A stretch of 64,000 nt of DNA from the NCBI GenBank assembly GCA_902781745.1, contig CACZKM010000007.1, positions 22,168 through 86,167 on the forward strand, in the 5' to 3' direction. Within the stretch, counting starts at the first letter, position 1, and each line of letters starts with the position of its first letter. The translations under genes were made by a program, and so were the position numbers. This stretch comes from Oscillospiraceae bacterium. GTDB lineage: Bacteria > Bacillota > Clostridia > Oscillospirales > Oscillospiraceae. Below, piece by piece: positions 1 to 64,000 of the stretch. Below the pieces are notes generated by a model that ran no database searches, was not told the DNA's origin, and saw only the letters and a list, made by a program, of their open reading frames with translations.

Positions 1-606
1 CGCATGGGGATGCTGGTGGCAAGGGAGGCCTCCGCCCGGCTGGAGGTCCCCTTCGGCATCGTGGACCTCTCCCTGGCCCCCACCCCGGCGGTAGGGGACT
101 CCGTGGCCCGGATCCTGGAGGAGATGGGCCTGGAGGTCTGCGGCACCCACGGCACCACCGCCGCCCTGGCTCTCCTCAACGACGCGGTGAAGAAGGGGGG
201 CGTTATGGCCTCCAACCACGTGGGGGGCCTCTCCGGGGCCTTCATTCCCGTCAGTGAGGACGAGGGCATGATCGCCGCCGCCGCCAAGGGGGCCCTGGGC
301 CTGGACAAGCTGGAGGCCATGACCTGCGTGTGCTCCGTGGGCCTGGACATGATCGCCGTCCCCGGGGACACCCCCGCCGAGACCATCGCCGCCATTATCG
401 CCGACGAGGCCGCCATCGGCATGGTCAACGCCAAGACCACCGCCGTGCGCATCATCCCCGCCCCCGGCAAGACCGTGGGGGACACGGTGGAGTTCGGCGG
501 CCTGCTGGGCTCCGCCCCGGTGATCCCGGTGCACCCCTTCTCCAGCGCCCCCTTCATCGCCAGAGGGGGCCGCATCCCCGCGCCGATGCAAAGCCTGAAG
601 AATTGA
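1..606 (+). CDS. PFL family protein (UPF0210/DUF711), 3' part
   Basis: This is the last ~200 residues of a PFL (UPF0210) family protein. The frame is open from the first base, so the 5' half lies outside the window (the family is usually about 450 residues). Visible family hallmarks are the Gly-rich stretch with [11 protein letters not shown], the [16 protein letters not shown] segment, and the [17 protein letters not shown] region near the C terminus. Cytosolic; the biochemical role is not established. It ends in TGA at 604-606. A 200-base gap follows before the next gene, containing only a GC-rich hairpin near 697-729 and no T tract. The family call is firm; function is unknown. Confidence 0.85.
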
Positions 607-806
607 CGGACGCCGGGAGGAGAACCAGGAATTTTTCATGAACTTCCCCGATTTCCATTGCTTTTTTCCCGTCAAAATGGTAACATGAGGGTAACAGGTC
701 CCCGGCCCGTTCCGGCCGGTGGGACCGGCAGGGAAAAACAAGGAGAAGACAAGTCCTTTTTACAACAAATTTCTATTTTTACTGCGATATAAGGAGTGAT
801 CGTGAT

Positions 807-1220
807 ATGGTAAGAGTCATTATGGGCGCCAAGGGATCCGGCAAGACCAAGCAGATGGTGGAGCTCATCAACTACGCCGCGGAAAACGAGATCGGCAGCG
901 TGGTCTGCATCGAGCTGGGCCGCAAGATGATGTTCGACATCAGCCGCAACGTCCGTCTGGTGGAGGCCGGGGAGTTCCCCTTCGGCGGGTATGAATTCCT
1001 CAAGGGCTTCATCGGCGGGCTGTACGCCTCCAACTATGACCTGACCCATGTGTTCATCGACAGCCTGTGCAAGATCATCCCCTCGGAGCCCGACTCTCCC
1101 GAGGTGGAGGAGTTCCTGGCCTGGCTGAGCAAATTTGCCGAAAAGAACAACATCAAGTTCACCATCACCATCAGCGCCGACGTGGCCCTGGCCACCGAGG
1201 CCATGAAGACATATTTCTGA
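807..1220 (+). CDS. Small P-loop NTPase-like hypothetical protein
   Basis: A 137-residue protein starting with a Walker A motif (GAKGSGKT, residues 7-14) and carrying a likely Walker B strand (HVFIDSL, around residue 86). Nothing else resembles a known ATPase family and no membrane segment is visible. The AAGGAG ribosome binding site at 791-796 fixes the ATG at 807. It sits 37 bases upstream of the zinc-ribbon gene in the same direction, so the two are probably cotranscribed. Nucleotide binding is likely from the motif; the biological role is unknown. Confidence 0.6.
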   Translation: MVRVIMGAKGSGKTKQMVELINYAAENEIGSVVCIELGRKMMFDISRNVRLVEAGEFPFGGYEFLKGFIGGLYASNYDLTHVFIDSLCKIIPSEPDSPEVEEFLAWLSKFAEKNNIKFTITISADVALATEAMKTYF

Positions 1221-1257
1221 TACCGATACCCATTCCAACGACCGGGAGGTTGAAACC

Positions 1258-1797
1258 ATGGCACTGAAAGACAAGCTGACCAACCTGGGGAACCTGGCCT
1301 CCACCGTAGGCGGCCGGGCCAACAACGCCATTGAGAACGGCAAGCTGGGCCTGAAGATCAACAGCGAGGAGAAGAAGATCGCGGAGTACACCCTCCACAT
1401 CGGCGAGCTGCTGGTGGAGAAGCTGGACGCCGGCGAGACCTTCGACGACGAGATCGCCGCCCTCTACGCCTCCATCCAGGCCAGCCGGGACGTGATCGCC
1501 GCGGCCCGGAAGGACATCGAGGAGAACAAGCTGGAGAACGAGGCCATGCGCCAGGCCATCGCCCCCGAGGTCCCCGCGGACCCGGTGTGCCCCGCCTGCG
1601 GCGCCCCCGTGGGGGAGGACGCCAACTTCTGCCCCCAGTGCGGCGCGAAGGTGGAGGTGGACCCCGCCCCCGTCCCCGCAGACCCCGAGTGCCCCGCCTG
1701 CGGCGCCCCCGTGAAGGAGGAGGACAAGTTCTGCGAGCAGTGCGGCACCCCGGTGGAGGCCGCCCCGGAAGCACCGGCGGAGACCCCGGCGGAATAA
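1258..1797 (+). CDS. Double zinc-ribbon protein
   Basis: A 179-residue protein with a helical N-terminal half (residues 1-100, probably coiled coil) and two tandem zinc ribbons: CPAC/CPQC at about 111-128 and CPAC/CEQC at about 145-162. Each should bind one zinc ion. Linkers and tail are Pro/Ala/Glu-rich. No signal peptide or membrane segment. The start follows GGGAGG with 8-base spacing. It is the second gene of a two-gene unit and is followed by a strong hairpin terminator at 1815-1850. The domain call is clear; partner and function are unknown. Confidence 0.75.
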   Translation: MALKDKLTNLGNLASTVGGRANNAIENGKLGLKINSEEKKIAEYTLHIGELLVEKLDAGETFDDEIAALYASIQASRDVIAAARKDIEENKLENEAMRQAIAPEVPADPVCPACGAPVGEDANFCPQCGAKVEVDPAPVPADPECPACGAPVKEEDKFCEQCGTPVEAAPEAPAETPAE

Positions 1798-1814
1798 ACC
1801 TGAACCAAGCATAC

Positions 1815-1850
1815 AAAAAACCTCCCGGTCTGACGCCGGGAGGTTTTTTT
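1815..1850 (+). terminator. Rho-independent terminator after zinc-ribbon gene
   Basis: Stem AACCTCCCGG / CCGGGAGGTT with a 7-base loop followed by a run of T. It lies between the rightward zinc-ribbon gene and the 3' end of the leftward copA and has A/T runs on both sides, so it may work in both directions. Confidence 0.85.
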
Positions 1851-1865
1851 GAGTTTGCCACGCTG

Positions 1866-2072
1866 TTATTTTACGTCCTTGACGGTATAGCCCGCCTCGG
1901 TGACGGCGGCGGTCAGGGCCTCGTCGGTGACCCCGTCGGAGCAGGTGACGGCGGCGGTGCCGGCGTCCAGGTCCACCTGGGCGGTGACGCCGGGGATGGC
2001 GTTGAGGGCCTTTTCCACGTTGGCCTTGCAGTGGACGCACATCATGCCTTCGATGTTCATGGTCTTGTTCAT
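1866..2072 (-). CDS. Possible internally initiated CopZ-like copper chaperone
   Basis: Inside copA, in frame, AAAGGAG (2081-2087) lies 8 bases before an ATG (2070-2072) that would start a free 68-residue HMA protein with the CVHC metal motif. The preceding linker is Pro-rich and poorly structured, so a domain released here would be complete. E. coli copA is known to make a free chaperone by frameshifting; the route here would be internal initiation. Seen: the site and spacing. Inferred: that ribosomes use it. Confidence 0.4.
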
Positions 2073-4400
2073 GGTGGGTTCTCCTTTCGATGGTTCCGGC
2101 GACAGTGGGCCGGGGGTGGGCTGCTTCGGTTCCTCCGGGGGGGCGGCGGTAGGCTTTTTTCCCCGGGGGTAGGGGGAATATCCGTTCAGGCGGAGGGCGT
2201 TGGTCACCACGCAGAAGCTGGACAGGGACATGGCCGCCGCCGCCAGCATGGGGTTGAGGGTGATCCCCAGCTTCACCAGCACACCGGCGGCGATGGGGAT
2301 GCCGATGACGTTGTAGAAGAAGGCCCAGAACAGATTTTCCTTGATGTTCCTCACCACCTGCCGGGACAGGCGGATGGCGGCGGGGACGTCGGCCAGGGAG
2401 GACTTCAGCAGCACCACGTCGGCGGCGTCCAGGGCCACGTCGGCCCCCCCGCCGATGGCGATGCCCACGGAGGCCCGGGTGAGGGCGGGGGCGTCGTTGA
2501 TGCCGTCCCCCACCATGGCGGCGGTGTGGCGCTGGGTGATGTTCCGCACCACGGCCTCCTTCTCCTGGGGGAGGACCTGGGCGATGACCTGGTCGATGCC
2601 CGCCTGGTCCGCGATGGCTTTGGCGGTGATCTCCTGGTCCCCGGTGAGGAGGACGGGCATGACCCCCAGGTCCTCCTTCAGGTCCCGGATGGTCTCCACG
2701 CTCTCGGGCCGGAGGGTGTCCGCCACGGCGATGAGGCCCAGGGGCTTCCCGGCCCAGGCGAAGTACAGGGGGGTCTTGCCCTGGGCGGCCAGGGGCTCGC
2801 CGGCCTCCTCCAGGGCTTCCGGGAGCAGGCCCAGGCCCTTGAGGAAGTCCCGCTTCCCCCCCAGCAGGGGCCGCCCGTCCACCACGCCCCGGATGCCGCT
2901 GCCGGGGAGCTCCTGGACGTCCTTCACGGGGAGGAGGGTGATGTGGGCCTCGGCGGACCGGGTCCAGACGGCCCGGCCCAGGGGATGGCTGCTGCGGGCC
3001 TCCACCGAGGCCGCCAGGCGGAGGAGGGTCTTTTCCTCCACCCCCTCCGCGGGGATGAGGTCGGTGACGGCGGGCTCCCCCCGGGTGAGGGTGCCCGTCT
3101 TGTCCAGCACCACCACGTCGGTTTTGCCGGCGGTCTCCAGGGCGGCGGCGGTCTTAAAGAGGATGCCGTGCTTTGCCCCCACGCCGCTGCCCACCATGAT
3201 GGCCACGGGGGTGGCCAGCCCCAGGGAGCAGGGGCAGGAGATCACCAGCACGCTGATGGCCCGGGCCAGGGCGTAGCCGATGGATTGGCCCAGCAGGAGC
3301 CAGACGATACAGGTCAGCAGGGCCACCCCCAGCACCGCCGGGACGAAGACGCCGGAGACCCTGTCGGCCAGCCGGGCGATGGGGGCCTTGGTGGCGGCGG
3401 CCTCCTCCACCAGGGCGATGATCCGGCTGAGGGTGGTCTCGCTCCCCACCCGGCGGGTGATGACGGTGAGGGCCCCGCTCTGGTTCAGGGTGGCGGCGGT
3501 GACTTGGTCCCCGGGGCCCTTGTCCACCGGCAGGCTCTCCCCGGTGAGGGCGGCCTCGTTGACGGCGCTCTGGCCGGAGAGGACCTCCCCGTCCACGGGG
3601 ACGCTCTCCCCGGGGCGGATGAGGACCAGGTCCCCGGGCTTCACCCGGTCGATGGGGGTGGCCACGGGCTGTCCGGTTTCGTCCAGCACGTTGGCCACCC
3701 CGGGGGCCAGGTCCATGAGGGCCCGGATGGCGTCGGTGGTCCGGCCCTTGCTGACGGCCTCCAGGAGCTTGCCCACGGTGATGAGGGTGAGGATCATGGC
3801 GGCGCTCTCAAAGTAGTAGCCGCTGTGGCCGGTCATGGCCCCCCGGTCCCCGGCCAGGACGGAGAAGAGCTGGGCGGTGCTGTAGACGAAGGCCGCCCCG
3901 GCTCCCATGGCCACCAGGGTGTCCATGTTGGGGGCCTTGTGGAGGAGCCCCCCCACCCCGGTGACGAAAAACTTCTGGCTGACCACCATGATGAGCCCCG
4001 CCACCAAAAGCTGGTAGAGCCCCGACACGGCGGGGTCCTCCAGGGGAGCGGGCACCGGCCAGCCCGCCAGCCCGTGGCCCATGGTGACGTAGAGCATGGG
4101 CAGCAGGAGGCAGACGCTGACCATGAGCCGGAGGCGGATGGGCTTCCAGTCCCCGGTGTCAAGCTGCCCGCCGGGGGCGGGGGCCTTGGCCTCCTCGATC
4201 ATCGGGGACGCGCCGTAGCCCGCCTTGGCCACGGCCTGGCAGATGGTCTCCTCCGTGGCGGGGGAGGCGAACTCCACCCCCATGGAGCCCGTGAGCAGAT
4301 TGACCGACACGGTCTCCACCCCGGGCAGGGCGGAGACCACCTTCTCCACCCGGGCCGAGCAGGCGGCGCAGCTCATGCCGGTGACGCGAAAGCGTTCCAT
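1866..4400 (-). CDS. copA: Copper-translocating P1B ATPase with C-terminal CopZ-like domain
   Basis: Membrane ATPase that exports Cu(I). From the N terminus it has an HMA domain (CAAC at residues 11-14), membrane helices, the TGES actuator motif, the CPC metal site (389-391), the phosphorylated Asp in DKTGTLT (D433), the GDGIND hinge, then a Pro-rich linker and a second HMA domain (CVHC, 788-791) at the very C terminus. About 844 residues, longer than usual CopA because of this tail. The start at 4400 is chosen because GGGAGG lies 6 bases upstream and the HMA domain begins there. Monocistronic, with its own promoter at 4439-4467. An internal ribosome binding site precedes the tail (separate entry). 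Confidence 0.92.
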
Positions 4401-4438
4401 GGATCTCCCTCCCTTCGTGCATAGCGTTTTGCAGAGAT

Positions 4439-4467
4439 AGTCTAGGCCTGTTTTTCCCAAAAGTCAA
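4439..4467 (-). promoter_or_regulatory. Probable copA promoter
   Basis: On the minus strand, TTGACT (4462-4467) and TAGACT (4439-4444) are separated by 17 bases, about 40 bases upstream of the copA start. No CsoR or CopY operator could be recognised by eye. Confidence 0.5.
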
Positions 4468-4600
4468 GGCGGGGAGGGAGGGAAACGGCGAAAAGAGACC
4501 GGGCGGAGATCCCTCCTTCCCGGCCTTTTTTGCGGAAACCGCTGGTATTTCCCCAAGGCGATTCCCGGGGCCGTGGAAACCGGCCCCGGGCGACCTTTCG

Positions 4601-5173
4601 TTATCCCCCGGAAAAAACCAGGGAGAGATCGACGGTGCAGTCCTCCGTGATCCCCACCGGAGCGGTGGAGCTTGCGCCGTAGGCGTTGGGCGAGCTGTAC
4701 TGACCGTCCTCCAGGGTGTGGATGAGCACGATCTTCTCAACCGGGTCGACGATCCAGTATTCCCGCACCCCGGCTTTTTGATACCAGCGATACTTCACCA
4801 GTTGGTCGTTGCGCCGGTTGGAATCGGAGAGGATCTCCACCACCAGGTCCGGCGCGCCGCGGACGCCCCGGCGGTCGATCCTGCTCTTGTCGCACACGGC
4901 CAGCAGATCGGGCTGGACCACGATATCGACGTCATCGGGACTGTCGCCGTCCTGCTCGAATAAGCGAACGTCTATAGGAGCAGCAACGACATGACAGGGC
5001 TTGCCCAATGCATAATTTGCGAGCTGTCTGTATATCTCGCCGCTGATGACCTGATGCTCAAACGACGGTGACGCAAGGGCGACGGGGATCCCGTCATATA
5101 ATTCATAGCGCACCTCGTCGTCCCAGGAAAGAAGATCGGCATAGGTGTAACGCTTCTCTTGGGGTAAGGCCAT
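4601..5173 (-). CDS. Uma2 family endonuclease-like protein (copy 1)
   Basis: A 190-residue protein of the Uma2/DUF820 family, which has a PD-(D/E)XK nuclease-like fold. Visible signatures are DDVDIVVQPD, APDLVVEILS and YWIVDP in the expected order. The start at 5173 is preceded by GGAGGGG. It lies 29 bases downstream of the VWA gene on the same strand and may be the last gene of the MoxR-VWA unit. A second Uma2 gene lies on the other side of that unit (7440-8012). Biological role of Uma2 proteins is not established; nuclease activity is inferred from fold only. Confidence 0.8.
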   Translation of the reverse strand: MALPQEKRYTYADLLSWDDEVRYELYDGIPVALASPSFEHQVISGEIYRQLANYALGKPCHVVAAPIDVRLFEQDGDSPDDVDIVVQPDLLAVCDKSRIDRRGVRGAPDLVVEILSDSNRRNDQLVKYRWYQKAGVREYWIVDPVEKIVLIHTLEDGQYSSPNAYGASSTAPVGITEDCTVDLSLVFSGG

Positions 5174-5202
5174 CCTGGTCCCCTCCTTCCGGGCGTATGG
5201 TA

Positions 5203-6399
5203 TTATCGGGCGGACACCAGCTTTTTCAGGCCTCTGGCCAGGCCCTCGATGGTCAGCTGATACATATCCACCACATTGCGGATCATCTCGATGGTCTGCC
5301 AGCCGTAGTCGTACTCCCACATGGACTCCGGGATGGGGTTGAACCACACCATCTTCTCGAACCGGTTGTGGAAGCGGTTGAGCCAGGTCAGGCCGGTCTC
5401 CTTGTTGTACCGGTTGTAGTAGCTGCTGCCCCCGATCCAGGTGAGCTCCGAGGGGGCCATGGAGGCGTCCCCCACCACGATGACCTTGTACTCCCGGCTG
5501 AGGTTGTTGATGACCCACTGGGTCTGGACCGAGTCGCTGTAGACGCACCGGGGGTCGGTGTAGAGCTCGGAGTACCAGCAGTTGTGGAAGTAGTAGATCT
5601 TCAGGTCCTTGAAGTTGTTGGCCTTGTTCACCGCCTGGAAGAGCTGGCTGCACAGCCGGGCGTAGGGGGCCATGGACCCGCCGGAGTCGAAGAGGACCAT
5701 GACCTTGATGTCGTTGGTCCGGGGCCGGTCGAACTCCAGGGAGAGGTAGCCGGCGTTGTTGCAGGTCTCGTCGATGGTCCGGTCCAGGTTGAGCACGTCC
5801 ATGGGCCCGTCCTGGCGGGTGGTCATCTGCCGCAGCCGGCGGAAGGCAAGCTGGAAGGTCCGCTGGTCCAGGACGTTGTCCTCCCGGAAGTCCCGGAACT
5901 TCCGCTCGCCCACCACCTGGAGGGCGTGGCGGTGGCGGCTCTCGCCTCCCACCCGGATGCCCGTGGCGGCGTAGCCCGAGTGGCCCATGGTGGAGGTGCC
6001 CCCGGTGCCGATCCAGTACTGGCCGCCGTCGTGGCGCTCGTGCTGCTCGGCCAGGCGCTCCTCCAGCATCTGGCGGAGCTTCTCCAGGTCGAAGGTGGTC
6101 CGGGCGTCCACCTCGTCCTTGTCGTACTTCTTCATGTTCTTGGGGTCGTGGAGCCAGTCCATGAGCTCCTGGGGGATGTCCTCCATGTGCTGGACGTGCT
6201 CAAAGTAGGTGAGGAAGGCCTCGTCGAACTTGTCGAAGTCGGCCTCGGTCTTCACCAAAATCGCCCGGCTGACGTAGTAGAATTCCAGCAGGCTGTTCCG
6301 GCACAGCCCCCGCTCCAGGGCCTCCATCAGGGAGAGCCACTCGTTGAGGGACACGTCCAGGTCCAGGGCCCGCAGGAGGTAAAAGAAATCGGTAAACAC
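5203..6399 (-). CDS. CoxE-like VWA domain protein
   Basis: A 398-residue cytosolic protein with a helical N-terminal half and a von Willebrand factor A domain in the C-terminal half. The metal site reads DSGGSM instead of the usual DxSxS. It starts with GTG at 6399 after AGGAGA. Immediately upstream is a MoxR ATPase gene (gap 18 bases), the typical partnership in which a MoxR AAA+ ATPase and a VWA protein together act as a chaperone/insertase for a third protein. No obvious client such as a molybdenum or cobalt enzyme is encoded nearby. Family call good; client unknown. Confidence 0.8.
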   Translation of the reverse strand: MFTDFFYLLRALDLDVSLNEWLSLMEALERGLCRNSLLEFYYVSRAILVKTEADFDKFDEAFLTYFEHVQHMEDIPQELMDWLHDPKNMKKYDKDEVDARTTFDLEKLRQMLEERLAEQHERHDGGQYWIGTGGTSTMGHSGYAATGIRVGGESRHRHALQVVGERKFRDFREDNVLDQRTFQLAFRRLRQMTTRQDGPMDVLNLDRTIDETCNNAGYLSLEFDRPRTNDIKVMVLFDSGGSMAPYARLCSQLFQAVNKANNFKDLKIYYFHNCWYSELYTDPRCVYSDSVQTQWVINNLSREYKVIVVGDASMAPSELTWIGGSSYYNRYNKETGLTWLNRFHNRFEKMVWFNPIPESMWEYDYGWQTIEMIRNVVDMYQLTIEGLARGLKKLVSAR

Positions 6400-6417
6400 G
6401 ATATGTTCTCCTATGCG

Positions 6418-7251
6418 TTACCAGCGGTATCCGTTCTTGGCGCGGTTCTTGGCGTTCTTCACGGCGGTGAGATCTTCCGTCTTCTTCAGCAGGATGCCGG
6501 CGTAGGGCAGCTCCTTTTCGATCTTCTCCGGGTCCACCCCGCCGATGCGCAGGGCCTGGAGCCAGTCCAGCAGCTCGGAGGTGGAGGGCTTCTTCGCCAC
6601 AGTGGGCAGGTCTCGGACCTGGTAGAAGGCCCGCATGGCCATCTCCAGGAGGTGGTCCTCGATGTTGTCGTAGTGGGCGTGGACGATGTCGGTCATCATG
6701 GCCGCGTCGGGGAAGGAGATGTAGTGGAAGATGCACCGGCGGAGGAAGGCGTCGGGGAGCTCCTTTTCCGCGTTGGAGGTGATGATGACGATGGGCCGCT
6801 GCCTGGCGGTGATGGTCTCCTTGGTCTCGGGGATGTAGAACTCCATCTTGTCCAGCTCCCACAGCAGGTCGTTGGGGAACTCCAGGTCGGCCTTGTCGAT
6901 CTCGTCGATGAGGAGGACCACCTGCTTGTCGGCGGAGAAGGCCTCTCCCAGCTTGCCCAGCTTGATGTACTTCTTGATATCGTCCACCCCTTCGCCGCCG
7001 AACTGGCTGTCGTAGAGCCGCTGGACGGTGTCGTAGACGTACAGGCCGTCCTGGGCCTTGGTGGTGGACTTGATGTTCCAGATGATGAGCTCCTTGTCCA
7101 ACGCGTCGCTGATGGCCTGGGCCAGCTGAGTCTTGCCGGTGCCGGGCTCCCCCTTGATGAGCAGGGGCTTTTCCAGGGCGATGGCGATGTTGACGATCCG
7201 CAGCAGGTCGGCGGAGACCACGTAATTGCTGCTGCCTTTGAATTCTTTCAT
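6418..7251 (-). CDS. MoxR family AAA+ ATPase
   Basis: A 277-residue AAA+ ATPase: Walker A GEPGTGKTQ near residue 33, Walker B VVLLIDEIDKAD, sensor 1 in IITSNAEKELP, and an arginine-finger-type FLRRC segment. It belongs to the MoxR group, which forms ring ATPases that work with VWA proteins; the next gene encodes one. The start at 7251 was preferred over an upstream in-frame codon because AAAGGAA precedes it and the family begins here. First gene of the MoxR-VWA-Uma2 unit. Confidence 0.88.
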   Translation of the reverse strand: MKEFKGSSNYVVSADLLRIVNIAIALEKPLLIKGEPGTGKTQLAQAISDALDKELIIWNIKSTTKAQDGLYVYDTVQRLYDSQFGGEGVDDIKKYIKLGKLGEAFSADKQVVLLIDEIDKADLEFPNDLLWELDKMEFYIPETKETITARQRPIVIITSNAEKELPDAFLRRCIFHYISFPDAAMMTDIVHAHYDNIEDHLLEMAMRAFYQVRDLPTVAKKPSTSELLDWLQALRIGGVDPEKIEKELPYAGILLKKTEDLTAVKNAKNRAKNGYRW

Positions 7252-7439
7252 AGTGTTTGGTTCCTTTCCTTGTCGGTCAGAGGGCCCCCGGGCGGAGGCC
7301 AAATTTATTCAAGAATAATTCTAACACAAAAACGGTAGGAAGTCACCGGGTAACGGGGATTTTTTCTGGGATTTTTTCGGAACAAAAGGAGCCCGCGCCT
7401 GCCGGCGCCGGCTCCTTTGGATATGGGTATCCTGTTTTT

Positions 7440-8012
7440 TTACATCACCCGGTCGAAAATATCCGCCACGGGGATGAGCAAATCGTCAAACAGGCAGCAT
7501 TTAAACTCGGTGATGACCGCCGCCCGCTCTTCCTCGCGCATCTTTGCCAGCATCACCTCGGGGTGGACGGCGTAGACCTCATGGAGAACGAAGCGGCCGT
7601 CCCGAAGCTGGTACTGGGTCACCGTCTTATCCCCCGGGCTGACGATCCAGTATTCCTTGACGCCGCAGGCCTCATACACGTCTTTTTTGTGGCCGATGTC
7701 ATTCTTGGCCGTGCTGGGGGAGAGGACCTCCACCACCAGATCCGGCGCGCCGTGGACGCCGTCGGTCTGGATCTTGTCCCTGTCGCAGACGATCATGCCG
7801 TCGGGGACAAAGCGGTCTTTTTCCGTCAGATACAAGTCCGTACCGTCGGCAAAAGGCGTACAGCCCTTGCCCTTCAAATACCGGTTGAATATGGAATAGA
7901 TATTCGACGCGACAAAATTGTGATTCACCGTCGGCCGGGGAGACATGAGCACGACCTTTCCGTCGATCAGTTCCTCCCACACCGGGTCCTGATAAGCCGG
8001 ATTCTCGTTCAT
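7440..8012 (-). CDS. Uma2 family endonuclease-like protein (copy 2)
   Basis: A 190-residue Uma2/DUF820 protein, only distantly similar to the copy at 4601-5173 but sharing the FVPDGMIVCD, APDLVVEVLSPST and EYWIVSPGDK signatures of the PD-(D/E)XK-like fold. No signal peptide. It follows the SanA-like gene on the same strand with an 18-base gap. Two unlinked-looking Uma2 genes flanking a MoxR-VWA pair could be coincidence, as these genes are numerous in this group. Confidence 0.8.
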   Translation of the reverse strand: MNENPAYQDPVWEELIDGKVVLMSPRPTVNHNFVASNIYSIFNRYLKGKGCTPFADGTDLYLTEKDRFVPDGMIVCDRDKIQTDGVHGAPDLVVEVLSPSTAKNDIGHKKDVYEACGVKEYWIVSPGDKTVTQYQLRDGRFVLHEVYAVHPEVMLAKMREEERAAVITEFKCCLFDDLLIPVADIFDRVM

Positions 8013-8030
8013 GACAGACTCCTTTCCCTG

Positions 8031-8639
8031 TTATCGAAAAACCATCCGCGCAAAATCCTTATCCCGGGCCAGCACCTCCCGGGCCGACCAGATGATCTGC
8101 TTGGGCCCGTAGGTCCGCAGGGTGGCCGACACGCCGTGTGCCTCCAGACCATAGCTCTCGGCCAGGTAGAGGGCCCGGTAGAGGTGATATTCCTGGGTGA
8201 CGAGAACCACCCGCTTCACCCCGAACTCGTCCCTGGCCCGGCGGACGCTGGCGTCGGTGTTGACCCCCTCCCGGTCCAGGACGAGGGCCTCCTTCGGCAC
8301 CCCCCGGGCCAGGGCGAAGGTCTCCATGGCCCCCGGCTCGTCGTAGTCCGGGGCCCGGGTCCCGTCCCCGGAGAGGAGGAGCTTGTCCGCCCAGCCTTTG
8401 TTGTACAGGTCGATGGCCACGGTCATCCGGTCGTGGAGCATGGGCTTGGGGGCGCCGTCGGCGTCCAGGCCGCAGCCCAGGACCAGGATGGCGTCCAGGT
8501 CCCCGGGGGGTTGGTCTTCCGCGGACAGGACGGCGTTTCGTTCATGGAGGACCATCCACCCGCTGATCCCGAAGGCCAGGGCGGCGCCCAGAACACAGAG
8601 GGCCAGCAGGAGGAGAAGAAGGCGTCGCAGGACGATCAT
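8031..8639 (-). CDS. SanA/YdcF-like (DUF218) envelope protein
   Basis: A 202-residue membrane-anchored protein: hydrophobic N-terminal segment (residues 4-28), then a DUF218 domain with ILVLGCG, LLLSGDG and the LVTQEYHLYRA segment typical of SanA. Family members are linked to envelope barrier function and vancomycin sensitivity in enterobacteria; the reaction is unknown. It begins 3 bases after the small acidic gene ends, so they are probably cotranscribed with the SCIFF maturase upstream. Confidence 0.8.
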   Translation of the reverse strand: MIVLRRLLLLLLALCVLGAALAFGISGWMVLHERNAVLSAEDQPPGDLDAILVLGCGLDADGAPKPMLHDRMTVAIDLYNKGWADKLLLSGDGTRAPDYDEPGAMETFALARGVPKEALVLDREGVNTDASVRRARDEFGVKRVVLVTQEYHLYRALYLAESYGLEAHGVSATLRTYGPKQIIWSAREVLARDKDFARMVFR

Positions 8640-8642
8640 GAC

Positions 8643-8831
8643 TCAGTCCTCGTCCTCGTCGTCGTCATCCTCTTCCCCTCTGAGATAAGTGACCTCCAGG
8701 GTGGAGGAGCTGAGCATATCCACCCGGCCTTCCCGCCAGCCCTTTTTGGCCATCTTCTCGTTGCCCGCCTCCAGCTTGGCGGTGACGTCGTCGGTGTCGA
8801 TGCCGTCGTAGCGTACCTTTTTCGTTTCCAT
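8643..8831 (-). CDS. Small acidic hypothetical protein
   Basis: A 62-residue protein ending in a run of Glu/Asp. AAGGAGG with 8-base spacing fixes the ATG at 8831 rather than the GTG just upstream. It lies 33 bases downstream of the SCIFF maturase gene scfB and 3 bases upstream of the SanA-like gene, so it is inside the scf transcription unit. No domain is recognised and it has no cysteine, so it is not a second SCIFF-type substrate. Confidence 0.55.
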   Translation of the reverse strand: METKKVRYDGIDTDDVTAKLEAGNEKMAKKGWREGRVDMLSSSTLEVTYLRGEEDDDDEDED

Positions 8832-8864
8832 CACAGTTTCCTCCTTGCAGGTCTTCCGTATCCG

Positions 8865-10247
8865 TTATACAGTCTGCCCGGACTGGGCGACCTTCATCAT
8901 AATGGCGCACTCGATGCGCTTCTTGAACAGCTTGCAGCCGTACTCGTAGGTGCCGCCGATGTCCCCGCTGGCGTGGTAGGCGTTGGCGGCGCAGCCCCCG
9001 GCGCAGTAGAGCCGGGCCCAGCAGTCCCGGCAGTCGGGGTTGGTCACCACGTTGCACCGGTGGAACCTCTCCCCCAGGGCCGGGTTGGTCACCCCGTCCC
9101 AGACGTTGCCCATGGAGTAGTCCGGGTCGTTGACGAACTGGTGGCAGGGGAAGAGCTCCCCCCAGGGGGTCACCGCCAGGTACTCGGTGCCCGAGCCGCA
9201 GCCCGACATCCGCTTGTGGAGGCAGGGCCCCCCGGCCAGGTCGATCATGTAGTGGTAGAAGGTGAAGGGCCTCCCCTCCCGCTCCCGCCTGAGCATCTCC
9301 TTGGCGAGGATCTCGTACTGGTCGAAGAGCACGGGCAGGTCCTCCTCGGTGAGGGCCCAGGGGTCCCCCGGGGGGCAGACCACCGGCTCCATGCTCAGCT
9401 CGGTGAAGCCCAGGTCGGCCATGTGGAAGATATCCTCGGTAAAGTCCGTGTTGTCGTGGGTGAAGGTCCCCCGCATATAGTAGCTCCGGTCTCCCCGGCG
9501 CTCCACGAACCGTTGGAACTTCGGCACGATGCGGTCGTAGCTGCCGTGGCCGGCAAAGTCCCGGCGGAGCCTGTCGTGGACCTCCTTCCGGCCGTCCAGG
9601 CTGAGGACCACGTTGTGCATCTCCTTGTAGCAGAAGTCGGTGACCTCGTCGTCCAGCAGGACCCCGTTGGTGGTGAGGGTGAACCGGAAGTTCTTGTGGT
9701 GGATGGGCTCCTGGGTCCGGGCGTAGGCCACCAGGTCCTTGACCACCTGCCAGTTCATCAGGGGCTCTCCGCCGAAGAAGTCCACCTCCAGGTTCACCCG
9801 GCTGCCGGAGGAGGCGATGAGGAAGTCCAGGGCCTGCCTGCCCACCTCGAAGGACATGAGGGCCCGGTCCCCGTGGTACTTCCCCTGGCTGGCGAAGCAG
9901 TAGCTACAGTTGAGGTTGCAGGTGTGGGCCACATGGAGGCACATGGCCTTCAGCACGGGCTTGGTGTGCTCGAAGGCCTCCTGCTCCACCTCCGCCCACA
10001 GGTCCCGGGAGAAGAGCTTCCCGGCGTCCTTCAGCTCGTCGATGTCCGCCAGGCAGTCCCGGAGCTCTTTCTCGTCCACGTCGGGCAGGTGGCCGTACTT
10101 GTCCAGCATCCGGGCCACGATCTCGTCCCGGGGGGTGGTCTCGTAGAGGGAGATGACGTCATAGGCCACCTCGTCCACCACATGGACCGCCCCGCTGTAG
10201 ACGTCCAGGACGATGTTGTACCCGTTGAGTTTGTATTGATGGATCAT
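8865..10247 (-). CDS. scfB: Thioether cross-link-forming SCIFF peptide maturase
   Basis: Radical SAM/SPASM enzyme of 460 residues that forms Cys-to-Thr thioether bonds in the SCIFF peptide. The radical SAM cluster motif is CNLNCSYC (C110, C114, C117); the C-terminal SPASM region has many cysteines including CGSGTEY, CHQF, CNVV, CRDC and CAGGC, for auxiliary iron-sulphur clusters. The N terminus (residues 1-90) is the peptide-recognition domain. It lies directly downstream of the scfA gene on the same strand, the usual order. Length and motifs match the family. Confidence 0.95.
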   Translation of the reverse strand: MIHQYKLNGYNIVLDVYSGAVHVVDEVAYDVISLYETTPRDEIVARMLDKYGHLPDVDEKELRDCLADIDELKDAGKLFSRDLWAEVEQEAFEHTKPVLKAMCLHVAHTCNLNCSYCFASQGKYHGDRALMSFEVGRQALDFLIASSGSRVNLEVDFFGGEPLMNWQVVKDLVAYARTQEPIHHKNFRFTLTTNGVLLDDEVTDFCYKEMHNVVLSLDGRKEVHDRLRRDFAGHGSYDRIVPKFQRFVERRGDRSYYMRGTFTHDNTDFTEDIFHMADLGFTELSMEPVVCPPGDPWALTEEDLPVLFDQYEILAKEMLRREREGRPFTFYHYMIDLAGGPCLHKRMSGCGSGTEYLAVTPWGELFPCHQFVNDPDYSMGNVWDGVTNPALGERFHRCNVVTNPDCRDCWARLYCAGGCAANAYHASGDIGGTYEYGCKLFKKRIECAIMMKVAQSGQTV

Positions 10248-10287
10248 AGCAGTCGATCATCCTTATACTATTTCTTGGAATGGGACA

Positions 10288-10325
10288 GAAAAAGCGCCGC
10301 GTGATCGGAGATCCGCGGCGGCTTT
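10288..10325 (-). terminator. Attenuator-like hairpin between scfA and scfB
   Basis: On the minus strand, a GC-rich stem (GCCGCCGCGGATC / GATCACGCGGCGC) followed by TTTTTC. It sits between the precursor and maturase genes, so most transcripts would stop after scfA and only read-through would reach scfB. This would give excess substrate peptide over enzyme. Confidence 0.65.
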
Positions 10326-10344
10326 CCTTGTGTTACATTGGTGC

Positions 10345-10491
10345 TCAGCGATTCTCGTTCTCGCACTGCTGGTTGGCAAGGCCGCAGGAGGTCTTGCAGG
10401 CAGACTGGCAAGAGGTCTGGCATTCGCCGCAGCCGCCGGTCTTCAGGCTCTTGGCCAGGTCCCGGGTCTCCAGAGTCTGGATTCTCCGCAT
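10345..10491 (-). CDS. scfA: SCIFF ribosomally synthesised peptide precursor
   Basis: A 48-residue peptide with exactly six cysteines in its C-terminal half (positions 21, 24, 28, 32, 36, 43), the defining feature of SCIFF (six Cys in forty-five) peptides found throughout Clostridia. The Thr/Ser residues next to the cysteines are the partners for thioether bonds made by ScfB. The N-terminal half (MRRIQTLETRD) is the leader. AAAGGAG precedes the ATG with 9-base spacing. A near-consensus promoter lies at 10535-10563. Physiological function of SCIFF peptides is not known. Confidence 0.95.
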   Translation of the reverse strand: MRRIQTLETRDLAKSLKTGGCGECQTSCQSACKTSCGLANQQCENENR

Positions 10492-10534
10492 GGGAAACAG
10501 CTCCTTTCATCAGGGTCATGGTTTTGTGGAGACC

Positions 10535-10563
10535 ATTATACTGGCTTTTTCCGGGGTTGTCAA
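10535..10563 (-). promoter_or_regulatory. Consensus promoter of scfA
   Basis: On the minus strand, TTGACA (10558-10563), 17 bases, TATAAT (10535-10540). This is a perfect housekeeping-type promoter about 45 bases upstream of scfA, implying strong constitutive expression. Confidence 0.8.
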
Positions 10564-10605
10564 TGGGTCTTTCCCGCCTTTCTTCCCGCCGGTCCCGGCC
10601 GTTCG

Positions 10606-11613
10606 TCAGGGGCCCAGCTCCCGGAAGAGGAAGGTCACCACCGCCCCCCGGGGGCAGCCCACCTTGGGGGAGACGGTGAGGTTGGTGTCCGCCAGCAGGT
10701 TGTGCCCCATCGCCCAGGCGCCGGCCTCCTCATACCAGCCGTCGGGTCCCTCCTCCATGGCCCGGTAAAGGAAGGTGATGATGTGGGCGGTGGAGCAGGT
10801 CTGGCCGGGGGAGAAGTGGGTGGCGTCGGCGCCCACGGTAATCTTCTTCTCCACCGCCCAGAGGACGGCTTTGTAGTAGTAGTCCGTGGTCTTCACATCC
10901 ACGAAGGGATTCTTCGTTGCAGAGGGCTCCGGCTCCCCGCAGGCCCGCCACAGGAAGGTGACGGTCTGGGCCCGGGTGACGGTGGCGTAGGGGCCGAATT
11001 TGGTGTCGCTGATCCCCTTGGTCACCTGGGGGGCGCGGTAGTAGGCCCACAGCACCCCGTCATAGAAGTAGTTCCCCTCCTTCACGTCCTCAAAGGGGTT
11101 GGAGAAGTCCTCGGGGTACAGCGCCGGGGGCTCTCCCGAGCCCAGGGGGGTGAGGCACACGCTGGCCACCCAGCCCGGGCCGCCGTCGTAGATGATCTGG
11201 GACCAGCCGTCATAGGCGGCGGTGACCTTCACCTGGTCCCCCAGGGTGAGGTTCCCCAGCCAGGCGCTCTCGCCGCCGGCCAGCTCCCGCACCGCCACCA
11301 CGCCCGTGTTCACATAGTGGGTGGGGCTCATGTCCTCGGGGTCGGGGAGGGGGGTGAGGTATTTGGTCATCACCCAGCCGTAGCCGCTCCCGTACTCGAT
11401 CTTGGACCAGTCCCCCTGGTCCTCCACCACCACCACCTCTTTGCCCTGGGTCAGGCCGCCGATCCGGGGGCTTTCGCTGTCGGGCTCCTGGCGGACGGTG
11501 AGGGTGCCCGCGCTGACGGTGTGGGTGGTCCCGCCCCCGGCCAGGGCCGCCAGGGGCAGAAGGCTGACCGCAAGGAGCAGGGCCAGCAGGGTGGAAAGGA
11601 CTCTCTTTTTCAT
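10606..11613 (-). CDS. Secreted SH3/SLH domain protein
   Basis: A 335-residue exported protein. Signal peptide at 1-25 (MKKRVLSTLLALLLAV...ALAGG). Two bacterial SH3 domains follow (about 33-88 and 97-155; WSKIEYGSGYGWV and WSQIIYDGGPGWV), then three S-layer-homology repeats to the end, with TRAQTVTFLWRA and STAHIITFLYRA; the third repeat is divergent. SLH domains normally anchor proteins to pyruvylated cell-wall polymer. It lies 63 bases downstream of a paralogue with an almost identical signal peptide (11677-13614), suggesting tandem duplication and cotranscription. Confidence 0.85.
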   Translation of the reverse strand: MKKRVLSTLLALLLAVSLLPLAALAGGGTTHTVSAGTLTVRQEPDSESPRIGGLTQGKEVVVVEDQGDWSKIEYGSGYGWVMTKYLTPLPDPEDMSPTHYVNTGVVAVRELAGGESAWLGNLTLGDQVKVTAAYDGWSQIIYDGGPGWVASVCLTPLGSGEPPALYPEDFSNPFEDVKEGNYFYDGVLWAYYRAPQVTKGISDTKFGPYATVTRAQTVTFLWRACGEPEPSATKNPFVDVKTTDYYYKAVLWAVEKKITVGADATHFSPGQTCSTAHIITFLYRAMEEGPDGWYEEAGAWAMGHNLLADTNLTVSPKVGCPRGAVVTFLFRELGP

Positions 11614-11676
11614 GGGAAAAACCTCCGTCTCAAATGATTCCTTCTCGTTCGATGGGGGTCTGAATACGCGCCGTTG

Positions 11677-13614
11677 TCAGGAACGCTCCATAAACTTGAC
11701 CTTCCACAGGAACTGCACCACGCACCAGCGGGGACAGGGGGTCTTGTCGTTTACGGAGATCTCCACAAAGAAGGGCATATTGACGTTGCCGCTTTGTTCC
11801 GCAGCCCAGGCCGCCGCCTCGCCGTTCCAGCCGCCGTTGGGGCCGCCCTTGCCGGGGTTGACGGTCCGGTACAGGAAGGTGACGATGTGCCGGGTGCTGA
11901 GGGTGGCCTTGGGGGCGAAGTGGGTGGAATCCACCCCCACGGTGATCCCGTTCTCCACGGCCCAGAGGATGGGCTTGTACCAATACTCCGAGGCCTTCAC
12001 GTCCACGAAGGGGTTCTTGGTGGTCTTGGGCTCCGGGCAGCCCATGGACCGCCACAGGAAGGTGACGCACTGGCCCCGGGTCACGGTCTCCGCAGGGCCG
12101 AACTTGGTGTCGCTGACCCCCTTGGTCACCTGGGGATCGGCGTGGTAGGCCCAGAGGACCGCGGGATAGTACTTATCCCTGTCGGTCACGTCGGTGAAGG
12201 GGTTGAGGACGTCGGACTTGGGCACCAGGTATGCGCTCTCTACCCAGCCGTAGCCGTCCTCCAGGATGATCTTGGACCAGTTCCCCTGGGTATCCACGAC
12301 GGTGACCTCCGTGCCCGCGGGCAGGTCAACGAGCCAATCCCCGCGCTCCTCGACAGATTCCCACGGAGAATCCCACACACGCTGGCTGGAGTAGACGATG
12401 GTGTAGGTGGCGGAGGAGGATGCGCCGTCCTTGTAGGTCACAGTGAAGGGCTCGCTGACCCCCTTGCTAAAGCCGTCCCTGGCGGCCAGCCGGTAGGTCA
12501 CCGTCGTTCCGGGCGTCTCCCAGGATGTATCGTAGACCACGGTCTCTTCCTTCGCATCGTAGGCCAGAGTACTTTTAGGCAGCCAGCCCGCATTCTCGGA
12601 ATCGTACTCGATCTCGACATAGTTCGCCTCTATGTTGAGCTGGAAGTGGATCGTGAGGGGGTCGCCCACGGTCAGCGTATCCTTGGGTTCATAGGAGTAG
12701 CTGAGGAATTTGTAGTTGTCGTTGTCTTTGAATACAGCCTTGATGTGCGCCGCCTCATTCCCCATCGTAAAGGAGGTATTAGGGCTGCCGGTGTAAAGCA
12801 GGGTCACGTTGCCGGAGACCACTTCCCAGCAGTAGAAGTGCTGACCGTCAGGGGGCGTGTCGGCGGTGATAAACACCTTCCCCTGGTACCTGCAGGTGGA
12901 CTTGTCCGCCTTGCCGCCATCCACTGTGACGGGGTAGGCGGGGCGTTCAGGATCGGGCGCCAGTTCGCTGCGGGCTACCTCGCTGGCTCCGGTATCCTTA
13001 TCTTTGCTGATGGCCTTCACAGTAAACACCGGGTCGTCGTTTTTTCCCGTAGTGAAACTCTGATACGTTTGGGGGGCCATGACTTTCTTTTCCGAGTACC
13101 GCTGGGTCTCATGCAGGTAAAGGCAGACGATATAGAACTCCGCGCCCTCCACAGCGTCCCATTTTGCCAGATCGCCGTCCCAGCGGAGATTCTGGGGTGT
13201 GGGCAGGGTCTTGGCCGGGTTGTAAACAAAGGTTCCCTTCCACTCGGAGGTGAGCGGGATTTCCATGTGTCCTCCGTTGGGATTGAGCTGGCTTGCGTAG
13301 ACCGAGACGCTGTACGTCCCGCTGGAACAGCCGCGCTCCCGGCAGAGATCGATCAAATCCAGGGAAAACGTACTCTGCTCTTTCTGATAGATCTCGTCCC
13401 GTATTTTGTCCTGCTCGGGGTCCTCCACGTTTGTGTGTGTAATCGTAAAATAGTATTTGTCCGCGTCGGGATAGGCGTCCCAGGAGAGCACCCCCTCCGG
13501 GGACAGATTCACGTTCTGCAGTTCGTTGTCCGCCCGGGCCGTCCCGCTCATTGCGGGGACCAGGCTGACCGCGAAGAGCAGGGCCAGCAGGGTGGAAAGG
13601 ACGCGCTTTTTCAT
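11677..13614 (-). CDS. Secreted SLH domain surface protein
   Basis: A 645-residue exported protein: signal peptide 1-28 (cut after TARA), fibronectin-like beta-rich region to about residue 400, one SH3 domain (about 405-460), and three SLH repeats at the C terminus (TRGQCVTFLWRS, STRHIVTFLYRT, then a divergent third). The start at 13614 follows AAGGAGG with 8 bases and gives a clean signal peptide; an upstream in-frame start would add 29 unlikely residues. Paralogue of the next gene. Probably wall-anchored; ligand unknown. Confidence 0.82.
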   Translation of the reverse strand: MKKRVLSTLLALLFAVSLVPAMSGTARADNELQNVNLSPEGVLSWDAYPDADKYYFTITHTNVEDPEQDKIRDEIYQKEQSTFSLDLIDLCRERGCSSGTYSVSVYASQLNPNGGHMEIPLTSEWKGTFVYNPAKTLPTPQNLRWDGDLAKWDAVEGAEFYIVCLYLHETQRYSEKKVMAPQTYQSFTTGKNDDPVFTVKAISKDKDTGASEVARSELAPDPERPAYPVTVDGGKADKSTCRYQGKVFITADTPPDGQHFYCWEVVSGNVTLLYTGSPNTSFTMGNEAAHIKAVFKDNDNYKFLSYSYEPKDTLTVGDPLTIHFQLNIEANYVEIEYDSENAGWLPKSTLAYDAKEETVVYDTSWETPGTTVTYRLAARDGFSKGVSEPFTVTYKDGASSSATYTIVYSSQRVWDSPWESVEERGDWLVDLPAGTEVTVVDTQGNWSKIILEDGYGWVESAYLVPKSDVLNPFTDVTDRDKYYPAVLWAYHADPQVTKGVSDTKFGPAETVTRGQCVTFLWRSMGCPEPKTTKNPFVDVKASEYWYKPILWAVENGITVGVDSTHFAPKATLSTRHIVTFLYRTVNPGKGGPNGGWNGEAAAWAAEQSGNVNMPFFVEISVNDKTPCPRWCVVQFLWKVKFMERS

Positions 13615-13730
13615 GGGAAATACCTCCTTCTCATAGAACACATGGAACACATTCTGATTGGATGGGGATTCCGCACGGGGGAGATCGGTTGCCGGCCTCA
13701 CCTTCTTTTCCTGAATATGCAGCGATTTTC

Positions 13731-13759
13731 TAAGTTACAATATTTTTTGTTAAGTTACA
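13731..13759. promoter_or_regulatory. Direct repeats TAAGTTACA, 20-base period
   Basis: Two exact copies of TAAGTTACA at 13731-13739 and 13751-13759 (TGTAACTTA on the minus strand), about 120 bases upstream of the leftward SLH gene. Direct repeats two helical turns apart are typical for OmpR/PhoB-type response regulators. The rest of the 353-base gap 13615-13967 holds GC hairpins (about 13900-13930 and 13933-13956) and no gene. Confidence 0.35.
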
Positions 13760-13967
13760 GTGTACCAGAACCCCCGGAGAAAGGCAAGGCTTACGCCGCA
13801 AATTATAGGAGAAATGCGTATTACTCATCAACTTTGTGAAATAATGCTCCTGCCGGGGATTTCCTGCGGTATTCCGGGAAAAGAAGGGCACCCTAACCGG
13901 TGCGCCCCCGCAAAAGGGGCGCGCCCGGTCGACGTTCCGACGAGATTTCGGAACGGGGGGATCTTTT

Positions 13968-15005
13968 TTGCAGAAGACGAAACGACACCCGGCCCTCCGC
14001 CTGGCCCTGGCGGTGCTGGGGGCGGCCCTGCTGCTCCTCCCCACGGCCCGGGCCGCCCAGCCGCCCGGGGAGACCCGGTATGTGGTCCCCGTGGGCAGCG
14101 CCGTGGGCATCAAGCTCTTCTCCGACGGCGTGCTGGTGGTGGGCTTCACCGACGTGGCCACCGCCGGGGGCTCCGCCAACCCCGCCCGGCAGGCCGGCCT
14201 GAAGGAGGGGGACGTGATCACCCGCCTGGACGGCCGGGCGGTCAGCACCATCGAGGAGGTCCAGGACATCCTCCAGGAGGAGGGCGCCCGGACGGTGGAC
14301 CTCCGGGTCCGCCGGGACGGGGAGGAACGGGACCTGACCATCCGGGCGGTGCAGTGCGCGGCGGACGGGGCCTGGAAGCTGGGGGCCTGGATCCGGGACT
14401 CCATGGCGGGCATCGGCACCCTGACCTTCGTGGACCCGGAGACCGGCCTCTTCGGCACCCTGGGCCACGGGGTCAACGACGTGGACACGGCGGTCCTCCT
14501 GGAGCTCCAGTCCGGGGCCATCACCCCGGCGTCCGTGGCCGGCGTGGTCAAGGGGGAGGACGGCAGGCCCGGAGAGCTCCGGGGGGCCTTCCCCGGGGAG
14601 GAGGACCTGGGGACCCTCTTCGCCAACACGGAGCAGGGGGTCTTCGGATATCTCACGGACAAATCCGGTCTCACCGGGACCCCGGTGCCGGTGGCGTCGC
14701 CGGACCAGGTCCATCCCGGCCCGGCCACCATCCTGGCCAACGTCTCCGGGACCCAGGTGGAGGAGTATGACGTGGAGATCCTCAAGGTCTTCGACCACCC
14801 CGCGGACGCCCGGGACCTGATGCTGAAGGTAACGGACAAGGCCCTGCTGGAGAAGACCGGCGGCATCGTCCAGGGGATGAGCGGCTCGCCCATCCTCCAG
14901 GACGGCCGGCTGGCGGGGGCGGTGACCCACGTGCTCATCGACCACGCGGACCGGGGCTACGGCATCCTGGCGACGCACATGATAGAACGGGCGGAGGCAG
15001 GCTGA
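13968..15005 (+). CDS. spoIVB: SpoIVB-type sporulation serine peptidase
   Basis: A 345-residue S55 family peptidase with an N-terminal signal/anchor (residues 9-29), a PDZ domain (about 55-130, AGLKEGDVITRLDGRAV) and the SpoIVB catalytic region: His in GTLGHGVND (H167) and the nucleophile Ser in GMSGSPI (S307). In Bacillus it is secreted from the forespore and cleaves SpoIVFA to trigger sigma-K processing. TTG start preceded by a GGGGGG-type ribosome site that follows a hairpin (13933-13956). Somewhat shorter than the Bacillus protein. Unlike many clostridia, spo0A does not follow. Confidence 0.9.
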   Translation: MQKTKRHPALRLALAVLGAALLLLPTARAAQPPGETRYVVPVGSAVGIKLFSDGVLVVGFTDVATAGGSANPARQAGLKEGDVITRLDGRAVSTIEEVQDILQEEGARTVDLRVRRDGEERDLTIRAVQCAADGAWKLGAWIRDSMAGIGTLTFVDPETGLFGTLGHGVNDVDTAVLLELQSGAITPASVAGVVKGEDGRPGELRGAFPGEEDLGTLFANTEQGVFGYLTDKSGLTGTPVPVASPDQVHPGPATILANVSGTQVEEYDVEILKVFDHPADARDLMLKVTDKALLEKTGGIVQGMSGSPILQDGRLAGAVTHVLIDHADRGYGILATHMIERAEAG

Positions 15006-15159
15006 CCCGGACCCGGCGGAGAACCTGCCGCCGGGTACATAACAGCGCCGCATTTTCGGCCTGTCCGCCCCATATCCCCCTTGCAAAACAGACAAAACCG
15101 TGGCATAATGGACCTGTCCAATCCATCAAATTACTCAATGACAGAACGGAGGGATGTCT

Positions 15160-16368
15160 ATGGGTCGTTCCGGCGGGTCCTTTGGCGGCGGCCACTCCGG
15201 CGGCGGGTTTTCCGGCGGCGGACGGGGCGGCGGCGGCTTCTCCGGCGGGTCCTTTGGCGGCGGCGGCCGGTCCTTCGGGGGCGGCGGGCGCACAGGGGGC
15301 TCCGGCGGGTTCCGGCCCGGGGGGAGCTCCTTCGGCGGGGGCTTCCGGCCCGGCGGCAGCTCCTTCGGCGGCGGCAGCTACCGGCCCAGCGGGCCCATCT
15401 TCCCCGGCGGCGGGGGCTTTTATCCCGGCGGGATGGGCTACCGGCCCTCCGGCGGCGGGGGCGGCGGATGCTGCCTGGGCCGGGGGTGCCTCACCACCCT
15501 GCTGGTCTTCCTCATCATTTTCTTTGCCCTTATCCTCATCGGCGGGGTGGCCACCTCCATCGGCGGGGTGAACACCAGCGCCGGCGGCGGGTCCTCCTCG
15601 GGGTCCATCGCCAAGTCCACGGTGGAGCGGGAGGCCCTGCCCCCCTCGGCCTGCACCGAGACCGGGTACTACACCGACGAGGAGGACTGGTTCTCCCGGC
15701 CCTCCAACCTGGAGAGCGGCCTGAAGTACTTCTACCAGAAGACCGGCGTGCAGCCCTACGTCTACGTGGTGGGCAGCGCCCACGGCACCACCCTCTCGGC
15801 CCTCCAGGCCTTTGCCGACGAGACCTACGACTCCCTCTTCTCCGACGAGGGCCACTACCTGCTGGTCTTCTACGACAACGGCGCCGGGGGCTATAGCTGG
15901 GCCTACGCCGTGGGCACCCAGGCCAAGACCATCATGGACAACGAGGCCAACGAGATCCTGGCCGATTACATCGACCGGTACTACTACGACAACACCATCA
16001 CCGACGAGGAGTTCTTCTCCCTGAGCTTTGAGAAGACCGCCGACCGGATCATGACCGTCACCAAGTCCCCGGCGGCCTACGTCATGCCCGTGGTGGGGGT
16101 GGTGGCCGTCCTCCTCATCGCCTTCTTCTGGTGGAAGGCGGCGGTGAAGGCCCGGCAGAAGAAGGCCGAGCAGACCGCCCAGATCCTGAACACCCCCGTG
16201 GAGGAGATGGGAGACCCCGACCTGGAGGATCTGGAGAAAAAGTACGGGGAAGACCCCGGCGGCCAGACCACCCGGCAGCAGGGCCAGACATACCAGGACC
16301 ACATGAAGGACCTGGAAAACAAATACAAGACCCAGACGGAGAAACAAAACCCGAACCAGGGCCGGTAA
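15160..16368 (+). CDS. Gly/Ser-rich membrane protein with TPM-like domain
   Basis: A 402-residue protein. Residues 1-105 are dominated by Gly, Ser and aromatic residues; a membrane segment follows at about 110-130 (TTLLVFLIIFFALILIGG), then an extracytosolic alpha/beta domain (about 170-290, with VYVVGSAHG and LLVFYDNGAGG) resembling TPM/YgcG domains, and a second membrane segment (about 305-325). The ATG at 15160 is preferred because GGAGG is 7 bases upstream; the earlier in-frame ATG at 15154 is too close. It precedes pspA by 27 bases, a pairing suggesting membrane-stress or envelope maintenance. Confidence 0.7.
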   Translation: MGRSGGSFGGGHSGGGFSGGGRGGGGFSGGSFGGGGRSFGGGGRTGGSGGFRPGGSSFGGGFRPGGSSFGGGSYRPSGPIFPGGGGFYPGGMGYRPSGGGGGGCCLGRGCLTTLLVFLIIFFALILIGGVATSIGGVNTSAGGGSSSGSIAKSTVEREALPPSACTETGYYTDEEDWFSRPSNLESGLKYFYQKTGVQPYVYVVGSAHGTTLSALQAFADETYDSLFSDEGHYLLVFYDNGAGGYSWAYAVGTQAKTIMDNEANEILADYIDRYYYDNTITDEEFFSLSFEKTADRIMTVTKSPAAYVMPVVGVVAVLLIAFFWWKAAVKARQKKAEQTAQILNTPVEEMGDPDLEDLEKKYGEDPGGQTTRQQGQTYQDHMKDLENKYKTQTEKQNPNQGR

Positions 16369-16395
16369 GCCCCACAGAAAGGAAGGTACCTACTT

Positions 16396-17079
16396 ATGGC
16401 TAACATTCTCGAGCGCTTCAACACCATCATCAAATCCAACATCAACGCCCTGCTGGACAAGGCGGAGGACCCCGCCAAGATGATCGACCAGTACCTGCTG
16501 GACCTGCGGGAGAGCCTGGCCGAGGTCAAGAAGGAGACCGCCGGCGTCATGGCCGAGGAGGCCCGGTGCCGCCGGGCCTATGAGGAGAACCAGCGGGACG
16601 TGGAGAAGTACGAGGGCCTGGCCAAGCGGGCCCTGTCCGCCGGCAGCGAGGAGGACGCCAAGGTCTTCCTGGCCAAAAAGCTGGAGCTGGAGACCAAGGG
16701 CGCGGACCTGAAGAAGATCTATGACACCGCCCGGGAGAACGCCGACAAGATGCGCCAGATGCACGACAAGCTGGTGGGGGACATCAACTCCCTGGAGACC
16801 CGGAAGGCCGCCGTCAAGGCCAAGGTGGCCGTGGCCAAGACCCAGGAGAAGGTCAACGAGATCACCAGCGGCGCGGAGAAGGCCAGCGGCACCATGGAGG
16901 CCTTCGAGCGGATGGAGGCCAAGGCCGACCAGATGCTGGACCAGGCCAACGCCATGACCGAGCTCAACGCCAAGAAGAACGACACCGCCGAGTCCCTGGC
17001 GGACAAGTACGAGAAGGCCGGCTCCACCGCCGAGGTGGACGACGCGCTGGCCAAGCTGAAGGCTGAAATGGGACTTTGA
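16396..17079 (+). CDS. pspA: PspA/IM30 family protein
   Basis: A 227-residue, almost entirely helical coiled-coil protein starting with MANILERFNTIIKSNINALL, the characteristic membrane-binding N-terminal helix of PspA/Vipp1 proteins. These ESCRT-III-like proteins polymerise on the inner membrane surface and protect it under stress. Second gene of a unit with the Gly-rich membrane protein; GGAAGG ribosome site. Followed by a 390-base intergenic region filled with foldback repeats. Confidence 0.9.
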   Translation: MANILERFNTIIKSNINALLDKAEDPAKMIDQYLLDLRESLAEVKKETAGVMAEEARCRRAYEENQRDVEKYEGLAKRALSAGSEEDAKVFLAKKLELETKGADLKKIYDTARENADKMRQMHDKLVGDINSLETRKAAVKAKVAVAKTQEKVNEITSGAEKASGTMEAFERMEAKADQMLDQANAMTELNAKKNDTAESLADKYEKAGSTAEVDDALAKLKAEMGL

Positions 17080-17089
17080 GCGCGATCGG

Positions 17090-17360
17090 GATGCAGCGGA
17101 GCCCTCTCCGTCCCTTCCTTTGGCAGCGCGATTTGGACTTAACGTAGCCCTCTCCGCCCCTTCCTTTGGCAGCGCGATATGGACGGAACGTAGCCCTCTC
17201 CGCCCCAGTGCGCGCACTGGGGCACCTCCCCCGGAGGGGGAGGCAAGATTTAGTACAACCCCGCAAAGCAGTACTAACTTGCCTCTCCCTTTGGGAGAGG
17301 TGGCACGGCGAAGCCGTGACGGAGAGGGCTCCGTTGCGCCCTTTTCGCGTTTTCAGAGGA
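17090..17360. repeat. Family A foldback repeat, copy A1
   Basis: Fills the pspA-kinase gap. Two tandem ~50-base units (TTTGGCAGCGCGAT...ACGTAGCCCTCTCCGCCCC) lead into an arm ending GGAGGGGGAGGCAAG, a short spacer, and the reverse-complementary arm GCCTCTCCC...GGCACGGCGAAGCCGTGACGGAGAGGGC. The whole can fold into one long hairpin. Related copies are at 22245, 42705, 50325 and 55430. Confidence 0.8.
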
Positions 17361-17396
17361 TATACCACACGGGTCGTGTTCTGCGGCAGGTTTTTC

Positions 17397-17425
17397 TTGC
17401 CCTTTTTTCGGTTCTGATGTAAAGT
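17397..17425 (+). promoter_or_regulatory. Possible promoter of hybrid kinase gene
   Basis: TTGCCC (17397-17402), 17 bases, TAAAGT (17420-17425), about 40 bases before the kinase start codon. Confidence 0.4.
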
Positions 17426-17467
17426 AAAGTTACGAAAGTGTGATCATAACGGAAGGAGGGGAGCGCC

Positions 17468-20536
<3,069 letters not shown>

Positions 20537-20664
20537 AGAGGAAAGACCCCGGCGGGGACTACTCTTTTTTCCCAAAGTATGCTATACTGATATTTACCGG
20601 CCGCCCAAAGGGATGAACGGGCCGGCTTTGACGCAAACTATGACAGAACGCAAGGAGGATCCCT

Positions 20665-21588
20665 ATGGTTTCCTTACAGACCTTCCGCCAGCGGCTGGCG
20701 GCGGCCCTCCCCGGGCTGGAGCTCCGGGACAACGAGCCCATGTACAAGCACACCACCTTCCGGGTGGGGGGGCCGGTGACCCTCATGGCCCTGCCCAGGT
20801 CCGTGGAGGAGCTGAGCACGGCGGTGTCCCTGGCCAGAGAGGCGGGGATCGAGCCCTTCTTCCTGGGCCGGGGGTCCAACCTGCTGGTGGCGGACCGGGG
20901 GGCCGAGGCCTTCCTCATCAAGCTGGCCGGGGGCCTGGACCGGCTGGAGCTTCTGGGGGAGAACAGCCTTTACGTGGGGGCGGGGGTCACCCTGGCCCAG
21001 GCGGCGGTCTTCGCCCTGGAGCACGCCCTCACCGGCCTGGAGTTCGCCCACGGCATCCCCGGCACCCTGGGGGGCGGCGTGTTCATGAACGCCGGAGCCT
21101 ACGACGGGGAGCTCTCCCAGGTGATCTCCTGGGCGGACTGCCTGGACGAGAGCGGCCGGATCCAACGGCTGGCGGGGGAGGAGCTGGAGCTGGGCTACCG
21201 CACCAGCGTCTTTTCCCGGAAGCCCTGGGTGGTCACCGGCGCCCGGCTGGACCTGACCCCCGGGGACCCCGCCGCCATCCGGGCCCGGATGGAGGACCTG
21301 TCCCACCGCCGCCGGAGCAAGCAGCCCCTGGAGTTCCCCAGCGCGGGGAGCACCTTCAAGCGGCCGGCGGGGCACTTCGCCGGGGCCCTCATCCAGGAGG
21401 CCGGTTTGAAGGGGGTCCGCATCGGCGGGGCCCAGGTCAGCGAGAAGCACGCGGGCTTCGTGGTGAACACCGGCGGGGCCACCAGCGACGATATCCTCTC
21501 CCTCATCCGCCTGGTCCGGGACACGGTCCTGGAGAAGACCGGGGTCCTGCTGGAGCCCGAGGTGCGGATGCTGGGATGCAAGCTGTGA
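20665..21588 (+). CDS. murB: UDP-N-acetylenolpyruvoylglucosamine reductase
   Basis: A 307-residue FAD enzyme reducing enolpyruvyl-UDP-GlcNAc to UDP-MurNAc in peptidoglycan synthesis. FAD-binding motifs FRVGGPV, GRGSNLL and GIPGTLGGGVFMNAGAY are present, followed by the catalytic Ser segment SAGSTFKRP and the C-terminal catalytic Glu in LLEPEVRMLG. Type II-like length. AAGGAGG ribosome site; a TATACT -10-like box lies near 20580. The next gene follows by 27 bases and may be cotranscribed. Confidence 0.95.
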   Translation: MVSLQTFRQRLAAALPGLELRDNEPMYKHTTFRVGGPVTLMALPRSVEELSTAVSLAREAGIEPFFLGRGSNLLVADRGAEAFLIKLAGGLDRLELLGENSLYVGAGVTLAQAAVFALEHALTGLEFAHGIPGTLGGGVFMNAGAYDGELSQVISWADCLDESGRIQRLAGEELELGYRTSVFSRKPWVVTGARLDLTPGDPAAIRARMEDLSHRRRSKQPLEFPSAGSTFKRPAGHFAGALIQEAGLKGVRIGGAQVSEKHAGFVVNTGGATSDDILSLIRLVRDTVLEKTGVLLEPEVRMLGCKL

Positions 21589-21615
21589 TACAGTAAAACA
21601 AAGGAGAGACCTGTC

Positions 21616-22215
21616 ATGCGAGACGACTTTTTCGTGCTGATGTACGCCACCAGCGGCAACGAGCGCAACGAGACCCATTTCGAGCGGTACCACGACGTGA
21701 AGGACGTGGAGGCCATGGTCCAGGACTGGATGAAACGCTATGTGGCCCTGGACTGCCAGCCCGCCGCCAAAGAGGAGGAGATCCGGGCGGCCAACGGGGG
21801 GGAGCTCCCCCAGGACGTCTTTCTCTGCCCCGAGGTGAAGGAGCCCAAGGACCTCATGCAGTACAACGGCTTCTACAACCTGGGGGGGCTGGGGTATATC
21901 TTCAACATCTTCCTCACCCCGGTGTACGACACCGCCACCGCCAAGCGGTTCCGGGCGGAGATGGACAAGGAGTTCGGCATCAGCAGCAACTTCACCGAGG
22001 CGGGGGACCGGATGATGCGCGCCCTGGAGACCTTTGTCAACGCCTTTGAGGACAACTCCATCGACGACACCGCCGCCGAGGCGGAGATCCGCAACTTCAT
22101 TCTGCAAGGGGGCTTCAGCCTCTTCGACGCCCCCTATGTGCCGGATATGGTGGTGCTGTCCGACGACCCGGAGAAGGGCTTCGAGGCGGTCAACAGCGGG
22201 CTGTATGACTTCTGA
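21616..22215 (+). CDS. Hypothetical protein
   Basis: A 199-residue soluble, acidic protein with no recognised domain, signal peptide or membrane segment. The N terminus (RDDFFVLMYATSGNERNETHFERY) and a NLGGLGYIFNIF segment are distinctive. GGAGAG ribosome site, 27 bases after murB on the same strand. Codon usage matches neighbours. Function unknown. Confidence 0.55.
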   Translation: MRDDFFVLMYATSGNERNETHFERYHDVKDVEAMVQDWMKRYVALDCQPAAKEEEIRAANGGELPQDVFLCPEVKEPKDLMQYNGFYNLGGLGYIFNIFLTPVYDTATAKRFRAEMDKEFGISSNFTEAGDRMMRALETFVNAFEDNSIDDTAAEAEIRNFILQGGFSLFDAPYVPDMVVLSDDPEKGFEAVNSGLYDF

Positions 22216-22244
22216 CCGGCCTGCTTCCGGCGGGGGAGCGTGGG

Positions 22245-22572
22245 TGTGACGCAGTCCTCTTCGTCCCTTCCTTTGCCAGCGCGATATGGACTTAACGGAG
22301 CCCTCTCCGCCCCAGTGCGCACTGGGGCGGAGAGGGCTTCTTTGCACCTTCATTTGGCAGCACGATTTGGACGTAACGTAGCCCTCTCAGTCATTTGCTT
22401 CGCAAATGCCAGCTCCCCCGGAGGGGGAGCCAAGATTAGTACAACTCCGCAAAGCAGTACTAACTTGCCTCTCCCTCCGGGAGAGGTGGCACGGCGAAGC
22501 CGTGACGGAGAGGGCTCCGTTGCGCTCTCATCGCGGTTGCAAAGGAGCCAGTGACGGAGAGGGCTCCGCCCG
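22245..22572. repeat. Family A foldback repeat, copy A2
   Basis: Occupies most of the 517-base gap between the hypothetical gene and the peptide cassette. It has the same two arms (GGAGGGGGAGCC... and GCCTCTCCCTCCGGGAGAGG) and the outer unit TGACGGAGAGGGCTCCG repeated. One arm carries the ATTTGCTTCGCAAAT mini-hairpin variant and the other the CGGCGAAGCCG variant. Confidence 0.8.
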
Positions 22573-22623
22573 CATCCCCTTTGAACGCCCGGAAAAACAC
22601 CCCCCGCCGGCGACACTTTTGTA

Positions 22624-22652
22624 TCGACAGAAAACCACGTTCGTGCTATACT
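22624..22652 (+). promoter_or_regulatory. Promoter of peptide-export cassette
   Basis: TCGACA (22624-22629), 17 bases, TATACT (22647-22652), giving a leader of about 75 bases before the first precursor gene. No operator was recognised. Confidence 0.55.
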
Positions 22653-22732
22653 GTTTTTGTATGACATTCCATCAAGTCCACCGGGGCGGGGCCCGACGGC
22701 GCCCCCTGATCCATAAAAAAGGAGGGTTTCCC

Positions 22733-22987
22733 ATGAGCAATCAACCCAACAGCCTTTCCCCCCTGAACGACCAGGACCTTTCCGCGGTGACAGGCGGCAT
22801 CAATATCGGCGCCGCCGCGACCCCCTCCGTGCAGAAGTACCAGGAGCTGGAGGCCGCCTGGGTCAAACTGGGCTTCGATCAGCACGGCTGGACCCGCCGG
22901 CAGTTGGAAGGCCTGTGCGACGCCTGGGAGGAGGCCGGCTGGCCCGGCACCGCCGAGCAGTGGCTGCGGAAGGTGAAGAACTGGTAA
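22733..22987 (+). CDS. Double-glycine leader peptide precursor (peptide A)
   Basis: An 84-residue precursor with a bacteriocin-type leader: LNDQDLSAVTGG ends in GG at residues 21-22, the usual C39-peptidase cleavage site. The predicted 62-residue mature peptide starts INIGAAATP, is Trp-rich (AAWVKLGF, AWEEAGWPG, EQWLRKVKNW), and has a single Cys, so no intramolecular disulfide. Strong AAAGGAGG ribosome site. It heads a unit with a membrane-fusion protein and a C39 exporter. No modification enzyme is encoded, so the product may be an unmodified class II-like bacteriocin or signal peptide. Confidence 0.75.
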   Translation: MSNQPNSLSPLNDQDLSAVTGGINIGAAATPSVQKYQELEAAWVKLGFDQHGWTRRQLEGLCDAWEEAGWPGTAEQWLRKVKNW

Positions 22988-23033
22988 GCCGGGCCCGCCG
23001 CCGGAACGAATGAGAAGAGAGGAGAGATGCGAC

Positions 23034-23453
23034 ATGGAAGGATCGTCTCTGTTTCGACAATCCAGTATGGACCGCATCCGGTCCCCGGAGCAGCTCAACG
23101 ACTATCTCCGGGTCACCCATCCCGGGGTCTGGGTCCTGCTGGCGGCGGTGGCCGTCCTGCTGGCGGGGCTCCTGATCTGGGGCTGCTTCGCCACCATCGG
23201 CAGCTACGCCCAGGGCACCGCCCGGGTGGAGGACGGGGTGATGACCATCGTCTTCGACGACGACCGCCTGGCCCAGAACGTGGAGGCGGGGATGACCGTC
23301 ACGGTGGGGGCGTCCTCCGCCACGGTCTCCAGCGTGGGGGAGGACGGGGACGGGACCCGGTTCGCCCTGGCCGACACCACCCTGGCGGACGGGACCTATC
23401 AGGCGAAGGTGAGCTATAAGCAGACCCAGGCCATCCGGCTGCTGCTGAACTGA
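23034..23453 (+). CDS. HlyD-like membrane-fusion protein of NHLM-type peptide exporter
   Basis: A 139-residue protein with one membrane helix (about 36-58, VWVLLAAVAVLLAGLLIWG) and a short beta-rich extracytosolic domain. The N-terminal sequence RSPEQLNDYLRVTHP is typical of secretion proteins in NHLM bacteriocin systems, but the protein is much shorter than usual and lacks the long coiled-coil hairpin, as expected for a single-membrane organism. GGAGAG ribosome site. Lies 46 bases after peptide A and 12 bases before the exporter. Confidence 0.7.
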   Translation: MEGSSLFRQSSMDRIRSPEQLNDYLRVTHPGVWVLLAAVAVLLAGLLIWGCFATIGSYAQGTARVEDGVMTIVFDDDRLAQNVEAGMTVTVGASSATVSSVGEDGDGTRFALADTTLADGTYQAKVSYKQTQAIRLLLN

Positions 23454-23465
23454 AGGGGCCGCGGT

Positions 23466-25667
23466 ATGAAGAACGGAACCATCAAACAGCCGGTGCGGAA
23501 GGGCGCGGCCAAGGTCCCGGTGGTCATGCAGATGGAGGCCCTGGAGTGCGGCGCCGCCTGCCTGGCCATGGTCATGGCCTATTACGGGAAGTGGGTGCCC
23601 CTGGAGCAGGTGCGCCTGGACTGCGGCGTCTCCCGGGACGGCTCCAGCGCCAAAAACATCCTTTTGGCCGCCCGGAGCTACGGCTTTGCGGTCCAGGGCT
23701 ACCGCTGCGAGCCGGAGACCCTCCGGGAGCAGATCGCCTTTCCCTGCATCATCCACTGGAATTTCAATCATTTTGTGGTGCTGGACGGCTTCCGGGGGAA
23801 GCACGCCCTGCTCAACGACCCCGCCCGGGGAGAGGTGAAGGTCTCCCTGGAGGAGTTCGACCGGGCCTTCACCGGGGTCTGCCTGGAGCTCACCCCCGGC
23901 CCGGACTTTGCCCCCGGGGGAAAACGGAAGAGCACCGCCGCCTTTGCTCGCCGGCGGCTGACCGGGGCGGGGGGCGCGGTGGCCTTCGTGGCCCTCTCCA
24001 CCGCCATCGGCTCTCTCTTCGGCATCCTGAACCCGGTGTTCTCCCGGTTTTTCCTGGACCGGCTGCTGACGGGGGAGAACCGGGAGCTCCTCACCCCCTT
24101 CCTGGTGCTGCTGCTGGTCCTGGGCTGCGCCCAGATCGCGGCGGCCTGGGTCCAGGCGGTCTATTCCCTGAAGATCAACGGCAAGCTGGCCATCGTGGGC
24201 AGCAGCACCTATATGTGGAAGGTCCTGTCCCTGCCCATGGCCTTCTTCTCCCAGCGGATGGCGGGGGACCTTCTCCAGCGGAAGGAGACCAACGCCGCCA
24301 TCGCCGGGACCCTGGTGAACACCTTCGGCCCCCTGGTCCTCAACACCGCCATGATGGTCTTCTACCTGGCTGTCATGCTGCGGTACAGCGTGCCCCTGAC
24401 CGTCGTGGGCCTGGTCACCATCCTCATCAACCTCCTGGTCTCCCGGCTGATCTCCCGGAAGCGGGTGAACCTCACCCGGGTCCAGATGCGGGACGGGGGC
24501 AAGCTGGCCGCCGCCACGGTCTCGGGGATCCAGATGGTGGAGACCATCAAGTCCAGCGGGGCGGAGACGGGCTTCTTCCGGAAGTGGGCGGGCTACCAGG
24601 CCGCGGTGAACACCGCTGCCGTCCGGTTCGCCCGGCTCAACCAGTACCTGGGGCTGATCCCGGTGCTGGTCAGCGCCCTGGCCAACGCCGTCGTCCTCAT
24701 CCTGGGGGTGTGGCTGGCCATGGAGGGGTCCTTCACCCTGGGCATGATCCTGTCCTTCCAGGGGTTCCTCAGCGCCTTCCTGGCCCCCGCCATGACCCTG
24801 GTCTCCGCGGGGCAGACCATCCAGGAGATGCGCACGGAGATGGAGCGGGTGGAGGACGTGATGGCCTACCCCGCCGACCAACGCCTGTCCGACGAGCCCC
24901 TGTCCGGGGACACGGACTATTCCAAGCTGAAGGGGAACGTGGAGCTCAGACACGTCACCTTCGGCTACTCCCCCCTGGCCGAGCCCCTGATCCGGGACTT
25001 CTCCATGTCCATGAAGACCGGCAGCCGGGTGGCCTTTGTGGGGACCTCCGGCTGCGGCAAGTCCACCCTGATCCGCCTGCTCCTGGGCTTCGAGACCCCG
25101 GAGAAGGGGGCGGTGTACTACGACGGGAAGGACCTGTCCAAGCTGGACCTGCCCTCCCTCCGCCGGCGGATCGGCGCGGTGACCCAGGACGGCGCCCTCT
25201 TCCAGGGGGATATCTACTCCAACATCGTCATCTCCGCCCCCCAGCTCACCCTGGACGAGGCCTGGGCGGCGGCGGAGCTGGCGGGGATCGCCGACGACAT
25301 CCGGGCCATGCCCATGGGGATGCAGACGGTGATCGGCGAGGGCCAGGGGGGCATCTCCGGCGGCCAGAAGCAGCGGCTGATGATCGCCCGGGCGGTGGCC
25401 CCCAAGCCCCGGATCCTTCTCTTTGACGAGGCCACCTCCGCCCTGGACAACAAGACCCAGAAGCAGGTCTCCGACGCCCTGGACAGCCTGGACTGCACCC
25501 GGATCGTGGTGGCCCACCGCCTGTCCACCATCCGCCACTGCGACCGTATCCTGGTGCTGGACAAGGGGAGGATCGTGGAGGACGGGGACTACGAGACCCT
25601 GGTGGCGAAAAACGGCCTGTTTGCCGAGCTGGTGGCCCGGCAGCGGCTGGACGTGCCGGCCTGCTGA
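23466..25667 (+). CDS. Peptidase C39-containing peptide ABC exporter (NHLP type)
   Basis: A 733-residue half-transporter that cuts leaders and exports the peptide. Residues 15-140 form the C39 cysteine peptidase with Q22, C28, H102 and D118 in the expected context (ECGAACL; NFNHFVVLDG; NDPARG). Six membrane helices span about 165-450. The ATPase follows: Walker A GTSGCGKST (from G526), signature ISGGQ in place of LSGGQ, Walker B ILLFDEATSALD and the switch His in VAHRLS. Its natural substrates are likely the GG-leader peptides encoded before and after it. NHLM systems often have a second ABC gene; none is seen here. Confidence 0.92.
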   Translation: MKNGTIKQPVRKGAAKVPVVMQMEALECGAACLAMVMAYYGKWVPLEQVRLDCGVSRDGSSAKNILLAARSYGFAVQGYRCEPETLREQIAFPCIIHWNFNHFVVLDGFRGKHALLNDPARGEVKVSLEEFDRAFTGVCLELTPGPDFAPGGKRKSTAAFARRRLTGAGGAVAFVALSTAIGSLFGILNPVFSRFFLDRLLTGENRELLTPFLVLLLVLGCAQIAAAWVQAVYSLKINGKLAIVGSSTYMWKVLSLPMAFFSQRMAGDLLQRKETNAAIAGTLVNTFGPLVLNTAMMVFYLAVMLRYSVPLTVVGLVTILINLLVSRLISRKRVNLTRVQMRDGGKLAAATVSGIQMVETIKSSGAETGFFRKWAGYQAAVNTAAVRFARLNQYLGLIPVLVSALANAVVLILGVWLAMEGSFTLGMILSFQGFLSAFLAPAMTLVSAGQTIQEMRTEMERVEDVMAYPADQRLSDEPLSGDTDYSKLKGNVELRHVTFGYSPLAEPLIRDFSMSMKTGSRVAFVGTSGCGKSTLIRLLLGFETPEKGAVYYDGKDLSKLDLPSLRRRIGAVTQDGALFQGDIYSNIVISAPQLTLDEAWAAAELAGIADDIRAMPMGMQTVIGEGQGGISGGQKQRLMIARAVAPKPRILLFDEATSALDNKTQKQVSDALDSLDCTRIVVAHRLSTIRHCDRILVLDKGRIVEDGDYETLVAKNGLFAELVARQRLDVPAC

Positions 25668-25749
25668 GGAGGGCCGGGAAAACACAGACCCTTGCGCCGC
25701 GGCCCCGGCCCGGCGTTGGGAATATAGTTTCCGAAAGGAGCGCAGCAAT

Positions 25750-25980
25750 ATGGAAGACATGAAGAAGCTTGCTGAGGAACAGTTGGAAGGCGTCACCGGA
25801 GGAGCTTTCCGTGAGAAGCTGTACGACCCGGCCTTCCAGGCAAAGCTGGCCGGCATGGACGTGAAGGATCTCAAAGCGCTGTTGATCCATATCGACTCCG
25901 CTGATCTCGCGAAATTCCTTGCCGGCCTGAAGGACGAAGCACTGACCGCGAAATTCAAGGCGGCAGGACTTATCTTCTGA
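25750..25980 (+). CDS. Double-glycine leader peptide precursor (peptide B1)
   Basis: A 76-residue precursor with leader MEDMKKLAEEQLEGVTGG (18 residues) and a 58-residue, cysteine-free, Leu/Lys-rich predicted mature peptide beginning AFREKLYDP. The core shows a roughly 12-residue periodicity (DLKALLIHIDSA, DLAKFLAGLKDE, ALTAKF), suggesting an amphipathic helical repeat. AAAGGAG ribosome site. Lies 82 bases downstream of the exporter and is a tandem duplicate of B2, including about 60 bases of upstream DNA. Confidence 0.75.
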   Translation: MEDMKKLAEEQLEGVTGGAFREKLYDPAFQAKLAGMDVKDLKALLIHIDSADLAKFLAGLKDEALTAKFKAAGLIF

Positions 25981-26085
25981 TCGCCGCCCGCAGGCAAGGC
26001 GGGCCCGCGCCCCAAGACACCAGACCCTTGCGCCGCGGGCCTGTCCCGGCGTTTGGAAGCATATTTCCGAAAGGAGCACAGCACG

Positions 26086-26310
26086 ATGGAAGACATGAAG
26101 AAGCTTGCGGAGGAACAGTTGGACGGCGTCACCGGAGGGTGGATCTATGAGAACCTCTACGATCCGGCTTTCCAGGAAAAGCTGCTGGGCGTTAAGGACA
26201 GCGAGCTGAAGACCCTCCTGGGCGGGCTGTCCCAGGACAGTCTCAAGACCCTCCTTGGCGGCATTCAGAACGATGCGCTGCGGGAGAAGCTCCACCCATT
26301 CATCCTCTGA
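26086..26310 (+). CDS. Double-glycine leader peptide precursor (peptide B2)
   Basis: A 74-residue precursor whose leader differs from that of B1 at one residue (ends EEQLDGVTGG). The 56-residue predicted mature peptide starts WIYENLYDPAF and contains an obvious 12-residue repeat, SELKTLLGGLSQ then DSLKTLLGGIQN then DALREKL. No cysteine. AAAGGAG ribosome site within the duplicated upstream block. Last gene of the cassette, followed by a terminator-like hairpin. B1 and B2 could act as a two-peptide pair. Confidence 0.75.
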   Translation: MEDMKKLAEEQLDGVTGGWIYENLYDPAFQEKLLGVKDSELKTLLGGLSQDSLKTLLGGIQNDALREKLHPFIL

Positions 26311-26331
26311 TCCCCGCCGGAAAACCACGGA

Positions 26332-26367
26332 ACAGGCCCTCTCCCCAAGCCGGGAGAGGGCCTGTCC
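26332..26367 (+). terminator. Terminator-like hairpin after peptide cassette
   Basis: Perfect stem ACAGGCCCTCTCCC / GGGAGAGGGCCTGT with a short loop, 20 bases after the B2 stop codon. The T tract is weak (CCTTCT), so efficiency is uncertain. Confidence 0.55.
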
Positions 26368-26404
26368 TTCTATGGGAGAGGGTCCGGCCCGCCACAGGTT
26401 TTTG

Positions 26405-26432
26405 TTGCCTTTTTCGCCCGTTGTGGTAGAAT
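26405..26432 (+). promoter_or_regulatory. Possible promoter of cardiolipin synthase gene
   Basis: TTGCCT (26405-26410), 16 bases, TAGAAT (26427-26432), 75 bases before the gene. Confidence 0.4.
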
Positions 26433-26506
26433 GGAGGAAAGCGGCAGCCCCCCGGCGCGGGAGGACCGGCCGCCATCAAAGAAAGCAGAGAAAAGGAGGA
26501 ATCACA

Positions 26507-28071
26507 ATGCGCGGCAACAAGGCCACCGAGGGAGAGGCCTCGGTGAAAAACGGCGTTTTGCGGATGGCCTTTGTCATCCTGGCCATTCTGCTGGAGCTGG
26601 GCTTTATCCTGGTCATCGTCCTTCGCTTCAACACCTACGCCCAGTGGATCAGCATCGTCACCCATGTGGCGGGGGCGGTCATCGTCCTGGGCATCTATTC
26701 CCAGCACCGGTCCGCGTCCATCAAGATGCCCTGGATCATCCTGGTGCTCACCGCCCCCATCCTGGGGGTCACCCTCTACCTTCTCATCGGGCTCAACGCC
26801 TCCAGCCGGAGGATGTGGAAGCGCTACCTGGCCGTGGACCGGGAGCTTCTGCCCCTCCTGCCGGCCAACGACGACGTGTCGGCGGAGCTGCGGGACCTCC
26901 ACCCCGGAGCGGGGAACCTGTCGGCCTACATCAAGAAGTATTCCGGCTACCCCCTCTTCCGGGACACGGCGGTGACCTACTACTCCGAGGCCAGCGACGG
27001 CCTGGAGGCCCAACTGGCGGACCTGGCCAAGGCGGAGCGGTTCATCTTCATGGAGTACCACGCCATTGAGGAGAAGGAGTCCTTCGGCCGGATCCGGGAC
27101 GTGCTGGCGGACCGGGCGGCCCACGGGGTGGAGGTCCGGGTCTTCTACGACGACATGGGGAGCATCGGCTTCATCAACACCGACTTTGTCAAGCGGATGG
27201 AGGCCCTGGGCATCCAATGCCGGGTGTTCAACCCCTTCTCCCCGGGGCTGAACCTCTTCCTGAACAACCGGGACCACCGGAAGATCACCGTCATCGACGG
27301 GAAGGTGGGCTATACCGGGGGCTACAACCTGGCCAACGAGTACTTCAACATCGATTCTCCCTACGGCTACTGGAAGGACACCGGCCTCCGTCTGGAGGGC
27401 AACGGGGTGGCGGGCCTCACCGCCGCCTTCCTGGAGATGTGGCACGCCTCCCTGAAAACCGAGGAGGAGGACCGGGACTTTGCCCGGTATCTCCCCCGGA
27501 CGGAGAGCGCTCCCCGGACCGAGGGCTTCGTCCAGCCCTACGCCGACGGCCCCATGGCCCGGGAGCACGTGGCGGAGAACGTCTACATCAGCATGGCGGA
27601 GACCGCCCGGGACTACGCCTGGTTCATCACCCCCTACCTCATCGTTACCGAGGAGCTCATCCACGCCTTCGGCCTGGCGGCCAAGCGGGGGGGGTGGACG
27701 TGCGGATCATCACCCCGGGCATCCCGGACAAGAAGCTCATCTACCAGGTCACCCGGTCCTACTACAACGCCCTGGCCCGGAACGGGGTGCGGATCTACGA
27801 GTACACCCCCGGCTTCTGCCACTGCAAAATGTCCGTGGCCGACGACCTCATGGCCACCTGCGGCACCATCAACCTGGACTACCGCAGCCTGTATCACCAC
27901 TTTGAAAACGGCTGCTGGCTGTGCGGCGGCCAGGTCCCCCTGGACATCAAGGCGGACTTTGCGCGGACCATGGCCCAGTGCCAAGAGGTCACGGAGGAAT
28001 ATGTCACCGGCCGGGGCCAGTTCCTCCGGGCGGGGCAGCTCATCCTCCGCCTGGTGGCCCCCCTGCTGTAA
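26507..28071 (+). pseudogene. cls: Cardiolipin synthase, frameshifted in a G8 run
   Basis: Phospholipase D-type cardiolipin synthase, which joins two phosphatidylglycerols at the membrane. Two N-terminal membrane helices, then the first HKD site HRKITVIDGKVGYTGGYNLAN. The frame runs to the G8 tract at 27687-27694; the rest (VDVRIITPGIPDKKL to LRLVAPLL, including the second site HCKMSVADDLMATCGTINLD) continues in another frame. Nine or six Gs would restore a ~520-residue protein of normal length. The frame break is therefore a sequencing error, a real mutation, or slippage-based phase variation. The second HKD motif reads H-x-K...T-x-N-L-D. AAAGGAGG ribosome site. Confidence 0.85.
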
Positions 28072-28099
28072 AGGGCGGAGGGGAAGAAAAGGAGTGCGT

Positions 28100-28377
28100 A
28101 TGGAATCTGTTCGGCTGAACAACGGCGTGGACCTCCCCCTGGCGGGGCTGGGCACCTGGGGACCGGCCTGCCCCGGCGGGACGTCCAAACCACCGCCGCC
28201 CCGGGGGATCTCATGCTCTACGCCGGCAGCAGCCTGGTGATCTTCTACGGCTCCAACACCTGGGCCTACACCCCCCTGGGCCGGATCACGGACAAGACAG
28301 GACCGGAGCTGGAGGCCCTGCTGGGCGGGGAAGAAGTGACGGCGGTGCTCTCCCTCACCGCCGGAGAAACCCCGTGA
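28100..28377 (+). pseudogene. Hybrid remnant: aldo/keto reductase start joined to cyclophilin-like end
   Basis: The first ~20 codons (MESVRLNNGVDLPLAGLGTW) match the N terminus of aldo/keto reductases, with an AAAAGGAG ribosome site. After about 28165 the sequence in another frame reads as the C terminus of a small cyclophilin-like protein (APGDLMLYAGSSLVIFYGSN ... LGRITDKTGPELEALL), ending in TGA at 28375. Neither part is complete. A deletion that fused two neighbouring genes is the simplest explanation. Confidence 0.6.
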
Positions 28378-28431
28378 CCCGCCGGAACAGGACCCCAAAT
28401 AATAACTCGTCCCATGACGGTATCACGCACG

Positions 28432-28463
28432 AAAAAGGAACGGCAGCATCGCCGTTCCTTTTT
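28432..28463. terminator. Bidirectional terminator
   Basis: Stem GGAACGGC / GCCGTTCC with loop AGCATC, flanked by A5 and T5. It separates the rightward cls/remnant genes from the leftward NUDIX gene and should work on both strands. Confidence 0.85.
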
Positions 28464-28475
28464 GCTTGTCTCCGC

Positions 28476-28955
28476 TCATTGGGGCGGGAGGGAGCGTTCC
28501 CTTCCGTCCAGCACCGCCCGGACCAGGGTATCCCCCACATACTCCAGCTTCAGGGAGAAGAAGGGCACGTCCCGGGCCAGGAGGTCCAGGAAGATCCGGT
28601 CCCCCGCCCAGGTGGGCAGGGTGGGCACCAGGGCCTTGTCCACCCACTCCAGGGTCCCCTCGTCGCAGTCGATGAGCTCCCCGGTGAACCCGTCGGCGGT
28701 GAACAGGTGCATATACTCGGTCTCGTACCGGTCGGACACGAAGGTCACCAGGCCCCGGTAGGCGTAGGAGGTCAGGGTCAGGCCGGTCTCCTCCCGCACC
28801 TCCCGGAGGGCGCAGTCCTCGGGGCTCTCCTTGTCCTCGAACTTCCCCCCGATGCCGATCCACTTGTCGTGGTTGATGTCGTTCTTCTTCTTCACCCGGT
28901 GGAGCATGAGGTACTTCCCGTCCTGCTCGATATAGCACAGCGTGGTGTTCAGCAT
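28476..28955 (-). CDS. NUDIX hydrolase (8-oxo-dGTP diphosphatase-like)
   Basis: A 159-residue NUDIX protein with a complete NUDIX box (G-x5-E-x7-REVREETGL, about residues 37-59) that coordinates Mg for diphosphate hydrolysis. The N terminus LNTTLCYIEQDGKYLMLHRVKK is typical of the MutT/8-oxo-dGTP diphosphatase group in Firmicutes. Start at 28955 chosen by family length and a GGGGGG ribosome site; its start lies 11 bases after the stop of the ADP-ribosylglycohydrolase gene, so the two are one unit. Confidence 0.88.
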   Translation of the reverse strand: MLNTTLCYIEQDGKYLMLHRVKKKNDINHDKWIGIGGKFEDKESPEDCALREVREETGLTLTSYAYRGLVTFVSDRYETEYMHLFTADGFTGELIDCDEGTLEWVDKALVPTLPTWAGDRIFLDLLARDVPFFSLKLEYVGDTLVRAVLDGRERSLPPQ

Positions 28956-28966
28956 GACAGCCCCCC

Positions 28967-29752
28967 TCAGTACACCCGGGAGAACCGGTCCAGGGCGATC
29001 CACACCTCGCCGGTGAGGTAGGGGACCGCCACGTCCCGGATGTCCTTGGGGATGCCGTAAAAGGCCGCCGCCACCGCCCCGGTCATACAGGCGATGGTGT
29101 CGCTGTCCCCGCCGATGGAGATGGCGTTTCGGATGGCGTCCTCGAAGTCCTCGGCCTCCAGGAAGGCCTCCATGGCCTGGGGCACCGACCCGGCGCAGGA
29201 GAGGTCGAAGGCGTAGTCCGGCCGAATTTCGTCCAGGGTGAAGTCCAGGGGGAAGTACCGGGTCACATGGTCCCGGATGGCGTCCTTGTCTTTTCCCGTC
29301 CGGGCCAGATACACCGCCCCCGCCGCGCAGCAGGCCCCGGCCCCGGCCTCAGAGCTGGCGTGGGTGACCTCCGTGGCGGCCTTGGCCAGGGCGAGACACT
29401 GGGGGAGGCTCTCCGCCGCCCAGGCCACCGGGGAGACCCGGGCCGCCCCGCCGTTGCCCACGGAGTCATAGGGCCGGGGGTCGTCGGAGAGGAGCCACTT
29501 CTCGAACCGGGGCCCGTAGGGGAGCCCCAGATAGGCCTCGCCCATCCGCCGGAGCTCGGCGGCCACGTTGGCCTTGAAGCCCTCCAGGTCCCCCAGGTCG
29601 TCGGTGAGGAGGACGGCGTTGGCCACGGCGGCGGTCATGACGGCGTCCCCGGCGATGCGGCTGTCGTAGCGGAAGAGGGGAAAGTCCTTGGTCTTGATGT
29701 TCTTCCATTCGTAGATGGAACCGGCGATGCTGCCGATGAGCGCGCCCAGCAT
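28967..29752 (-). CDS. ADP-ribosylglycohydrolase family protein
   Basis: A 261-residue, all-helical ARH/DraG-type hydrolase that removes ADP-ribose from proteins or small molecules. Metal-binding motifs appear as GDAVMTAAVA in place of the usual GDxxG...D at the N terminus, and as ISIGGDSDTIACMTGAVA near the C terminus, the family hallmark. Start at 29752 chosen because the family begins MLGALIGSIAGS here and AAAGGAC lies upstream. Cotranscribed with the NUDIX hydrolase; the two could act in sequence on ADP-ribose compounds (inference). Confidence 0.88.
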   Translation of the reverse strand: MLGALIGSIAGSIYEWKNIKTKDFPLFRYDSRIAGDAVMTAAVANAVLLTDDLGDLEGFKANVAAELRRMGEAYLGLPYGPRFEKWLLSDDPRPYDSVGNGGAARVSPVAWAAESLPQCLALAKAATEVTHASSEAGAGACCAAGAVYLARTGKDKDAIRDHVTRYFPLDFTLDEIRPDYAFDLSCAGSVPQAMEAFLEAEDFEDAIRNAISIGGDSDTIACMTGAVAAAFYGIPKDIRDVAVPYLTGEVWIALDRFSRVY

Positions 29753-29976
29753 GGCGGTCACGTCCTTTCTGTGTTTGCTGCCTTGATTGTACCACACTTC
29801 CCGCCGGAAGGAAAGCCCGCCGGGAACCGGTCCCCCGGACCCGGGGAGCGGGGCTTGGAGCGCGTGGCGTTGAGACGGGAAAACCAAAGCCCCTTCGCCC
29901 CCTCCCTCCCGCGCGCGCGTGCGCGCTTAGAGCCGTTTTGTTTATTCAGTCTTGCTTAATAAGTATATATTATATT

Positions 29977-30290
29977 TATAATTCGGGTCCCAAATCTACA
30001 GGGGTTCTCTTCCAATTTGGAAGGACCTCCCCTGCCAATTTGAGAGGTGAGGGGTACCACGGCCAAAACACAGCCGGAGTTTTCCACAGGTTTCTCCTTC
30101 TCCCTGTGGAAATCCTAAGAACCGGCCGGGAGGACGCGCCCTTGCCTGGGTCCGGCGTCCCGGGAAAACCTCTTCTCACCTATGGCGGGACAAGGCCGAA
30201 AGTTGTACGCAAACGTACAACTTTGAAAAAGAGAGTGCAAAATTTCTCCCCGGCAGACCCCTGGCCGGGACAGGGAACCCCAGGTTTTTT
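29977..30290 (+). ncRNA. Candidate structured RNA in 655-base gap
   Basis: The gap 29753-30407 has no gene. An AT-rich tract (29936-29985) contains TATAAT (29977-29982) with TTGCTT 19 bases upstream. Downstream are three hairpins: CAGGGG...CCCCTG enclosing CTTCCAA/TTGGAAG (29998-30033), TTTCCACAGG/CCTGTGGAAA (about 30080-30112), and AGTTGTACG/CGTACAACT (30201-30222). Then comes CCTGG/CCAGG followed by T6 (30260-30290). Promoter-like, structured and terminator-like parts in order suggest a ~310-base RNA, but no known family was recognised. Confidence 0.3.
30201..30222. repeat. Perfect 22-base palindrome
   Basis: Arms AGTTGTACG and CGTACAACT around CAAA. Could be an RNA hairpin within the candidate RNA or a protein operator 140 bases upstream of the ECF sigma promoter. 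Confidence 0.6.
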
Positions 30291-30343
30291 GGTTTGGGGA
30301 GACCGGGGGAAGGGACAGGCTCGGAAAACACGCCCCCAAACGC

Positions 30344-30367
30344 AACCAAACGCCCCCGGCCTGCGTT
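30344..30367 (+). promoter_or_regulatory. ECF-type promoter of sigma factor gene
   Basis: AACC (30344-30347), exactly 16 bases, CGTT (30364-30367). This is the AAC-N16-CGT pattern recognised by ECF sigma factors, 40 bases before an ECF sigma gene, so autoregulation is likely. Confidence 0.5.
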
Positions 30368-30407
30368 ATGATAGACGAAAGGCGCGTTTCAAGAAGGAAG
30401 TGAGACC

Positions 30408-30956
30408 ATGAACGAGACCAAAGCCATCCGGGCCCTCCGGCGGGGGGACGAGGCCGCCCTGGTGTGGCTCCTGGAGCGGTACGCGGGGTACGTCAACGCC
30501 GTGCTCACCGCCGTCCTGGGGGCCGACCCGGACCGGGAGGAGCTGGCCTCCGACGTGTTCCTGGCCCTCTGGACCCACGCCGGCCAGGTGGAGCCGGGAA
30601 AGGTCAAGGCCTGGCTGGGGGCGGTGGCCCGGAACAAGGCCAGGGACGCTCTGCGGAAGCGGCGGCCCAGCCTCCCCCTGGAGGAGGACGTCCTGACCCT
30701 CGCCGCCCCCGGCCCCGAGGAGGCCATGGGGGAGCGGGAGCAGGCGGACTGCCTCCGGGCCGCCGTGCTGGCCATGGAGGAGACCGACCGGGACATCTTC
30801 CTCCGGCACTACTACCTGTGCCAGACCGTGGCGGTCATCGCCCGGGACCTGGACATGAACCCCTCCACGGTGAAGGCCCGGCTCCGCCGGGGGCGGGAGA
30901 AGCTGAAAAAGACCCTGCGGGAAGGAGGCTTTCTGGATGAAGAGCAACATTTCTGA
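30408..30956 (+). CDS. ECF RNA polymerase sigma factor
   Basis: A 182-residue sigma-70 family protein with region 2 (about 8-75, DREELASDVFLALW and VARNKARDALRKRR) and region 4 helix-turn-helix (about 125-175, VAVIARDLDMNPSTVKARLRRGREKL). No regions 1.1 or 3, hence extracytoplasmic-function type. Overlaps the following anti-sigma gene by 20 bases, indicating coupled translation. Its own promoter matches an ECF pattern. Confidence 0.9.
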   Translation: MNETKAIRALRRGDEAALVWLLERYAGYVNAVLTAVLGADPDREELASDVFLALWTHAGQVEPGKVKAWLGAVARNKARDALRKRRPSLPLEEDVLTLAAPGPEEAMGEREQADCLRAAVLAMEETDRDIFLRHYYLCQTVAVIARDLDMNPSTVKARLRRGREKLKKTLREGGFLDEEQHF

Positions 30957-31962
30957 CCTGATGGACCGCTGGCCCGGCCCGGTGCCGCCCCTGGAGGACC
31001 AGCCGGTGGCGGACCTGGACGCTCTGCGGGCCCGCACCCTGGAGAAGGTCCGGGCCCAGGGCAAGAGGACAAAGGGGCGGCGGGTCCCCAGGGCGGTGGT
31101 CCTGGCGGCGGTGCTGGCGGCCTGCGTGGTGTTGGCCGGCGCCGCCACGGGACAGCTTCAGGCCGTCCTCACCCGGGACTGGCGCCACGACACCCTGGTG
31201 TCCTCCCCGGAGGAGGCCGCGGCGGACGCGGCCCGGCGGGCGGAGGAGACCGGGGAGAACATGGCCTATGGCTGGATCAACCCCAACGGGGACCCGCCCG
31301 TTCCCCTGGAGGAGATGGTGGAGAAGGCCCGGGCCAAATCCGCCTCCTGGGACACCGGCGACTGTATCGGCGGCACCTTCGGCCCCCTCATCAACCAGTG
31401 GACCGGGCCGGAGGTCACCGACCAGACGGGAGCGGTGTGGAGCCGGACCATCCACGGTGTGGAACAGGGCCACAGCCCCCTGTCCGCCCTGTTTCCCCGA
31501 AAATATACCAAGTATGAGTACACCGCCCGGACCCCGGCGGACCTGGATACGGTCCTCTCGGGGCTGGTGACCCCGGACACGGACTGGCTGACGGAGACCT
31601 TCACCGCCCCGGATTGGGCCAACTTCTACTACCGGATCTACGACAGCCGCCAGGTCCTCCGGGGGGAGGTCTGCCACCTCCTCTATACCCTGCCGGAGGG
31701 CAGATACGTCCAGTTGTCCTACGGCTACGCCCCCGGGGAGACCTTTTCCTCCTCCTACCTGATGGAGAGCCACTACGACCGGGCGGAGACCTACACCTCC
31801 GCCACCGGGCTGGAGGCGGTGATCCGCACGAAAAACGGCATCCTCTGGGCCGACACGGCCACGCCGGAGTTTCTCCTCTCCCTCTACGGCGGGTATCTTA
31901 CCGTGGAGGAGGCGGAGGCCATCCTGGACCATATCTCCGTGGAGCTGGCCCCCGAAGACTGA
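30937..31962 (+). CDS. Membrane anti-sigma factor-like protein
   Basis: A 341-residue single-pass membrane protein: cytosolic N-terminal 50 residues, membrane helix (about 52-72, AVVLAAVLAACVVLAGAATG) and a large external domain. No zinc-binding HxxxCxxC motif. Position immediately after and overlapping an ECF sigma gene is the main evidence that it holds the sigma factor at the membrane. The external domain is unrecognised and may sense an envelope signal. Confidence 0.7.
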   Translation: MKSNISDLMDRWPGPVPPLEDQPVADLDALRARTLEKVRAQGKRTKGRRVPRAVVLAAVLAACVVLAGAATGQLQAVLTRDWRHDTLVSSPEEAAADAARRAEETGENMAYGWINPNGDPPVPLEEMVEKARAKSASWDTGDCIGGTFGPLINQWTGPEVTDQTGAVWSRTIHGVEQGHSPLSALFPRKYTKYEYTARTPADLDTVLSGLVTPDTDWLTETFTAPDWANFYYRIYDSRQVLRGEVCHLLYTLPEGRYVQLSYGYAPGETFSSSYLMESHYDRAETYTSATGLEAVIRTKNGILWADTATPEFLLSLYGGYLTVEEAEAILDHISVELAPED

Positions 31963-31972
31963 CCGCCATAAC

Positions 31973-32018
31973 AAAGCCCCGCCCCTGACCGTACAGTTTC
32001 GGTCAGGGGCGGGGCTTT
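31973..32018. terminator. Strong bidirectional terminator
   Basis: A 19-bp stem (AAAGCCCCGCCCCTGACCG and its complement) with an 8-base loop; AAA on one side and TTT on the other. It separates the rightward anti-sigma gene from the leftward acidic membrane protein gene. Confidence 0.85.
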
Positions 32019-32030
32019 CGCTGTCTCTGT

Positions 32031-32411
32031 TTACTCCGCCTCGGGAGCTTCCTCCGCAGGCGCTTCCTCCGCGGGAGTTTCCTCCGCGGGGGCCGCCTCG
32101 CTGTCGGCGAAGTCGCTCTCCTGGGGCTCGTCGGGGGCTTCCTCAGCGGGGGCGGCCTCGCTGTCGGCGAAGTCGCTCTCTTGGGCCTCGTCGGGGGTCT
32201 CCTCTCCGTCCATGGGGACCTTGTGGAAGACGGGCTCGTCCCCCAGGTCCACGGAGAAGAAGCCCTCCTCCTCCCGGGCGTCCAGGGCGTCGGCGATGTC
32301 CTGGACCACGCCCTCGATCTCCTTCCGGCGGAGATAGGCCGCCACGCCGCCGGCGATGGCCGCCGCCGCGCCGATGAGCAGCGCCTTGCCGAATCCGTTG
32401 TTTCTTGCCAT
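32031..32411 (-). CDS. Small membrane protein with acidic repeats
   Basis: A 126-residue protein: N-terminal hydrophobic helix (about 8-28, KALLIGAAAAIAGGVAAYL), a middle segment and a C-terminal tail of Glu/Ala/Pro repeats including two copies of ESDFADSEAAPAEE. The DNA repeats are near-identical, so copy number may vary. ATG at 32411 is 8 bases from AGGAGG; the ATG six bases upstream is too close. Downstream partner of nothing obvious; function unknown. Confidence 0.6.
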   Translation of the reverse strand: MARNNGFGKALLIGAAAAIAGGVAAYLRRKEIEGVVQDIADALDAREEEGFFSVDLGDEPVFHKVPMDGEETPDEAQESDFADSEAAPAEEAPDEPQESDFADSEAAPAEETPAEEAPAEEAPEAE

Positions 32412-32456
32412 AGTCATTTCCTCCTTTTGTGGTTGTCATGGATCGTCTCGTTGGCC

Positions 32457-33197
32457 TCACCGGTAGCTCACCACCGTGAGGCCGTGGTCCGCCGCCCCGG
32501 CCCGCCACCGGTCCAGCTCTTCGGGAGAGGGGACGGTGAAGGACGCCGGGGGCAGGGGCCGGCCCAGCTGCCGGTATTTTTCCTCCCCGAATCTGTGGTA
32601 GGGGAGAAGCTCGATTTTTCCCCCGGGAACGCGGTCCGCCAGCCAGCGGAAGATGGCCTCCAACGAGGAATCGTCCCCGTTGAAGCCCTTCACCACCGGC
32701 ACCCGGACCACCAGGTCGGGACCCAGGGCCGCCACACGGGGGAGGTTCTCTAAAATCAGCTTGTTGTCCATCCCGGTATACTTCCTGTGGACCTCCGGGT
32801 CGAGATGCTTCAGGTCGTAAAAGATCTGGTCCATCTTGGCCAGGGTGGGGGCCAGGGCGTCGAAGTCGAAGACCCCGCAGGTCTCCAGGGCCAGGGAGCA
32901 GCCGTCGTCGTAGAGGGCGTCGGTGAGCTCCCTGAGGAAGTCCCCCTGCATGGTGGCCTCCCCCCCGGAGAAGGTGACCCCGCCGCCGGAGAACCGGTAA
33001 AAGATCCGCTGGCCCTCGAGCTCCCGGAGGACCTCTTCGGTCTCCGCCCACCGGGTCATGGGGTTCCGGCAGGTCTGGCCCTCGGGGTTGGCGCACCAGG
33101 CGCACCGGAGGGGACACCCCGCCAGGAAGAGGGTGGTGCGGATGCCCTCCCCGTCGTTGACGGAGAAGTGCTGGGTCTGCATGAGGTAGCCGCCCAT
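32457..33197 (-). CDS. Glycyl radical enzyme activase (PflA-like)
   Basis: A 246-residue radical SAM enzyme that puts the radical on the Gly of its partner enzyme. Cluster motif CPLRCAWC (C28, C32, C35), then SGGEATMQ for SAM binding. It lacks the ferredoxin-like insert common in activases of dehydratase-type glycyl radical enzymes, so it is of the short PflA type. The ATG at 33197 is 3 bases after the stop of the enzyme gene; an in-frame ATG at 33182 is an alternative. Confidence 0.88.
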   Translation of the reverse strand: MGGYLMQTQHFSVNDGEGIRTTLFLAGCPLRCAWCANPEGQTCRNPMTRWAETEEVLRELEGQRIFYRFSGGGVTFSGGEATMQGDFLRELTDALYDDGCSLALETCGVFDFDALAPTLAKMDQIFYDLKHLDPEVHRKYTGMDNKLILENLPRVAALGPDLVVRVPVVKGFNGDDSSLEAIFRWLADRVPGGKIELLPYHRFGEEKYRQLGRPLPPASFTVPSPEELDRWRAGAADHGLTVVSYR

Positions 33198-33200
33198 GGG

Positions 33201-35567
33201 TCAGCAGGCGTGCTCCGTCCGGGCGATGATGGCGTCCTGCATGGACTTGGACAGGTTGACGAACTGGGTGGAGTACCCCGCCACCCGGACCAGCAGGTCC
33301 TTGTAGTTCTCCGGGTGGGCCTGGGCGTCCCGGAGGGTCTCGGACGAGATGCAGTTAAACTGCACATGGAAGGCCCCCAGGGAGAAGAGGGTCTGGACCA
33401 TGGCCCCCAGGTTGGCCTGGCCCCGCTTGGTGGCCACCAGCTCGGGGTTCAGCCGCAGGTTCAGCAGGGTGCCCCCGGAGTGGACCTCCTGGTTGAGCTT
33501 GGCCGTGGACCGCATGGCGGCCAGGGGGGTGGAGGTGTCCGTCCCCACGAAGGGGGAGACCCCCTCGCTGGAGGGCTCCCCGCCCTTCCGCCCGTCGGGG
33601 GTGGCCCCCAGGACCCGGCCCATGGGGATGTAGTTGGAGATGCCCATGAAGGCCGTCAGGAAGGGGGAGCCGAAGATGTCCTTGTACTGGTGGATCTCGT
33701 GGTAGAAGTGGTTGGCCAGCTTCTGGGCGATGGAATCCACATAGTCGTCGTCGTTGCCGTATTTGGGGGCGGCCTTGGCCTGTTCCCGGAGGTCCTCATA
33801 GCCGACCCAGTCGGCTTGCAGGGCCTTGGCCAGGGTGGCCATGTCGCAGACCTTGTCCTCAAAGACCAGCTTCTTCACCGCCGCCAGGGAGTTGGCCACC
33901 ACCGCCAGGCCGATGCCCGTGATGACGGGGCCGATGTTGTATTTCGCGCCCCCCCGGGACAGGTCCGTCCCCGACTCCATGCAGTGCTCGATGCAGGAGG
34001 ACAGGAAGGGCCGGGGGACCATCTCCACGTGGAGCCGCTGGGCCTCCACGGTGAGGATGATGGCGTGGCGGCAGAGGTTGTCGAACTGCCTGTAGAAGGC
34101 GTCCTCCACCTCCTCATAGGAGGCGAAGGTCCCGGCGGGCTTCTCGTCCAGGCCCATCTTCTCGCCGGTCATGAGGCTCCTGCCCTCGTTCAAAGCATAC
34201 TCCAGGGCGGAGCCGAAGTTCATGTTCACCGCGGCGGTCCACTCCCCGGTCTTCCGGTAGTGGGGCACCACGCAGCCGCAGTTGTTCCAGTCCCGGGCGT
34301 CGTCGGGCTCGTAGCCGGCGTTGAGGAGCATCTGATATCCCACGCTGTCGCTGTGGATGGCGGGGAAGCCGGTGCCCTTGCTCACCAGGTGGGTGACCCC
34401 ATCCAGGAATTCCTTGGGGCAGTCGGCGTGGACCCGGACGGACAGGCCGGGCTGGTGGCTCTTGACCTCCTCGGTGGCCTTTAACGCCATGAAGGTGACG
34501 GGGTTGGTGCCGTCCCGCCCCTCCCGGGTCTTGCCGCCTACGGTGAGGTTCTGGAACTGGTTGTACCCGGCGAAGTAGTCGGCGGTGTTGGCGGAGATGG
34601 TCCACACCCACTCGGAGTACTTCAGCCACAGGGCGTCCACCAGCTCCTGGGCGAAGTCCGGGGTGATGGCGCTGGCCTTCAAATCGGCCTCATAGTAGGG
34701 GTCCATGTACTGGTCGAACCGGCCGGGGTTGAGGGACAGGGGATTTTCCGACAGGATGCCCCCCACCTGGACGAACCACAAAAACTGGATGGCCTCGTAG
34801 AAGCTCTCGGGGGGATTCTCGGGGACTCTCCGGCAGTTGGCGGCGATCTGCCGGAGCTCGGCGGCCCGGCCGGGGTCCTTTTCCGTCTCAGCCATCTTGT
34901 CGGCGGCCTCGGCGTACCGGTTGGCGTAGCGGATGATGCCCTTGGAGGTCAGGAGGACGGATTCATAGAAGTCCTTCTTCTCCAGGTCCTTGGGGTCGGT
35001 GGGGTCCAGCTTGGAAATATGGTCCTGGGCCTCGCGGATGATGCCCCCGAAGCCCTTTTTGAACAGCACGTCCTGGTAGTCGGGGGTGATCTCCCCCACG
35101 GCCTGCCGCCACTTGGAGTCGTTGTCCAGGATGCCGGTGTCCACGCCGATCTTCCGGGTGTCCTCGGGGAGCCGGGCCAGGAAGGCCTCCTCCAGGGATT
35201 TGCCCTTCCAGTAGGGGAAGATCTCCTTCCGGACGAAGGCCCGCTGCTCGTCGGTCATGAGGTAGGGGTCCTGGGGCCGGGTGGCGAAGGAGTCCATCTC
35301 CCGGTCCACCCACAGCCAGGAGAACTCGGGGGTGAGGATGCCGCACTTGCGGAACTCCCCGATGGCCCCCACCACCAGCTCGCCGTCGAAGATATGGACC
35401 TCCAGCCGGTCGCAGCAGTCATAGAAGGCCTGGGCCCGGCGGATGGCCACGGGCTTGCCCTCGGTGGCCTTGTGGGATTCGGTCCAGATCTTGGCCCGCT
35501 GGGTGGAGATCTGGGGCTTTGCGTTGACGTAATTCTGCCGGATGGCTTCGATACGTGGTGTGAGCAT
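33201..35567 (-). CDS. Glycyl radical enzyme of unassigned specificity
   Basis: A 788-residue PFL-like enzyme. The radical Gly lies in RVAGYSTQF (G764). The active-site Cys region reads WNNCGCVVPHYR (C430 and C432), not the GCVEP/GCVET signature of diol/hydroxyproline dehydratase or choline lyase types, nor the Cys-Cys pair of pyruvate formate-lyase. Conserved KYGNDDDYVD and GGAKYN segments confirm the PFL-like barrel. AAAGGAGG ribosome site. Forms a two-gene unit with its activase. No microcompartment, transporter or pathway gene is adjacent, so the substrate cannot be guessed. Confidence 0.85.
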   Translation of the reverse strand: MLTPRIEAIRQNYVNAKPQISTQRAKIWTESHKATEGKPVAIRRAQAFYDCCDRLEVHIFDGELVVGAIGEFRKCGILTPEFSWLWVDREMDSFATRPQDPYLMTDEQRAFVRKEIFPYWKGKSLEEAFLARLPEDTRKIGVDTGILDNDSKWRQAVGEITPDYQDVLFKKGFGGIIREAQDHISKLDPTDPKDLEKKDFYESVLLTSKGIIRYANRYAEAADKMAETEKDPGRAAELRQIAANCRRVPENPPESFYEAIQFLWFVQVGGILSENPLSLNPGRFDQYMDPYYEADLKASAITPDFAQELVDALWLKYSEWVWTISANTADYFAGYNQFQNLTVGGKTREGRDGTNPVTFMALKATEEVKSHQPGLSVRVHADCPKEFLDGVTHLVSKGTGFPAIHSDSVGYQMLLNAGYEPDDARDWNNCGCVVPHYRKTGEWTAAVNMNFGSALEYALNEGRSLMTGEKMGLDEKPAGTFASYEEVEDAFYRQFDNLCRHAIILTVEAQRLHVEMVPRPFLSSCIEHCMESGTDLSRGGAKYNIGPVITGIGLAVVANSLAAVKKLVFEDKVCDMATLAKALQADWVGYEDLREQAKAAPKYGNDDDYVDSIAQKLANHFYHEIHQYKDIFGSPFLTAFMGISNYIPMGRVLGATPDGRKGGEPSSEGVSPFVGTDTSTPLAAMRSTAKLNQEVHSGGTLLNLRLNPELVATKRGQANLGAMVQTLFSLGAFHVQFNCISSETLRDAQAHPENYKDLLVRVAGYSTQFVNLSKSMQDAIIARTEHAC

Positions 35568-35790
35568 AGGCGCTCCTCCTTTGTGGGGTCCCCCTTGGGG
35601 GGCGGGTTTCTATAGTATATCAGTATAGATGGTACTCCCAAAGGGTGGGGTTTGTCAACGGGAAAATGGGGGGATGGGGGCGGCCATCCGGGGCGGGGGG
35701 GGACGTACTAACCTTACCGCCTGTACGCCTACTGGTACGCGCCAGGTGTAGGGCTGCCGCCCTACCGGGGGTGCGCTGCCCGCGCAGGTC

Positions 35791-35946
35791 GAACAGTCCG
35801 GGGGACTGTTCGATCAAATCCAAAGCGAAGCTACCTTGATTCTTTCCGGCTTTTCTGGAAAAGCCGGGGGAAAAGCACCAGGGGGCTGCGGCAAAAATAC
35901 AAGGTGGCTTCGCCTGGATCTTATCGAAGTGTCCCCCGGACACTTC
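35791..35946. repeat. Family C hairpins, inverted pair (C1 and C2)
   Basis: C1 (35791-35811) has arms GAACAGTCC/GGACTGTTC around GGG, followed by GATCAAATCCAAAGCGAAGC. C2 (35926-35946, opposite orientation) has arms GAAGTGTCC/GGACACTTC with the same trailing motif. Together with the sequence between them they form a large palindrome about 170 bases long. Part of the 1.2-kb gene-free region 35568-36771. Confidence 0.8.
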
Positions 35947-36107
35947 GACCCTGGACCCGGGGGACTCGTGGAGAGTCCGCCGGTCGTCGCACAGCACACG
36001 CCATGTGGTCGCTGGATGTTGCCGCCTGCAACTGTTTGGGGGTTTGGTTGTTGAGGTTTGGATTTTGTGGGGGTAGTTGTAGTACGTTCGAAGCCGCACT
36101 ACCTCTT

Positions 36108-36343
36108 GCCTCCCCTTGTCAAGGGGAGGGGGACCGCCGAAGGCGGTGGAAGGGTGGCTACGTTGCAGGGAGCGATATCGTTGTGATAGAAGACAGGACG
36201 TATTGCTTCTTATACGCAGCGATACTACGCCCCTCTACGTCCCCACCCCCCAGTCAGCTTCGCTGACAATACTACGCCCCTCTACGTCCCCACCCCCCAG
36301 TCAGCTTCGCTGACAGCCCCCCTTGGCAAGGGGGGCCGAGAGG
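36108..36343. repeat. Family B foldback repeat, copy B1
   Basis: Begins GCCTCCCCTTGTCAAGGGGAGG, continues with ACCGCCGAAGGCGGTGGAAGGGTGG, a central GATAGAAGACA...TTCTTATACGCAGC segment and ends CCCCCAGTCAGCTTCGCTGACA then CCCTTGGCAAGGGGGGCC. A ~46-base block of it is directly duplicated at about 36225-36315. A related copy is at 47154-47346. Confidence 0.75.
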
Positions 36344-36474
36344 TTTGAGCAACCCCGCAAACAAAGCAAAAGCTGCCCACGAATCAGCAAAACGCCACGC
36401 CCCCGCCCCGCGGCCTTCGCGGAATACCCGCCGGTATTCCTGCAGCTCCTGCGCCCCCCACCCCCATCTCCATC

Positions 36475-36502
36475 TTGACAACCCGCAAAATTGTGATACA
36501 AT
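36475..36502 (+). promoter_or_regulatory. Promoter of alaS
   Basis: TTGACA (36475-36480), 16 bases, TACAAT (36497-36502). Transcription would start near 36510 and give the T-box leader. Confidence 0.7.
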
Positions 36503-36514
36503 AACACCCAACCA

Positions 36515-36740
36515 GGCTATGAGGAACCGAGACAGCCCACCAGCCGCCCCCAGCGAGAGGGGATCAGTGCAAGCCCCCCGGCGCGCCGGGCTGTCAGCCA
36601 CTTCCGAGCCGCCCGGGAGGACCGGGCCGCCTCATCCCCGTTATCGGATGGACCGAGATGCAGGCGGGACCGCCTGCAATCAGGGTGGTACCGCGTGGTA
36701 AACTCACCTCGCCCCTGACCGGGGGCGGGGTTTATTTTTT
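36515..36740 (+). ncRNA. T-box riboswitch (tRNA-Ala) upstream of alaS
   Basis: The T-box sequence AGGGTGGTACCGCG is at 36682-36695, preceded by a stem I region with AGAGG and AGTGCAAG motifs (about 36560-36580) and followed by a terminator (CGCCCC/GGGGCG, then TTTATTTTTT, 36706-36740). Uncharged tRNA pairing with the TGGT bulge would favour the antiterminator. The T in the bulge fits discriminator base A of tRNA-Ala. The exact specifier codon could not be fixed by eye; a GCC lies near 36608. Confidence 0.88.
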
Positions 36741-36771
36741 CGTAAAATTCTTTGGAAAAGAGGCTGTTAGT

Positions 36772-39423
36772 ATGCACAAGTATTATGGTTTGAACGAGCT
36801 CCGGGAGATGTTCCTGACCTTCTTTGAGTCCAAGGGCCACCTCCGCCTGCCCAGCTTCCCCCTGGTGCCGGAAAACGACCCCTCCCTCCTCCTCATCAAC
36901 GCCGGCATGGCCCCCATGAAGCCCTGGTTCAAGGGGGAGGAGGAGCCCCCCCGGAAGCGGGTGTGCACCTGCCAGAAGTGCATCCGCACCGGCGACATCG
37001 AGAACATCGGCCACACCGCCCGCCACGGCACCTACTTCGAGATGCTGGGCAACTTCTCCTTCGGAGATTACTTCAAGCTGGACGCCATCCAGTGGACCTG
37101 GGAGTTCCTCACCGACCCCAAGTGGGTGGGCCTGGAGCCCGACCGGCTCTACCCCTCCGTCTACCTGGACGACGACGAGGCCTTCGATATCTGGCATAAA
37201 GTCGTGGGCATCCCCGAGGACCGCATTTACCGCATGGGCAAGGAGGACAACTTCTGGGAGCACGGCTCCGGCCCCTGCGGCCCCTGCTCCGAGGTCTACT
37301 ACGACCGGGGGGAGGAATTCGGCTGCGGCAAGCCCGACTGCGCCCCCGGCTGCGACTGCGACCGGTATATCGAGATCTGGAACAACGTCTTCACCCAGTT
37401 CGACAACGACGGCGAGGGCAACTACACCGAGCTCTCCCAGAAGAACATCGACACCGGCATGGGCCTGGAGCGCCTGGCGGTGGTCTGCCAGAACGTGGAC
37501 TCCCTCTTCGACGTGGACACCGTCATGAACATCACCAACAAGGTCAGCGAGATCACCGGGGCCCACTACGGCGACTCCGTGGCCAGCGACGTGTCCCTGC
37601 GGATCATCACCGACCACATCCGCTCCGCCACCTTCATGATCTGCGACGGCGTGCTGCCCTCCAACGAGGGCCGGGGCTACGTCCTCCGCCGCCTGCTGCG
37701 GAGAGCCGCCCGCCACGGCAAGCTCCTGGGGGTGGGCGAGCCCTTCCTGTATAAGATTCTCGACACCGTCATCCATGAGAACGAGGGCGAGTACAAGGAC
37801 CTGCGCCAGAAGCAGGACTACATCACCAAGGTCATCCGCACCGAGGAGGAGAACTTCGCCAAGACCATCGACGGCGGCATGAAGATCTTCGCGGACCTGC
37901 TGGCCCAGCACAAGGCCAAGGGGGAGACCATGTTCTCCGGGGCCGACGCCTTCAAGCTCTACGACACCTACGGCTTCCCCGTGGACCTCACCGAGGAGAT
38001 GGTCAAGGACGAAGGCATGACCCTGGACCGGGAAGGCTTCGAGAAGGAGATGGAGGCCCAGCGGGTCCGGGCGAGGACGGCCCGGGAGGCCCTGGGGGAC
38101 CTGGGCTGGTCCGGGGTGGACTTCGGCAAGGAGGTCCCCGCCACCGTCTTCGAGGGCTATGACAGGACCGAGCTGGACGGGGCCAAGGTGGTGGCCATCG
38201 TGGCCGAGGACCAGCTTGTGGACGAGATCATCCCCGGCACCGACGCCATCGTGGTCCTGGACCGCACCCCCTTCTACGCCGAGCAGGGCGGCCAGGTGGC
38301 CGACCACGGCGTCATTACCGCCGGCGAGGCGGTCTACCAGGTGAAGGACGTCCAGAAGAACAAGGGCGGCAAGTTCATGCACTACGGCAAGCTGACCGCC
38401 GGCAGCCTGAAGGTGGGGGACACGGTCTCCGCCGCCATCGACGCCGACCGCCGGAAGGCCGTCATGCGGGCCCACACCGCCACCCACCTGCTGGACAAGG
38501 CCCTGCGGACGGTGCTGGGGGACCACGTCCACCAGGCCGGCTCCCTGGTGGAGCCCGACAAGGTCCGCTTCGACTTCACCCACTTCTCCGCCATGACCCC
38601 CGAGGAGCTGGCCCGGGTGGGCGCCATGGTCAACGACGCCATCCTGGAGGGCTACGACGTGGACGCCAGGGAGATGCCCATCGACGAGGCCAGGAAGACC
38701 GGGGCCATCGCCCTCTTCGGGGAGAAGTACGGCGAGGTCGTCCGGGTGGTGAACATGGGCGAGGGCTACTCCGTGGAGTTCTGCGGCGGCACCCACCTGA
38801 ACAACACCGCCAAGGTGGGGGTCTTCCAGATCCTCAGCGAGTTCTCCGTGGCCTCCGGCGTCCGCCGCATCGAGGCCATCACCGGCAAGGCCACCCTGGC
38901 GGAGATGAAGGAGCTCCAGCACACCATCCTGGACGTGTCCGCCGCCCTGAAGGTCAAGCCCGTGGAGCTGGTGGAGAAGGCCAAGGCCATGGTCCAGGAG
39001 CGGAAGACCCTGGCCCAGATGATCGAGAAATACAAGTCCAAGGAGGCCCTGGGAGAGGCCGAGCGGGTCCTCTTCTCCGCCAAGCCCGTGGGGGAGATGA
39101 AGGTCCTCACCGCCGTCATCCCCGAGGCCGACGCCAACCGCCTGCGGAGCATGGGGGACTTCCTCCGGGACAAGGAGCCCAAGGTGGTGGGCGTGCTGGC
39201 CGCGGTCCAGGGGGAGAAGATCACCTTCCTGGCGGTCTGCGGCAAGGAGGCCGTGAAGGCCGGGGTCAAGGCCGGGGACATCATCAAGTCCGTCACCGCC
39301 CTCTGCGGCGGCAAGGGCGGCGGCAAGCCCGACTCCGCCATGGGCGGCGGCACCGACCTGCTGAAGCTGGACGACGCCCTGGCCTCGGTGGACGACTTCG
39401 TGGCCGTGAAGCTGGGGCTGTGA
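36772..39423 (+). CDS. alaS: Alanyl-tRNA synthetase
   Basis: An 883-residue class II synthetase, normal length. Catalytic core with the N-terminal LREMFLTFFESKGH segment and class II motifs; editing domain with zinc ligands HTATH (about residue 566) and CGGTH (about 665), which clears Ser/Gly-tRNA-Ala; coiled region; and C-terminal DHHA1 oligomerisation domain ending in GGGGTDL-type Gly-rich loops. Start at 36772 directly downstream of the T-box terminator with an AGAGG site. Expression is controlled by the T-box. Confidence 0.97.
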   Translation: MHKYYGLNELREMFLTFFESKGHLRLPSFPLVPENDPSLLLINAGMAPMKPWFKGEEEPPRKRVCTCQKCIRTGDIENIGHTARHGTYFEMLGNFSFGDYFKLDAIQWTWEFLTDPKWVGLEPDRLYPSVYLDDDEAFDIWHKVVGIPEDRIYRMGKEDNFWEHGSGPCGPCSEVYYDRGEEFGCGKPDCAPGCDCDRYIEIWNNVFTQFDNDGEGNYTELSQKNIDTGMGLERLAVVCQNVDSLFDVDTVMNITNKVSEITGAHYGDSVASDVSLRIITDHIRSATFMICDGVLPSNEGRGYVLRRLLRRAARHGKLLGVGEPFLYKILDTVIHENEGEYKDLRQKQDYITKVIRTEEENFAKTIDGGMKIFADLLAQHKAKGETMFSGADAFKLYDTYGFPVDLTEEMVKDEGMTLDREGFEKEMEAQRVRARTAREALGDLGWSGVDFGKEVPATVFEGYDRTELDGAKVVAIVAEDQLVDEIIPGTDAIVVLDRTPFYAEQGGQVADHGVITAGEAVYQVKDVQKNKGGKFMHYGKLTAGSLKVGDTVSAAIDADRRKAVMRAHTATHLLDKALRTVLGDHVHQAGSLVEPDKVRFDFTHFSAMTPEELARVGAMVNDAILEGYDVDAREMPIDEARKTGAIALFGEKYGEVVRVVNMGEGYSVEFCGGTHLNNTAKVGVFQILSEFSVASGVRRIEAITGKATLAEMKELQHTILDVSAALKVKPVELVEKAKAMVQERKTLAQMIEKYKSKEALGEAERVLFSAKPVGEMKVLTAVIPEADANRLRSMGDFLRDKEPKVVGVLAAVQGEKITFLAVCGKEAVKAGVKAGDIIKSVTALCGGKGGGKPDSAMGGGTDLLKLDDALASVDDFVAVKLGL

Positions 39424-39494
39424 TACGATTCTTCCATTAAAATGAATTCTGGTATGAGCCTGTACGGATACAACTCGACGAAAGGAGCGTTAAA

Positions 39495-39833
39495 ATGAAC
39501 GACTGCTTATTCTGCAAGATCGCGGCGGGGGAGATCCCCTCCACGAAGGTCTATGAGGACGACCAGGTCTATGCCTTCTACGACATCGACCCCCAGGCCC
39601 CCACCCACTTCCTGGTGATCCCCAAGGCCCACATCCCCTCCTGCGGGGCCATCACCCCGGCCAACTCCGCTGTGGTGGCCCACTGCTTCGAGGTCATCAG
39701 CCAGGTGACAAAGGACCTGGGCCTGACGGACTTCCGGGTGGTGTCCAACTGCGGCGAGCAGGCGGGCCAGTCCGTGTTCCACCTGCACTTCCACGTGCTG
39801 GGGGGACGGGATATGACCTGGCCGCCCGGATGA
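39495..39833 (+). CDS. HIT family nucleotide hydrolase
   Basis: A 112-residue histidine-triad protein with the HLHFHVL active site (around residues 97-103) and N-terminal CLFCKIAAGEIPS, where two Cys may bind zinc. HIT proteins hydrolyse nucleoside phosphoramidates such as lysyl-AMP. AAAGGAG ribosome site. Follows alaS by 71 bases, so it may be read from the alaS transcript, and is followed by a terminator. Confidence 0.92.
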   Translation: MNDCLFCKIAAGEIPSTKVYEDDQVYAFYDIDPQAPTHFLVIPKAHIPSCGAITPANSAVVAHCFEVISQVTKDLGLTDFRVVSNCGEQAGQSVFHLHFHVLGGRDMTWPPG

Positions 39834-39860
39834 TGGAAGCCAACGGATAAAAACACAAAA

Positions 39861-39894
39861 AAACCGCCGGGGGACGACATCCCTCGACGGTTTT
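39861..39894 (+). terminator. Terminator after HIT gene
   Basis: Imperfect stem AAACCGCCGGGGGA / TCCCTCGACGGTTTT followed by TTTTC; A-rich on the other side. Confidence 0.75.
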
Positions 39895-39895
39895 C

Positions 39896-39924
39896 TTGCG
39901 TTCTGCCCTGGAATATGCTATCAT
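39896..39924 (+). promoter_or_regulatory. Promoter of type I toxin
   Basis: TTGCGT (39896-39901), 17 bases, TATCAT (39919-39924). The predicted start point near 39931 coincides with the first base of the 5' arm that pairs with the 3' end of the mRNA. Confidence 0.6.
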
Positions 39925-40017
39925 AACCATAGGCGCTGTCCAACGCCAATCGCGGTCAGCCCCCCCGCGACAGGGGGCGCCTTCTTGCTCCCTGATCCTG
40001 CGAGAGGGGGGCTGCTT

Positions 40018-40098
40018 ATGAGTACATCCGAAGTTTTACAACTTTGCCTTGTTATCATAGGTGTTTGCAGCCTGTTTATTCAGGGTAGAAAGAAGTGA
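40018..40098 (+). CDS. Holin-like type I toxin peptide
   Basis: A 26-residue peptide: short polar start (MSTSEVLQ), one membrane helix (LCLVIIGVCSLFI) and a basic tail (QGRKK). This is the architecture of the small holin-like toxins of Firmicutes type I toxin-antitoxin systems, which damage the membrane when overproduced. A very strong GAGGGGGG ribosome site lies 7 bases upstream. The mRNA has complementary ends (39931-39959 with 40148-40168), a feature of such toxins that delays translation. An antisense RNA is expected on the other strand but its promoter was not located. Confidence 0.65.
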   Translation: MSTSEVLQLCLVIIGVCSLFIQGRKK

Positions 40099-40147
40099 CC
40101 GCCGGCAACCTGACAAGTACGGCGATCACTTCGCAGTTACTTAAGGG

Positions 40148-40174
40148 CTGACCGTGTTGGGCAGCGCCTTTTTT
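40148..40174 (+). terminator. 3' end of toxin mRNA, complementary to its 5' end
   Basis: CTGACCGTGTTGGGCAGCGCCT followed by a T run; it can pair with AGGCGCTGTCCAAC...CGGTCAG at 39931-39959. Another hairpin, GAAGTGACCGCC/GGCGATCACTTC (40092-40133), lies just after the stop codon. Confidence 0.6.
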
Positions 40175-40207
40175 CTATCCTTAGTATATCCGTCCCGGCG
40201 GGATTTG

Positions 40208-40642
40208 TCAACCCTTTCCCAGCAGCCGGTACAGGATCCGGTACAGGGCCTCCCCCTCCTCAGGGGTCAGGGGAGAGCAGGCCGCCATGGCCTCGGGGAT
40301 GCGGACCGCCCGGTCCCGGAGGGCCAGGCCGGCGTCCGTCACCGTCACCACCAGGCTGCGCTCGTCCTCGGCGGAGCGCTTCCGGGTGAGATAGCCCTTG
40401 GCCTCCAGCTTTTTCAGCAGGGGGGTCAGGGTGCCCGAGTCCAGGAAGAGGGTCTCCCCCAGCTCCTTGGCGGTGAGGGACGTCCGCTCCCACAGGACCA
40501 TCATGGTGATGTACTGGGTGTAGGTCAGGTCCAGCTCGTCCAGGAAGGGCTTGTACTGCTTGATGATCTCCCGGGAGCAGGCGTACAGCGGGAAGCAGAG
40601 CTGGTTTTCCAGTCTAAGCCGGTCATACATGGCGCTGCTCAT
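40208..40642 (-). CDS. MarR family redox regulator (OhrR-like)
   Basis: A 144-residue winged-helix repressor. The N-terminal LENQLCFPLYACSREIIKQY (Cys16) matches OhrR, where this Cys is oxidised by organic hydroperoxides and releases DNA. Winged helix at about 60-105 (TAKELGETLFLDSGTLTPLLKKLEAKGYLTRKR). AGGAGG ribosome site; its ATG overlaps the stop of the upstream radical SAM gene by ATGA, so translation is coupled. A glutathione peroxidase gene lies upstream of the pair, consistent with peroxide response (inference). Confidence 0.85.
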   Translation of the reverse strand: MSSAMYDRLRLENQLCFPLYACSREIIKQYKPFLDELDLTYTQYITMMVLWERTSLTAKELGETLFLDSGTLTPLLKKLEAKGYLTRKRSAEDERSLVVTVTDAGLALRDRAVRIPEAMAACSPLTPEEGEALYRILYRLLGKG

Positions 40643-41757
40643 ATCGCTTCCTCCTGTCGCAGGCCCAGCAGGGCCTCCACCTGATCTTTTTTCTTGAAGA
40701 GGACGCAGCCCCCGCTGTGGTCCTCGGTGAGGAGCTCCCCCGCCCGCAGGGAGCGGAAGAGGGGAGAGGCCAGGGCGTCGGCCAGGTTCCCGCCCCGGAC
40801 GCTGACGTCGGAGTAGGGGGAGAAGGGGCAGGGCTCCGCGCCGCCGTGGGAATTGATGTGGAAGAACCCCCGGCCCGCCGCCAGGCAGCCCCCGGCGCTC
40901 TTCTCGTCCCCGGGGAAGGAGATGAGGACCAGGGGACAGTCTCCCGCCCGCAGCTCGTCCAGCCGGGATGCCATCCGTGCCCGGTCCCCGTCGTCGGGGG
41001 CCAGGGCCTCGGTGGCCGGGTCCGTGGGGACGTACTCCACATAGACCACGCCCTTGCACCCCTTGTCCGCCAGACGGGCCAGGAAGCCGTCGGAGAGGAC
41101 CTCCTCCAGGGTGTCCCTGGTGACGGTCACCGACACGGCGAAGGCGATCCGCCGCTGCTCCATGCCGGCCACGGCGGCTTCCACCCGGTCGTAGACCCCT
41201 TCGCCCCGGCGGGCGTCGGTGGCCTCCCTGCCCCCCTCCACGCTGAGGACGGGGAGGAGGTTCCGGTGGCCGGCGAGGTAGTCCAGGGCGCCGGTGCCCA
41301 GCAGGGTGCCGTTGGTGAACACGGGGAAGAGGATTTCCGGCACCCCGGCGGCGGCCTGGATCACGTCCCACCGGACCAGGGGCTCCCCCCCGGCCAGGAG
41401 GATGAAGCCCACCCCCAGGTCCCGGGCCTGGCGGAAGAGGCCGGCCCACTCCTGGGCGGACATCTGGTCCCGGGCGGGGCCGTCGCCGCAGAAGTCCAGG
41501 TCCCGGGCGTAGCACCCGGCGCAGTGGAGGTTGCACTGGCTGGTGATGCTGGCGATGAGGAAGGGGGGCACATGGCCGCCCGCCTCCGCCGCCTGCCGCC
41601 GGCGCCTGGCCGCCCGCCGGCTGGCCAGGGCGTACTTTGCCATAAAGGCCGCCTCGGCGGGGTGGAAGGCGGAGACCTTCACCAGATCCTTCACCACCTT
41701 CTCCACGCTGACGGCCAGATAGGTTTCTAAGTCAAATCGCTCCGTAACAGCGGTCAT
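40639..41757 (-). CDS. Radical SAM protein coupled to OhrR-like regulator
   Basis: A 372-residue radical SAM protein: cluster motif CNLHCAGC (about residues 88-95), AGGEPL SAM-binding strand, and three C-terminal cysteines (GGCLA, EPCPFSPYSD, GGCVLF) that probably hold an auxiliary cluster. Basic N-terminal helix (SRRAARRRRQ, about 60-70). Start at 41757 preferred by AAAGGAG and family start. Substrate unknown; no precursor peptide was found nearby. It overlaps the MarR gene by 4 bases. Confidence 0.82.
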   Translation of the reverse strand: MTAVTERFDLETYLAVSVEKVVKDLVKVSAFHPAEAAFMAKYALASRRAARRRRQAAEAGGHVPPFLIASITSQCNLHCAGCYARDLDFCGDGPARDQMSAQEWAGLFRQARDLGVGFILLAGGEPLVRWDVIQAAAGVPEILFPVFTNGTLLGTGALDYLAGHRNLLPVLSVEGGREATDARRGEGVYDRVEAAVAGMEQRRIAFAVSVTVTRDTLEEVLSDGFLARLADKGCKGVVYVEYVPTDPATEALAPDDGDRARMASRLDELRAGDCPLVLISFPGDEKSAGGCLAAGRGFFHINSHGGAEPCPFSPYSDVSVRGGNLADALASPLFRSLRAGELLTEDHSGGCVLFKKKDQVEALLGLRQEEAI

Positions 41758-41815
41758 ATTGATCCGCTCCTTTTGTCTGTTGCTTCTACTTAGTCTCAAT
41801 GAAAAAGCCTCGCAG

Positions 41816-41843
41816 AGTTCCGTTTTCCGCAGAAAACGGAACT
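41816..41843. repeat. Perfect hairpin upstream of radical SAM gene
   Basis: Arms AGTTCCGTTTTC and GAAAACGGAACT around CGCA, about 60 bases before the radical SAM start codon on the minus strand. A T5 run follows on the minus strand after 9 bases, so it may attenuate transcription coming from the gpx promoter. Confidence 0.45.
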
Positions 41844-41903
41844 AAATCAAATCATTTTTTTGCCGGCTTTGCCGGTGAAAAAATACTTCTCGCGGAAGGA
41901 GTC

Positions 41904-41924
41904 AAACAGTCCGGGGGACTGTTT
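41904..41924 (+). repeat. Family C hairpin C3
   Basis: Arms AAACAGTCC/GGACTGTTT around GGG, followed by GATAAAATCC. A further hairpin (GGCAAGAAAGGC/GCCTTTTTTGCC, about 41998-42030) lies between it and the gpx stop codon. Confidence 0.75.
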
Positions 41925-42039
41925 GATAAAATCCTCAGCGCGTCAGCGCACCATAAATCATGGTGCCCGAAGGGCGCGCGCGTGGAGCGCAATCCCCTCG
42001 TGGCAAGAAAGGCGTCAGCCTTTTTTGCCACGCTGTGTT

Positions 42040-42582
42040 TTACAGTGCCGCTTCCACGGCGGCCTTGACCTTTTTCAGGTTGGTCATGGGCTCGAACCGG
42101 GCGGCGATCTCCCCGTCCCGGCCGATGAGGAACTTGGTGAAGTTCCACTTGATGGCGGGGCTGGTCTTGAAGTCCTTGTCCTTGGCCTTGAGCATGGTGG
42201 TCAGGGCCAGACCGGCGGGGTTCTTGTCAAAGCCTTCGAATTTGGTGTTGGACGTGAGCCACTGGTACAGGGGGATGGCGTCGGCCCCGTTGACGTCGAT
42301 CTTGGAGAACTGGGGGAAGGTGATGCCGAACCGCCCGGTGCAGAAGGTGTGGATCTCCTCGTCGGTGCCGGGGGCCTGGTCCCCGAACTGGTTGCAGGGG
42401 AAGTCCAAAATCTCCAGCCCGTCGTCCCTGTGGGCCTTGTAGAGTTCCTCCAGCTCGGTGTACTGGGGGGTGAAGCCGCAGCCGGTGGCGGTGTTGACGA
42501 TGAGCAGCACCTTGCCCTTGTAGTCTGCCAGAGACACGTCGTTGCCGGCTCTGTCTTTCACGGTGAAATCATAGACGTTCAT
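42040..42582 (-). CDS. gpx: Glutathione peroxidase family protein
   Basis: A 180-residue cytosolic thiol peroxidase. Peroxidatic Cys35 in NTATGCGFTPQY, Gln in FPCNQFGDQ and Trp in KWNFTKFLI form the catalytic set. A Cys, not selenocysteine, enzyme, so probably thioredoxin-dependent. AACGGAGG ribosome site. Own promoter at 42637-42665 and an AT-rich palindrome between promoter and gene that may be a MarR operator. Confidence 0.93.
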   Translation of the reverse strand: MNVYDFTVKDRAGNDVSLADYKGKVLLIVNTATGCGFTPQYTELEELYKAHRDDGLEILDFPCNQFGDQAPGTDEEIHTFCTGRFGITFPQFSKIDVNGADAIPLYQWLTSNTKFEGFDKNPAGLALTTMLKAKDKDFKTSPAIKWNFTKFLIGRDGEIAARFEPMTNLKKVKAAVEAAL

Positions 42583-42636
42583 GGGATGACCTCCGTTTCG
42601 TCAAGTAAATTGCATAAAATTGAATTTCGTGATTAG

Positions 42637-42665
42637 AGTGTACTCCATGTGACGGCGGTTGTCAA
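42637..42665 (-). promoter_or_regulatory. gpx promoter with possible OhrR-type operator downstream
   Basis: On the minus strand TTGACA (42660-42665), 17 bases, TACACT (42637-42642). Just downstream (about 42608-42630) lies AAATTCAATTT, a near-palindrome followed by CAATTT, vaguely like AATT-rich OhrR boxes. Operator assignment is tentative. Confidence 0.5.
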
Positions 42666-42704
42666 GGGGGACGGGGAGACTTTTTTGGGGAGAACCACAA
42701 AGCC

Positions 42705-43085
42705 CTTTCTGTCACGGGCTCCCTTGTTCACGCGATGAGGGCGCGGCGGAGCCCTCTCCGTCACTGGCTCCCTTGTTCACGCGATGAGGACGCAAGCGGA
42801 GCCCTCTCCGCCCCAGTGTGCGCACTGGGGCACCTCTCCCGGAGGGAGAGGCAAGTGGGTGGTACGGCTATCGAAGGGCAGCAGCGACCACGCCCCTTGG
42901 CTCTCCCTCCGGGAGAGCTGGCATTTGCGCAGCAAATGACTGAGAGGGCTCCGTTCAGTCTATCTCGCGTTTACAAAGGAGATGACTGAGAGGGCTCCGT
43001 GCAGTCCATCTCGCGCTGGCAGATGAAGGCACAGCGGAGCCCTCTCCGTCCCGGGGACAGAGAGGGCTCCGTTCAGTCCATCTTG
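42705..43085. repeat. Family A foldback repeat, copy A3
   Basis: Fills most of the 520-base gap upstream of gpx. Left outer units (GGAGCCCTCTCCGTCAC and variants, repeated) and right outer units (TGACTGAGAGGGCTCCG, repeated) flank GGAGGGAGAGGCAAG and a CTCTCCCTCCGGGAGAGC arm; the whole is an interrupted inverted repeat. Confidence 0.8.
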
Positions 43086-43103
43086 CGGGTCCGGGGTCAA
43101 TCC

Positions 43104-43394
43104 TTACCCCCAAACCACCTCATACAGCTCCACCGGATCAGCCACCTCCACCAGGGCCCCCAACTGGGGCACGATGCGGGTGAAGTGCTCCGAGGCGTTG
43201 TGGGCGTCGATGGCCGCCTGGTCCTTCCACACCTCCAGCATGGTGTGGACCCGGGGGTCCGACAGGGAGCGGTTGAGGGTGTAGGAGACGCACCCCGGCT
43301 CCGCCTGGGATTTCTCCACCAGCTCTTTGGCCAGGGCCTCGTACTGGTCCACGGCCTCCGCCCGGACCACTCTGCGCGCCACGATCTTGATCAT
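43104..43394 (-). CDS. Antibiotic biosynthesis monooxygenase (ABM) family protein
   Basis: A 96-residue dimeric alpha/beta-barrel protein of the ABM/quinol monooxygenase family, with the typical ARRVVRAEAVDQYEALAKEL start, the EPGCVSY segment and the VWKDQAAIDAHNASEHF motif. Substrate unknown. Start at 43394: AAAGGA is 10 bases upstream, while a GTG nine bases earlier is too close. Upstream lies the 73-base tandem repeat array. Confidence 0.85.
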   Translation of the reverse strand: MIKIVARRVVRAEAVDQYEALAKELVEKSQAEPGCVSYTLNRSLSDPRVHTMLEVWKDQAAIDAHNASEHFTRIVPQLGALVEVADPVELYEVVWG

Positions 43395-43429
43395 CCTGTC
43401 CACGTCCTTTCTGCTTGTGAAATCGTGTG

Positions 43430-43610
43430 TACTATCTGTGAGATATGAAATCTGCTTTTTTAGGAAAGACTGCGAAACAATTCTATTTCTGTAGATACTG
43501 CATACTATCTGTGAGATAGGAATTCTGACTTATCAGGCAATACCGCGACGTCATTCCGCTTCTGTAAGTACTGTGTACTATCTGTGAGATATAAAACCAT
43601 ATCTATCAGG
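43430..43610. repeat. 73-base tandem repeat, 2.5 copies, each with a dyad
   Basis: TACTATCTGTGAGATA occurs at 43430, 43503 and 43576, exactly 73 bases apart; the intervening sequence is also similar. Each copy contains the inverted repeat CTATCT-GTG-AGATA(G/T). It lies between the SLH gene end and the monooxygenase start, so upstream of the latter. Confidence 0.8.
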
Positions 43611-46600
43611 CGGGGGCGAAATACCGGGTCAGCATGGTGACGATCTCCGCCCGGCTGCAGTTGGCGTTGGGCAGGAGCTTCCCGCCGCTGCCCGCCACCA
43701 CCCCGTGGGTGGTCATCCAGCAGAAGGGCTCATAGGCCCACTGGGCCACGTCGGCGGCGTCGCTGTAGTCCAGGGGGAAGGCCCAGGCCCCGGTGAAGCC
43801 GCCGCCCTGGCTCTGCTCGTACCGGTAGAGGAAGGTGACGGTCTGGGCCCGGGTCACCTTGGCGTCGGGGGAGAAGGTAGTCTTGCCCGTGCCCTGGGTG
43901 ATGCCCTTCTCCACCGCCCACAGGACGGCGTCCAGGTAGTAGGCCCCGTCCTTCACGTCGGTGAAGGGGTTCTCGGCGCTGGCCGCTTTAGGCTCGCCCG
44001 CCGCCCGCCAGAGGAAGGTCACCATCTGGGCCCGGGTGCAGGGGGCCAGGGGGGAGAAGGCGGTCTGGCTGGTGCCCTGGGTGACCCCCTGGGCCACCGC
44101 CCAGTAGACGGCGTCGTGGTACCAGGCGTCGGCGGGGACGTCGGGGAAGAGCTGGGTCCGGGCCTCATAGACCAGCACATAGTTGGAGAAGTGGGGGGTG
44201 AGGAAGGAGAGAAGGTTATTGAGGAAGGAGGTGGGCCTGGGCTCCAGGCTGCCGTCCTGCCCCACGTAATACACCTGGTAGAACCGGCCCTCCTTCCCCT
44301 GGGGCGGGGTCAGGGGGACGGTGATCTTCACGCTGCCGCCGCCGAAGGCGGTGACGGCCTCGCCGCCGATCATCACGGACAGGTCCAGGGCCCCCATGAC
44401 CTCCTTGTCCGCCAGAGCGGCCTGCTGGGCGGGGCTCAGGTCCTCCTTGGGGGTGAAGGCAAAGTGGAGGACCACCGCCTCCCCCGGGGCGTCCTGCACC
44501 AGGGCGGCCAGGGCGGTCTCGTCAAAGGAGACCTCTCCCGCGGCGGTCTTGACGGTGACGGTGTCCTGGCCCTCCCGGGCGGACAGGGCGTCGGCCAGCT
44601 TGGCCAGGGTGTCGGTGGGGAGGCTGACGTTGGCGATCTCCCCGCCCAGGGCGGTCAGGTCCAGCACCACGTCCACCGTGGGGTCGTCGGAGGAGGTCAC
44701 GGCCTTGATCTGGGCCTCCGTCAGGGGGGAGACCGCGGCGGCGTCGCCGGTGACCGTGACCTTGATCTGGACCGACCCCTCCCCGGTGACGGGGATGGTA
44801 ACGGCAGGGGCGGCGGGCTTGGAGCCTCCCCCGCCGCCGGAGGAGGCCACGGCGAACTCCGCCAGGAGGGTCCGGTCCTTCTCCACGGTGAAGGTGTAGT
44901 TGGCGCTCCGGCTGACCTCCTTCCCGTCCTCGGTCCAGCGGACGAAGGTGTAGCCGGGGTTGGGGGTGGCGGTGACGGTGGCGGTGTGGCCCTTGTCGTA
45001 GATGCCGCCGCCAAAGGCTTCGCCGTAGCCCATCTGGTCCGCCCGCTCGTCCACGATGATGTTGAACTCTTCCACCTGCGGGGGGGTCGGGACCGTGGCC
45101 TGGAACACCGCCGTCAGGGTGCGGTCCTTCTCTACGGTAAAGCTGTAGCTGGCGTTGGTGCTGACCTGTGTATCATCCTCCAGCCAGTACACGAATTTGT
45201 ACCCCTCGTTCGCCTTGGCGGTGACGGTGGCGGTGTGGCCGTGGTCATACTCGCCCCCGCCTTTGGCTTCCCCGCCGCCCGCCGGGTCCACGGCGAGGGC
45301 GATGTTGCGGACCAGGGGGCGGATATCGACCTCTTTGGCAGCTTCGTTGCCCGACAGAACGGTAGTAAACTCAGAATAGCCCTGTGGCCTTGCCTTACCG
45401 ATTGTTCCGTTTGTTGGCGTGACGATCTCTGTGCTGTTCGTCTTGGTGAGTTCTTTCCCGACATAGATCGCCGCTGTGCCGCCTTTTGCGTGGACCGTGC
45501 CGCCTTGGATGGACAGCGTGCCATAGGAGGGCTCATATGATTCAGATGGACTATTGCCTACTGAGATGCCGAATTTCGCTCCCGTGGCTTCCACGGTGCC
45601 GGCCTGGATCGTAAAGCTGTTATAGACAAGAATTCCCCTGCCGCCATAGTCTCCGATCGAGGTGGCGGTCAGCTTGCCGCCGGTTACCGTAAGGTTCGAA
45701 GCGTCGAAGCCTGCACCAATGTAAGTTCTATCAGCCTCATAACCGTTCCCTGTTGCTGTCACCTCACCGCCCAGGATGGTGACGGAGCTGTTGTATCCCC
45801 GAAATCCTATTACTTTCCCAGTAAAGGAGAGGGTTCCCTCTCCCGCGTCCAGCGTAATGGCCGGACCATTGCGTGCCAGAAGCCCAAGGCGAATCGTCTC
45901 GTTGCCCACGGTCCCGGTGCCCTGGATGTGCAGGTCGTCTGTCCCGTCGTAATAGATGGCCGCGTCCTCATGGCTCCCGGTTATGGTGGCGTTGTCAAGC
46001 GTCAGGGTCCGGGTGTCGGGGTCATAGCTGGCGGTGTTGTCGCCCAGGATGTTCCCGCAGTTCTCCCCGGTCACCTGGGCGCTCCCCACCCAGAGGGGGT
46101 AGGTGGCATAGACGGGGATAACAGTGATTTCTGTGTTACTCTCTTTGCTGGTCAGGGTCCTTCCGCCATCGATGAGGGTGATGTTGTCGGGGAACTGCAT
46201 ATACTTGCCCGGAGTGATCCCGTTTTCCGCATAAGTATGCACGGCATACGGATTGTCCGTGTCCTTGTCCGTAATACGCGTTCCGCGCAGCGTCCCGCCG
46301 GCCAGATTGATCTTACCGAATGCATAGACGCCGCAGGCGCCCGTTCCGCTGAGATTGCCGCCGGTCACAGAAATGGCCCAGTCCGCATCAACACCAAAAC
46401 CATAGGAACCCTCAGCTATACCGGAAAGACTGCCGCCGGTCACTGTAATGTTACTGGCTAAAATCCCCGTACCGGACCTGTGCTGCGCTGTTCCTAAAAT
46501 GGTTCCGCCATTGACAGTGATGGAGTTGCCAAGTATGCCGGTGCAGAAGGCACTCTCGAAATACTTGCCGCCTGTGGCAGTCAGGCTTCCTCCTCCCTGG

Positions 46601-46995
46601 AAGACCAGATGGCAAAATTGTGCAGACAGACCGCTGGTCACCTGATCGCCGCCCACCGTATTGTTACCGATGAGGTTGATGGTCAGGGTATCCAGCCCAC
46701 CGTAGGGTACGTGAATTGCGGAGAGGCCGTTTGCTGGGACAGATGTATACCCCTGCGTGATGGTAGCGTTGTGCAGCGTCAGGGTGTGGGTGGCCGGGTC
46801 ATAGCTGGCGGTGCCGTTGCCCACGCCCAAGGGGATATTGGAACAGTTTTCACTGGTCACCTGTACGTTACCCACCCAGAGGGGATAGGACGTGATGGCC
46901 TCGCCGTCCGCCCCCGCCGTCACCGGCACCAAACTCAGCGCCAGAGCCAGGGCCAAAAGAAGGCTCAGCAGTCGTCTCGTGGTCTTGGTCTTCAT
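43606..46995 (-). CDS. Large SLH-anchored surface protein
   Basis: A 1129-residue secreted protein. Signal peptide 1-29 (MKTKTTRRLLSLLLALALAL). A long beta-helix-like region to about residue 560 has recurring NGGTILG / VTGGSLSG-type turns. Two bacterial-repeat domains (about 590-655 and 665-735, each with HTATVTA...GYxFVxWxEDxxxVS and VEKDRTL) follow, then a domain of unknown fold and three SLH repeats (about 950-1129; TRAQMVTFLWRA, TRAQTVTFLYRY, SRAEIVTMLTRY). Start at 46995 follows AAAGGAG. Probably wall-anchored adhesin-like; ligand unknown. Confidence 0.82.
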   Translation of the reverse strand: MKTKTTRRLLSLLLALALALSLVPVTAGADGEAITSYPLWVGNVQVTSENCSNIPLGVGNGTASYDPATHTLTLHNATITQGYTSVPANGLSAIHVPYGGLDTLTINLIGNNTVGGDQVTSGLSAQFCHLVFQGGGSLTATGGKYFESAFCTGILGNSITVNGGTILGTAQHRSGTGILASNITVTGGSLSGIAEGSYGFGVDADWAISVTGGNLSGTGACGVYAFGKINLAGGTLRGTRITDKDTDNPYAVHTYAENGITPGKYMQFPDNITLIDGGRTLTSKESNTEITVIPVYATYPLWVGSAQVTGENCGNILGDNTASYDPDTRTLTLDNATITGSHEDAAIYYDGTDDLHIQGTGTVGNETIRLGLLARNGPAITLDAGEGTLSFTGKVIGFRGYNSSVTILGGEVTATGNGYEADRTYIGAGFDASNLTVTGGKLTATSIGDYGGRGILVYNSFTIQAGTVEATGAKFGISVGNSPSESYEPSYGTLSIQGGTVHAKGGTAAIYVGKELTKTNSTEIVTPTNGTIGKARPQGYSEFTTVLSGNEAAKEVDIRPLVRNIALAVDPAGGGEAKGGGEYDHGHTATVTAKANEGYKFVYWLEDDTQVSTNASYSFTVEKDRTLTAVFQATVPTPPQVEEFNIIVDERADQMGYGEAFGGGIYDKGHTATVTATPNPGYTFVRWTEDGKEVSRSANYTFTVEKDRTLLAEFAVASSGGGGGSKPAAPAVTIPVTGEGSVQIKVTVTGDAAAVSPLTEAQIKAVTSSDDPTVDVVLDLTALGGEIANVSLPTDTLAKLADALSAREGQDTVTVKTAAGEVSFDETALAALVQDAPGEAVVLHFAFTPKEDLSPAQQAALADKEVMGALDLSVMIGGEAVTAFGGGSVKITVPLTPPQGKEGRFYQVYYVGQDGSLEPRPTSFLNNLLSFLTPHFSNYVLVYEARTQLFPDVPADAWYHDAVYWAVAQGVTQGTSQTAFSPLAPCTRAQMVTFLWRAAGEPKAASAENPFTDVKDGAYYLDAVLWAVEKGITQGTGKTTFSPDAKVTRAQTVTFLYRYEQSQGGGFTGAWAFPLDYSDAADVAQWAYEPFCWMTTHGVVAGSGGKLLPNANCSRAEIVTMLTRYFAPA

Positions 46996-47153
46996 AATCA
47001 GTCTCCTTTTCTCTCTGGGCCCCCGCCCCGGGGGACCGGAATGGTCAGGGGAATACAATTCCCCACTTTAGACCCATTGTACAATATCCGGTGGGACCTG
47101 GCAAGGGATATTTAGACACAAAAGGGGTTATAAAAAGAGAAAAACGAAAAAAA

Positions 47154-47346
47154 GCCTCCCCTTGTCAAGGGGAGGTGGCATTTGCGGAGCAAATGACGGA
47201 AGGGTGGGGACGTGGCAGGGAGCACGATTGTGGCGATAGAAGACAAAAGTGCTGCTTCTTATACGCAGCAATAGAGCGGCCCTATACGTTGCCACCCCCC
47301 AGTCAGCTTCGCTGACAGCCCCCCTTGACAAGGGGGGCCAAGAGGT
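47154..47346. repeat. Family B foldback repeat, copy B2
   Basis: Same order of modules as the 36-kb copy: GCCTCCCCTTGTCAAGGGG, GGAAGGGTGGGGACG, GATAGAAGACA, TTCTTATACGCAGC, CCCCCAGTCAGCTTCGCTG and CCCCTTGACAAGGGG. One internal module is ATTTGCGGAGCAAAT instead of CCGCCGAAGGCGG. Confidence 0.75.
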
Positions 47347-47395
47347 GGTGCGGCGTAGCAGCGATAGTACAACCTTGCCACGAGGTAAAGCCTCT

Positions 47396-47612
47396 TGCCT
47401 CCCCTTTATAAGGGGAGGGGGACCGCCGAAGGCGGTGGAAGGGTGGAAACGTCGCAGGGAGCACGATTGTAGCGATAGAGCGATTCGCTGCGTTACCACC
47501 CCCCAGTCAGCTTCGCCGTGCCAGAAGAATCAATGTGCGCTATCGCGCCTTGGATTTGACCGAAGTGTCCCCCGGACACTTCGACCCCCTTGGCAAGGGG
47601 GGCCGAGAGGTT
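47396..47612. repeat. Family B copy B3 carrying a family C hairpin (C4)
   Basis: A third B-type element whose right arm is interrupted by C4 (47562-47582; arms GAAGTGTCC/GGACACTTC). Together with B2 it fills the 680-base gap 46996-47675, in which no gene is seen. Confidence 0.7.
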
Positions 47613-47675
47613 AGAGCAACGCCGCGGGCATAGTAAAACCCTGCGAACAACGCACAACCTCTTCCGCAGCCAAAA

Positions 47676-47963
47676 TCAAGACTCCGTACAAGAACAATTA
47701 TGCTTCACCCGGTCCATAACCTCCGCCCGCTTGGCGTCGTTGAACCGGTTCAGATCCCCCACCAGATACCCGGTGATCCGGCGGATGCGGTCGAACTCCA
47801 CGGGCTGGAACCAGAACCGCTGGGTGCTGGTGCCGTCGCCGTTGTCCACGAACTCCGCCTTCCGGACCTTCCGGTTCCGGGCCTTTTCGCACTGGGCGAT
47901 CTCCGCCTCGATATAGTCCATGGACAGATTGTCCTTGTTGATCAGCTCGATGGAACTGCGCAT
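47676..47963 (-). CDS. Small protein resembling the C-terminal part of anaerobic ribonucleotide reductase
   Basis: A 95-residue protein. The segment RRITGYLVGDLNRFNDAKRAEVMDRVKH resembles the C-terminal region of class III (anaerobic) ribonucleotide reductases and the many stand-alone clostridial proteins annotated after them. It is far too short to be a reductase. GAGG ribosome site before the ATG at 47963. Terminal NCSCTES has two Cys. Function unknown. Confidence 0.5.
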   Translation of the reverse strand: MRSSIELINKDNLSMDYIEAEIAQCEKARNRKVRKAEFVDNGDGTSTQRFWFQPVEFDRIRRITGYLVGDLNRFNDAKRAEVMDRVKHNCSCTES

Positions 47964-48129
47964 GGGAAACACCTCTCTTTGTTTTCTGGCCCCAGTCTAC
48001 CACAAATTCCTGTGGGTTTCTGTGACTTCGGCACCATATCTGGGGATTTTTTTGGGACAGCCCCGATCATCCTCACCGGGAGCGGAAGGGAACCAAATCA
48101 AAAAGGTGAGAAAAACCCGGATTTTTTCC

Positions 48130-48158
48130 TTGCGTCCCGGCGGAAAACATGTTACAAT
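48130..48158 (+). promoter_or_regulatory. Promoter of M23 peptidase gene
   Basis: TTGCGT (48130-48135), 17 bases, TACAAT (48153-48158), about 95 bases before the gene. Confidence 0.55.
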
Positions 48159-48251
48159 GCTGTAACCTGAAACTCGGAGCATTGTCTAGTCTGATGAGCT
48201 GTGCCCCGTTTTCGGCATGAAATGATACTGATTAGAAAGGAGGAGGTCTTC

Positions 48252-50264
48252 ATGGGCAAGGAATTGGAGCAGGCCGCCGCGGAGAATCAGAATGAGAAGA
48301 AGAAGAAACGGCTGCGGCTCACCGTGGCCGCCCTGTGCGTGGCCGGGGCCGCCGCCGTTGGCGCGGGGGTCAGCGCCGTGTACACCACCGGCTACTCGGT
48401 GGAGTATCAGGGCAGCACCATCGCCTATGTGGCCAACAAGGACGCCCTGGCGTCCGCCGTGGTGCGGGCCGAGGCCCTGACCTCCGATCTCCTGGATACC
48501 GACTACTCCTTCGGCCAGGACCTGCAGATCAAGTCTGCCCTGGTCCCCCGAGACAGCGTCGCCCCCCTCACCGAGGCCACCACCTCCCTGCTGGAGCAGG
48601 TGCCCGAGCTCACCCAGGTCTTCTCCCTCACCGTAGACGGGAAGGCCGTGGGCGCGGCGGAGAAGGCCGACGACATCTCCCGGGCCCTGGAGCGGGTGAA
48701 GGAGTCCTACCGCACCGCCGCCACCGTGGACCTGGCCATCGAGAGTGAGATCGGCGTCAGCCGCACCTTCCAGGCCAGGGACGAGAAGGTCCTCACCGAG
48801 GACGAGCTGGTCCAGGCCCTGTCCGCCCCCGTGACCCGGGTCTTCCCCTACACCACCCAGGCGGGAGACACCATGGAGAGCGTGGCCCGGACCTTCGCCA
48901 TGGATCCCCAGCGGCTGGAGGAGCTCAACGACAGCGCGGACCTGGAGATCGCGGCCACTGACACCGACATTGCCGCCCTGGACGAGATCCTGGGCGAGAC
49001 CGCCGTCACCGGAGAAGGGGCCGCCGACCCCGGGCCGGCGGCGGACCCTGAAAAGAGCCTGAACGGGGCAACCGACGCCATCGACCCCGCCGACATTGCG
49101 GTCAGCGACCCCGAGGCCCTGGCGGCGGAAGCCGTCCGGGAGGCCTACGCCGCCGTGGACGCCGCCCAGGCGGTGACCACCAACGAGGAGGACCTGGTCC
49201 TCACCGAGGCCCCCCTGACCCCCGGCCAGACCATCGCCGTGGAGCAGACCTGCTCCCTGCTGGTGGTGGCCGCCGTGGAGGAGCAGGTGACCGACCGCAC
49301 CGTGGATCCGGAGAAGCTCACCCTCCTGGACTCCACCCTCCCCATGGGCACCCAGGAGGTGCTGGTGGAGGGCAAGGCCGGGTCCGAGACCGTCATGACC
49401 CGGGTGACCAAGCGCTGCGGCGTGCCCGTGGCCGCCACGGACCTGTCCAGCGTCACCCGGCAGAAGGCGGAGCCCCTGCTGGTGGCCGTGGGCTACGGCA
49501 GCCACCCCGAGCTCTATGACTTCTTCAGCGTGGGCGATATCATGTTCCAGTGGCCCGTCCGGGGGTCCATCTCCTCGGACTACGGCTACCGCCACATCTT
49601 CGGCGGCCTGAACTTCCACCGGGGCATCGACATCCCCGCCCCCATGGGCACCGCCGTCCACGCGGCGGCCGACGGCACGGTGACCTTCGCCGGCGTCAAG
49701 GGGAGCTACGGCAACCTGGTGATCATCGACCACGGCAACGGCTTCGAGACCCTCTACGGCCACAACTCCGGCTTCCTGGTGAAGGCCGGGGACGTGGTGA
49801 CCAAGGGCCAGACCATCGCCGCCGTGGGCTCCACCGGCCGGTCCACCGGCCCCCACTGCCACTTTGAGGTCCACCTCAACGGCGAGCTGGTGGATCCCCT
49901 GATGTACCTGCCCGGCGAGAACAACGCCCCCGCCCGGCTCCAGATCCCCCTCTCCGACCTCAACCAGGCGGTGGAGGAAGGGAAGGAGCCTGCCGAGACC
50001 GGCGGCAGCGAGTCTCCCGCCCCCGCCCAGCAGCCTGCGGGGAACCAGACGCCTGCGTCTCAGCCCGCCCCCGCCCCGACGGAGCCCACCCGGCCCGCCG
50101 AGAGCGACAGCCAGGAGACCGGCGAGGCCGGGGAGACCCCGTCCGAGGCCGAGGCCCCGGCGGAGCCCGCCCCCGCAGAAACGACGCCGCTTCCCGAGCC
50201 CCCCGCCCCCACGCCGGAGACCCCCGTGTCCGACGCTTTGGGCGAGAGCCTCATGGCGGAATAA
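48252..50264 (+). CDS. M23 endopeptidase with LysM and G5 domains
   Basis: A 670-residue cell-wall hydrolase. Cytosolic Lys-rich start, one membrane helix (about 22-42), a LysM-like domain (about 195-235, TTQAGDTMESVARTFAMDP), a G5 domain (about 335-420) and an M23 metallopeptidase domain (about 430-560) with intact zinc ligands: HRGID (H456, D460) and HCHFE (H535, H537). A ~110-residue Pro/Glu/Ala-rich tail ends the protein. Likely cleaves peptidoglycan cross-bridges at the outer face of the membrane. AAAGGAGGAGG ribosome site. Confidence 0.9.
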   Translation: MGKELEQAAAENQNEKKKKRLRLTVAALCVAGAAAVGAGVSAVYTTGYSVEYQGSTIAYVANKDALASAVVRAEALTSDLLDTDYSFGQDLQIKSALVPRDSVAPLTEATTSLLEQVPELTQVFSLTVDGKAVGAAEKADDISRALERVKESYRTAATVDLAIESEIGVSRTFQARDEKVLTEDELVQALSAPVTRVFPYTTQAGDTMESVARTFAMDPQRLEELNDSADLEIAATDTDIAALDEILGETAVTGEGAADPGPAADPEKSLNGATDAIDPADIAVSDPEALAAEAVREAYAAVDAAQAVTTNEEDLVLTEAPLTPGQTIAVEQTCSLLVVAAVEEQVTDRTVDPEKLTLLDSTLPMGTQEVLVEGKAGSETVMTRVTKRCGVPVAATDLSSVTRQKAEPLLVAVGYGSHPELYDFFSVGDIMFQWPVRGSISSDYGYRHIFGGLNFHRGIDIPAPMGTAVHAAADGTVTFAGVKGSYGNLVIIDHGNGFETLYGHNSGFLVKAGDVVTKGQTIAAVGSTGRSTGPHCHFEVHLNGELVDPLMYLPGENNAPARLQIPLSDLNQAVEEGKEPAETGGSESPAPAQQPAGNQTPASQPAPAPTEPTRPAESDSQETGEAGETPSEAEAPAEPAPAETTPLPEPPAPTPETPVSDALGESLMAE

Positions 50265-50324
50265 ACCGGAACCGCATAAAGGGGATGCTGTCAACACGTC
50301 CGGTGAATGTGCGGTCCCCTGAAA

Positions 50325-50690
50325 ACGCGATATGGACTTAACGGAGCCCTCTCCGTCACGGCTTCGCCGTGCCACCTCTCCCGGAGGGAGAGGCAAGAGT
50401 AGTACAGCTTTGCGAGGCTGTACTAACCTCCTTGGCTCCCCCTCCGGGGGAGCTGGCATTTGCGAAGCAAATGACTGAGAGGGCTCCGTTGCGCTCTCAT
50501 CGCGGTAACAAGGGAGCCAGTGACGGAGAGGGCTCCGTTGCGCTTTCATCGCGTGAACAAGGGAGCCAGTGACGGAGGGGGCTCCGTTGCGCTCTCATCG
50601 CGGTAACAAGGGAGCCGATAACGGAGAGGGCTCCGTTGCAGTTTGATCGCGTTTGCAAGGAAGCCGGTAACGGGAGTGTGATTTGCCTGC
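50325..50690. repeat. Family A foldback repeat, copy A4, with tandem units
   Basis: An inverted-repeat core (CCGTGCCACCTCTCCC... and CCTCCGGGGGAGCTGG) is followed by about four tandem ~49-base units of the form GAGAGGGCTCCGTTGCG-CT(C/T)TCATCGCG...ACAAGGGAGCC. Fills the 517-base gap before the permease gene. Spacing and sequence do not fit CRISPR. Confidence 0.8.
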
Positions 50691-50718
50691 GCCTTTGTTA
50701 TCGCGCCCCCATTTCCTC

Positions 50719-50747
50719 TTGCATATCCCGTGCGGATAGGCTATTAT
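50719..50747 (+). promoter_or_regulatory. Promoter of permease gene
   Basis: TTGCAT (50719-50724), 17 bases, TATTAT (50742-50747), 35 bases before the start codon. Confidence 0.55.
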
Positions 50748-50781
50748 AGTACAGATATTTTAGCGAAAGGGGAGAGGACGG

Positions 50782-52050
50782 TTGAAACTCTTCGCCCTGT
50801 GCCTGTTCCTGCTGATGTACGTCCTCATGGTCCTCCTGCCCCGGCGGCGGACCTGGGTGGCTCTGGGGGCGGCGGCCATTGCCCTCGTCGCCCGGCTCCT
50901 GCCCCTCCGGGCCCTGCCCGGGGCTGTGAACTGGAACGTCCTCTTCATGATCGCCGGCACCATGGTCATCGTCCACTATTTCATTGACTCCAAAATGCCC
51001 AGCCGCATCGCCGACGAGCTCATGGCCCGGTCGAAGAGCGTCAAGTGGGTGGCGGTGTATATGTCGGTCTTCGCCGGCCTGATCTCCGCCTTCATCGACA
51101 ACGTGGCCACCGTCCTCATGGTGGCCCCGGTGGGCATGGCGGTGTGCAAAAAGCAGGGCATCAACCCCGTGCCCATGATCCTGTCCATCGCCGTCTCCTC
51201 CAACCTCCAGGGGGCGGCCACCCTGGTGGGGGACACCACCTCCATCATGCTGGGAGACTACGCCGGCATGGACTTCACCTCCTTCTTCTGGATGGAGGGC
51301 AAACCGGGCATCTTCTTCGCCGTGGAGCTGGGGGCCCTGGCGGCGGTGGGGGTCATGTGCTTCCTCTTCCGGAAGGACACCCAGCCCGTCACCCCCGGGG
51401 GGAAGACCCCGGTGGGGGACAAGTTCCCCGGCTTCATGCTCCTGGCGGTCATCGCCTGCCTCATCGCCGCCTCCTTCGTGCCCCACAAGCCCGACGTGAC
51501 CAACGGCCTCATCTGTCTGGCCCTGGCGGCGGTGACCATGGCCCGGGACCGGATCAGGACCGGGGACAAAAAGCGGCTGTGGGCCGCCTTCGAGGCGGTG
51601 GATACCTCCATCCTCCTGCTGCTGGTGGGCCTCTTCATCGTCATCGCCGCCATCACCCAGGTGGGGCTGGTGGACGACTTCGCCGGGTGGATCGTCAAGG
51701 TGGGGGGTAGCGACCTCTTCGTCCTCTACACCGTCATCCTCTTCGGCTCCGTGGCCATCTCCGCCTTTGTGGACAATATCCCCTATGTGGCCACCATGCT
51801 GCCGGTGCTGGCGGGGGTGACCTCCGCCCTGGGCATGGAGCCCTATCTCCTGTACTTCGGCCTCCTCTCCGGGGCCACCCTGGGGGGGAACCTGACCCCC
51901 TTCGGGGCCTCGGCCAACGTCACCGGGGTGGGCCTGCTCATGCGGGAGGGCCACGACGTGTCCTTCCAGGACTTCGCCCGGATCGGGGTGCCCTTCACCC
52001 TGGCGGCGGTGTGCGTCAGCTACGTCTTCCTCTGGCTGGTGTGGCACTGA
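50782..52050 (+). CDS. ArsB/NhaD-type ion transporter
   Basis: A 422-residue membrane protein with about 11 helices of the ion transporter (ArsB/NhaD/SLC13) superfamily. The two pseudo-symmetric halves each carry a helix-break motif: SAFIDNVATVLMVAPVG and SAFVDNIPYVATMLPVLAG, and a GGNLTPFGASANV segment lies near the end, as in NhaD Na+/H+ antiporters. Substrate cannot be set by eye. TTG start after GGGGAGAGG. A terminator follows. Confidence 0.85.
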   Translation: MKLFALCLFLLMYVLMVLLPRRRTWVALGAAAIALVARLLPLRALPGAVNWNVLFMIAGTMVIVHYFIDSKMPSRIADELMARSKSVKWVAVYMSVFAGLISAFIDNVATVLMVAPVGMAVCKKQGINPVPMILSIAVSSNLQGAATLVGDTTSIMLGDYAGMDFTSFFWMEGKPGIFFAVELGALAAVGVMCFLFRKDTQPVTPGGKTPVGDKFPGFMLLAVIACLIAASFVPHKPDVTNGLICLALAAVTMARDRIRTGDKKRLWAAFEAVDTSILLLLVGLFIVIAAITQVGLVDDFAGWIVKVGGSDLFVLYTVILFGSVAISAFVDNIPYVATMLPVLAGVTSALGMEPYLLYFGLLSGATLGGNLTPFGASANVTGVGLLMREGHDVSFQDFARIGVPFTLAAVCVSYVFLWLVWH

Positions 52051-52084
52051 TGGCCGGTGCGGCGCTGCACCGCGAACGGAACAC

Positions 52085-52122
52085 AAAAAAACCGCCTCCG
52101 TACCCATGGAGGCGGTTTTATG
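52085..52122. terminator. Terminator after permease gene, stronger on minus strand
   Basis: Stem AAACCGCCTCC / GGAGGCGGTTT. On the plus strand it is followed by TTTTATG; on the minus strand by seven T. Confidence 0.8.
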
Positions 52123-52168
52123 TTTGAGGTACCCGATCAAATGCCAAGAAATCGGTGTCTCGTAGGTT
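52085..52168 (-). ncRNA. Candidate small RNA under MarR control
   Basis: On the minus strand a promoter (TTGACA at 52198-52203, 17 bases, TAATCT at 52175-52180) would start a transcript near 52168 that ends at a hairpin terminator (AAACCGCCTCC/GGAGGCGGTTT plus T tract, 52087-52122), giving an ~84-base RNA with no ribosome site or ORF. The MarR-type palindrome TTAGCATAGGCTAA lies between its -35 and -10. Alternatively it is the leftover promoter of a lost gene. Confidence 0.4.
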
Positions 52169-52174
52169 GGTTAT

Positions 52175-52203
52175 AGATTAGCATAGGCTAACGACTTTGT
52201 CAA
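52175..52203 (-). promoter_or_regulatory. Leftward promoter containing operator O1
   Basis: TTGACA-N17-TAATCT with the palindrome TTAGC-ATAG-GCTAA (52178-52191) covering the spacer and -10, the ideal position for repression. Confidence 0.55.
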
Positions 52204-52269
52204 TCCTTTTTTGCCCGGTTCTCCAAGTTGGTGCAAATCCCACAGGAGAGGCCGGGGGCTTTCATGCAG

Positions 52270-52283
52270 TTAGCACAAACTAA
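52270..52283. promoter_or_regulatory. Palindrome O2 at 3' end of marR
   Basis: TTAG-CACAAA-CTAA, same arm spacing as O1, O3 and O4; overlaps the marR stop codon. May be coincidental. Confidence 0.3.
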
Positions 52284-52762
52284 TACTCCTGGACGTCCCC
52301 TCTGGGATAGGCCCGGCGGCGGGCCAGGCTGTCCAGGTGGTTGCAGTAGGTCCGGGCGAAGCGGAGGATGGCGTCGTAGACCCCCTCGTCCAGGTCGGAG
52401 AAGATGGCCTCGTCCCGGCGGTTGAGCTTGGCCCGGATCTCCGCCAGCACGGCGAAGAGCTCCTCCCCCTGGGGGCTCAGGCGGAAGTAGACCTCCTTCC
52501 GGTTCTCCAGCTTCTGATACCGGGTCACCAGGTCCCGGGCCAGGAGCCGCTTGGTGAGCTTGCTGGCCGCCCCGGTGGTCATGGAAAAGGCCTCCGCCAG
52601 GCGGGTGGCGTTGACCCCGGCGCGGCGGCCGATGTATTCCACGCACCGCAGCTCCGTGGGGTTCAGGTCCCGGGCCACGGTCCGCCAGGTCAGCCGGTCC
52701 AGGGCCTCCTTCTTGTTGATCAGCTCGCTCAAGACTTCCATGAGCTGTTCTCCCCGGTCCAT
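52280..52762 (-). CDS. MarR family transcriptional regulator
   Basis: A 160-residue winged-helix regulator: helical start, LNPTELRCVEYIGRRAGVNATRLAEAFSMTTGAASKLTKRLLARDLVTRYQ (recognition region about 33-85), wing (KLENRKEVYFRLSPQG) and C-terminal dimer helix. It has a single Cys near the C terminus. AAGGAGGG ribosome site. Palindromes TTAG-N6-CTAA occur at its own start site (52810-52823) and in the leader of the ferrous iron uptake genes (55981-55994), so it may be an iron-linked repressor (inference). Confidence 0.85.
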   Translation of the reverse strand: MDRGEQLMEVLSELINKKEALDRLTWRTVARDLNPTELRCVEYIGRRAGVNATRLAEAFSMTTGAASKLTKRLLARDLVTRYQKLENRKEVYFRLSPQGEELFAVLAEIRAKLNRRDEAIFSDLDEGVYDAILRFARTYCNHLDSLARRRAYPRGDVQEY

Positions 52763-52809
52763 GGGCGTCCCTCCTTCTCTCTGGGGTCGTTAGCCTTCCC
52801 TTTCTTTCG

Positions 52810-52861
52810 TTAGTGCTGGCTAACATTTAGTAGTATACACCTGCTAACTCCCCTGGGTCAA
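52810..52861 (-). promoter_or_regulatory. marR promoter with operator O3
   Basis: On the minus strand TTGACC (52856-52861), 18 bases, TATACT (52832-52837). The palindrome GTTAG-TGCTG-GCTAAC lies just downstream around the start point (core 52810-52823), as expected for autorepression. Confidence 0.55.
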
Positions 52862-52966
52862 CCAATTTACCCTTGTCGTTTTACACAACCTTTCCGCTGG
52901 GATTTCGGGGAAGTTCAACAAAGCGAAAAAAAGCGGACCAAGGGGGACCGGTCTGGGGAAAAACAT

Positions 52967-52995
52967 TTGTGTTTTCCAGAAAAACATGGTATACT
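52967..52995 (+). promoter_or_regulatory. Possible promoter upstream of thrH
   Basis: TTGTGT (52967-52972), 17 bases, TATACT (52990-52995). It would give a ~290-base leader that contains the inverted-repeat element 53049-53266. Confidence 0.5.
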
Positions 52996-53048
52996 CCCAG
53001 AGAACGCACCGGTCTCCGGACCGTTGAAGGACATATCCCATGAAACCA

Positions 53049-53266
53049 GGGCCTGTTTGAAAAACGTCAACATGCCCACTGGCGGGTCTATTTCCGCCAT
53101 ATTTCGCCAAATTTTCTTGAAATCCATACAGGATTCCCACGAAAATTTTGCTTCATCTGTCGAACAGTCCGGGGGACTGTTCGGTCGAATCGCAGGCGAA
53201 GCCACATTGGTAACTAGAAAATATCCCTCGCCATTTGGCATATTGCCTATTTTTCAAACAAGGCCC
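53049..53266. mobile_element. MITE-like element with ~30-base terminal inverted repeats
   Basis: The left end GGGCCTGTTTGAAAAACG...ACATGCC and the right end, read on the other strand, GGGCCTTGTTTGAAAAATAGG...ATATGCC, match over ~30 bases. About 220 bases long, no coding capacity, carries family C hairpin C5 (53162-53182). No clear target-site duplication was found. Confidence 0.5.
53162..53182 (+). repeat. Family C hairpin C5
   Basis: Arms GAACAGTCC/GGACTGTTC around GGG, followed by GGTCGAATCGCAGGCGAAGC, inside the MITE-like element in the thrH leader. Confidence 0.75.
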
Positions 53267-53293
53267 AGTATCAATCACAAGGAGGAACCAACG

Positions 53294-53899
53294 ATGTATG
53301 TGACGTGTTTGGACATGGAGGGCGTTCTCGTCCCCGAGATCTGGATCGCCTTCGCCGAGGCCAGCGGCATCCCGGAGCTCAAGCGCACCACCCGGGACGA
53401 GCCCGACTACAACAAGCTCATGACCTGGCGGCTGGGGGTGCTCAAGGAGCACGGCCTGGGCCTGAAGGAGATCCAGGAGACCATCGCCAAGATCGACCCC
53501 CTGCCCGGCGCCCGGGAATTTCTCGACGAGCTGCGGACCTTCTCCCAGGTCATCATCCTCAGCGACACCTTCACCCAGTTCGCCAAGCCCCTGATGGAGA
53601 AGCTCAACTGGCCCACCCTGTTCTGCAACGAGCTGGTGGTGGCCCCCGACGGGGCGATCACCGGCTTCAGGATGCGCCAGGAGAACCAGAAGTTCCACGC
53701 GGTCCAGGCCCTGCAGTCCACCAACTTTGACACCATCGCCGCGGGGGACAGCTTCAACGACCTGGCCATGATCCGGGCCAGCCAGAAGGGCTTCCTCTTC
53801 CGCACCACCGACCAGATCAAGGCGGACAACCCCGACCTGGAGGCCTTCACCGAGTACGGCGACCTCCTGGCTGCCATCAAGAAGGTCATCGAGGGATAA
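53294..53899 (+). CDS. thrH: Phosphoserine phosphatase/homoserine phosphotransferase
   Basis: A 201-residue HAD-family enzyme closely resembling Pseudomonas ThrH, which dephosphorylates phosphoserine and can pass the phosphate to homoserine. The nucleophile loop is CLDMEGVLVPEIWIAFAE, with motif II in VIILSDTFTQF and motif III in IAAGDSFNDLAMI. AAGGAGG ribosome site. Own promoter probably at 52967. Role in serine/threonine biosynthesis is inferred from the family. Confidence 0.92.
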   Translation: MYVTCLDMEGVLVPEIWIAFAEASGIPELKRTTRDEPDYNKLMTWRLGVLKEHGLGLKEIQETIAKIDPLPGAREFLDELRTFSQVIILSDTFTQFAKPLMEKLNWPTLFCNELVVAPDGAITGFRMRQENQKFHAVQALQSTNFDTIAAGDSFNDLAMIRASQKGFLFRTTDQIKADNPDLEAFTEYGDLLAAIKKVIEG

Positions 53900-54061
53900 T
53901 TTCCCCCGGGAGGTATCCCGCCGGGTCCGCCGGGGCAAACTGGTGTTGTCAAAATAAATAATTGGTGGGTTTCGACAGTTTTCCCCCAAACCTCTTGCAT
54001 TTTTTATGGGCATGGTCTACAATCCAAGTAGCAACACCCATCGGATCAGGAGGTGTACACC

Positions 54062-54436
54062 ATGGGTAAATTCGTGATCAGAACCACCAACACCGGCGTG
54101 AAGTTCGACCTGAAGGCGGGCAACGGCGAGGTCATCGCCACCTCGCAGGTCTACAAGTCCATGGCAAGCTGCCGCAGCGGGGTGGCCAGCGTCATGCGCA
54201 ACGCCCCCGCCGCCAACATCGAGGACCAGACGGAGGAGGGCTTCGAGAAGGTCAAGCACCCCAAGTTTGAGATCTACAAGGACAAGGCGGGGGAGTTCCG
54301 CTTCCGTCTCAAGGCCACCAACGGCCAGATCATCGCCGTCAGCGAGGGCTACACCGCCATGGCAAGCTGCAAGAACGGCATCGCCAGCGTCCAGAAGAAC
54401 GCGGCGACGGACAAGATCGAGCTGCAAAAAGACTGA
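54062..54436 (+). CDS. YegP family protein (two DUF1508 repeats)
   Basis: A 124-residue soluble protein with two DUF1508 repeats: residues about 3-50 (KFDLKAGNGEVIATSQVYKS, MASCRSGVASV) and 70-120 (RFRLKATNGQIIAVSEGYTA, MASCKNGIASV). The ATG at 54062 is 8 bases from AGGAGG; an upstream in-frame GTG is too close. Function unknown. Followed at 22 bases by a small helical protein gene. Confidence 0.9.
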   Translation: MGKFVIRTTNTGVKFDLKAGNGEVIATSQVYKSMASCRSGVASVMRNAPAANIEDQTEEGFEKVKHPKFEIYKDKAGEFRFRLKATNGQIIAVSEGYTAMASCKNGIASVQKNAATDKIELQKD

Positions 54437-54458
54437 GAAATACAAGGAGGGACCTGTC

Positions 54459-54761
54459 ATGATCGAAATGAAGGACATCAAGGGCAAGATCGACAAGCTG
54501 GTGGACCGGCTGAAGAACGACGACGCCCTCAAGGCCCAGTTCAAGAAGGACCCCATCAAGGCCGTGGAGAGCGTGCTGGGGGTGGACCTGCCTGACGAGG
54601 CCGTGAAGAAGATCATTGCCGAGGCCAAGACCAAGCTGGCCGGCGGCAAGGACGAGGCGGGCAATGCCGTGGAGAAGGCCGGCGCGGCCATCGGCGAGGC
54701 CGCCGGGAAGGTCACCGGCGCCGTGGGCGGCGCCGTAGACGCCCTGAAGAAGAAGTTGTAA
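54459..54761 (+). CDS. Small NHLP-like protein with Gly/Ala-rich tail
   Basis: A 100-residue protein. Residues 1-60 contain FKKDPIKAVESVLGVDLPDEAVKKI, reminiscent of nitrile-hydratase-like (NHLP) leader peptides, ending KTKLAGG. The remaining ~37 residues are a Gly/Ala/Lys amphipathic stretch (AGNAVEKAGAAIGEAAGKV). AAGGAGGG ribosome site, 22 bases after the YegP gene. It could be a precursor for an NHLP-type exporter or a stand-alone small helical protein; no modification gene is adjacent. Confidence 0.5.
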   Translation: MIEMKDIKGKIDKLVDRLKNDDALKAQFKKDPIKAVESVLGVDLPDEAVKKIIAEAKTKLAGGKDEAGNAVEKAGAAIGEAAGKVTGAVGGAVDALKKKL

Positions 54762-54971
54762 GGAACCACGGAATAAATCCCCGCAACCATCTTGCCGGTG
54801 GCTTTCCAGCCTGATTTTACCTCAAAACCTTGAAATCCAAAAAGGATTCCTGCGGTTTCTCGGCTTCATCAGGCAGAAAATCCACTCGACAATCTGGCGC
54901 GGTGCTTTAATCCGTGCTTCCGTAATTCCGGTCCGGGTCCGGCCCGGCAAACCAACGAAGGAGGGATCATC

Positions 54972-55382
54972 ATGAAAAAGATCCTGCTGCCCATCGACGG
55001 CAGTCCCCGCAGCGCCCGCACCATCGAGATGCTCAAGCACTCCTACCGGCCCGACGAGGCCGACGTCACCCTGCTGATGGTGGAGTTCAAGGATGAGCGG
55101 GTGGAGATGAGCAAGATTTTCGAGAAGTATGCCGAGGAGGCCAAGCACCGGCTGGCGGAGCTGGCCGAAAGCCTGGCGGGCTATCAGGTCCGCACCCAGC
55201 TTCTCTTCGGCACCCCCGGCCCGGAGATCGTCCGGTACGCCAAGAAGGAGAAGTTCGACCTCATCATGATGACCCGGTCCAGCCGGGGCCCCCTGCAAAA
55301 GCTGGGGTCGGTGGCCTCCTATATCGTGAAAAAGGCGCCGGACTGCGATCTGCTGATCATGAGAGAAGCGGAAGAGGAGTAA
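54972..55382 (+). CDS. Universal stress protein family protein
   Basis: A 136-residue UspA-fold protein: KILLPIDGSPRSARTIEML start, central helices, and the C-terminal TPGPEIVRYAKKEKFDLIMMTRSSRGPL ... GSVASYIVKKAPDCDLLIM. The ATP-binding glycine motif is only partly kept (SRGPLQKLGS). GGAGGG ribosome site. The 210-base gap before it has a CTTGAAATCC...GGATTCC block also seen inside the MITE-like element. Confidence 0.9.
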   Translation: MKKILLPIDGSPRSARTIEMLKHSYRPDEADVTLLMVEFKDERVEMSKIFEKYAEEAKHRLAELAESLAGYQVRTQLLFGTPGPEIVRYAKKEKFDLIMMTRSSRGPLQKLGSVASYIVKKAPDCDLLIMREAEEE

Positions 55383-55429
55383 AGGCGTCCCGGTAAACGG
55401 ATGTTGGAAAGCGCCTCTGACAGAGCTGC

Positions 55430-55800
55430 TTTATTCGCGGGATATAGACGGAACGGAGCCTTGTCAGTGGCTTCCATAGCAATCGCGAGATAAACGGAAC
55501 GGAGCCCTCTTCGCCCCATCCTTTGGCAGCGCGATATGGACAGAACGTAGCCCTCTCCGCCCCAGTGTGCGCACTGGGGCACCTCTCCCTCTGGGAGTCA
55601 AACTGTCCGGGGGACAGTTTGATAAGATAAAGCGAAGCAACCACAGAAAATGTGGCACGGCGAAGCCGTGACGGAGAGGGCTCCGTTACGCTCTCATCGC
55701 GGCAGCAAAGGAGCCGTGACGGAGAGGGCTCCGTTACGCTCTCATCGCGGCAGCAAAGGAGCCAGTGACGGAGAGGGCTCCGCTGCGCTTTCATCGCCTT
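55430..55800. repeat. Family A foldback repeat, copy A5, with hairpin C6 embedded
   Basis: The outer units and arms are as in other A copies, but the usual inner arm is replaced from about 55596 by family C hairpin C6 (55600-55620; arms AAACTGTCC/GGACAGTTT), followed by GATAAGATAAAGCGAAGC. Three tandem GACGGAGAGGGCTCCG units follow. Together with the feo leader it fills the 640-base gap 55383-56022. Confidence 0.8.
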
Positions 55801-55868
55801 CGCAGGGGAACCCGCCGCCCTCCCGTTCCTTCCCGTTCGACAAAAATTGTGGAATCGGCAGAAAACCC

Positions 55869-55897
55869 TTGACTTCCCCGGCAACAAAAGTTATACT
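55869..55897 (+). promoter_or_regulatory. feoAB promoter
   Basis: TTGACT (55869-55874), 17 bases, TATACT (55892-55897). Gives a ~120-base leader with an outer stem GGATAACC/GGTATCC, an inner stem GCTCCC/GGGAGC and operator O4. Confidence 0.65.
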
Positions 55898-55979
55898 AGA
55901 GCAACCAGAGGAAGCATAGGATAACCAATCAGGACGCGGCGCTCCCCTCCACCGGATGGGAGCTTTGGTATCCATGGAG

Positions 55980-55995
55980 GTTAGCGAAATCTAAC
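55980..55995. promoter_or_regulatory. Palindrome O4 in feoAB leader
   Basis: GTTAG-CGAAAT-CTAAC, about 27 bases before the start codon and 80 bases after the predicted transcription start. The same TTAG-N6-CTAA geometry is found at the marR promoter. Confidence 0.5.
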
Positions 55996-56022
55996 TTTTG
56001 CCATGGGGGAAGGAGAGAGGAC

Positions 56023-58374
56023 ATGACGGTAAAAGACCTGGCCATCGGCCAGAGCGGGCGGATCACCGCCGTGGGGGGCGAGGGCGCCCTGCGGCAGCAT
56101 CTGCTGGATATGGGGGTCATCCCCGGGGCGGCGGTCACCCTGGTGAAGCTGGCCCCCCTGGGGGACCCCATGGAGGTCCGCCTCCACGGCTACGAGCTGG
56201 CCCTCCGCCGGGCCGACGGGGAGAAGATCACCATCGAGCCCCTGGCGGCGGGGGAGACCCTCCCGTCCCCGGCGGCGGAGCCCCCGGAGGCCCCCGACCA
56301 CCCCGGCCTGGGGGAGGGGGGCAAGTACCACAAGCCCGGCGAGGGGGAGGAGCTCCCGGAGGGGACCACCCTGACCTTCGCCCTGGTGGGCAACCAGAAC
56401 AGCGGCAAGACCACCCTCTTCAACCAGCTCACCGGGGCCAACCAGCACGTGGGCAACTTCCCCGGGGTCACCGTGGACCGGAAGGACGGGGTCATCCGGG
56501 GCTGGCCCAACACCCGGATCACCGACCTGCCGGGGATCTACTCCATGTCCCCCTATTCCAGCGAGGAGCTGGTCTCCCGGAACTTCGTCCTGGAGGAGAA
56601 GCCCCGGGCCATCATCAACATCGTGGACGCCACCAACCTCCAGCGGAATCTCTATCTGACCATGCAGCTTCTGGAGATGGACGTGCCCATGGTGGTGGCC
56701 CTGAACATGATGGACGAGCTCCGGGGCAACGGGGGGTCCATCGACGTCAACCGCATGGAGGCCATGCTGGGGGTGCCGGTGGTGCCCATCTCCGCGGCGA
56801 AAAACGAGGGCGTGGCGGAGCTGGTGGACCACGCCATCCACGTGGCGAAATACCAGGAGCGGCCCCTCCGCCAGGACTTCTGCGGCAAGGACGACAACGG
56901 CGGGGCCCTTCACCGGTGCCTCCACTCGGTCCGCCACCTCATCGAGGACCACGGGGAGGCCGCCGGCCTGCCGGTGGCCTTCGCCGCCGGGAAGCTGGTG
57001 GAGGGGGACGACCTCATCCTGGAAAAGCTGGCCCTCACCGGCGACGAGAAGCTGGTCCTGGAGGAGATCACCAGGCAGATGGAGGTCCACCGGGGCCTGG
57101 ACCGGGCGGCGGCCATGGCGGATATGCGCTTTGCCTTCATCGAGCGGGTGTGCGCCGCCTGCGTCACCGCCCCGGAGGAGAGCCGGGAGCGGGTCCGCAG
57201 CGGGAAGATCGACCGGGTCCTCACCGGCCGCTTCACCGCCATCCCCATGTTCATCGCCATCATGGGGGTGGTCTTCTACCTGACCTTCAACGTCATCGGG
57301 GCCTGGCTCCAGGACCTGGTGGCCCTGGGGGTGGGGCGCCTCACCGACGCGGTGGACGGGGCCCTGGCCGCCGCCGGGGTCAACGACGTGATCCACGGCC
57401 TGATCATCAACGGCATCTTCGAGGGGGTGGGGAGCGTCCTGTCCTTCCTGCCCATCATCGTGGTGATGTTCTTCTTCCTCTCCCTCCTGGAGGACAGCGG
57501 CTACATGGCCCGGGTGGCCTTCTTCATGGACCACTTCCTCCGGAAGCTGGGGCTGTCGGGCCGGTCCATCGTGCCCATGGTCATTGGCTTCGGCTGCACG
57601 GTCCCGGCGGTGATGTCCACCCGGACCCTGCCCAGCGACCGGGACCGGCGCATGACCATCCTCCTGACCCCCTTCATGAGCTGCACGGCGAAAATCCCCA
57701 TCTACGGCTTCTTCGTGGCGGCCTTCTTCCCCGGCAAGGGGGGGCTCATCATGACGGGGCTCTACGTCCTGGGCATCCTCTGCGGCGTCCTCATCGCCTT
57801 CCTGTATAAGAAGACCCTCTTCCGGGGGGAGCCCGTCCCCCTGGTGATGGAGCTGCCCAACTACCGGGTCCCCAGCCCGGGGAACGTGGCAAGGCTCCTG
57901 TGGGACAAGGCCAAGGACTTTTTGCAGCGGGCCTTCTCCATCATCCTCATCGCCACGGTGGTGGTGTGGTTCCTGTCCAACCTCTCCCCCCAGTTCAACC
58001 TGGTCACCGACCCCCAGGACAGCATCCTGGCCCTGGCGGCGGGGTGGCTGGCCCCCCTGCTCAAGCCCATCGGCCTGGGGGACTGGCGGATCGTCACCTC
58101 CCTGATCTCCGGCTTCATGGCCAAGGAGAGCGTGGTCTCCGTCATGGAGGTCCTCTACGCCGGCGGGGTCACCGCGGTGATGAACGGCCTGACGGCGGCC
58201 ACCATGCTGGTCTTCAGCCTCCTCTACACCCCCTGCGTGGCGGCCATCGCCTCCATCCGGCGGGAGATGGGCCACAAGTGGGCCGTGGGCGTGGTGGTCT
58301 GGCAGTGCGTGCTGGCCTGGATCGTGGCCCTCATCGTCCGGGCCGTGGGCATCCTGATCCTGGGAGGTGTGTAA
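56023..58374 (+). CDS. feoB: FeoA-FeoB fusion ferrous iron transporter
   Basis: A 783-residue protein joining FeoA and FeoB. Residues 1-78 are the SH3-like FeoA domain, then a Pro/Glu-rich linker, the G domain with G1 GNQNSGKTT (from G123), G3 DLPGIYSMSPYS and G4 NMMD, the GDI helical domain, and the membrane part with two gate regions (conserved Cys in GFGCTVPAV and MSCTAKIPI). Imports Fe(II) under anaerobic conditions. AAGGAG ribosome site. Followed after one base by the FeoB-associated protein gene. Confidence 0.95.
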   Translation: MTVKDLAIGQSGRITAVGGEGALRQHLLDMGVIPGAAVTLVKLAPLGDPMEVRLHGYELALRRADGEKITIEPLAAGETLPSPAAEPPEAPDHPGLGEGGKYHKPGEGEELPEGTTLTFALVGNQNSGKTTLFNQLTGANQHVGNFPGVTVDRKDGVIRGWPNTRITDLPGIYSMSPYSSEELVSRNFVLEEKPRAIINIVDATNLQRNLYLTMQLLEMDVPMVVALNMMDELRGNGGSIDVNRMEAMLGVPVVPISAAKNEGVAELVDHAIHVAKYQERPLRQDFCGKDDNGGALHRCLHSVRHLIEDHGEAAGLPVAFAAGKLVEGDDLILEKLALTGDEKLVLEEITRQMEVHRGLDRAAAMADMRFAFIERVCAACVTAPEESRERVRSGKIDRVLTGRFTAIPMFIAIMGVVFYLTFNVIGAWLQDLVALGVGRLTDAVDGALAAAGVNDVIHGLIINGIFEGVGSVLSFLPIIVVMFFFLSLLEDSGYMARVAFFMDHFLRKLGLSGRSIVPMVIGFGCTVPAVMSTRTLPSDRDRRMTILLTPFMSCTAKIPIYGFFVAAFFPGKGGLIMTGLYVLGILCGVLIAFLYKKTLFRGEPVPLVMELPNYRVPSPGNVARLLWDKAKDFLQRAFSIILIATVVVWFLSNLSPQFNLVTDPQDSILALAAGWLAPLLKPIGLGDWRIVTSLISGFMAKESVVSVMEVLYAGGVTAVMNGLTAATMLVFSLLYTPCVAAIASIRREMGHKWAVGVVVWQCVLAWIVALIVRAVGILILGGV

Positions 58375-58375
58375 G

Positions 58376-58528
58376 ATGAACGCTGTTGATCTCCTGCTCA
58401 TCGCCGCCCTGGCGGTGGTCATCGGCCTGGCGGCCCGGCGGGTTTGGAAGACCCGGAAGACCGGCGGCTGCGGCTGCGGCTGCGACGGCTGCACCGCCAG
58501 CCCGGTTTGTAAATCGAAAGACAACTAA
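58376..58528 (+). CDS. FeoB-associated Cys-rich membrane protein
   Basis: A 50-residue protein: one membrane helix (DLLLIAALAVVIGLAA), basic segment (RRVWKTRK), then a Cys/Gly cluster (GGCGCGCDGC ... VC, five Cys). Matches the small FeoB-associated family found next to feoB in Firmicutes, thought to assist iron passage. Its ATG lies one base after the feoB stop, with AGGTGTGTAAG as a weak ribosome site, so translation is probably coupled. Confidence 0.9.
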   Translation: MNAVDLLLIAALAVVIGLAARRVWKTRKTGGCGCGCDGCTASPVCKSKDN

Positions 58529-58530
58529 GC

Positions 58531-58573
58531 GCCGCCCCCGGAACGACCTGACGTTCCGGGGGCGGTGTTGTTT
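58531..58573 (+). terminator. Terminator of feo operon
   Basis: Stem CCGCCCCCGGAACG / CGTTCCGGGGGCGG with loop ACCTGA, followed by TGTTGTTT. Confidence 0.8.
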
Positions 58574-58641
58574 CCCCCCCGCTGGACACCCGCCCCCGCC
58601 CGTGGTATACTTGTCCCAGCAAAACGAAGGGAGGGAGGACC

Positions 58642-59523
58642 ATGGCCCATCACCACACCGAGGACCGGCTGGAGGTCCTGCCGGGGGCGGTGCTGACCTA
58701 CCAGCGCTTCGACGGACCGGCCCACGCCCACCGCCACGAGCCCCGGGGGAGCGCCCTGGAGATCGACCACTGCCGGTCCGGGCGGATCGGCTGGGAGATG
58801 GACGGGGGCTTCACCCTCTACATGGGGGCCGGGGACCTCTCCCTCCACCGGATGGACCGGTGCGCCGACTCCCTCCTCCGCTTCCCCCTGGGCCGCTACG
58901 AGGGCATCGCCCTGGAGCTGGAGCCCGCGGCCCTGGCGGCGGCCCTGCCGGAGCCCCTCCGTCAGGCGGGGGTGGACCCCATGGGCCTGGCGGACAAGTT
59001 CTGCCCCGACGGGGGCGTCACCGCCCTGCCCGCCGGGGCGCGGATCGGGCGCATTTTTGATGTGCTCTACGACCTGCCCGCCGCCCTCCGCCCGGCCTAC
59101 TGCGGGCTGAAGGTCCAGGAGCTCCTGCTCTTCCTCTCCCTCATCGACCCGGCGGGGGAGAAGCCCCTGGACCGGGTGCGGTCGGAGCAGGTGGAGATCG
59201 TCAAGGCGGTCCACCGGGAGCTCACCGCCCACCTGGACCGCCGCCCCACCATCGAGGACCTGGCCCGGCGGTATCTCATGAACACCACCGCCCTGAAGGC
59301 CACCTTCAAGGCGGTCTACGGCCAGCCCATCGCCGCCTATATGAAGCAGTACCGGGCCCGGGAGGCCGCCCGCCTCCTTCGGGAGACCGCCGGCTCCGTA
59401 GCGGAGATCGCCCGGGCGGTGGGGTATGAGAGCCAGAGCAAGTTCACCCGGGCCTTCCGGGAGGTGGAGGGGGTCTCCCCCACGGAGTACCGCCGGGAGC
59501 AGCGGGAGAATCGAAGAGAATGA
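58642..59523 (+). CDS. AraC family transcriptional regulator
   Basis: A 293-residue regulator: N-terminal ligand/dimer domain with SLHRMDRCADS and FPLGRYEGIALEL, and a C-terminal double helix-turn-helix (about 200-290; IEDLARRYLMNTTALKATFKAVYG and SVAEIARAVGYESQSKFTRAFREVEGVSPTEYR). The first HTH resembles siderophore-responsive PchR-type regulators, which fits its position after the feo genes, but a target cannot be shown. AAGGGAGGGAGG ribosome site. Confidence 0.88.
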   Translation: MAHHHTEDRLEVLPGAVLTYQRFDGPAHAHRHEPRGSALEIDHCRSGRIGWEMDGGFTLYMGAGDLSLHRMDRCADSLLRFPLGRYEGIALELEPAALAAALPEPLRQAGVDPMGLADKFCPDGGVTALPAGARIGRIFDVLYDLPAALRPAYCGLKVQELLLFLSLIDPAGEKPLDRVRSEQVEIVKAVHRELTAHLDRRPTIEDLARRYLMNTTALKATFKAVYGQPIAAYMKQYRAREAARLLRETAGSVAEIARAVGYESQSKFTRAFREVEGVSPTEYRREQRENRRE

Positions 59524-59559
59524 GCACAAACCCCTTGTATCCCGGCGGGGGACCGTACC

Positions 59560-59680
59560 CTCCTATGATATCGTGGTGGCCGACGGGATCACCGGCGGCG
59601 TCATCTGGCCCGACCGGGGCCATGTGGGCGTCGGCACCCGGTCCCAGATCGTGACCATGCTGGACCGGGCGAATCCGTAA
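59560..59680 (+). pseudogene. Remnant of an SLH domain
   Basis: About 38 codons in one frame (YDIVVADGITGGVIWPDRG ... TRSQIVTMLDRANP) ending in TAA resemble the last part of an SLH repeat, without start codon or ribosome site. Probably the leftover end of a surface-protein gene. Confidence 0.35.
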
Positions 59681-59684
59681 TCTG

Positions 59685-59833
59685 ATACTATTCCCAAATT
59701 AAAAACTTTAATTTGGGAATCCGCGTGCTGCGCACGCTCATGCCGCGCAAGCGCGTCATGCCGTCTCATGCAGTCTCAAACGCGCCTTTGGCGCTATAAA
59801 AAGCTTTTCAAGCTTTTTAATTGAGACTAGTAT
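59685..59833. repeat. AT-rich element of nested hairpins
   Basis: Bounded by ATACTA (59685) and TAGTAT (59828-59833). Contains a perfect 14-bp hairpin ATTCCCAAATTAAA/TTTAATTTGGGAAT (59690-59720), GCGTG-CTG-CGCACGC, CGCGCC/GGCGC and AAAAAGCTT/AAGCTTTTT hairpins, and GTCTCAA/TTGAGAC arms. Much less GC-rich than its surroundings; MITE-like. Confidence 0.6.
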
Positions 59834-59846
59834 GACATCCCATGGG

Positions 59847-59886
59847 ACGGGGCCTGCCGCGTGTTTTACGGCAGGCCCCGTTTTTT
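59847..59886 (+). terminator. Terminator between convergent genes
   Basis: Stem ACGGGGCCTGCCG / CGGCAGGCCCCGT followed by TTTTTT on the plus strand, immediately beyond the stop codon of the leftward M23 gene. Confidence 0.8.
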
Positions 59887-59888
59887 GG

Positions 59889-60638
59889 TCAGTGCAGATA
59901 GTTCGCCGGGTCCACCGGCACCCCGTACTCCTTCATGGCAAAGTGCAGGTGGCTTCCCCCGGCGCTCTCCCCGATGGCGGTGGCCCCCACCGCCCCGATG
60001 ACCGTCCCGGCCTCCACCGGGTCCCCGGGGTCCACCGAGGCCGGGTCCCTGAGGTTGGCGTAGACGCTCTTCAGCCCCGCCCCGTGGTCCACGGTCACCG
60101 TCACCCCCAGCAGGTCGTCGTCCTCCACGGACTCCACCGTGCCCGCGGCGCAGGCCCCCACGGCCACCCCGGCTTCGGCGGCGATGTCCAGGCCGTCGTG
60201 GGTCCGCCAGTCCCCCATGGTGGGGTCGTAGGCGAAGACCTCCAGGCTGAAGGGCCGGTCCACCGCCCCCTCCACCGGCCAGACGTAGACGGCGGTCTCC
60301 TGGGCGGGGGCGGCGGGGGCCGCCGGCTCTTTGGCCGCCGGCTGGGCGGTCTTCTCCGCGGCCTCCTTCTCCCTGGCCTTCTCCGCCGCCTCTTTGGCCT
60401 TGGCCTGGGCCTTCAGCTTCTCGTCGGCTCTGCGGATGGCCTCCCGCTGGTCCTCCAGCGCGGCCTGGCCGCTGACGGCGGCGGCGGGGTCCTGGCCGAA
60501 GCCCCCCGTCCGGGCGGCCAGCAGGCCCTGGGTGAGAAAATACCCGCAGACGCCGATGGCGGCGAGACAGAGCAGCAGGACGATGTAGTAAGCCTTGCTC
60601 TCCAGCCCGCCGTTCTTCCGGCGCGGTCTTTCGCTCAT
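59889..60638 (-). CDS. M23 peptidase domain protein, SpoIIQ-like
   Basis: A 249-residue membrane-anchored protein: cytosolic basic start, one membrane helix (about 17-38), Ala/Lys/Glu-rich stalk (about 60-120) and a LytM/M23 domain with HDGLD and HLHF zinc-ligand motifs. Layout and size fit clostridial SpoIIQ, which keeps catalytic residues and joins the forespore side of the engulfment channel. A sigma-F/G-like promoter lies upstream. GGGAGG ribosome site. A general wall hydrolase is the alternative. Confidence 0.7.
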   Translation of the reverse strand: MSERPRRKNGGLESKAYYIVLLLCLAAIGVCGYFLTQGLLAARTGGFGQDPAAAVSGQAALEDQREAIRRADEKLKAQAKAKEAAEKAREKEAAEKTAQPAAKEPAAPAAPAQETAVYVWPVEGAVDRPFSLEVFAYDPTMGDWRTHDGLDIAAEAGVAVGACAAGTVESVEDDDLLGVTVTVDHGAGLKSVYANLRDPASVDPGDPVEAGTVIGAVGATAIGESAGGSHLHFAMKEYGVPVDPANYLH

Positions 60639-60699
60639 AAAACATACCTCCCTGTGTCGTCGGTCGTAGGTGTGGGACGCATACAACGTCCTCGCCCCT

Positions 60700-60728
60700 A
60701 TTCTTGACCGGGACACAGGGAGATATAC
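60700..60728 (-). promoter_or_regulatory. Possible sigma-F/sigma-G promoter
   Basis: On the minus strand GTATA (60724-60728), 15 bases, GTCAAGAAT (60700-60708), close to the forespore sigma pattern (GxATA, N15, GGxxAxAAT). About 60 bases upstream of the SpoIIQ-like gene. Confidence 0.4.
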
Positions 60729-60744
60729 ACTTTGCATGGATTTT

Positions 60745-61638
60745 TTATACGCCGGAGAGGTCAAAGGCGGGGATATAGTCCGCCTGGGCGGCCTCGGGGC
60801 CCTGGGCGTAGCCCTCCAGCCCCAGGTTGGCCATGTAGTCCGCCGCCGCCCGGACCTCGCTCTTCCGCAGGCGGCGGTCGATCTCGGGGAAGTCCGCCGC
60901 CCGGCCCCAGGGGAGGTACTGGCTCATGAGGGAGAAGAGGACGGTCTTTGGCGGGAAGGCCGACGCCACCCAGTCCATGACCTCCTTGGCCCGGGCCAGC
61001 CGTCCGGGGAGAAGGAGGTGGCGGATGACCACCCCCCGGGTCAGCAGGCCGTCCCCGTCCAGGGCATAGGGCCCCGTCTGCCGGACCATCTCCGTGATGG
61101 CCCTTCGGGCAGTCTCGGGGTAGTCCGCCGCCCCGGAATACCGCCTGGCCCCGGCCTCGTCGGGGTATTTGTAATCGGGCAGGTAGATCTGCACCTTCCC
61201 CTCCAGGGCCCGGAGGGTCTCCACCCGGTCATATCCCCCGCTGTTCCACACCACGGGGACGGGGAGGGGGTCCGACAGGGCCTCCAGGACCACATGGGCG
61301 TAGTGGGAGGGGTTCACCAGGTCGATGTTGTGGGCCCCGGCGTGGATGAGTTCAAAGAAGATGGCCCGGAGCCGGTCCGGGGTGACGGCCTTCCCCTTGT
61401 CCTCCTGGCTGATCTCGTAGTTCTGGCAGAAGACGCACCCCAGGGAGCAGCCGGAGAAGAACACCGTCCCCGCCCCTCTGGTGCCGGACAGGGGGGGTTC
61501 CTCCCACCGGTGGAGGGCGGCCCGGGCCAGGACGGGGGTTTCGGGCATCCGGCACCGGCCGGCGGCCTTGGTCCGGTCGGCCCGGCACATCCGGGGGCAG
61601 AGGGTGCAGGCCCGGGGGTCAAAGGACAGGGTACTCAC
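60745..61638 (-). CDS. Radical SAM protein (PflA-like)
   Basis: A 297-residue radical SAM protein with an N-terminal cysteine cluster (CTLCPRMCRADR and GRCRMP) followed by the SAM cluster motif CSLGCVFCQNYEIS, the family of short PflA-like proteins of unknown substrate. GTG start overlaps the mutY stop codon (GTGA), so translation is coupled; AGGGAGG ribosome site. No glycyl radical enzyme is adjacent. Domain call firm, role unknown. Confidence 0.85.
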   Translation of the reverse strand: MSTLSFDPRACTLCPRMCRADRTKAAGRCRMPETPVLARAALHRWEEPPLSGTRGAGTVFFSGCSLGCVFCQNYEISQEDKGKAVTPDRLRAIFFELIHAGAHNIDLVNPSHYAHVVLEALSDPLPVPVVWNSGGYDRVETLRALEGKVQIYLPDYKYPDEAGARRYSGAADYPETARRAITEMVRQTGPYALDGDGLLTRGVVIRHLLLPGRLARAKEVMDWVASAFPPKTVLFSLMSQYLPWGRAADFPEIDRRLRKSEVRAAADYMANLGLEGYAQGPEAAQADYIPAFDLSGV

Positions 61639-62675
61639 AGCAGCCTCCCTTCCACCAGGTCCCGGAAGGGGGCGAAGGCGCTGGGGATGGCGTAGGTCCC
61701 GGACCAGTCCGCCTTCCCCGCCCACACCCAGCCCCCGGGGAGGGTCTCGCTTTGGACCTCTCCCACCCGGGCGGTCATGTGCCACTCCACGTGGGTGAAG
61801 ATGTGGGTCCCCGCGCCGCCGAAGGCCAGATCGGAGACGGAGACGCCCTGGTCTGTCAGGAAATCCTCCGCCGGGGCAAGGGAATTGGGATACTCCCACA
61901 ATCCCGCCAGCAGGCCCTTGGCGGGGCGCTTCCGCAGGGCCACCTTGCCCTCCCGGAAGAGGAGGAAGACCACCCGGTCCTCCCGCCGCCGGGGCTTTTT
62001 CGCCGGGCGGACGGGGAGCGCCCCGGTGCGGCCCGTCCGGCAGGCGGCGCAGAAATCCCGGGCGGGGCATTGCCGGCACAGGGGCGCGCCGTTGGGCAGG
62101 CAGACCGTGGCCCCCAGGTCCATCATGGCCTGGTTGAACCGCCCCGGGGCCTCCAGGGGCATCACCTGCCGGAGGGCCTCGGTGAAGTGCCGCTTGCCCT
62201 TGGCGGTGGTCACGTCGGTGGGGTCCCCCATGACCCGGGCGGCCACCCGGAGGAGGTTGCCGTCCACCGCCGGGACGGGCTGGCCGAAGGCGATGGAGGC
62301 GATGGCCCCGGCGGTGTAGTCCCCGATCCCCGCCAGGGCCCGGATGTCCCTGTAGTCCGACGGAAAGACCCCGCCGTGGCGGTCCATGATCTGCCGGGCG
62401 GCTTTTTGGAGGTTCCGGGCCCGGCTGTAGTACCCCAGGCCCTGCCAGAGCTTCATGAGCTTTTCTTCCTCCCCGGCGGCCAGGTCCGCCACCGTGGGGA
62501 AGGCATCCAGGAACCGGGCGTAGTAGCCCAGCACCGCCGCCACCCGGGTCTGCTGAAGCATGATCTCCGACACCCACACCCGGTAGGGGTCGGGGTCCCG
62601 CCGCCAGGGCAGGTCCCGGGCGTTGTCCCGGTACCAGGCCAGCAGGGGGATGGGAAGCTGAGAGAGAGGGTCCAT
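61635..62675 (-). CDS. mutY: A/G-specific adenine glycosylase
   Basis: A 346-residue base-excision enzyme removing A opposite 8-oxoG. Catalytic Glu in SEIMLQQTRV, helix-hairpin-helix LAGIGDYTAGAIASIAFGQ, catalytic Asp in VDGNLLRV, a 4Fe-4S loop (CLPNGAPLCRQCPARDFC) and a C-terminal NUDIX-like 8-oxoG recognition domain. Start at 62675 follows AGGAGAAC and lies next to the stop of the pseudouridine synthase gene; the genes form one unit with the radical SAM gene. Confidence 0.95.
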   Translation of the reverse strand: MDPLSQLPIPLLAWYRDNARDLPWRRDPDPYRVWVSEIMLQQTRVAAVLGYYARFLDAFPTVADLAAGEEEKLMKLWQGLGYYSRARNLQKAARQIMDRHGGVFPSDYRDIRALAGIGDYTAGAIASIAFGQPVPAVDGNLLRVAARVMGDPTDVTTAKGKRHFTEALRQVMPLEAPGRFNQAMMDLGATVCLPNGAPLCRQCPARDFCAACRTGRTGALPVRPAKKPRRREDRVVFLLFREGKVALRKRPAKGLLAGLWEYPNSLAPAEDFLTDQGVSVSDLAFGGAGTHIFTHVEWHMTARVGEVQSETLPGGWVWAGKADWSGTYAIPSAFAPFRDLVEGRLL

Positions 62676-62676
62676 A

Positions 62677-63505
62677 TCAGTTCTCCTGTAACAGAGCGTA
62701 GAGTTCATCGGGCAGGGGAGAGGTCAGGGCAAGGACCTGGCCGGTCACCGGCTGGCGCAGGGTCAGGGAGGCCGAGTGGAGGGCGAACCGGTTGGGGAGG
62801 GCCGGGTCCTCGGTCCCGTAGAGGAAGTCCCCCGCCAGGGGACAGCCCAGCCAGCTCAGGTGGACCCGGATCTGATGGGTCCGCCCGGTGTCCAGGGCCA
62901 GGGAGACCAGGCTCCGCCCGTTCCCCGTGTCCAGCACCCGGTAATGGGTCCGGGCGGGGGAGCCCGCCGGGTCCGCCTGCCGCCGGAGCACCGAGCCGGG
63001 CTGGCGGGCGATGGGCAAGTCGATGACCCCGGAAAGGGGATCGGGGACCCCCTGGCACACCGCCAGGTAGGTCCGCTTTAGGGTCCCGTCCCGGAGCTGG
63101 GCCTGGAGGCGCTCGTGGGCGTGGGCGTGCTTGGCCACCGCCATGAGGCCCGAGGTCCCCCGGTCCAGCCGGTTGACGGGGTGGAAGGCGGCGGTGAGCC
63201 CGATTGTTTCGTAATGATGATAGAGGAAATTTGCCAGCGTGTCCCCGTGGTGGCCCTGGCTGGGGTGGACGGGCACCCCCCCGGCCTTGTCCAGGATGAG
63301 AAGATCGTCGTCCTCGTAGCGGATGTCCAGGGGGCCCTCCACGGCCTCGATGGCGGGGTTGGAGGCCTCGTCCCCCACGGCCACGGACAGGACCTGTCCC
63401 GTCCCGGCCCGGGCGGTGGTGAAGACGGGGAGACCGTCCAGGGTGATGCCGCCGTCCAGAGCCTTGGCCCGGCGGACGGCGGCGGCGGACGAAACCGCAA
63501 GCAGA
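62677..63505 (-). CDS. RluA/RluD family pseudouridine synthase, 5' end missing
   Basis: Converts uridine to pseudouridine in rRNA. The catalytic Asp is in HPVNRLDRGTSGLM; GRTHQIRVHLSWLGCPLAGDFLYG and the RFALHSASL segment are also family features. Homology continues upstream of the first in-frame GTG (63384) through GGITLDGLPVFTTARAGTGQVLSV to about SSAAAVRRAKAL, an S4-like start, then stops at about 63500 without a start codon. The first 15-25 residues are therefore replaced by unrelated DNA at the boundary. First gene of the mutY unit. Confidence 0.88.
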
Positions 63506-63510
63506 CTAAT
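63493..63510. other. Probable chimeric junction
   Basis: Left of this point GC-rich sequence encodes a leftward rluA-family gene whose start is missing; right of it lower-GC sequence encodes the middle of an unrelated rightward protein. Both frames are cut mid-domain. Confidence 0.75.
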
Positions 63511-64000
63511 GTTCTTGGTGCGCAGTCAACTTCTTATGTTGATCTTAAATTAGCGACGCGCAATCTTGTTACCAATCAGCTTGATGCGGATGGTTACCCC
63601 CGCGCGACGTATACCGGTACGTCGCTTGAAGAATTATTCGGCGACGCTACGGACGCCAACCATCTTTTCATCAAGAGCATTTACGACGGAACAGGTTATT
63701 TCCAGTACTTCAGCACTCAGAACTTTGCAGAGCTGGAGCAGGACGGAAACTTTACCGTTTACAACCAGTTAGGTACGATAGAAACCAACACTAACAGCCA
63801 GGGTCACGGTCAGTTTATGCCGTATAATGAGCTTGACCCGACAAGGATTTCATCCGACTATACAAACATCACAGACGTTTATAATAAGCCTCTGCCGATC
63901 AATGACCCGCGCCGCGGTGAGCAGCTTTATTCATTCTCGCATGCAGATGCGCAATACTTTTTCGGTATGGAGATGGAAGCGAGCTTTATTCAGAGCGAAG
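63499..64000 (+). CDS. Internal fragment of a large surface protein (fibro-slime-like)
   Basis: One frame is open from the junction to the end of the window (167 codons, neither start nor stop). It contains NHLFIKSIYDGTGYFQYFST, FTVYNQLG, GQFMPYNELDP and ADAQYFFGMEMEASF, the pattern that precedes a fibro-slime domain in large Firmicutes surface proteins. Codon use is clearly less GC-rich (many AAT, TTT, GAA, TAT codons) than in the rest of the window, so it probably derives from another genome. Confidence 0.5.

Follow-up and report, generated by a model that had tools for sequence, protein, structure and literature searches.

PCAT1 of Clostridium thermocellum works as a homodimer, and its cargo CtA consists of a 24-residue leader and a 66-residue cargo part (PMC6959990, in part). 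Judged by this homodimer and its small cargo, an exporter that consists of one PCAT and carries a small protein belongs to an already known kind of system. In LahT, an AMS/PCAT exporter of Lachnospiraceae C6A11, the peptidase construct LahT150 also cuts short class II leaders, and hydrophobic residues at positions -4, -7, and -12 mattered in substrate mutants; LahT's own precursors carry Nif11-type leaders (PMC6363468, in part). A third relevant system is the NHLM/NHLP export system, described with three genes, Trans-Fuse (TIGR03794), Trans-Cleave (TIGR03796), and Trans (TIGR03797) (Haft 2010, PMC2887384, in part).

The locus considered here occupies positions 22624-26367 of a 64,000-nucleotide stretch of an Oscillospiraceae genome (hereafter the window) and encodes two proteins of an export apparatus and three small precursors, A, B1, and B2. 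We put the probability at roughly 60% that this cassette serves to produce, trim, and export three small helical proteins, without modification, through a single-gene PCAT that originated from an ABC1/ABC2 deletion, in a manner resembling PCAT1 and CtA.

The closest solved C39 domain is 6mpz (E 8.4e-69), which we take to be that of LahT, and alignment to this protease bears out the C28, H102, and D118 set that the initial annotation had read as intact. The PCAT-type bacteriocin transporter 4ry2, presumably PCAT1, is matched by the C39 domain at E 2.8e-16; the exporter of the window is thus distantly related to it, and the profiles of A and B have no significant match to any PDB chain. We know of no hybrid origin for PCAT1. 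What is shared with PCAT1/CtA is one C39-ABC gene with the same domain order, a short GG leader, and a small protein as cargo (PMC6959990, in part). In contrast to the Nif11-type leaders of LahT's own precursors (PMC6363468, in part), the leaders in the window are, as had been proposed, short, with 18-22 residues. The exporter descends from the NHLM lineage, and the N-terminus of the HlyD-like protein matches TIGR03794; unlike in the three-gene system, there is no ABC2, an ABC2 ATPase is fused to ABC1, the HlyD-like protein has one third of the model length, and the leaders are not of the NHLP/Nif11 type. A strict NHLP/Nif11 system was considered and rejected, as neither the TIGR03796 nor the TIGR03794 cut-off is reached and neither a separate TIGR03797 protein nor an NHLP/Nif11 leader is found. 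Titles and opening abstract lines, mostly of non-subscription literature, yielded no description of GG-leader LysM or CW_7 cargoes or of an ABC1/ABC2 fusion.

Layout of the cassette

The initial annotation holds for the positions of all its parts, from the promoter-like site through the five genes to the hairpin, in the following order along the + strand:

22624-22652, + strand: sigma-70-type promoter-like site, TCGACA-17-TATACT with TG before the -10 element (10/12 matches, by consensus only)
22733-22987, + strand: precursor A, 84 aa, with a 22-residue GG leader (SAVTGG) and a 62-residue core predicted to be mostly helical
23034-23453, + strand: short HlyD-like protein, 139 aa; an in-frame ATG at 23010 is an alternative start
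23466-25667, + strand: hybrid C39 peptidase-ABC exporter, 733 aa, with C28, H102, and D118
23466-25047, + strand: ABC1-derived part of the exporter (C39 peptidase, membrane domain, start of the ATPase)
25048-25069, + strand: junction within the exporter, Walker A (P-loop), a 22-nt string
25070-25667, + strand: ABC2-derived part of the exporter, the remaining ATPase domain (ISGGQ, ILLFDEATSALD, VAHR)
25686-25749, + strand: 5' segment of B1, a near-copy of that of B2
25750-25980, + strand: precursor B1, 76 aa, with an 18-residue GG leader (EGVTGG) and a 58-residue core
26022-26085, + strand: 5' segment of B2, a near-copy of that of B1
26086-26310, + strand: precursor B2, 74 aa, with an 18-residue GG leader (DGVTGG) and a 56-residue core containing a 12-residue repeat
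26330-26367, no strand assigned: hairpin of 16 pairs, without a clear T-run on the + strand

Sites as good as the promoter-like one occur twice in the 4.4 kb scanned, compared with a mean of 0.3 in shuffled sequences. Since the scan returned the hairpin on the - strand only and the + strand lacks a T-run, its role as a terminator is uncertain. Rfam models gave two matches between 22 and 27 kb, both far below the gathering score and rejected, and no clear structure common to the two 5' segments of B1 and B2 emerged when each was folded by itself. About 2 kb after the exporter lies a gene whose frame is broken at a G-run.

The exporter chain joins a C39 peptidase with its Cys/His/Asp residues, an ABC membrane domain, and an ATPase, which is the architecture of a PCAT, and GG-leader precursors adjoin it. 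The proposed resemblance to NHLM exporters is upheld by the match to NHLM_micro_ABC1 (TIGR03796; E 6.6e-239), although the score of 794.8 bits stays below the curated cut-off of 853.3, likely due to the ABC2-type ATPase; the same protein scores 518.8 bits with TIGR03797, the ABC2 model. The HlyD-like protein matches TIGR03794 at positions 1-49 of 421 only (E 3.8e-6, 26.1 of 156.2 bits). This short form is general, with 110 hits of 137-167 aa at 60 bits or more in exporter loci (the window included, some contigs counted twice, and the loci containing the best 80 of 579). It may serve as a membrane-anchored accessory, suited to a cell lacking an outer membrane.

A hybrid of ABC1 and ABC2

The initial annotation overlooked both the composite nature of the exporter and the lack of ABC2. 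On sequence grounds, the protein is a hybrid of TIGR03796-type ABC1 peptidase and membrane domains with a TIGR03797-type ABC2 ATPase from Walker A onward. Up to residue 528 its mean identity is 74% (71-77) to 30 close ABC1s and 21% to ABC2s, and from residue 538 it is 85% (81-88) to 28 close ABC2s and 42% to ABC1s. The changeover is located in Walker A. Neither the 74% nor the 85% is outside the ranges found among the relatives themselves (ABC1-ABC1 69-99%, ABC2-ABC2 81-99%). The exporter differs at 47 of 260 positions conserved in its close clade, 46 of them in the ATPase region, compared with a median of 1 in a leave-one-out control on the relatives at the same positions (one outlier, L067, at 22, the next highest value being 6). 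Typing of the ATPase with two profiles placed the window at -195 bits, with each of 125 other exporters scoring at least +56. An order-level sample, in which 27 of 365 genomes have the exporter, contributed 25 examined loci, i.e. the window, the untypable L202, and 23 others, one of which (L216) repeats a genome of the first set. All 23 have an ABC1-type ATPase with ABC2-like sequence adjoining. The hybrid architecture was thus encountered in 0 of the 125 other exporters typed in the first set and in 0 of the 23 in the second, the repeat included.

For the distribution of ABC2, 134 exporter loci were compared, comprising the window, loci gathered from genome contigs (the best 80 of 579 confirmed), and 53 further exporter stretches from a search of 400 family genomes, 49 of which matched, the window's own among them; as two collections were combined, some contigs occur twice. 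ABC2 lies downstream of the exporter in 128 of these loci, the window being counted in the 134. Three of the other six end too early, a single ORF runs through both genes in L147, and L039 and the window have no ABC2. The ATPase of L039 is of the ABC1 type (+97 bits), so this locus is a different case from the hybrid. In the window's own assembly, a 500-aa query from the ABC2 N-terminus matches the hybrid itself at 25% identity and nothing else, and among 16 genomes of the genus TIGR03797 at E<=1e-120 matches only this genome, by the hybrid, and G015. As read from the assembled contigs, a draft of 95 contigs and 89% completeness, ABC2 is otherwise absent.

How the junction arose is probably best explained by a deletion. 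A tandem of ABC1 (peptidase, permease, ATPase) and ABC2 (permease, ATPase) would have lost the DNA between its two Walker A loops; such a P-loop-to-P-loop event would preserve the reading frame and eliminate ABC2 without displacing the genes behind it, and a GG precursor does come after ABC2 in many relatives. A shared-string test on 29 relatives, from which 10 rows were dropped (46-385 nt, overlapping stop-to-stop frames) and one gave none, left 18 usable results. The P-loop is the longest string common to ABC1 and ABC2 in nine of them (13-22 nt). The other nine have as their longest string a different ATPase motif or a random match (12-24 nt), which leaves room for crossover points besides the P-loop. 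The longest shared string of one relative, L018, is a 22-mer that occurs in the window at 25048-25069.

The P-loop repeat could have misled an assembler, which would have jumped across it while normal ABC1 and ABC2 genes exist in the organism. The draft state of the assembly (95 contigs, 89% complete), a shared P-loop word of up to 22 nt in relatives, and the broken frame at the G-run past the exporter are compatible with this, but we consider it improbable: a jump should leave the missing piece on another contig, and neither the N-terminal half of ABC2 nor a further TIGR03797 match is present elsewhere in the assembly. Moreover, none of the 125 and 23 (one a repeat) other typed exporters displays the same jump, and the words on which assemblers normally stop are far longer than 22 nt.

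Damage by the deletion is another conceivable outcome, with the cassette being a decaying NHLM system on its way out. The loss of ABC2 agrees with decay, as does the failure to find, within the 20 kb surrounding the cassette, the STAS, response-regulator, and dipeptidase genes that lie near relatives' exporters. The window falls, in a quickly built tree of 126 distinct exporters, into a clade of 34 (SH-aLRT 95) on a branch of 0.73, compared with a median of 0.16; such length would also fit decay, but the tree was built on the whole chain, so that the swapped domain affects the placement and accounts for the long branch. Before the ATPase, the exporter departs from the clade at only 1 of 141 conserved positions, its ORF and the others are open, both peptidase and ATPase have their catalytic motifs, and B1/B2 were duplicated with the leader kept. 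Decay is therefore an unlikely reading, and the deletion-derived working exporter is preferred.

MurB and a 199-aa gene lie together upstream in all 10 genus stretches fetched, and the 199-aa gene is present in 13 of 16 genus genomes. None of the cassette genes occurs in the 10 stretches, apart from a 27% ATPase match in one (L175) to an unrelated transporter; three of the stretches break off some 2 kb or less from the 199-aa gene and are thus little informative downstream. The cassette appears to have been gained at a variable junction, or to be the only one surviving there.

Three nearly orphan precursors

Scanning the 64 kb on both strands for a Shine-Dalgarno site, ATG, and short ORF with a GG leader hydrophobic at -12, -7, and -4 returned exactly A, B1, and B2, and 0 matches in 60 Markov-1 controls. 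The motif was fixed after the leaders and the LahT150 positions were known, so this is a consistency test and not a blind one; all three leaders are hydrophobic at the positions in question.

B1 and B2 are, by their sequences, duplicates, being 53% identical over 76 columns and having near-identical 5' segments. Their leaders differ at 3 of 54 nt (dN 0.02, dS 0.22) and their cores at 70 of 168 (dN 0.56, dS 0.79), with NG86 rates throughout, as YN00 failed for the core. Exported GG peptides usually show this combination of a conserved leader with a rapidly changing core. The GC contents of B1 and B2 (0.55 and 0.58) are lower than that of the exporter (0.68). A 12-residue periodicity stands out in B2 (0 of 2000 shuffles). 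In B1 it is weak, with p 0.035 for this period and 0.37 when all periods are considered, and A shows none.

B1 and B2 had been described as unlike known bacteriocins. This holds insofar as none of the three precursors reaches the cut-off of any Pfam or NCBIfam family, but weak bacteriocin matches exist below it: for B2, L_biotic_typeA (14.2 of 21.7 bits), XyeA (17.3 of 33), and CTB bacteriocin (16.0 of 32), and for B1, again CTB bacteriocin (13.9 of 32). PADLOC and PHROGs gave no match at all, and no NHLP or Nif11 leader was matched at E<=1 in Pfam or NCBIfam. The structure models rest on 2-3 sequences; that of A (three sequences) has a mean pLDDT of 68 and three main core helices, that of B1 a mean pLDDT of 68 and short helices. 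Foldseek returned one match for A (E 9.9) and 92 matches at E<=10 for B1, none at 0.001 and the best to an MgtE cytosolic domain (E 1.3). Against PDB sequences, the A and B profiles gave nothing below E 0.38.

A lack of conservation of the precursors beside homologous exporters, which counts against the initial proposal, was found in part. B1 and B2 were seen beside none: relatives outside the own genome were found neither for B1 in 99 relatives nor for the B1/B2 profile in 394 order genomes and viral contigs, and B1 has no match in plasmids and phages. A was absent from the 400 family genomes beyond its own, from plasmids, and from viral contigs, and has two relatives, L063 and L188. The former lies about 4 kb from an exporter in the opposite reading direction; no exporter was found in the 16 kb surrounding the latter. 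Among 297 genomes around that of L063, A gave strong matches in L063's own genome (E 1e-37) and in one other (G934, E 1e-24). Four weak matches there (E 0.015-0.05) were dropped as chance. The cargoes are nearly orphan.

A lanthipeptide or other modified RiPP was rejected, as the unit of five genes contains no modification enzyme and Ser, Thr, and Cys together number 2-5 per core. A possible but rather doubtful reading, itself compatible with the hybrid exporter, is that A, B1, and B2 are unmodified class II bacteriocins, with B1 and B2 perhaps forming a two-peptide pair. GG leaders beside a dedicated C39 exporter suit it, and so does the contrast between the leader and core of B1/B2 (dN 0.02 vs 0.56, NG86). 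Class II bacteriocin cores are typically cationic, however, and the net charges here (-1, +1, and -2 for A, B1, and B2) do not favour a classical cationic bacteriocin; there is no GxxxG motif either. The weak family matches remain below cut-off, and many cargoes of the exporter clade are wall-binding modules. As the initial annotation had noted, no recognisable immunity gene candidate lies in the unit (22733-26310), although immunity proteins can be unrecognisable or encoded elsewhere. Such bacteriocin candidates are, according to a commentary, common in gut genomes, Clostridia among them (PMC12648078, in part).

For unmodified helical cargoes of a PCAT, which we prefer, the course of events would be as follows. 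The hybrid exporter would act as a homodimer, as PCAT1 does; its C39 domain would bind the leader through the hydrophobic residues at -12, -7, and -4 and then cut after GG, and ATP would drive the core of 56-62 residues out. Cleavage and export of A, B1, and B2 are likely by homology. The exported cores probably exert their effect on the cell surface or on neighbouring cells, a role suggested by the cargoes of related exporters, which belong to families other than A and B.

The exporter clade and its cargoes

Candidate GG-leader genes around the exporters were picked by a regular expression, on which their counts depend. Of 136 distinct candidates, 90 were scanned; Pfam assigned 22 to LysM, 11 to CW_7, 10 to the Nif11 domain, one to bacterial SH3, and a few to zinc ribbons, and 21 of the 90 match the NCBIfam Nif11 leader model. 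The window's own clade comprises 33 loci from rumen and gut Oscillospiraceae and their kin, and 22 of these yield 49 candidates. A LysM cluster (20) and a CW_7 cluster (12) account for 32 of them, with leaders of 16-24 residues; over all 49, the leader has at most 30 residues in 40 and 51-70 in nine. Some of the remaining candidates, e.g. that of L019, are doubtful. By appearance, many cargoes of this exporter clade are small wall-binding proteins. LysM has five matches in the own genome, in which no GG leader was seen in a passing look with one protein displayed.

The clade resembles the window in its short HlyD-like proteins, its mostly short GG leaders, and its exporters, those of L005-L030 being 63-68% identical to that of the window over the best segment. 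It differs in having kept ABC2 and in its LysM, CW_7, and beta-rich cargoes, with no relative of A or B seen. Beside the exporters of 10 clade members, 45 of 120 ORFs of at least 220 aa were scanned, nearly all on the exporter's strand and within the stretches fetched. Pfam detected no LanM, YcaO, or radical SAM domain in them; their 23 Pfam families include response regulators, histidine kinases, SpoIIE phosphatases, and D-Ala-D-Ala dipeptidases. The absence of a modification enzyme thus looks like a trait of the clade. The RiPP-type enzyme among the scanned neighbours of the cassette, a SCIFF maturase, lies about 12 kb away from it. The initial annotation was correct that the unit has short leaders and no modification enzyme, but both are ordinary in this clade and not the unusual feature it took them for. 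The surprise of the cassette is the fused exporter with orphan cargoes.

By a small margin, we favour a wider interpretation in two parts. A natural Walker A-to-Walker A deletion in a tandem ABC1/ABC2 would have turned a two-transporter NHLM exporter into one working PCAT, and the exporter clade, instead of exporting RiPPs, would give monoderm gut Clostridia a way, guided by leader peptides and probably independent of Sec, to secrete small folded modules without modification (LysM, CW_7, SH3-like, and, in the window, orphan helical proteins). If the junction is real, the protein is a natural domain-swap chimera that tests whether the NHLM ABC1 and ABC2 pair as a heterodimer or act apart, and also which ATPase suits the membrane domain that bears the peptidase. 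Judging from the wider clade, small wall-binding proteins seem to be served by GG leaders and C39 exporters as well, so that many gut genes may be mislabelled by tools that assign any GG-leader gene next to a C39 exporter to the RiPPs or bacteriocins.

Cargoes and exporters at related loci

At five loci carrying related exporters (L034, L040, L049, L057 and L071), proteins with GG leaders are encoded in arrays, the longest of which comprises six consecutive proteins (L057). Their leaders are mostly long, and the cores hold several CxxC pairs; these proteins look like exported zinc ribbons and not like modified peptides. Small GG-leader proteins of a single family are encoded close to the exporter at three other loci:
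L042, 3902-4204
L046, 1347-1652
L061, 1055-1354
Judged by eye, this family looks like bacterial SH3 and possibly represents a third type of wall-binding cargo, after LysM and CW_7. Among the 90 GG-leader cargoes scanned against Pfam, one matched bacterial SH3, in a result that does not name the matching cargo. A single genome (G179) encodes the NHLM exporter neighbours ABC1 and ABC2 in one open frame, a kind of fusion different from the hybrid exporter of the window, which is joined at Walker A:
L147, 5802 onward, minus strand, ABC1+ABC2, 1472 residues

Surroundings of the cassette

Two genes near the export cassette (22624-26367) are:
8868-10247, minus strand, SCIFF radical SAM maturase (TIGR03974, 749.7 bits, cut-off 425)
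26507-28071, plus strand, cardiolipin synthase-like gene
The maturase, about 12 kb away, is probably unrelated to the cassette. The cardiolipin synthase-like gene follows the cassette directly, and its frame is interrupted close to a G-run at ~27.69 kb, by either a sequencing error or a real break. The window also harbors a dispersed intergenic repeat, partly inverted and with units locally spaced about 49 nt apart:
17098-17332
22297-22567
42748-43070
50343-50634
55501-55781
Allowing at most one mismatch, GGAGAGGGCTCC occurs 28 times in the window versus 1.85 expected. One block of the repeat lies immediately left of the cassette promoter.

Regulators beside relatives' exporters

A D-Ala-D-Ala dipeptidase and STAS/SpoIIE-type regulators are encoded close to the exporter in L005, L010, L014, L028 and other loci, hinting at cell-wall-linked control.
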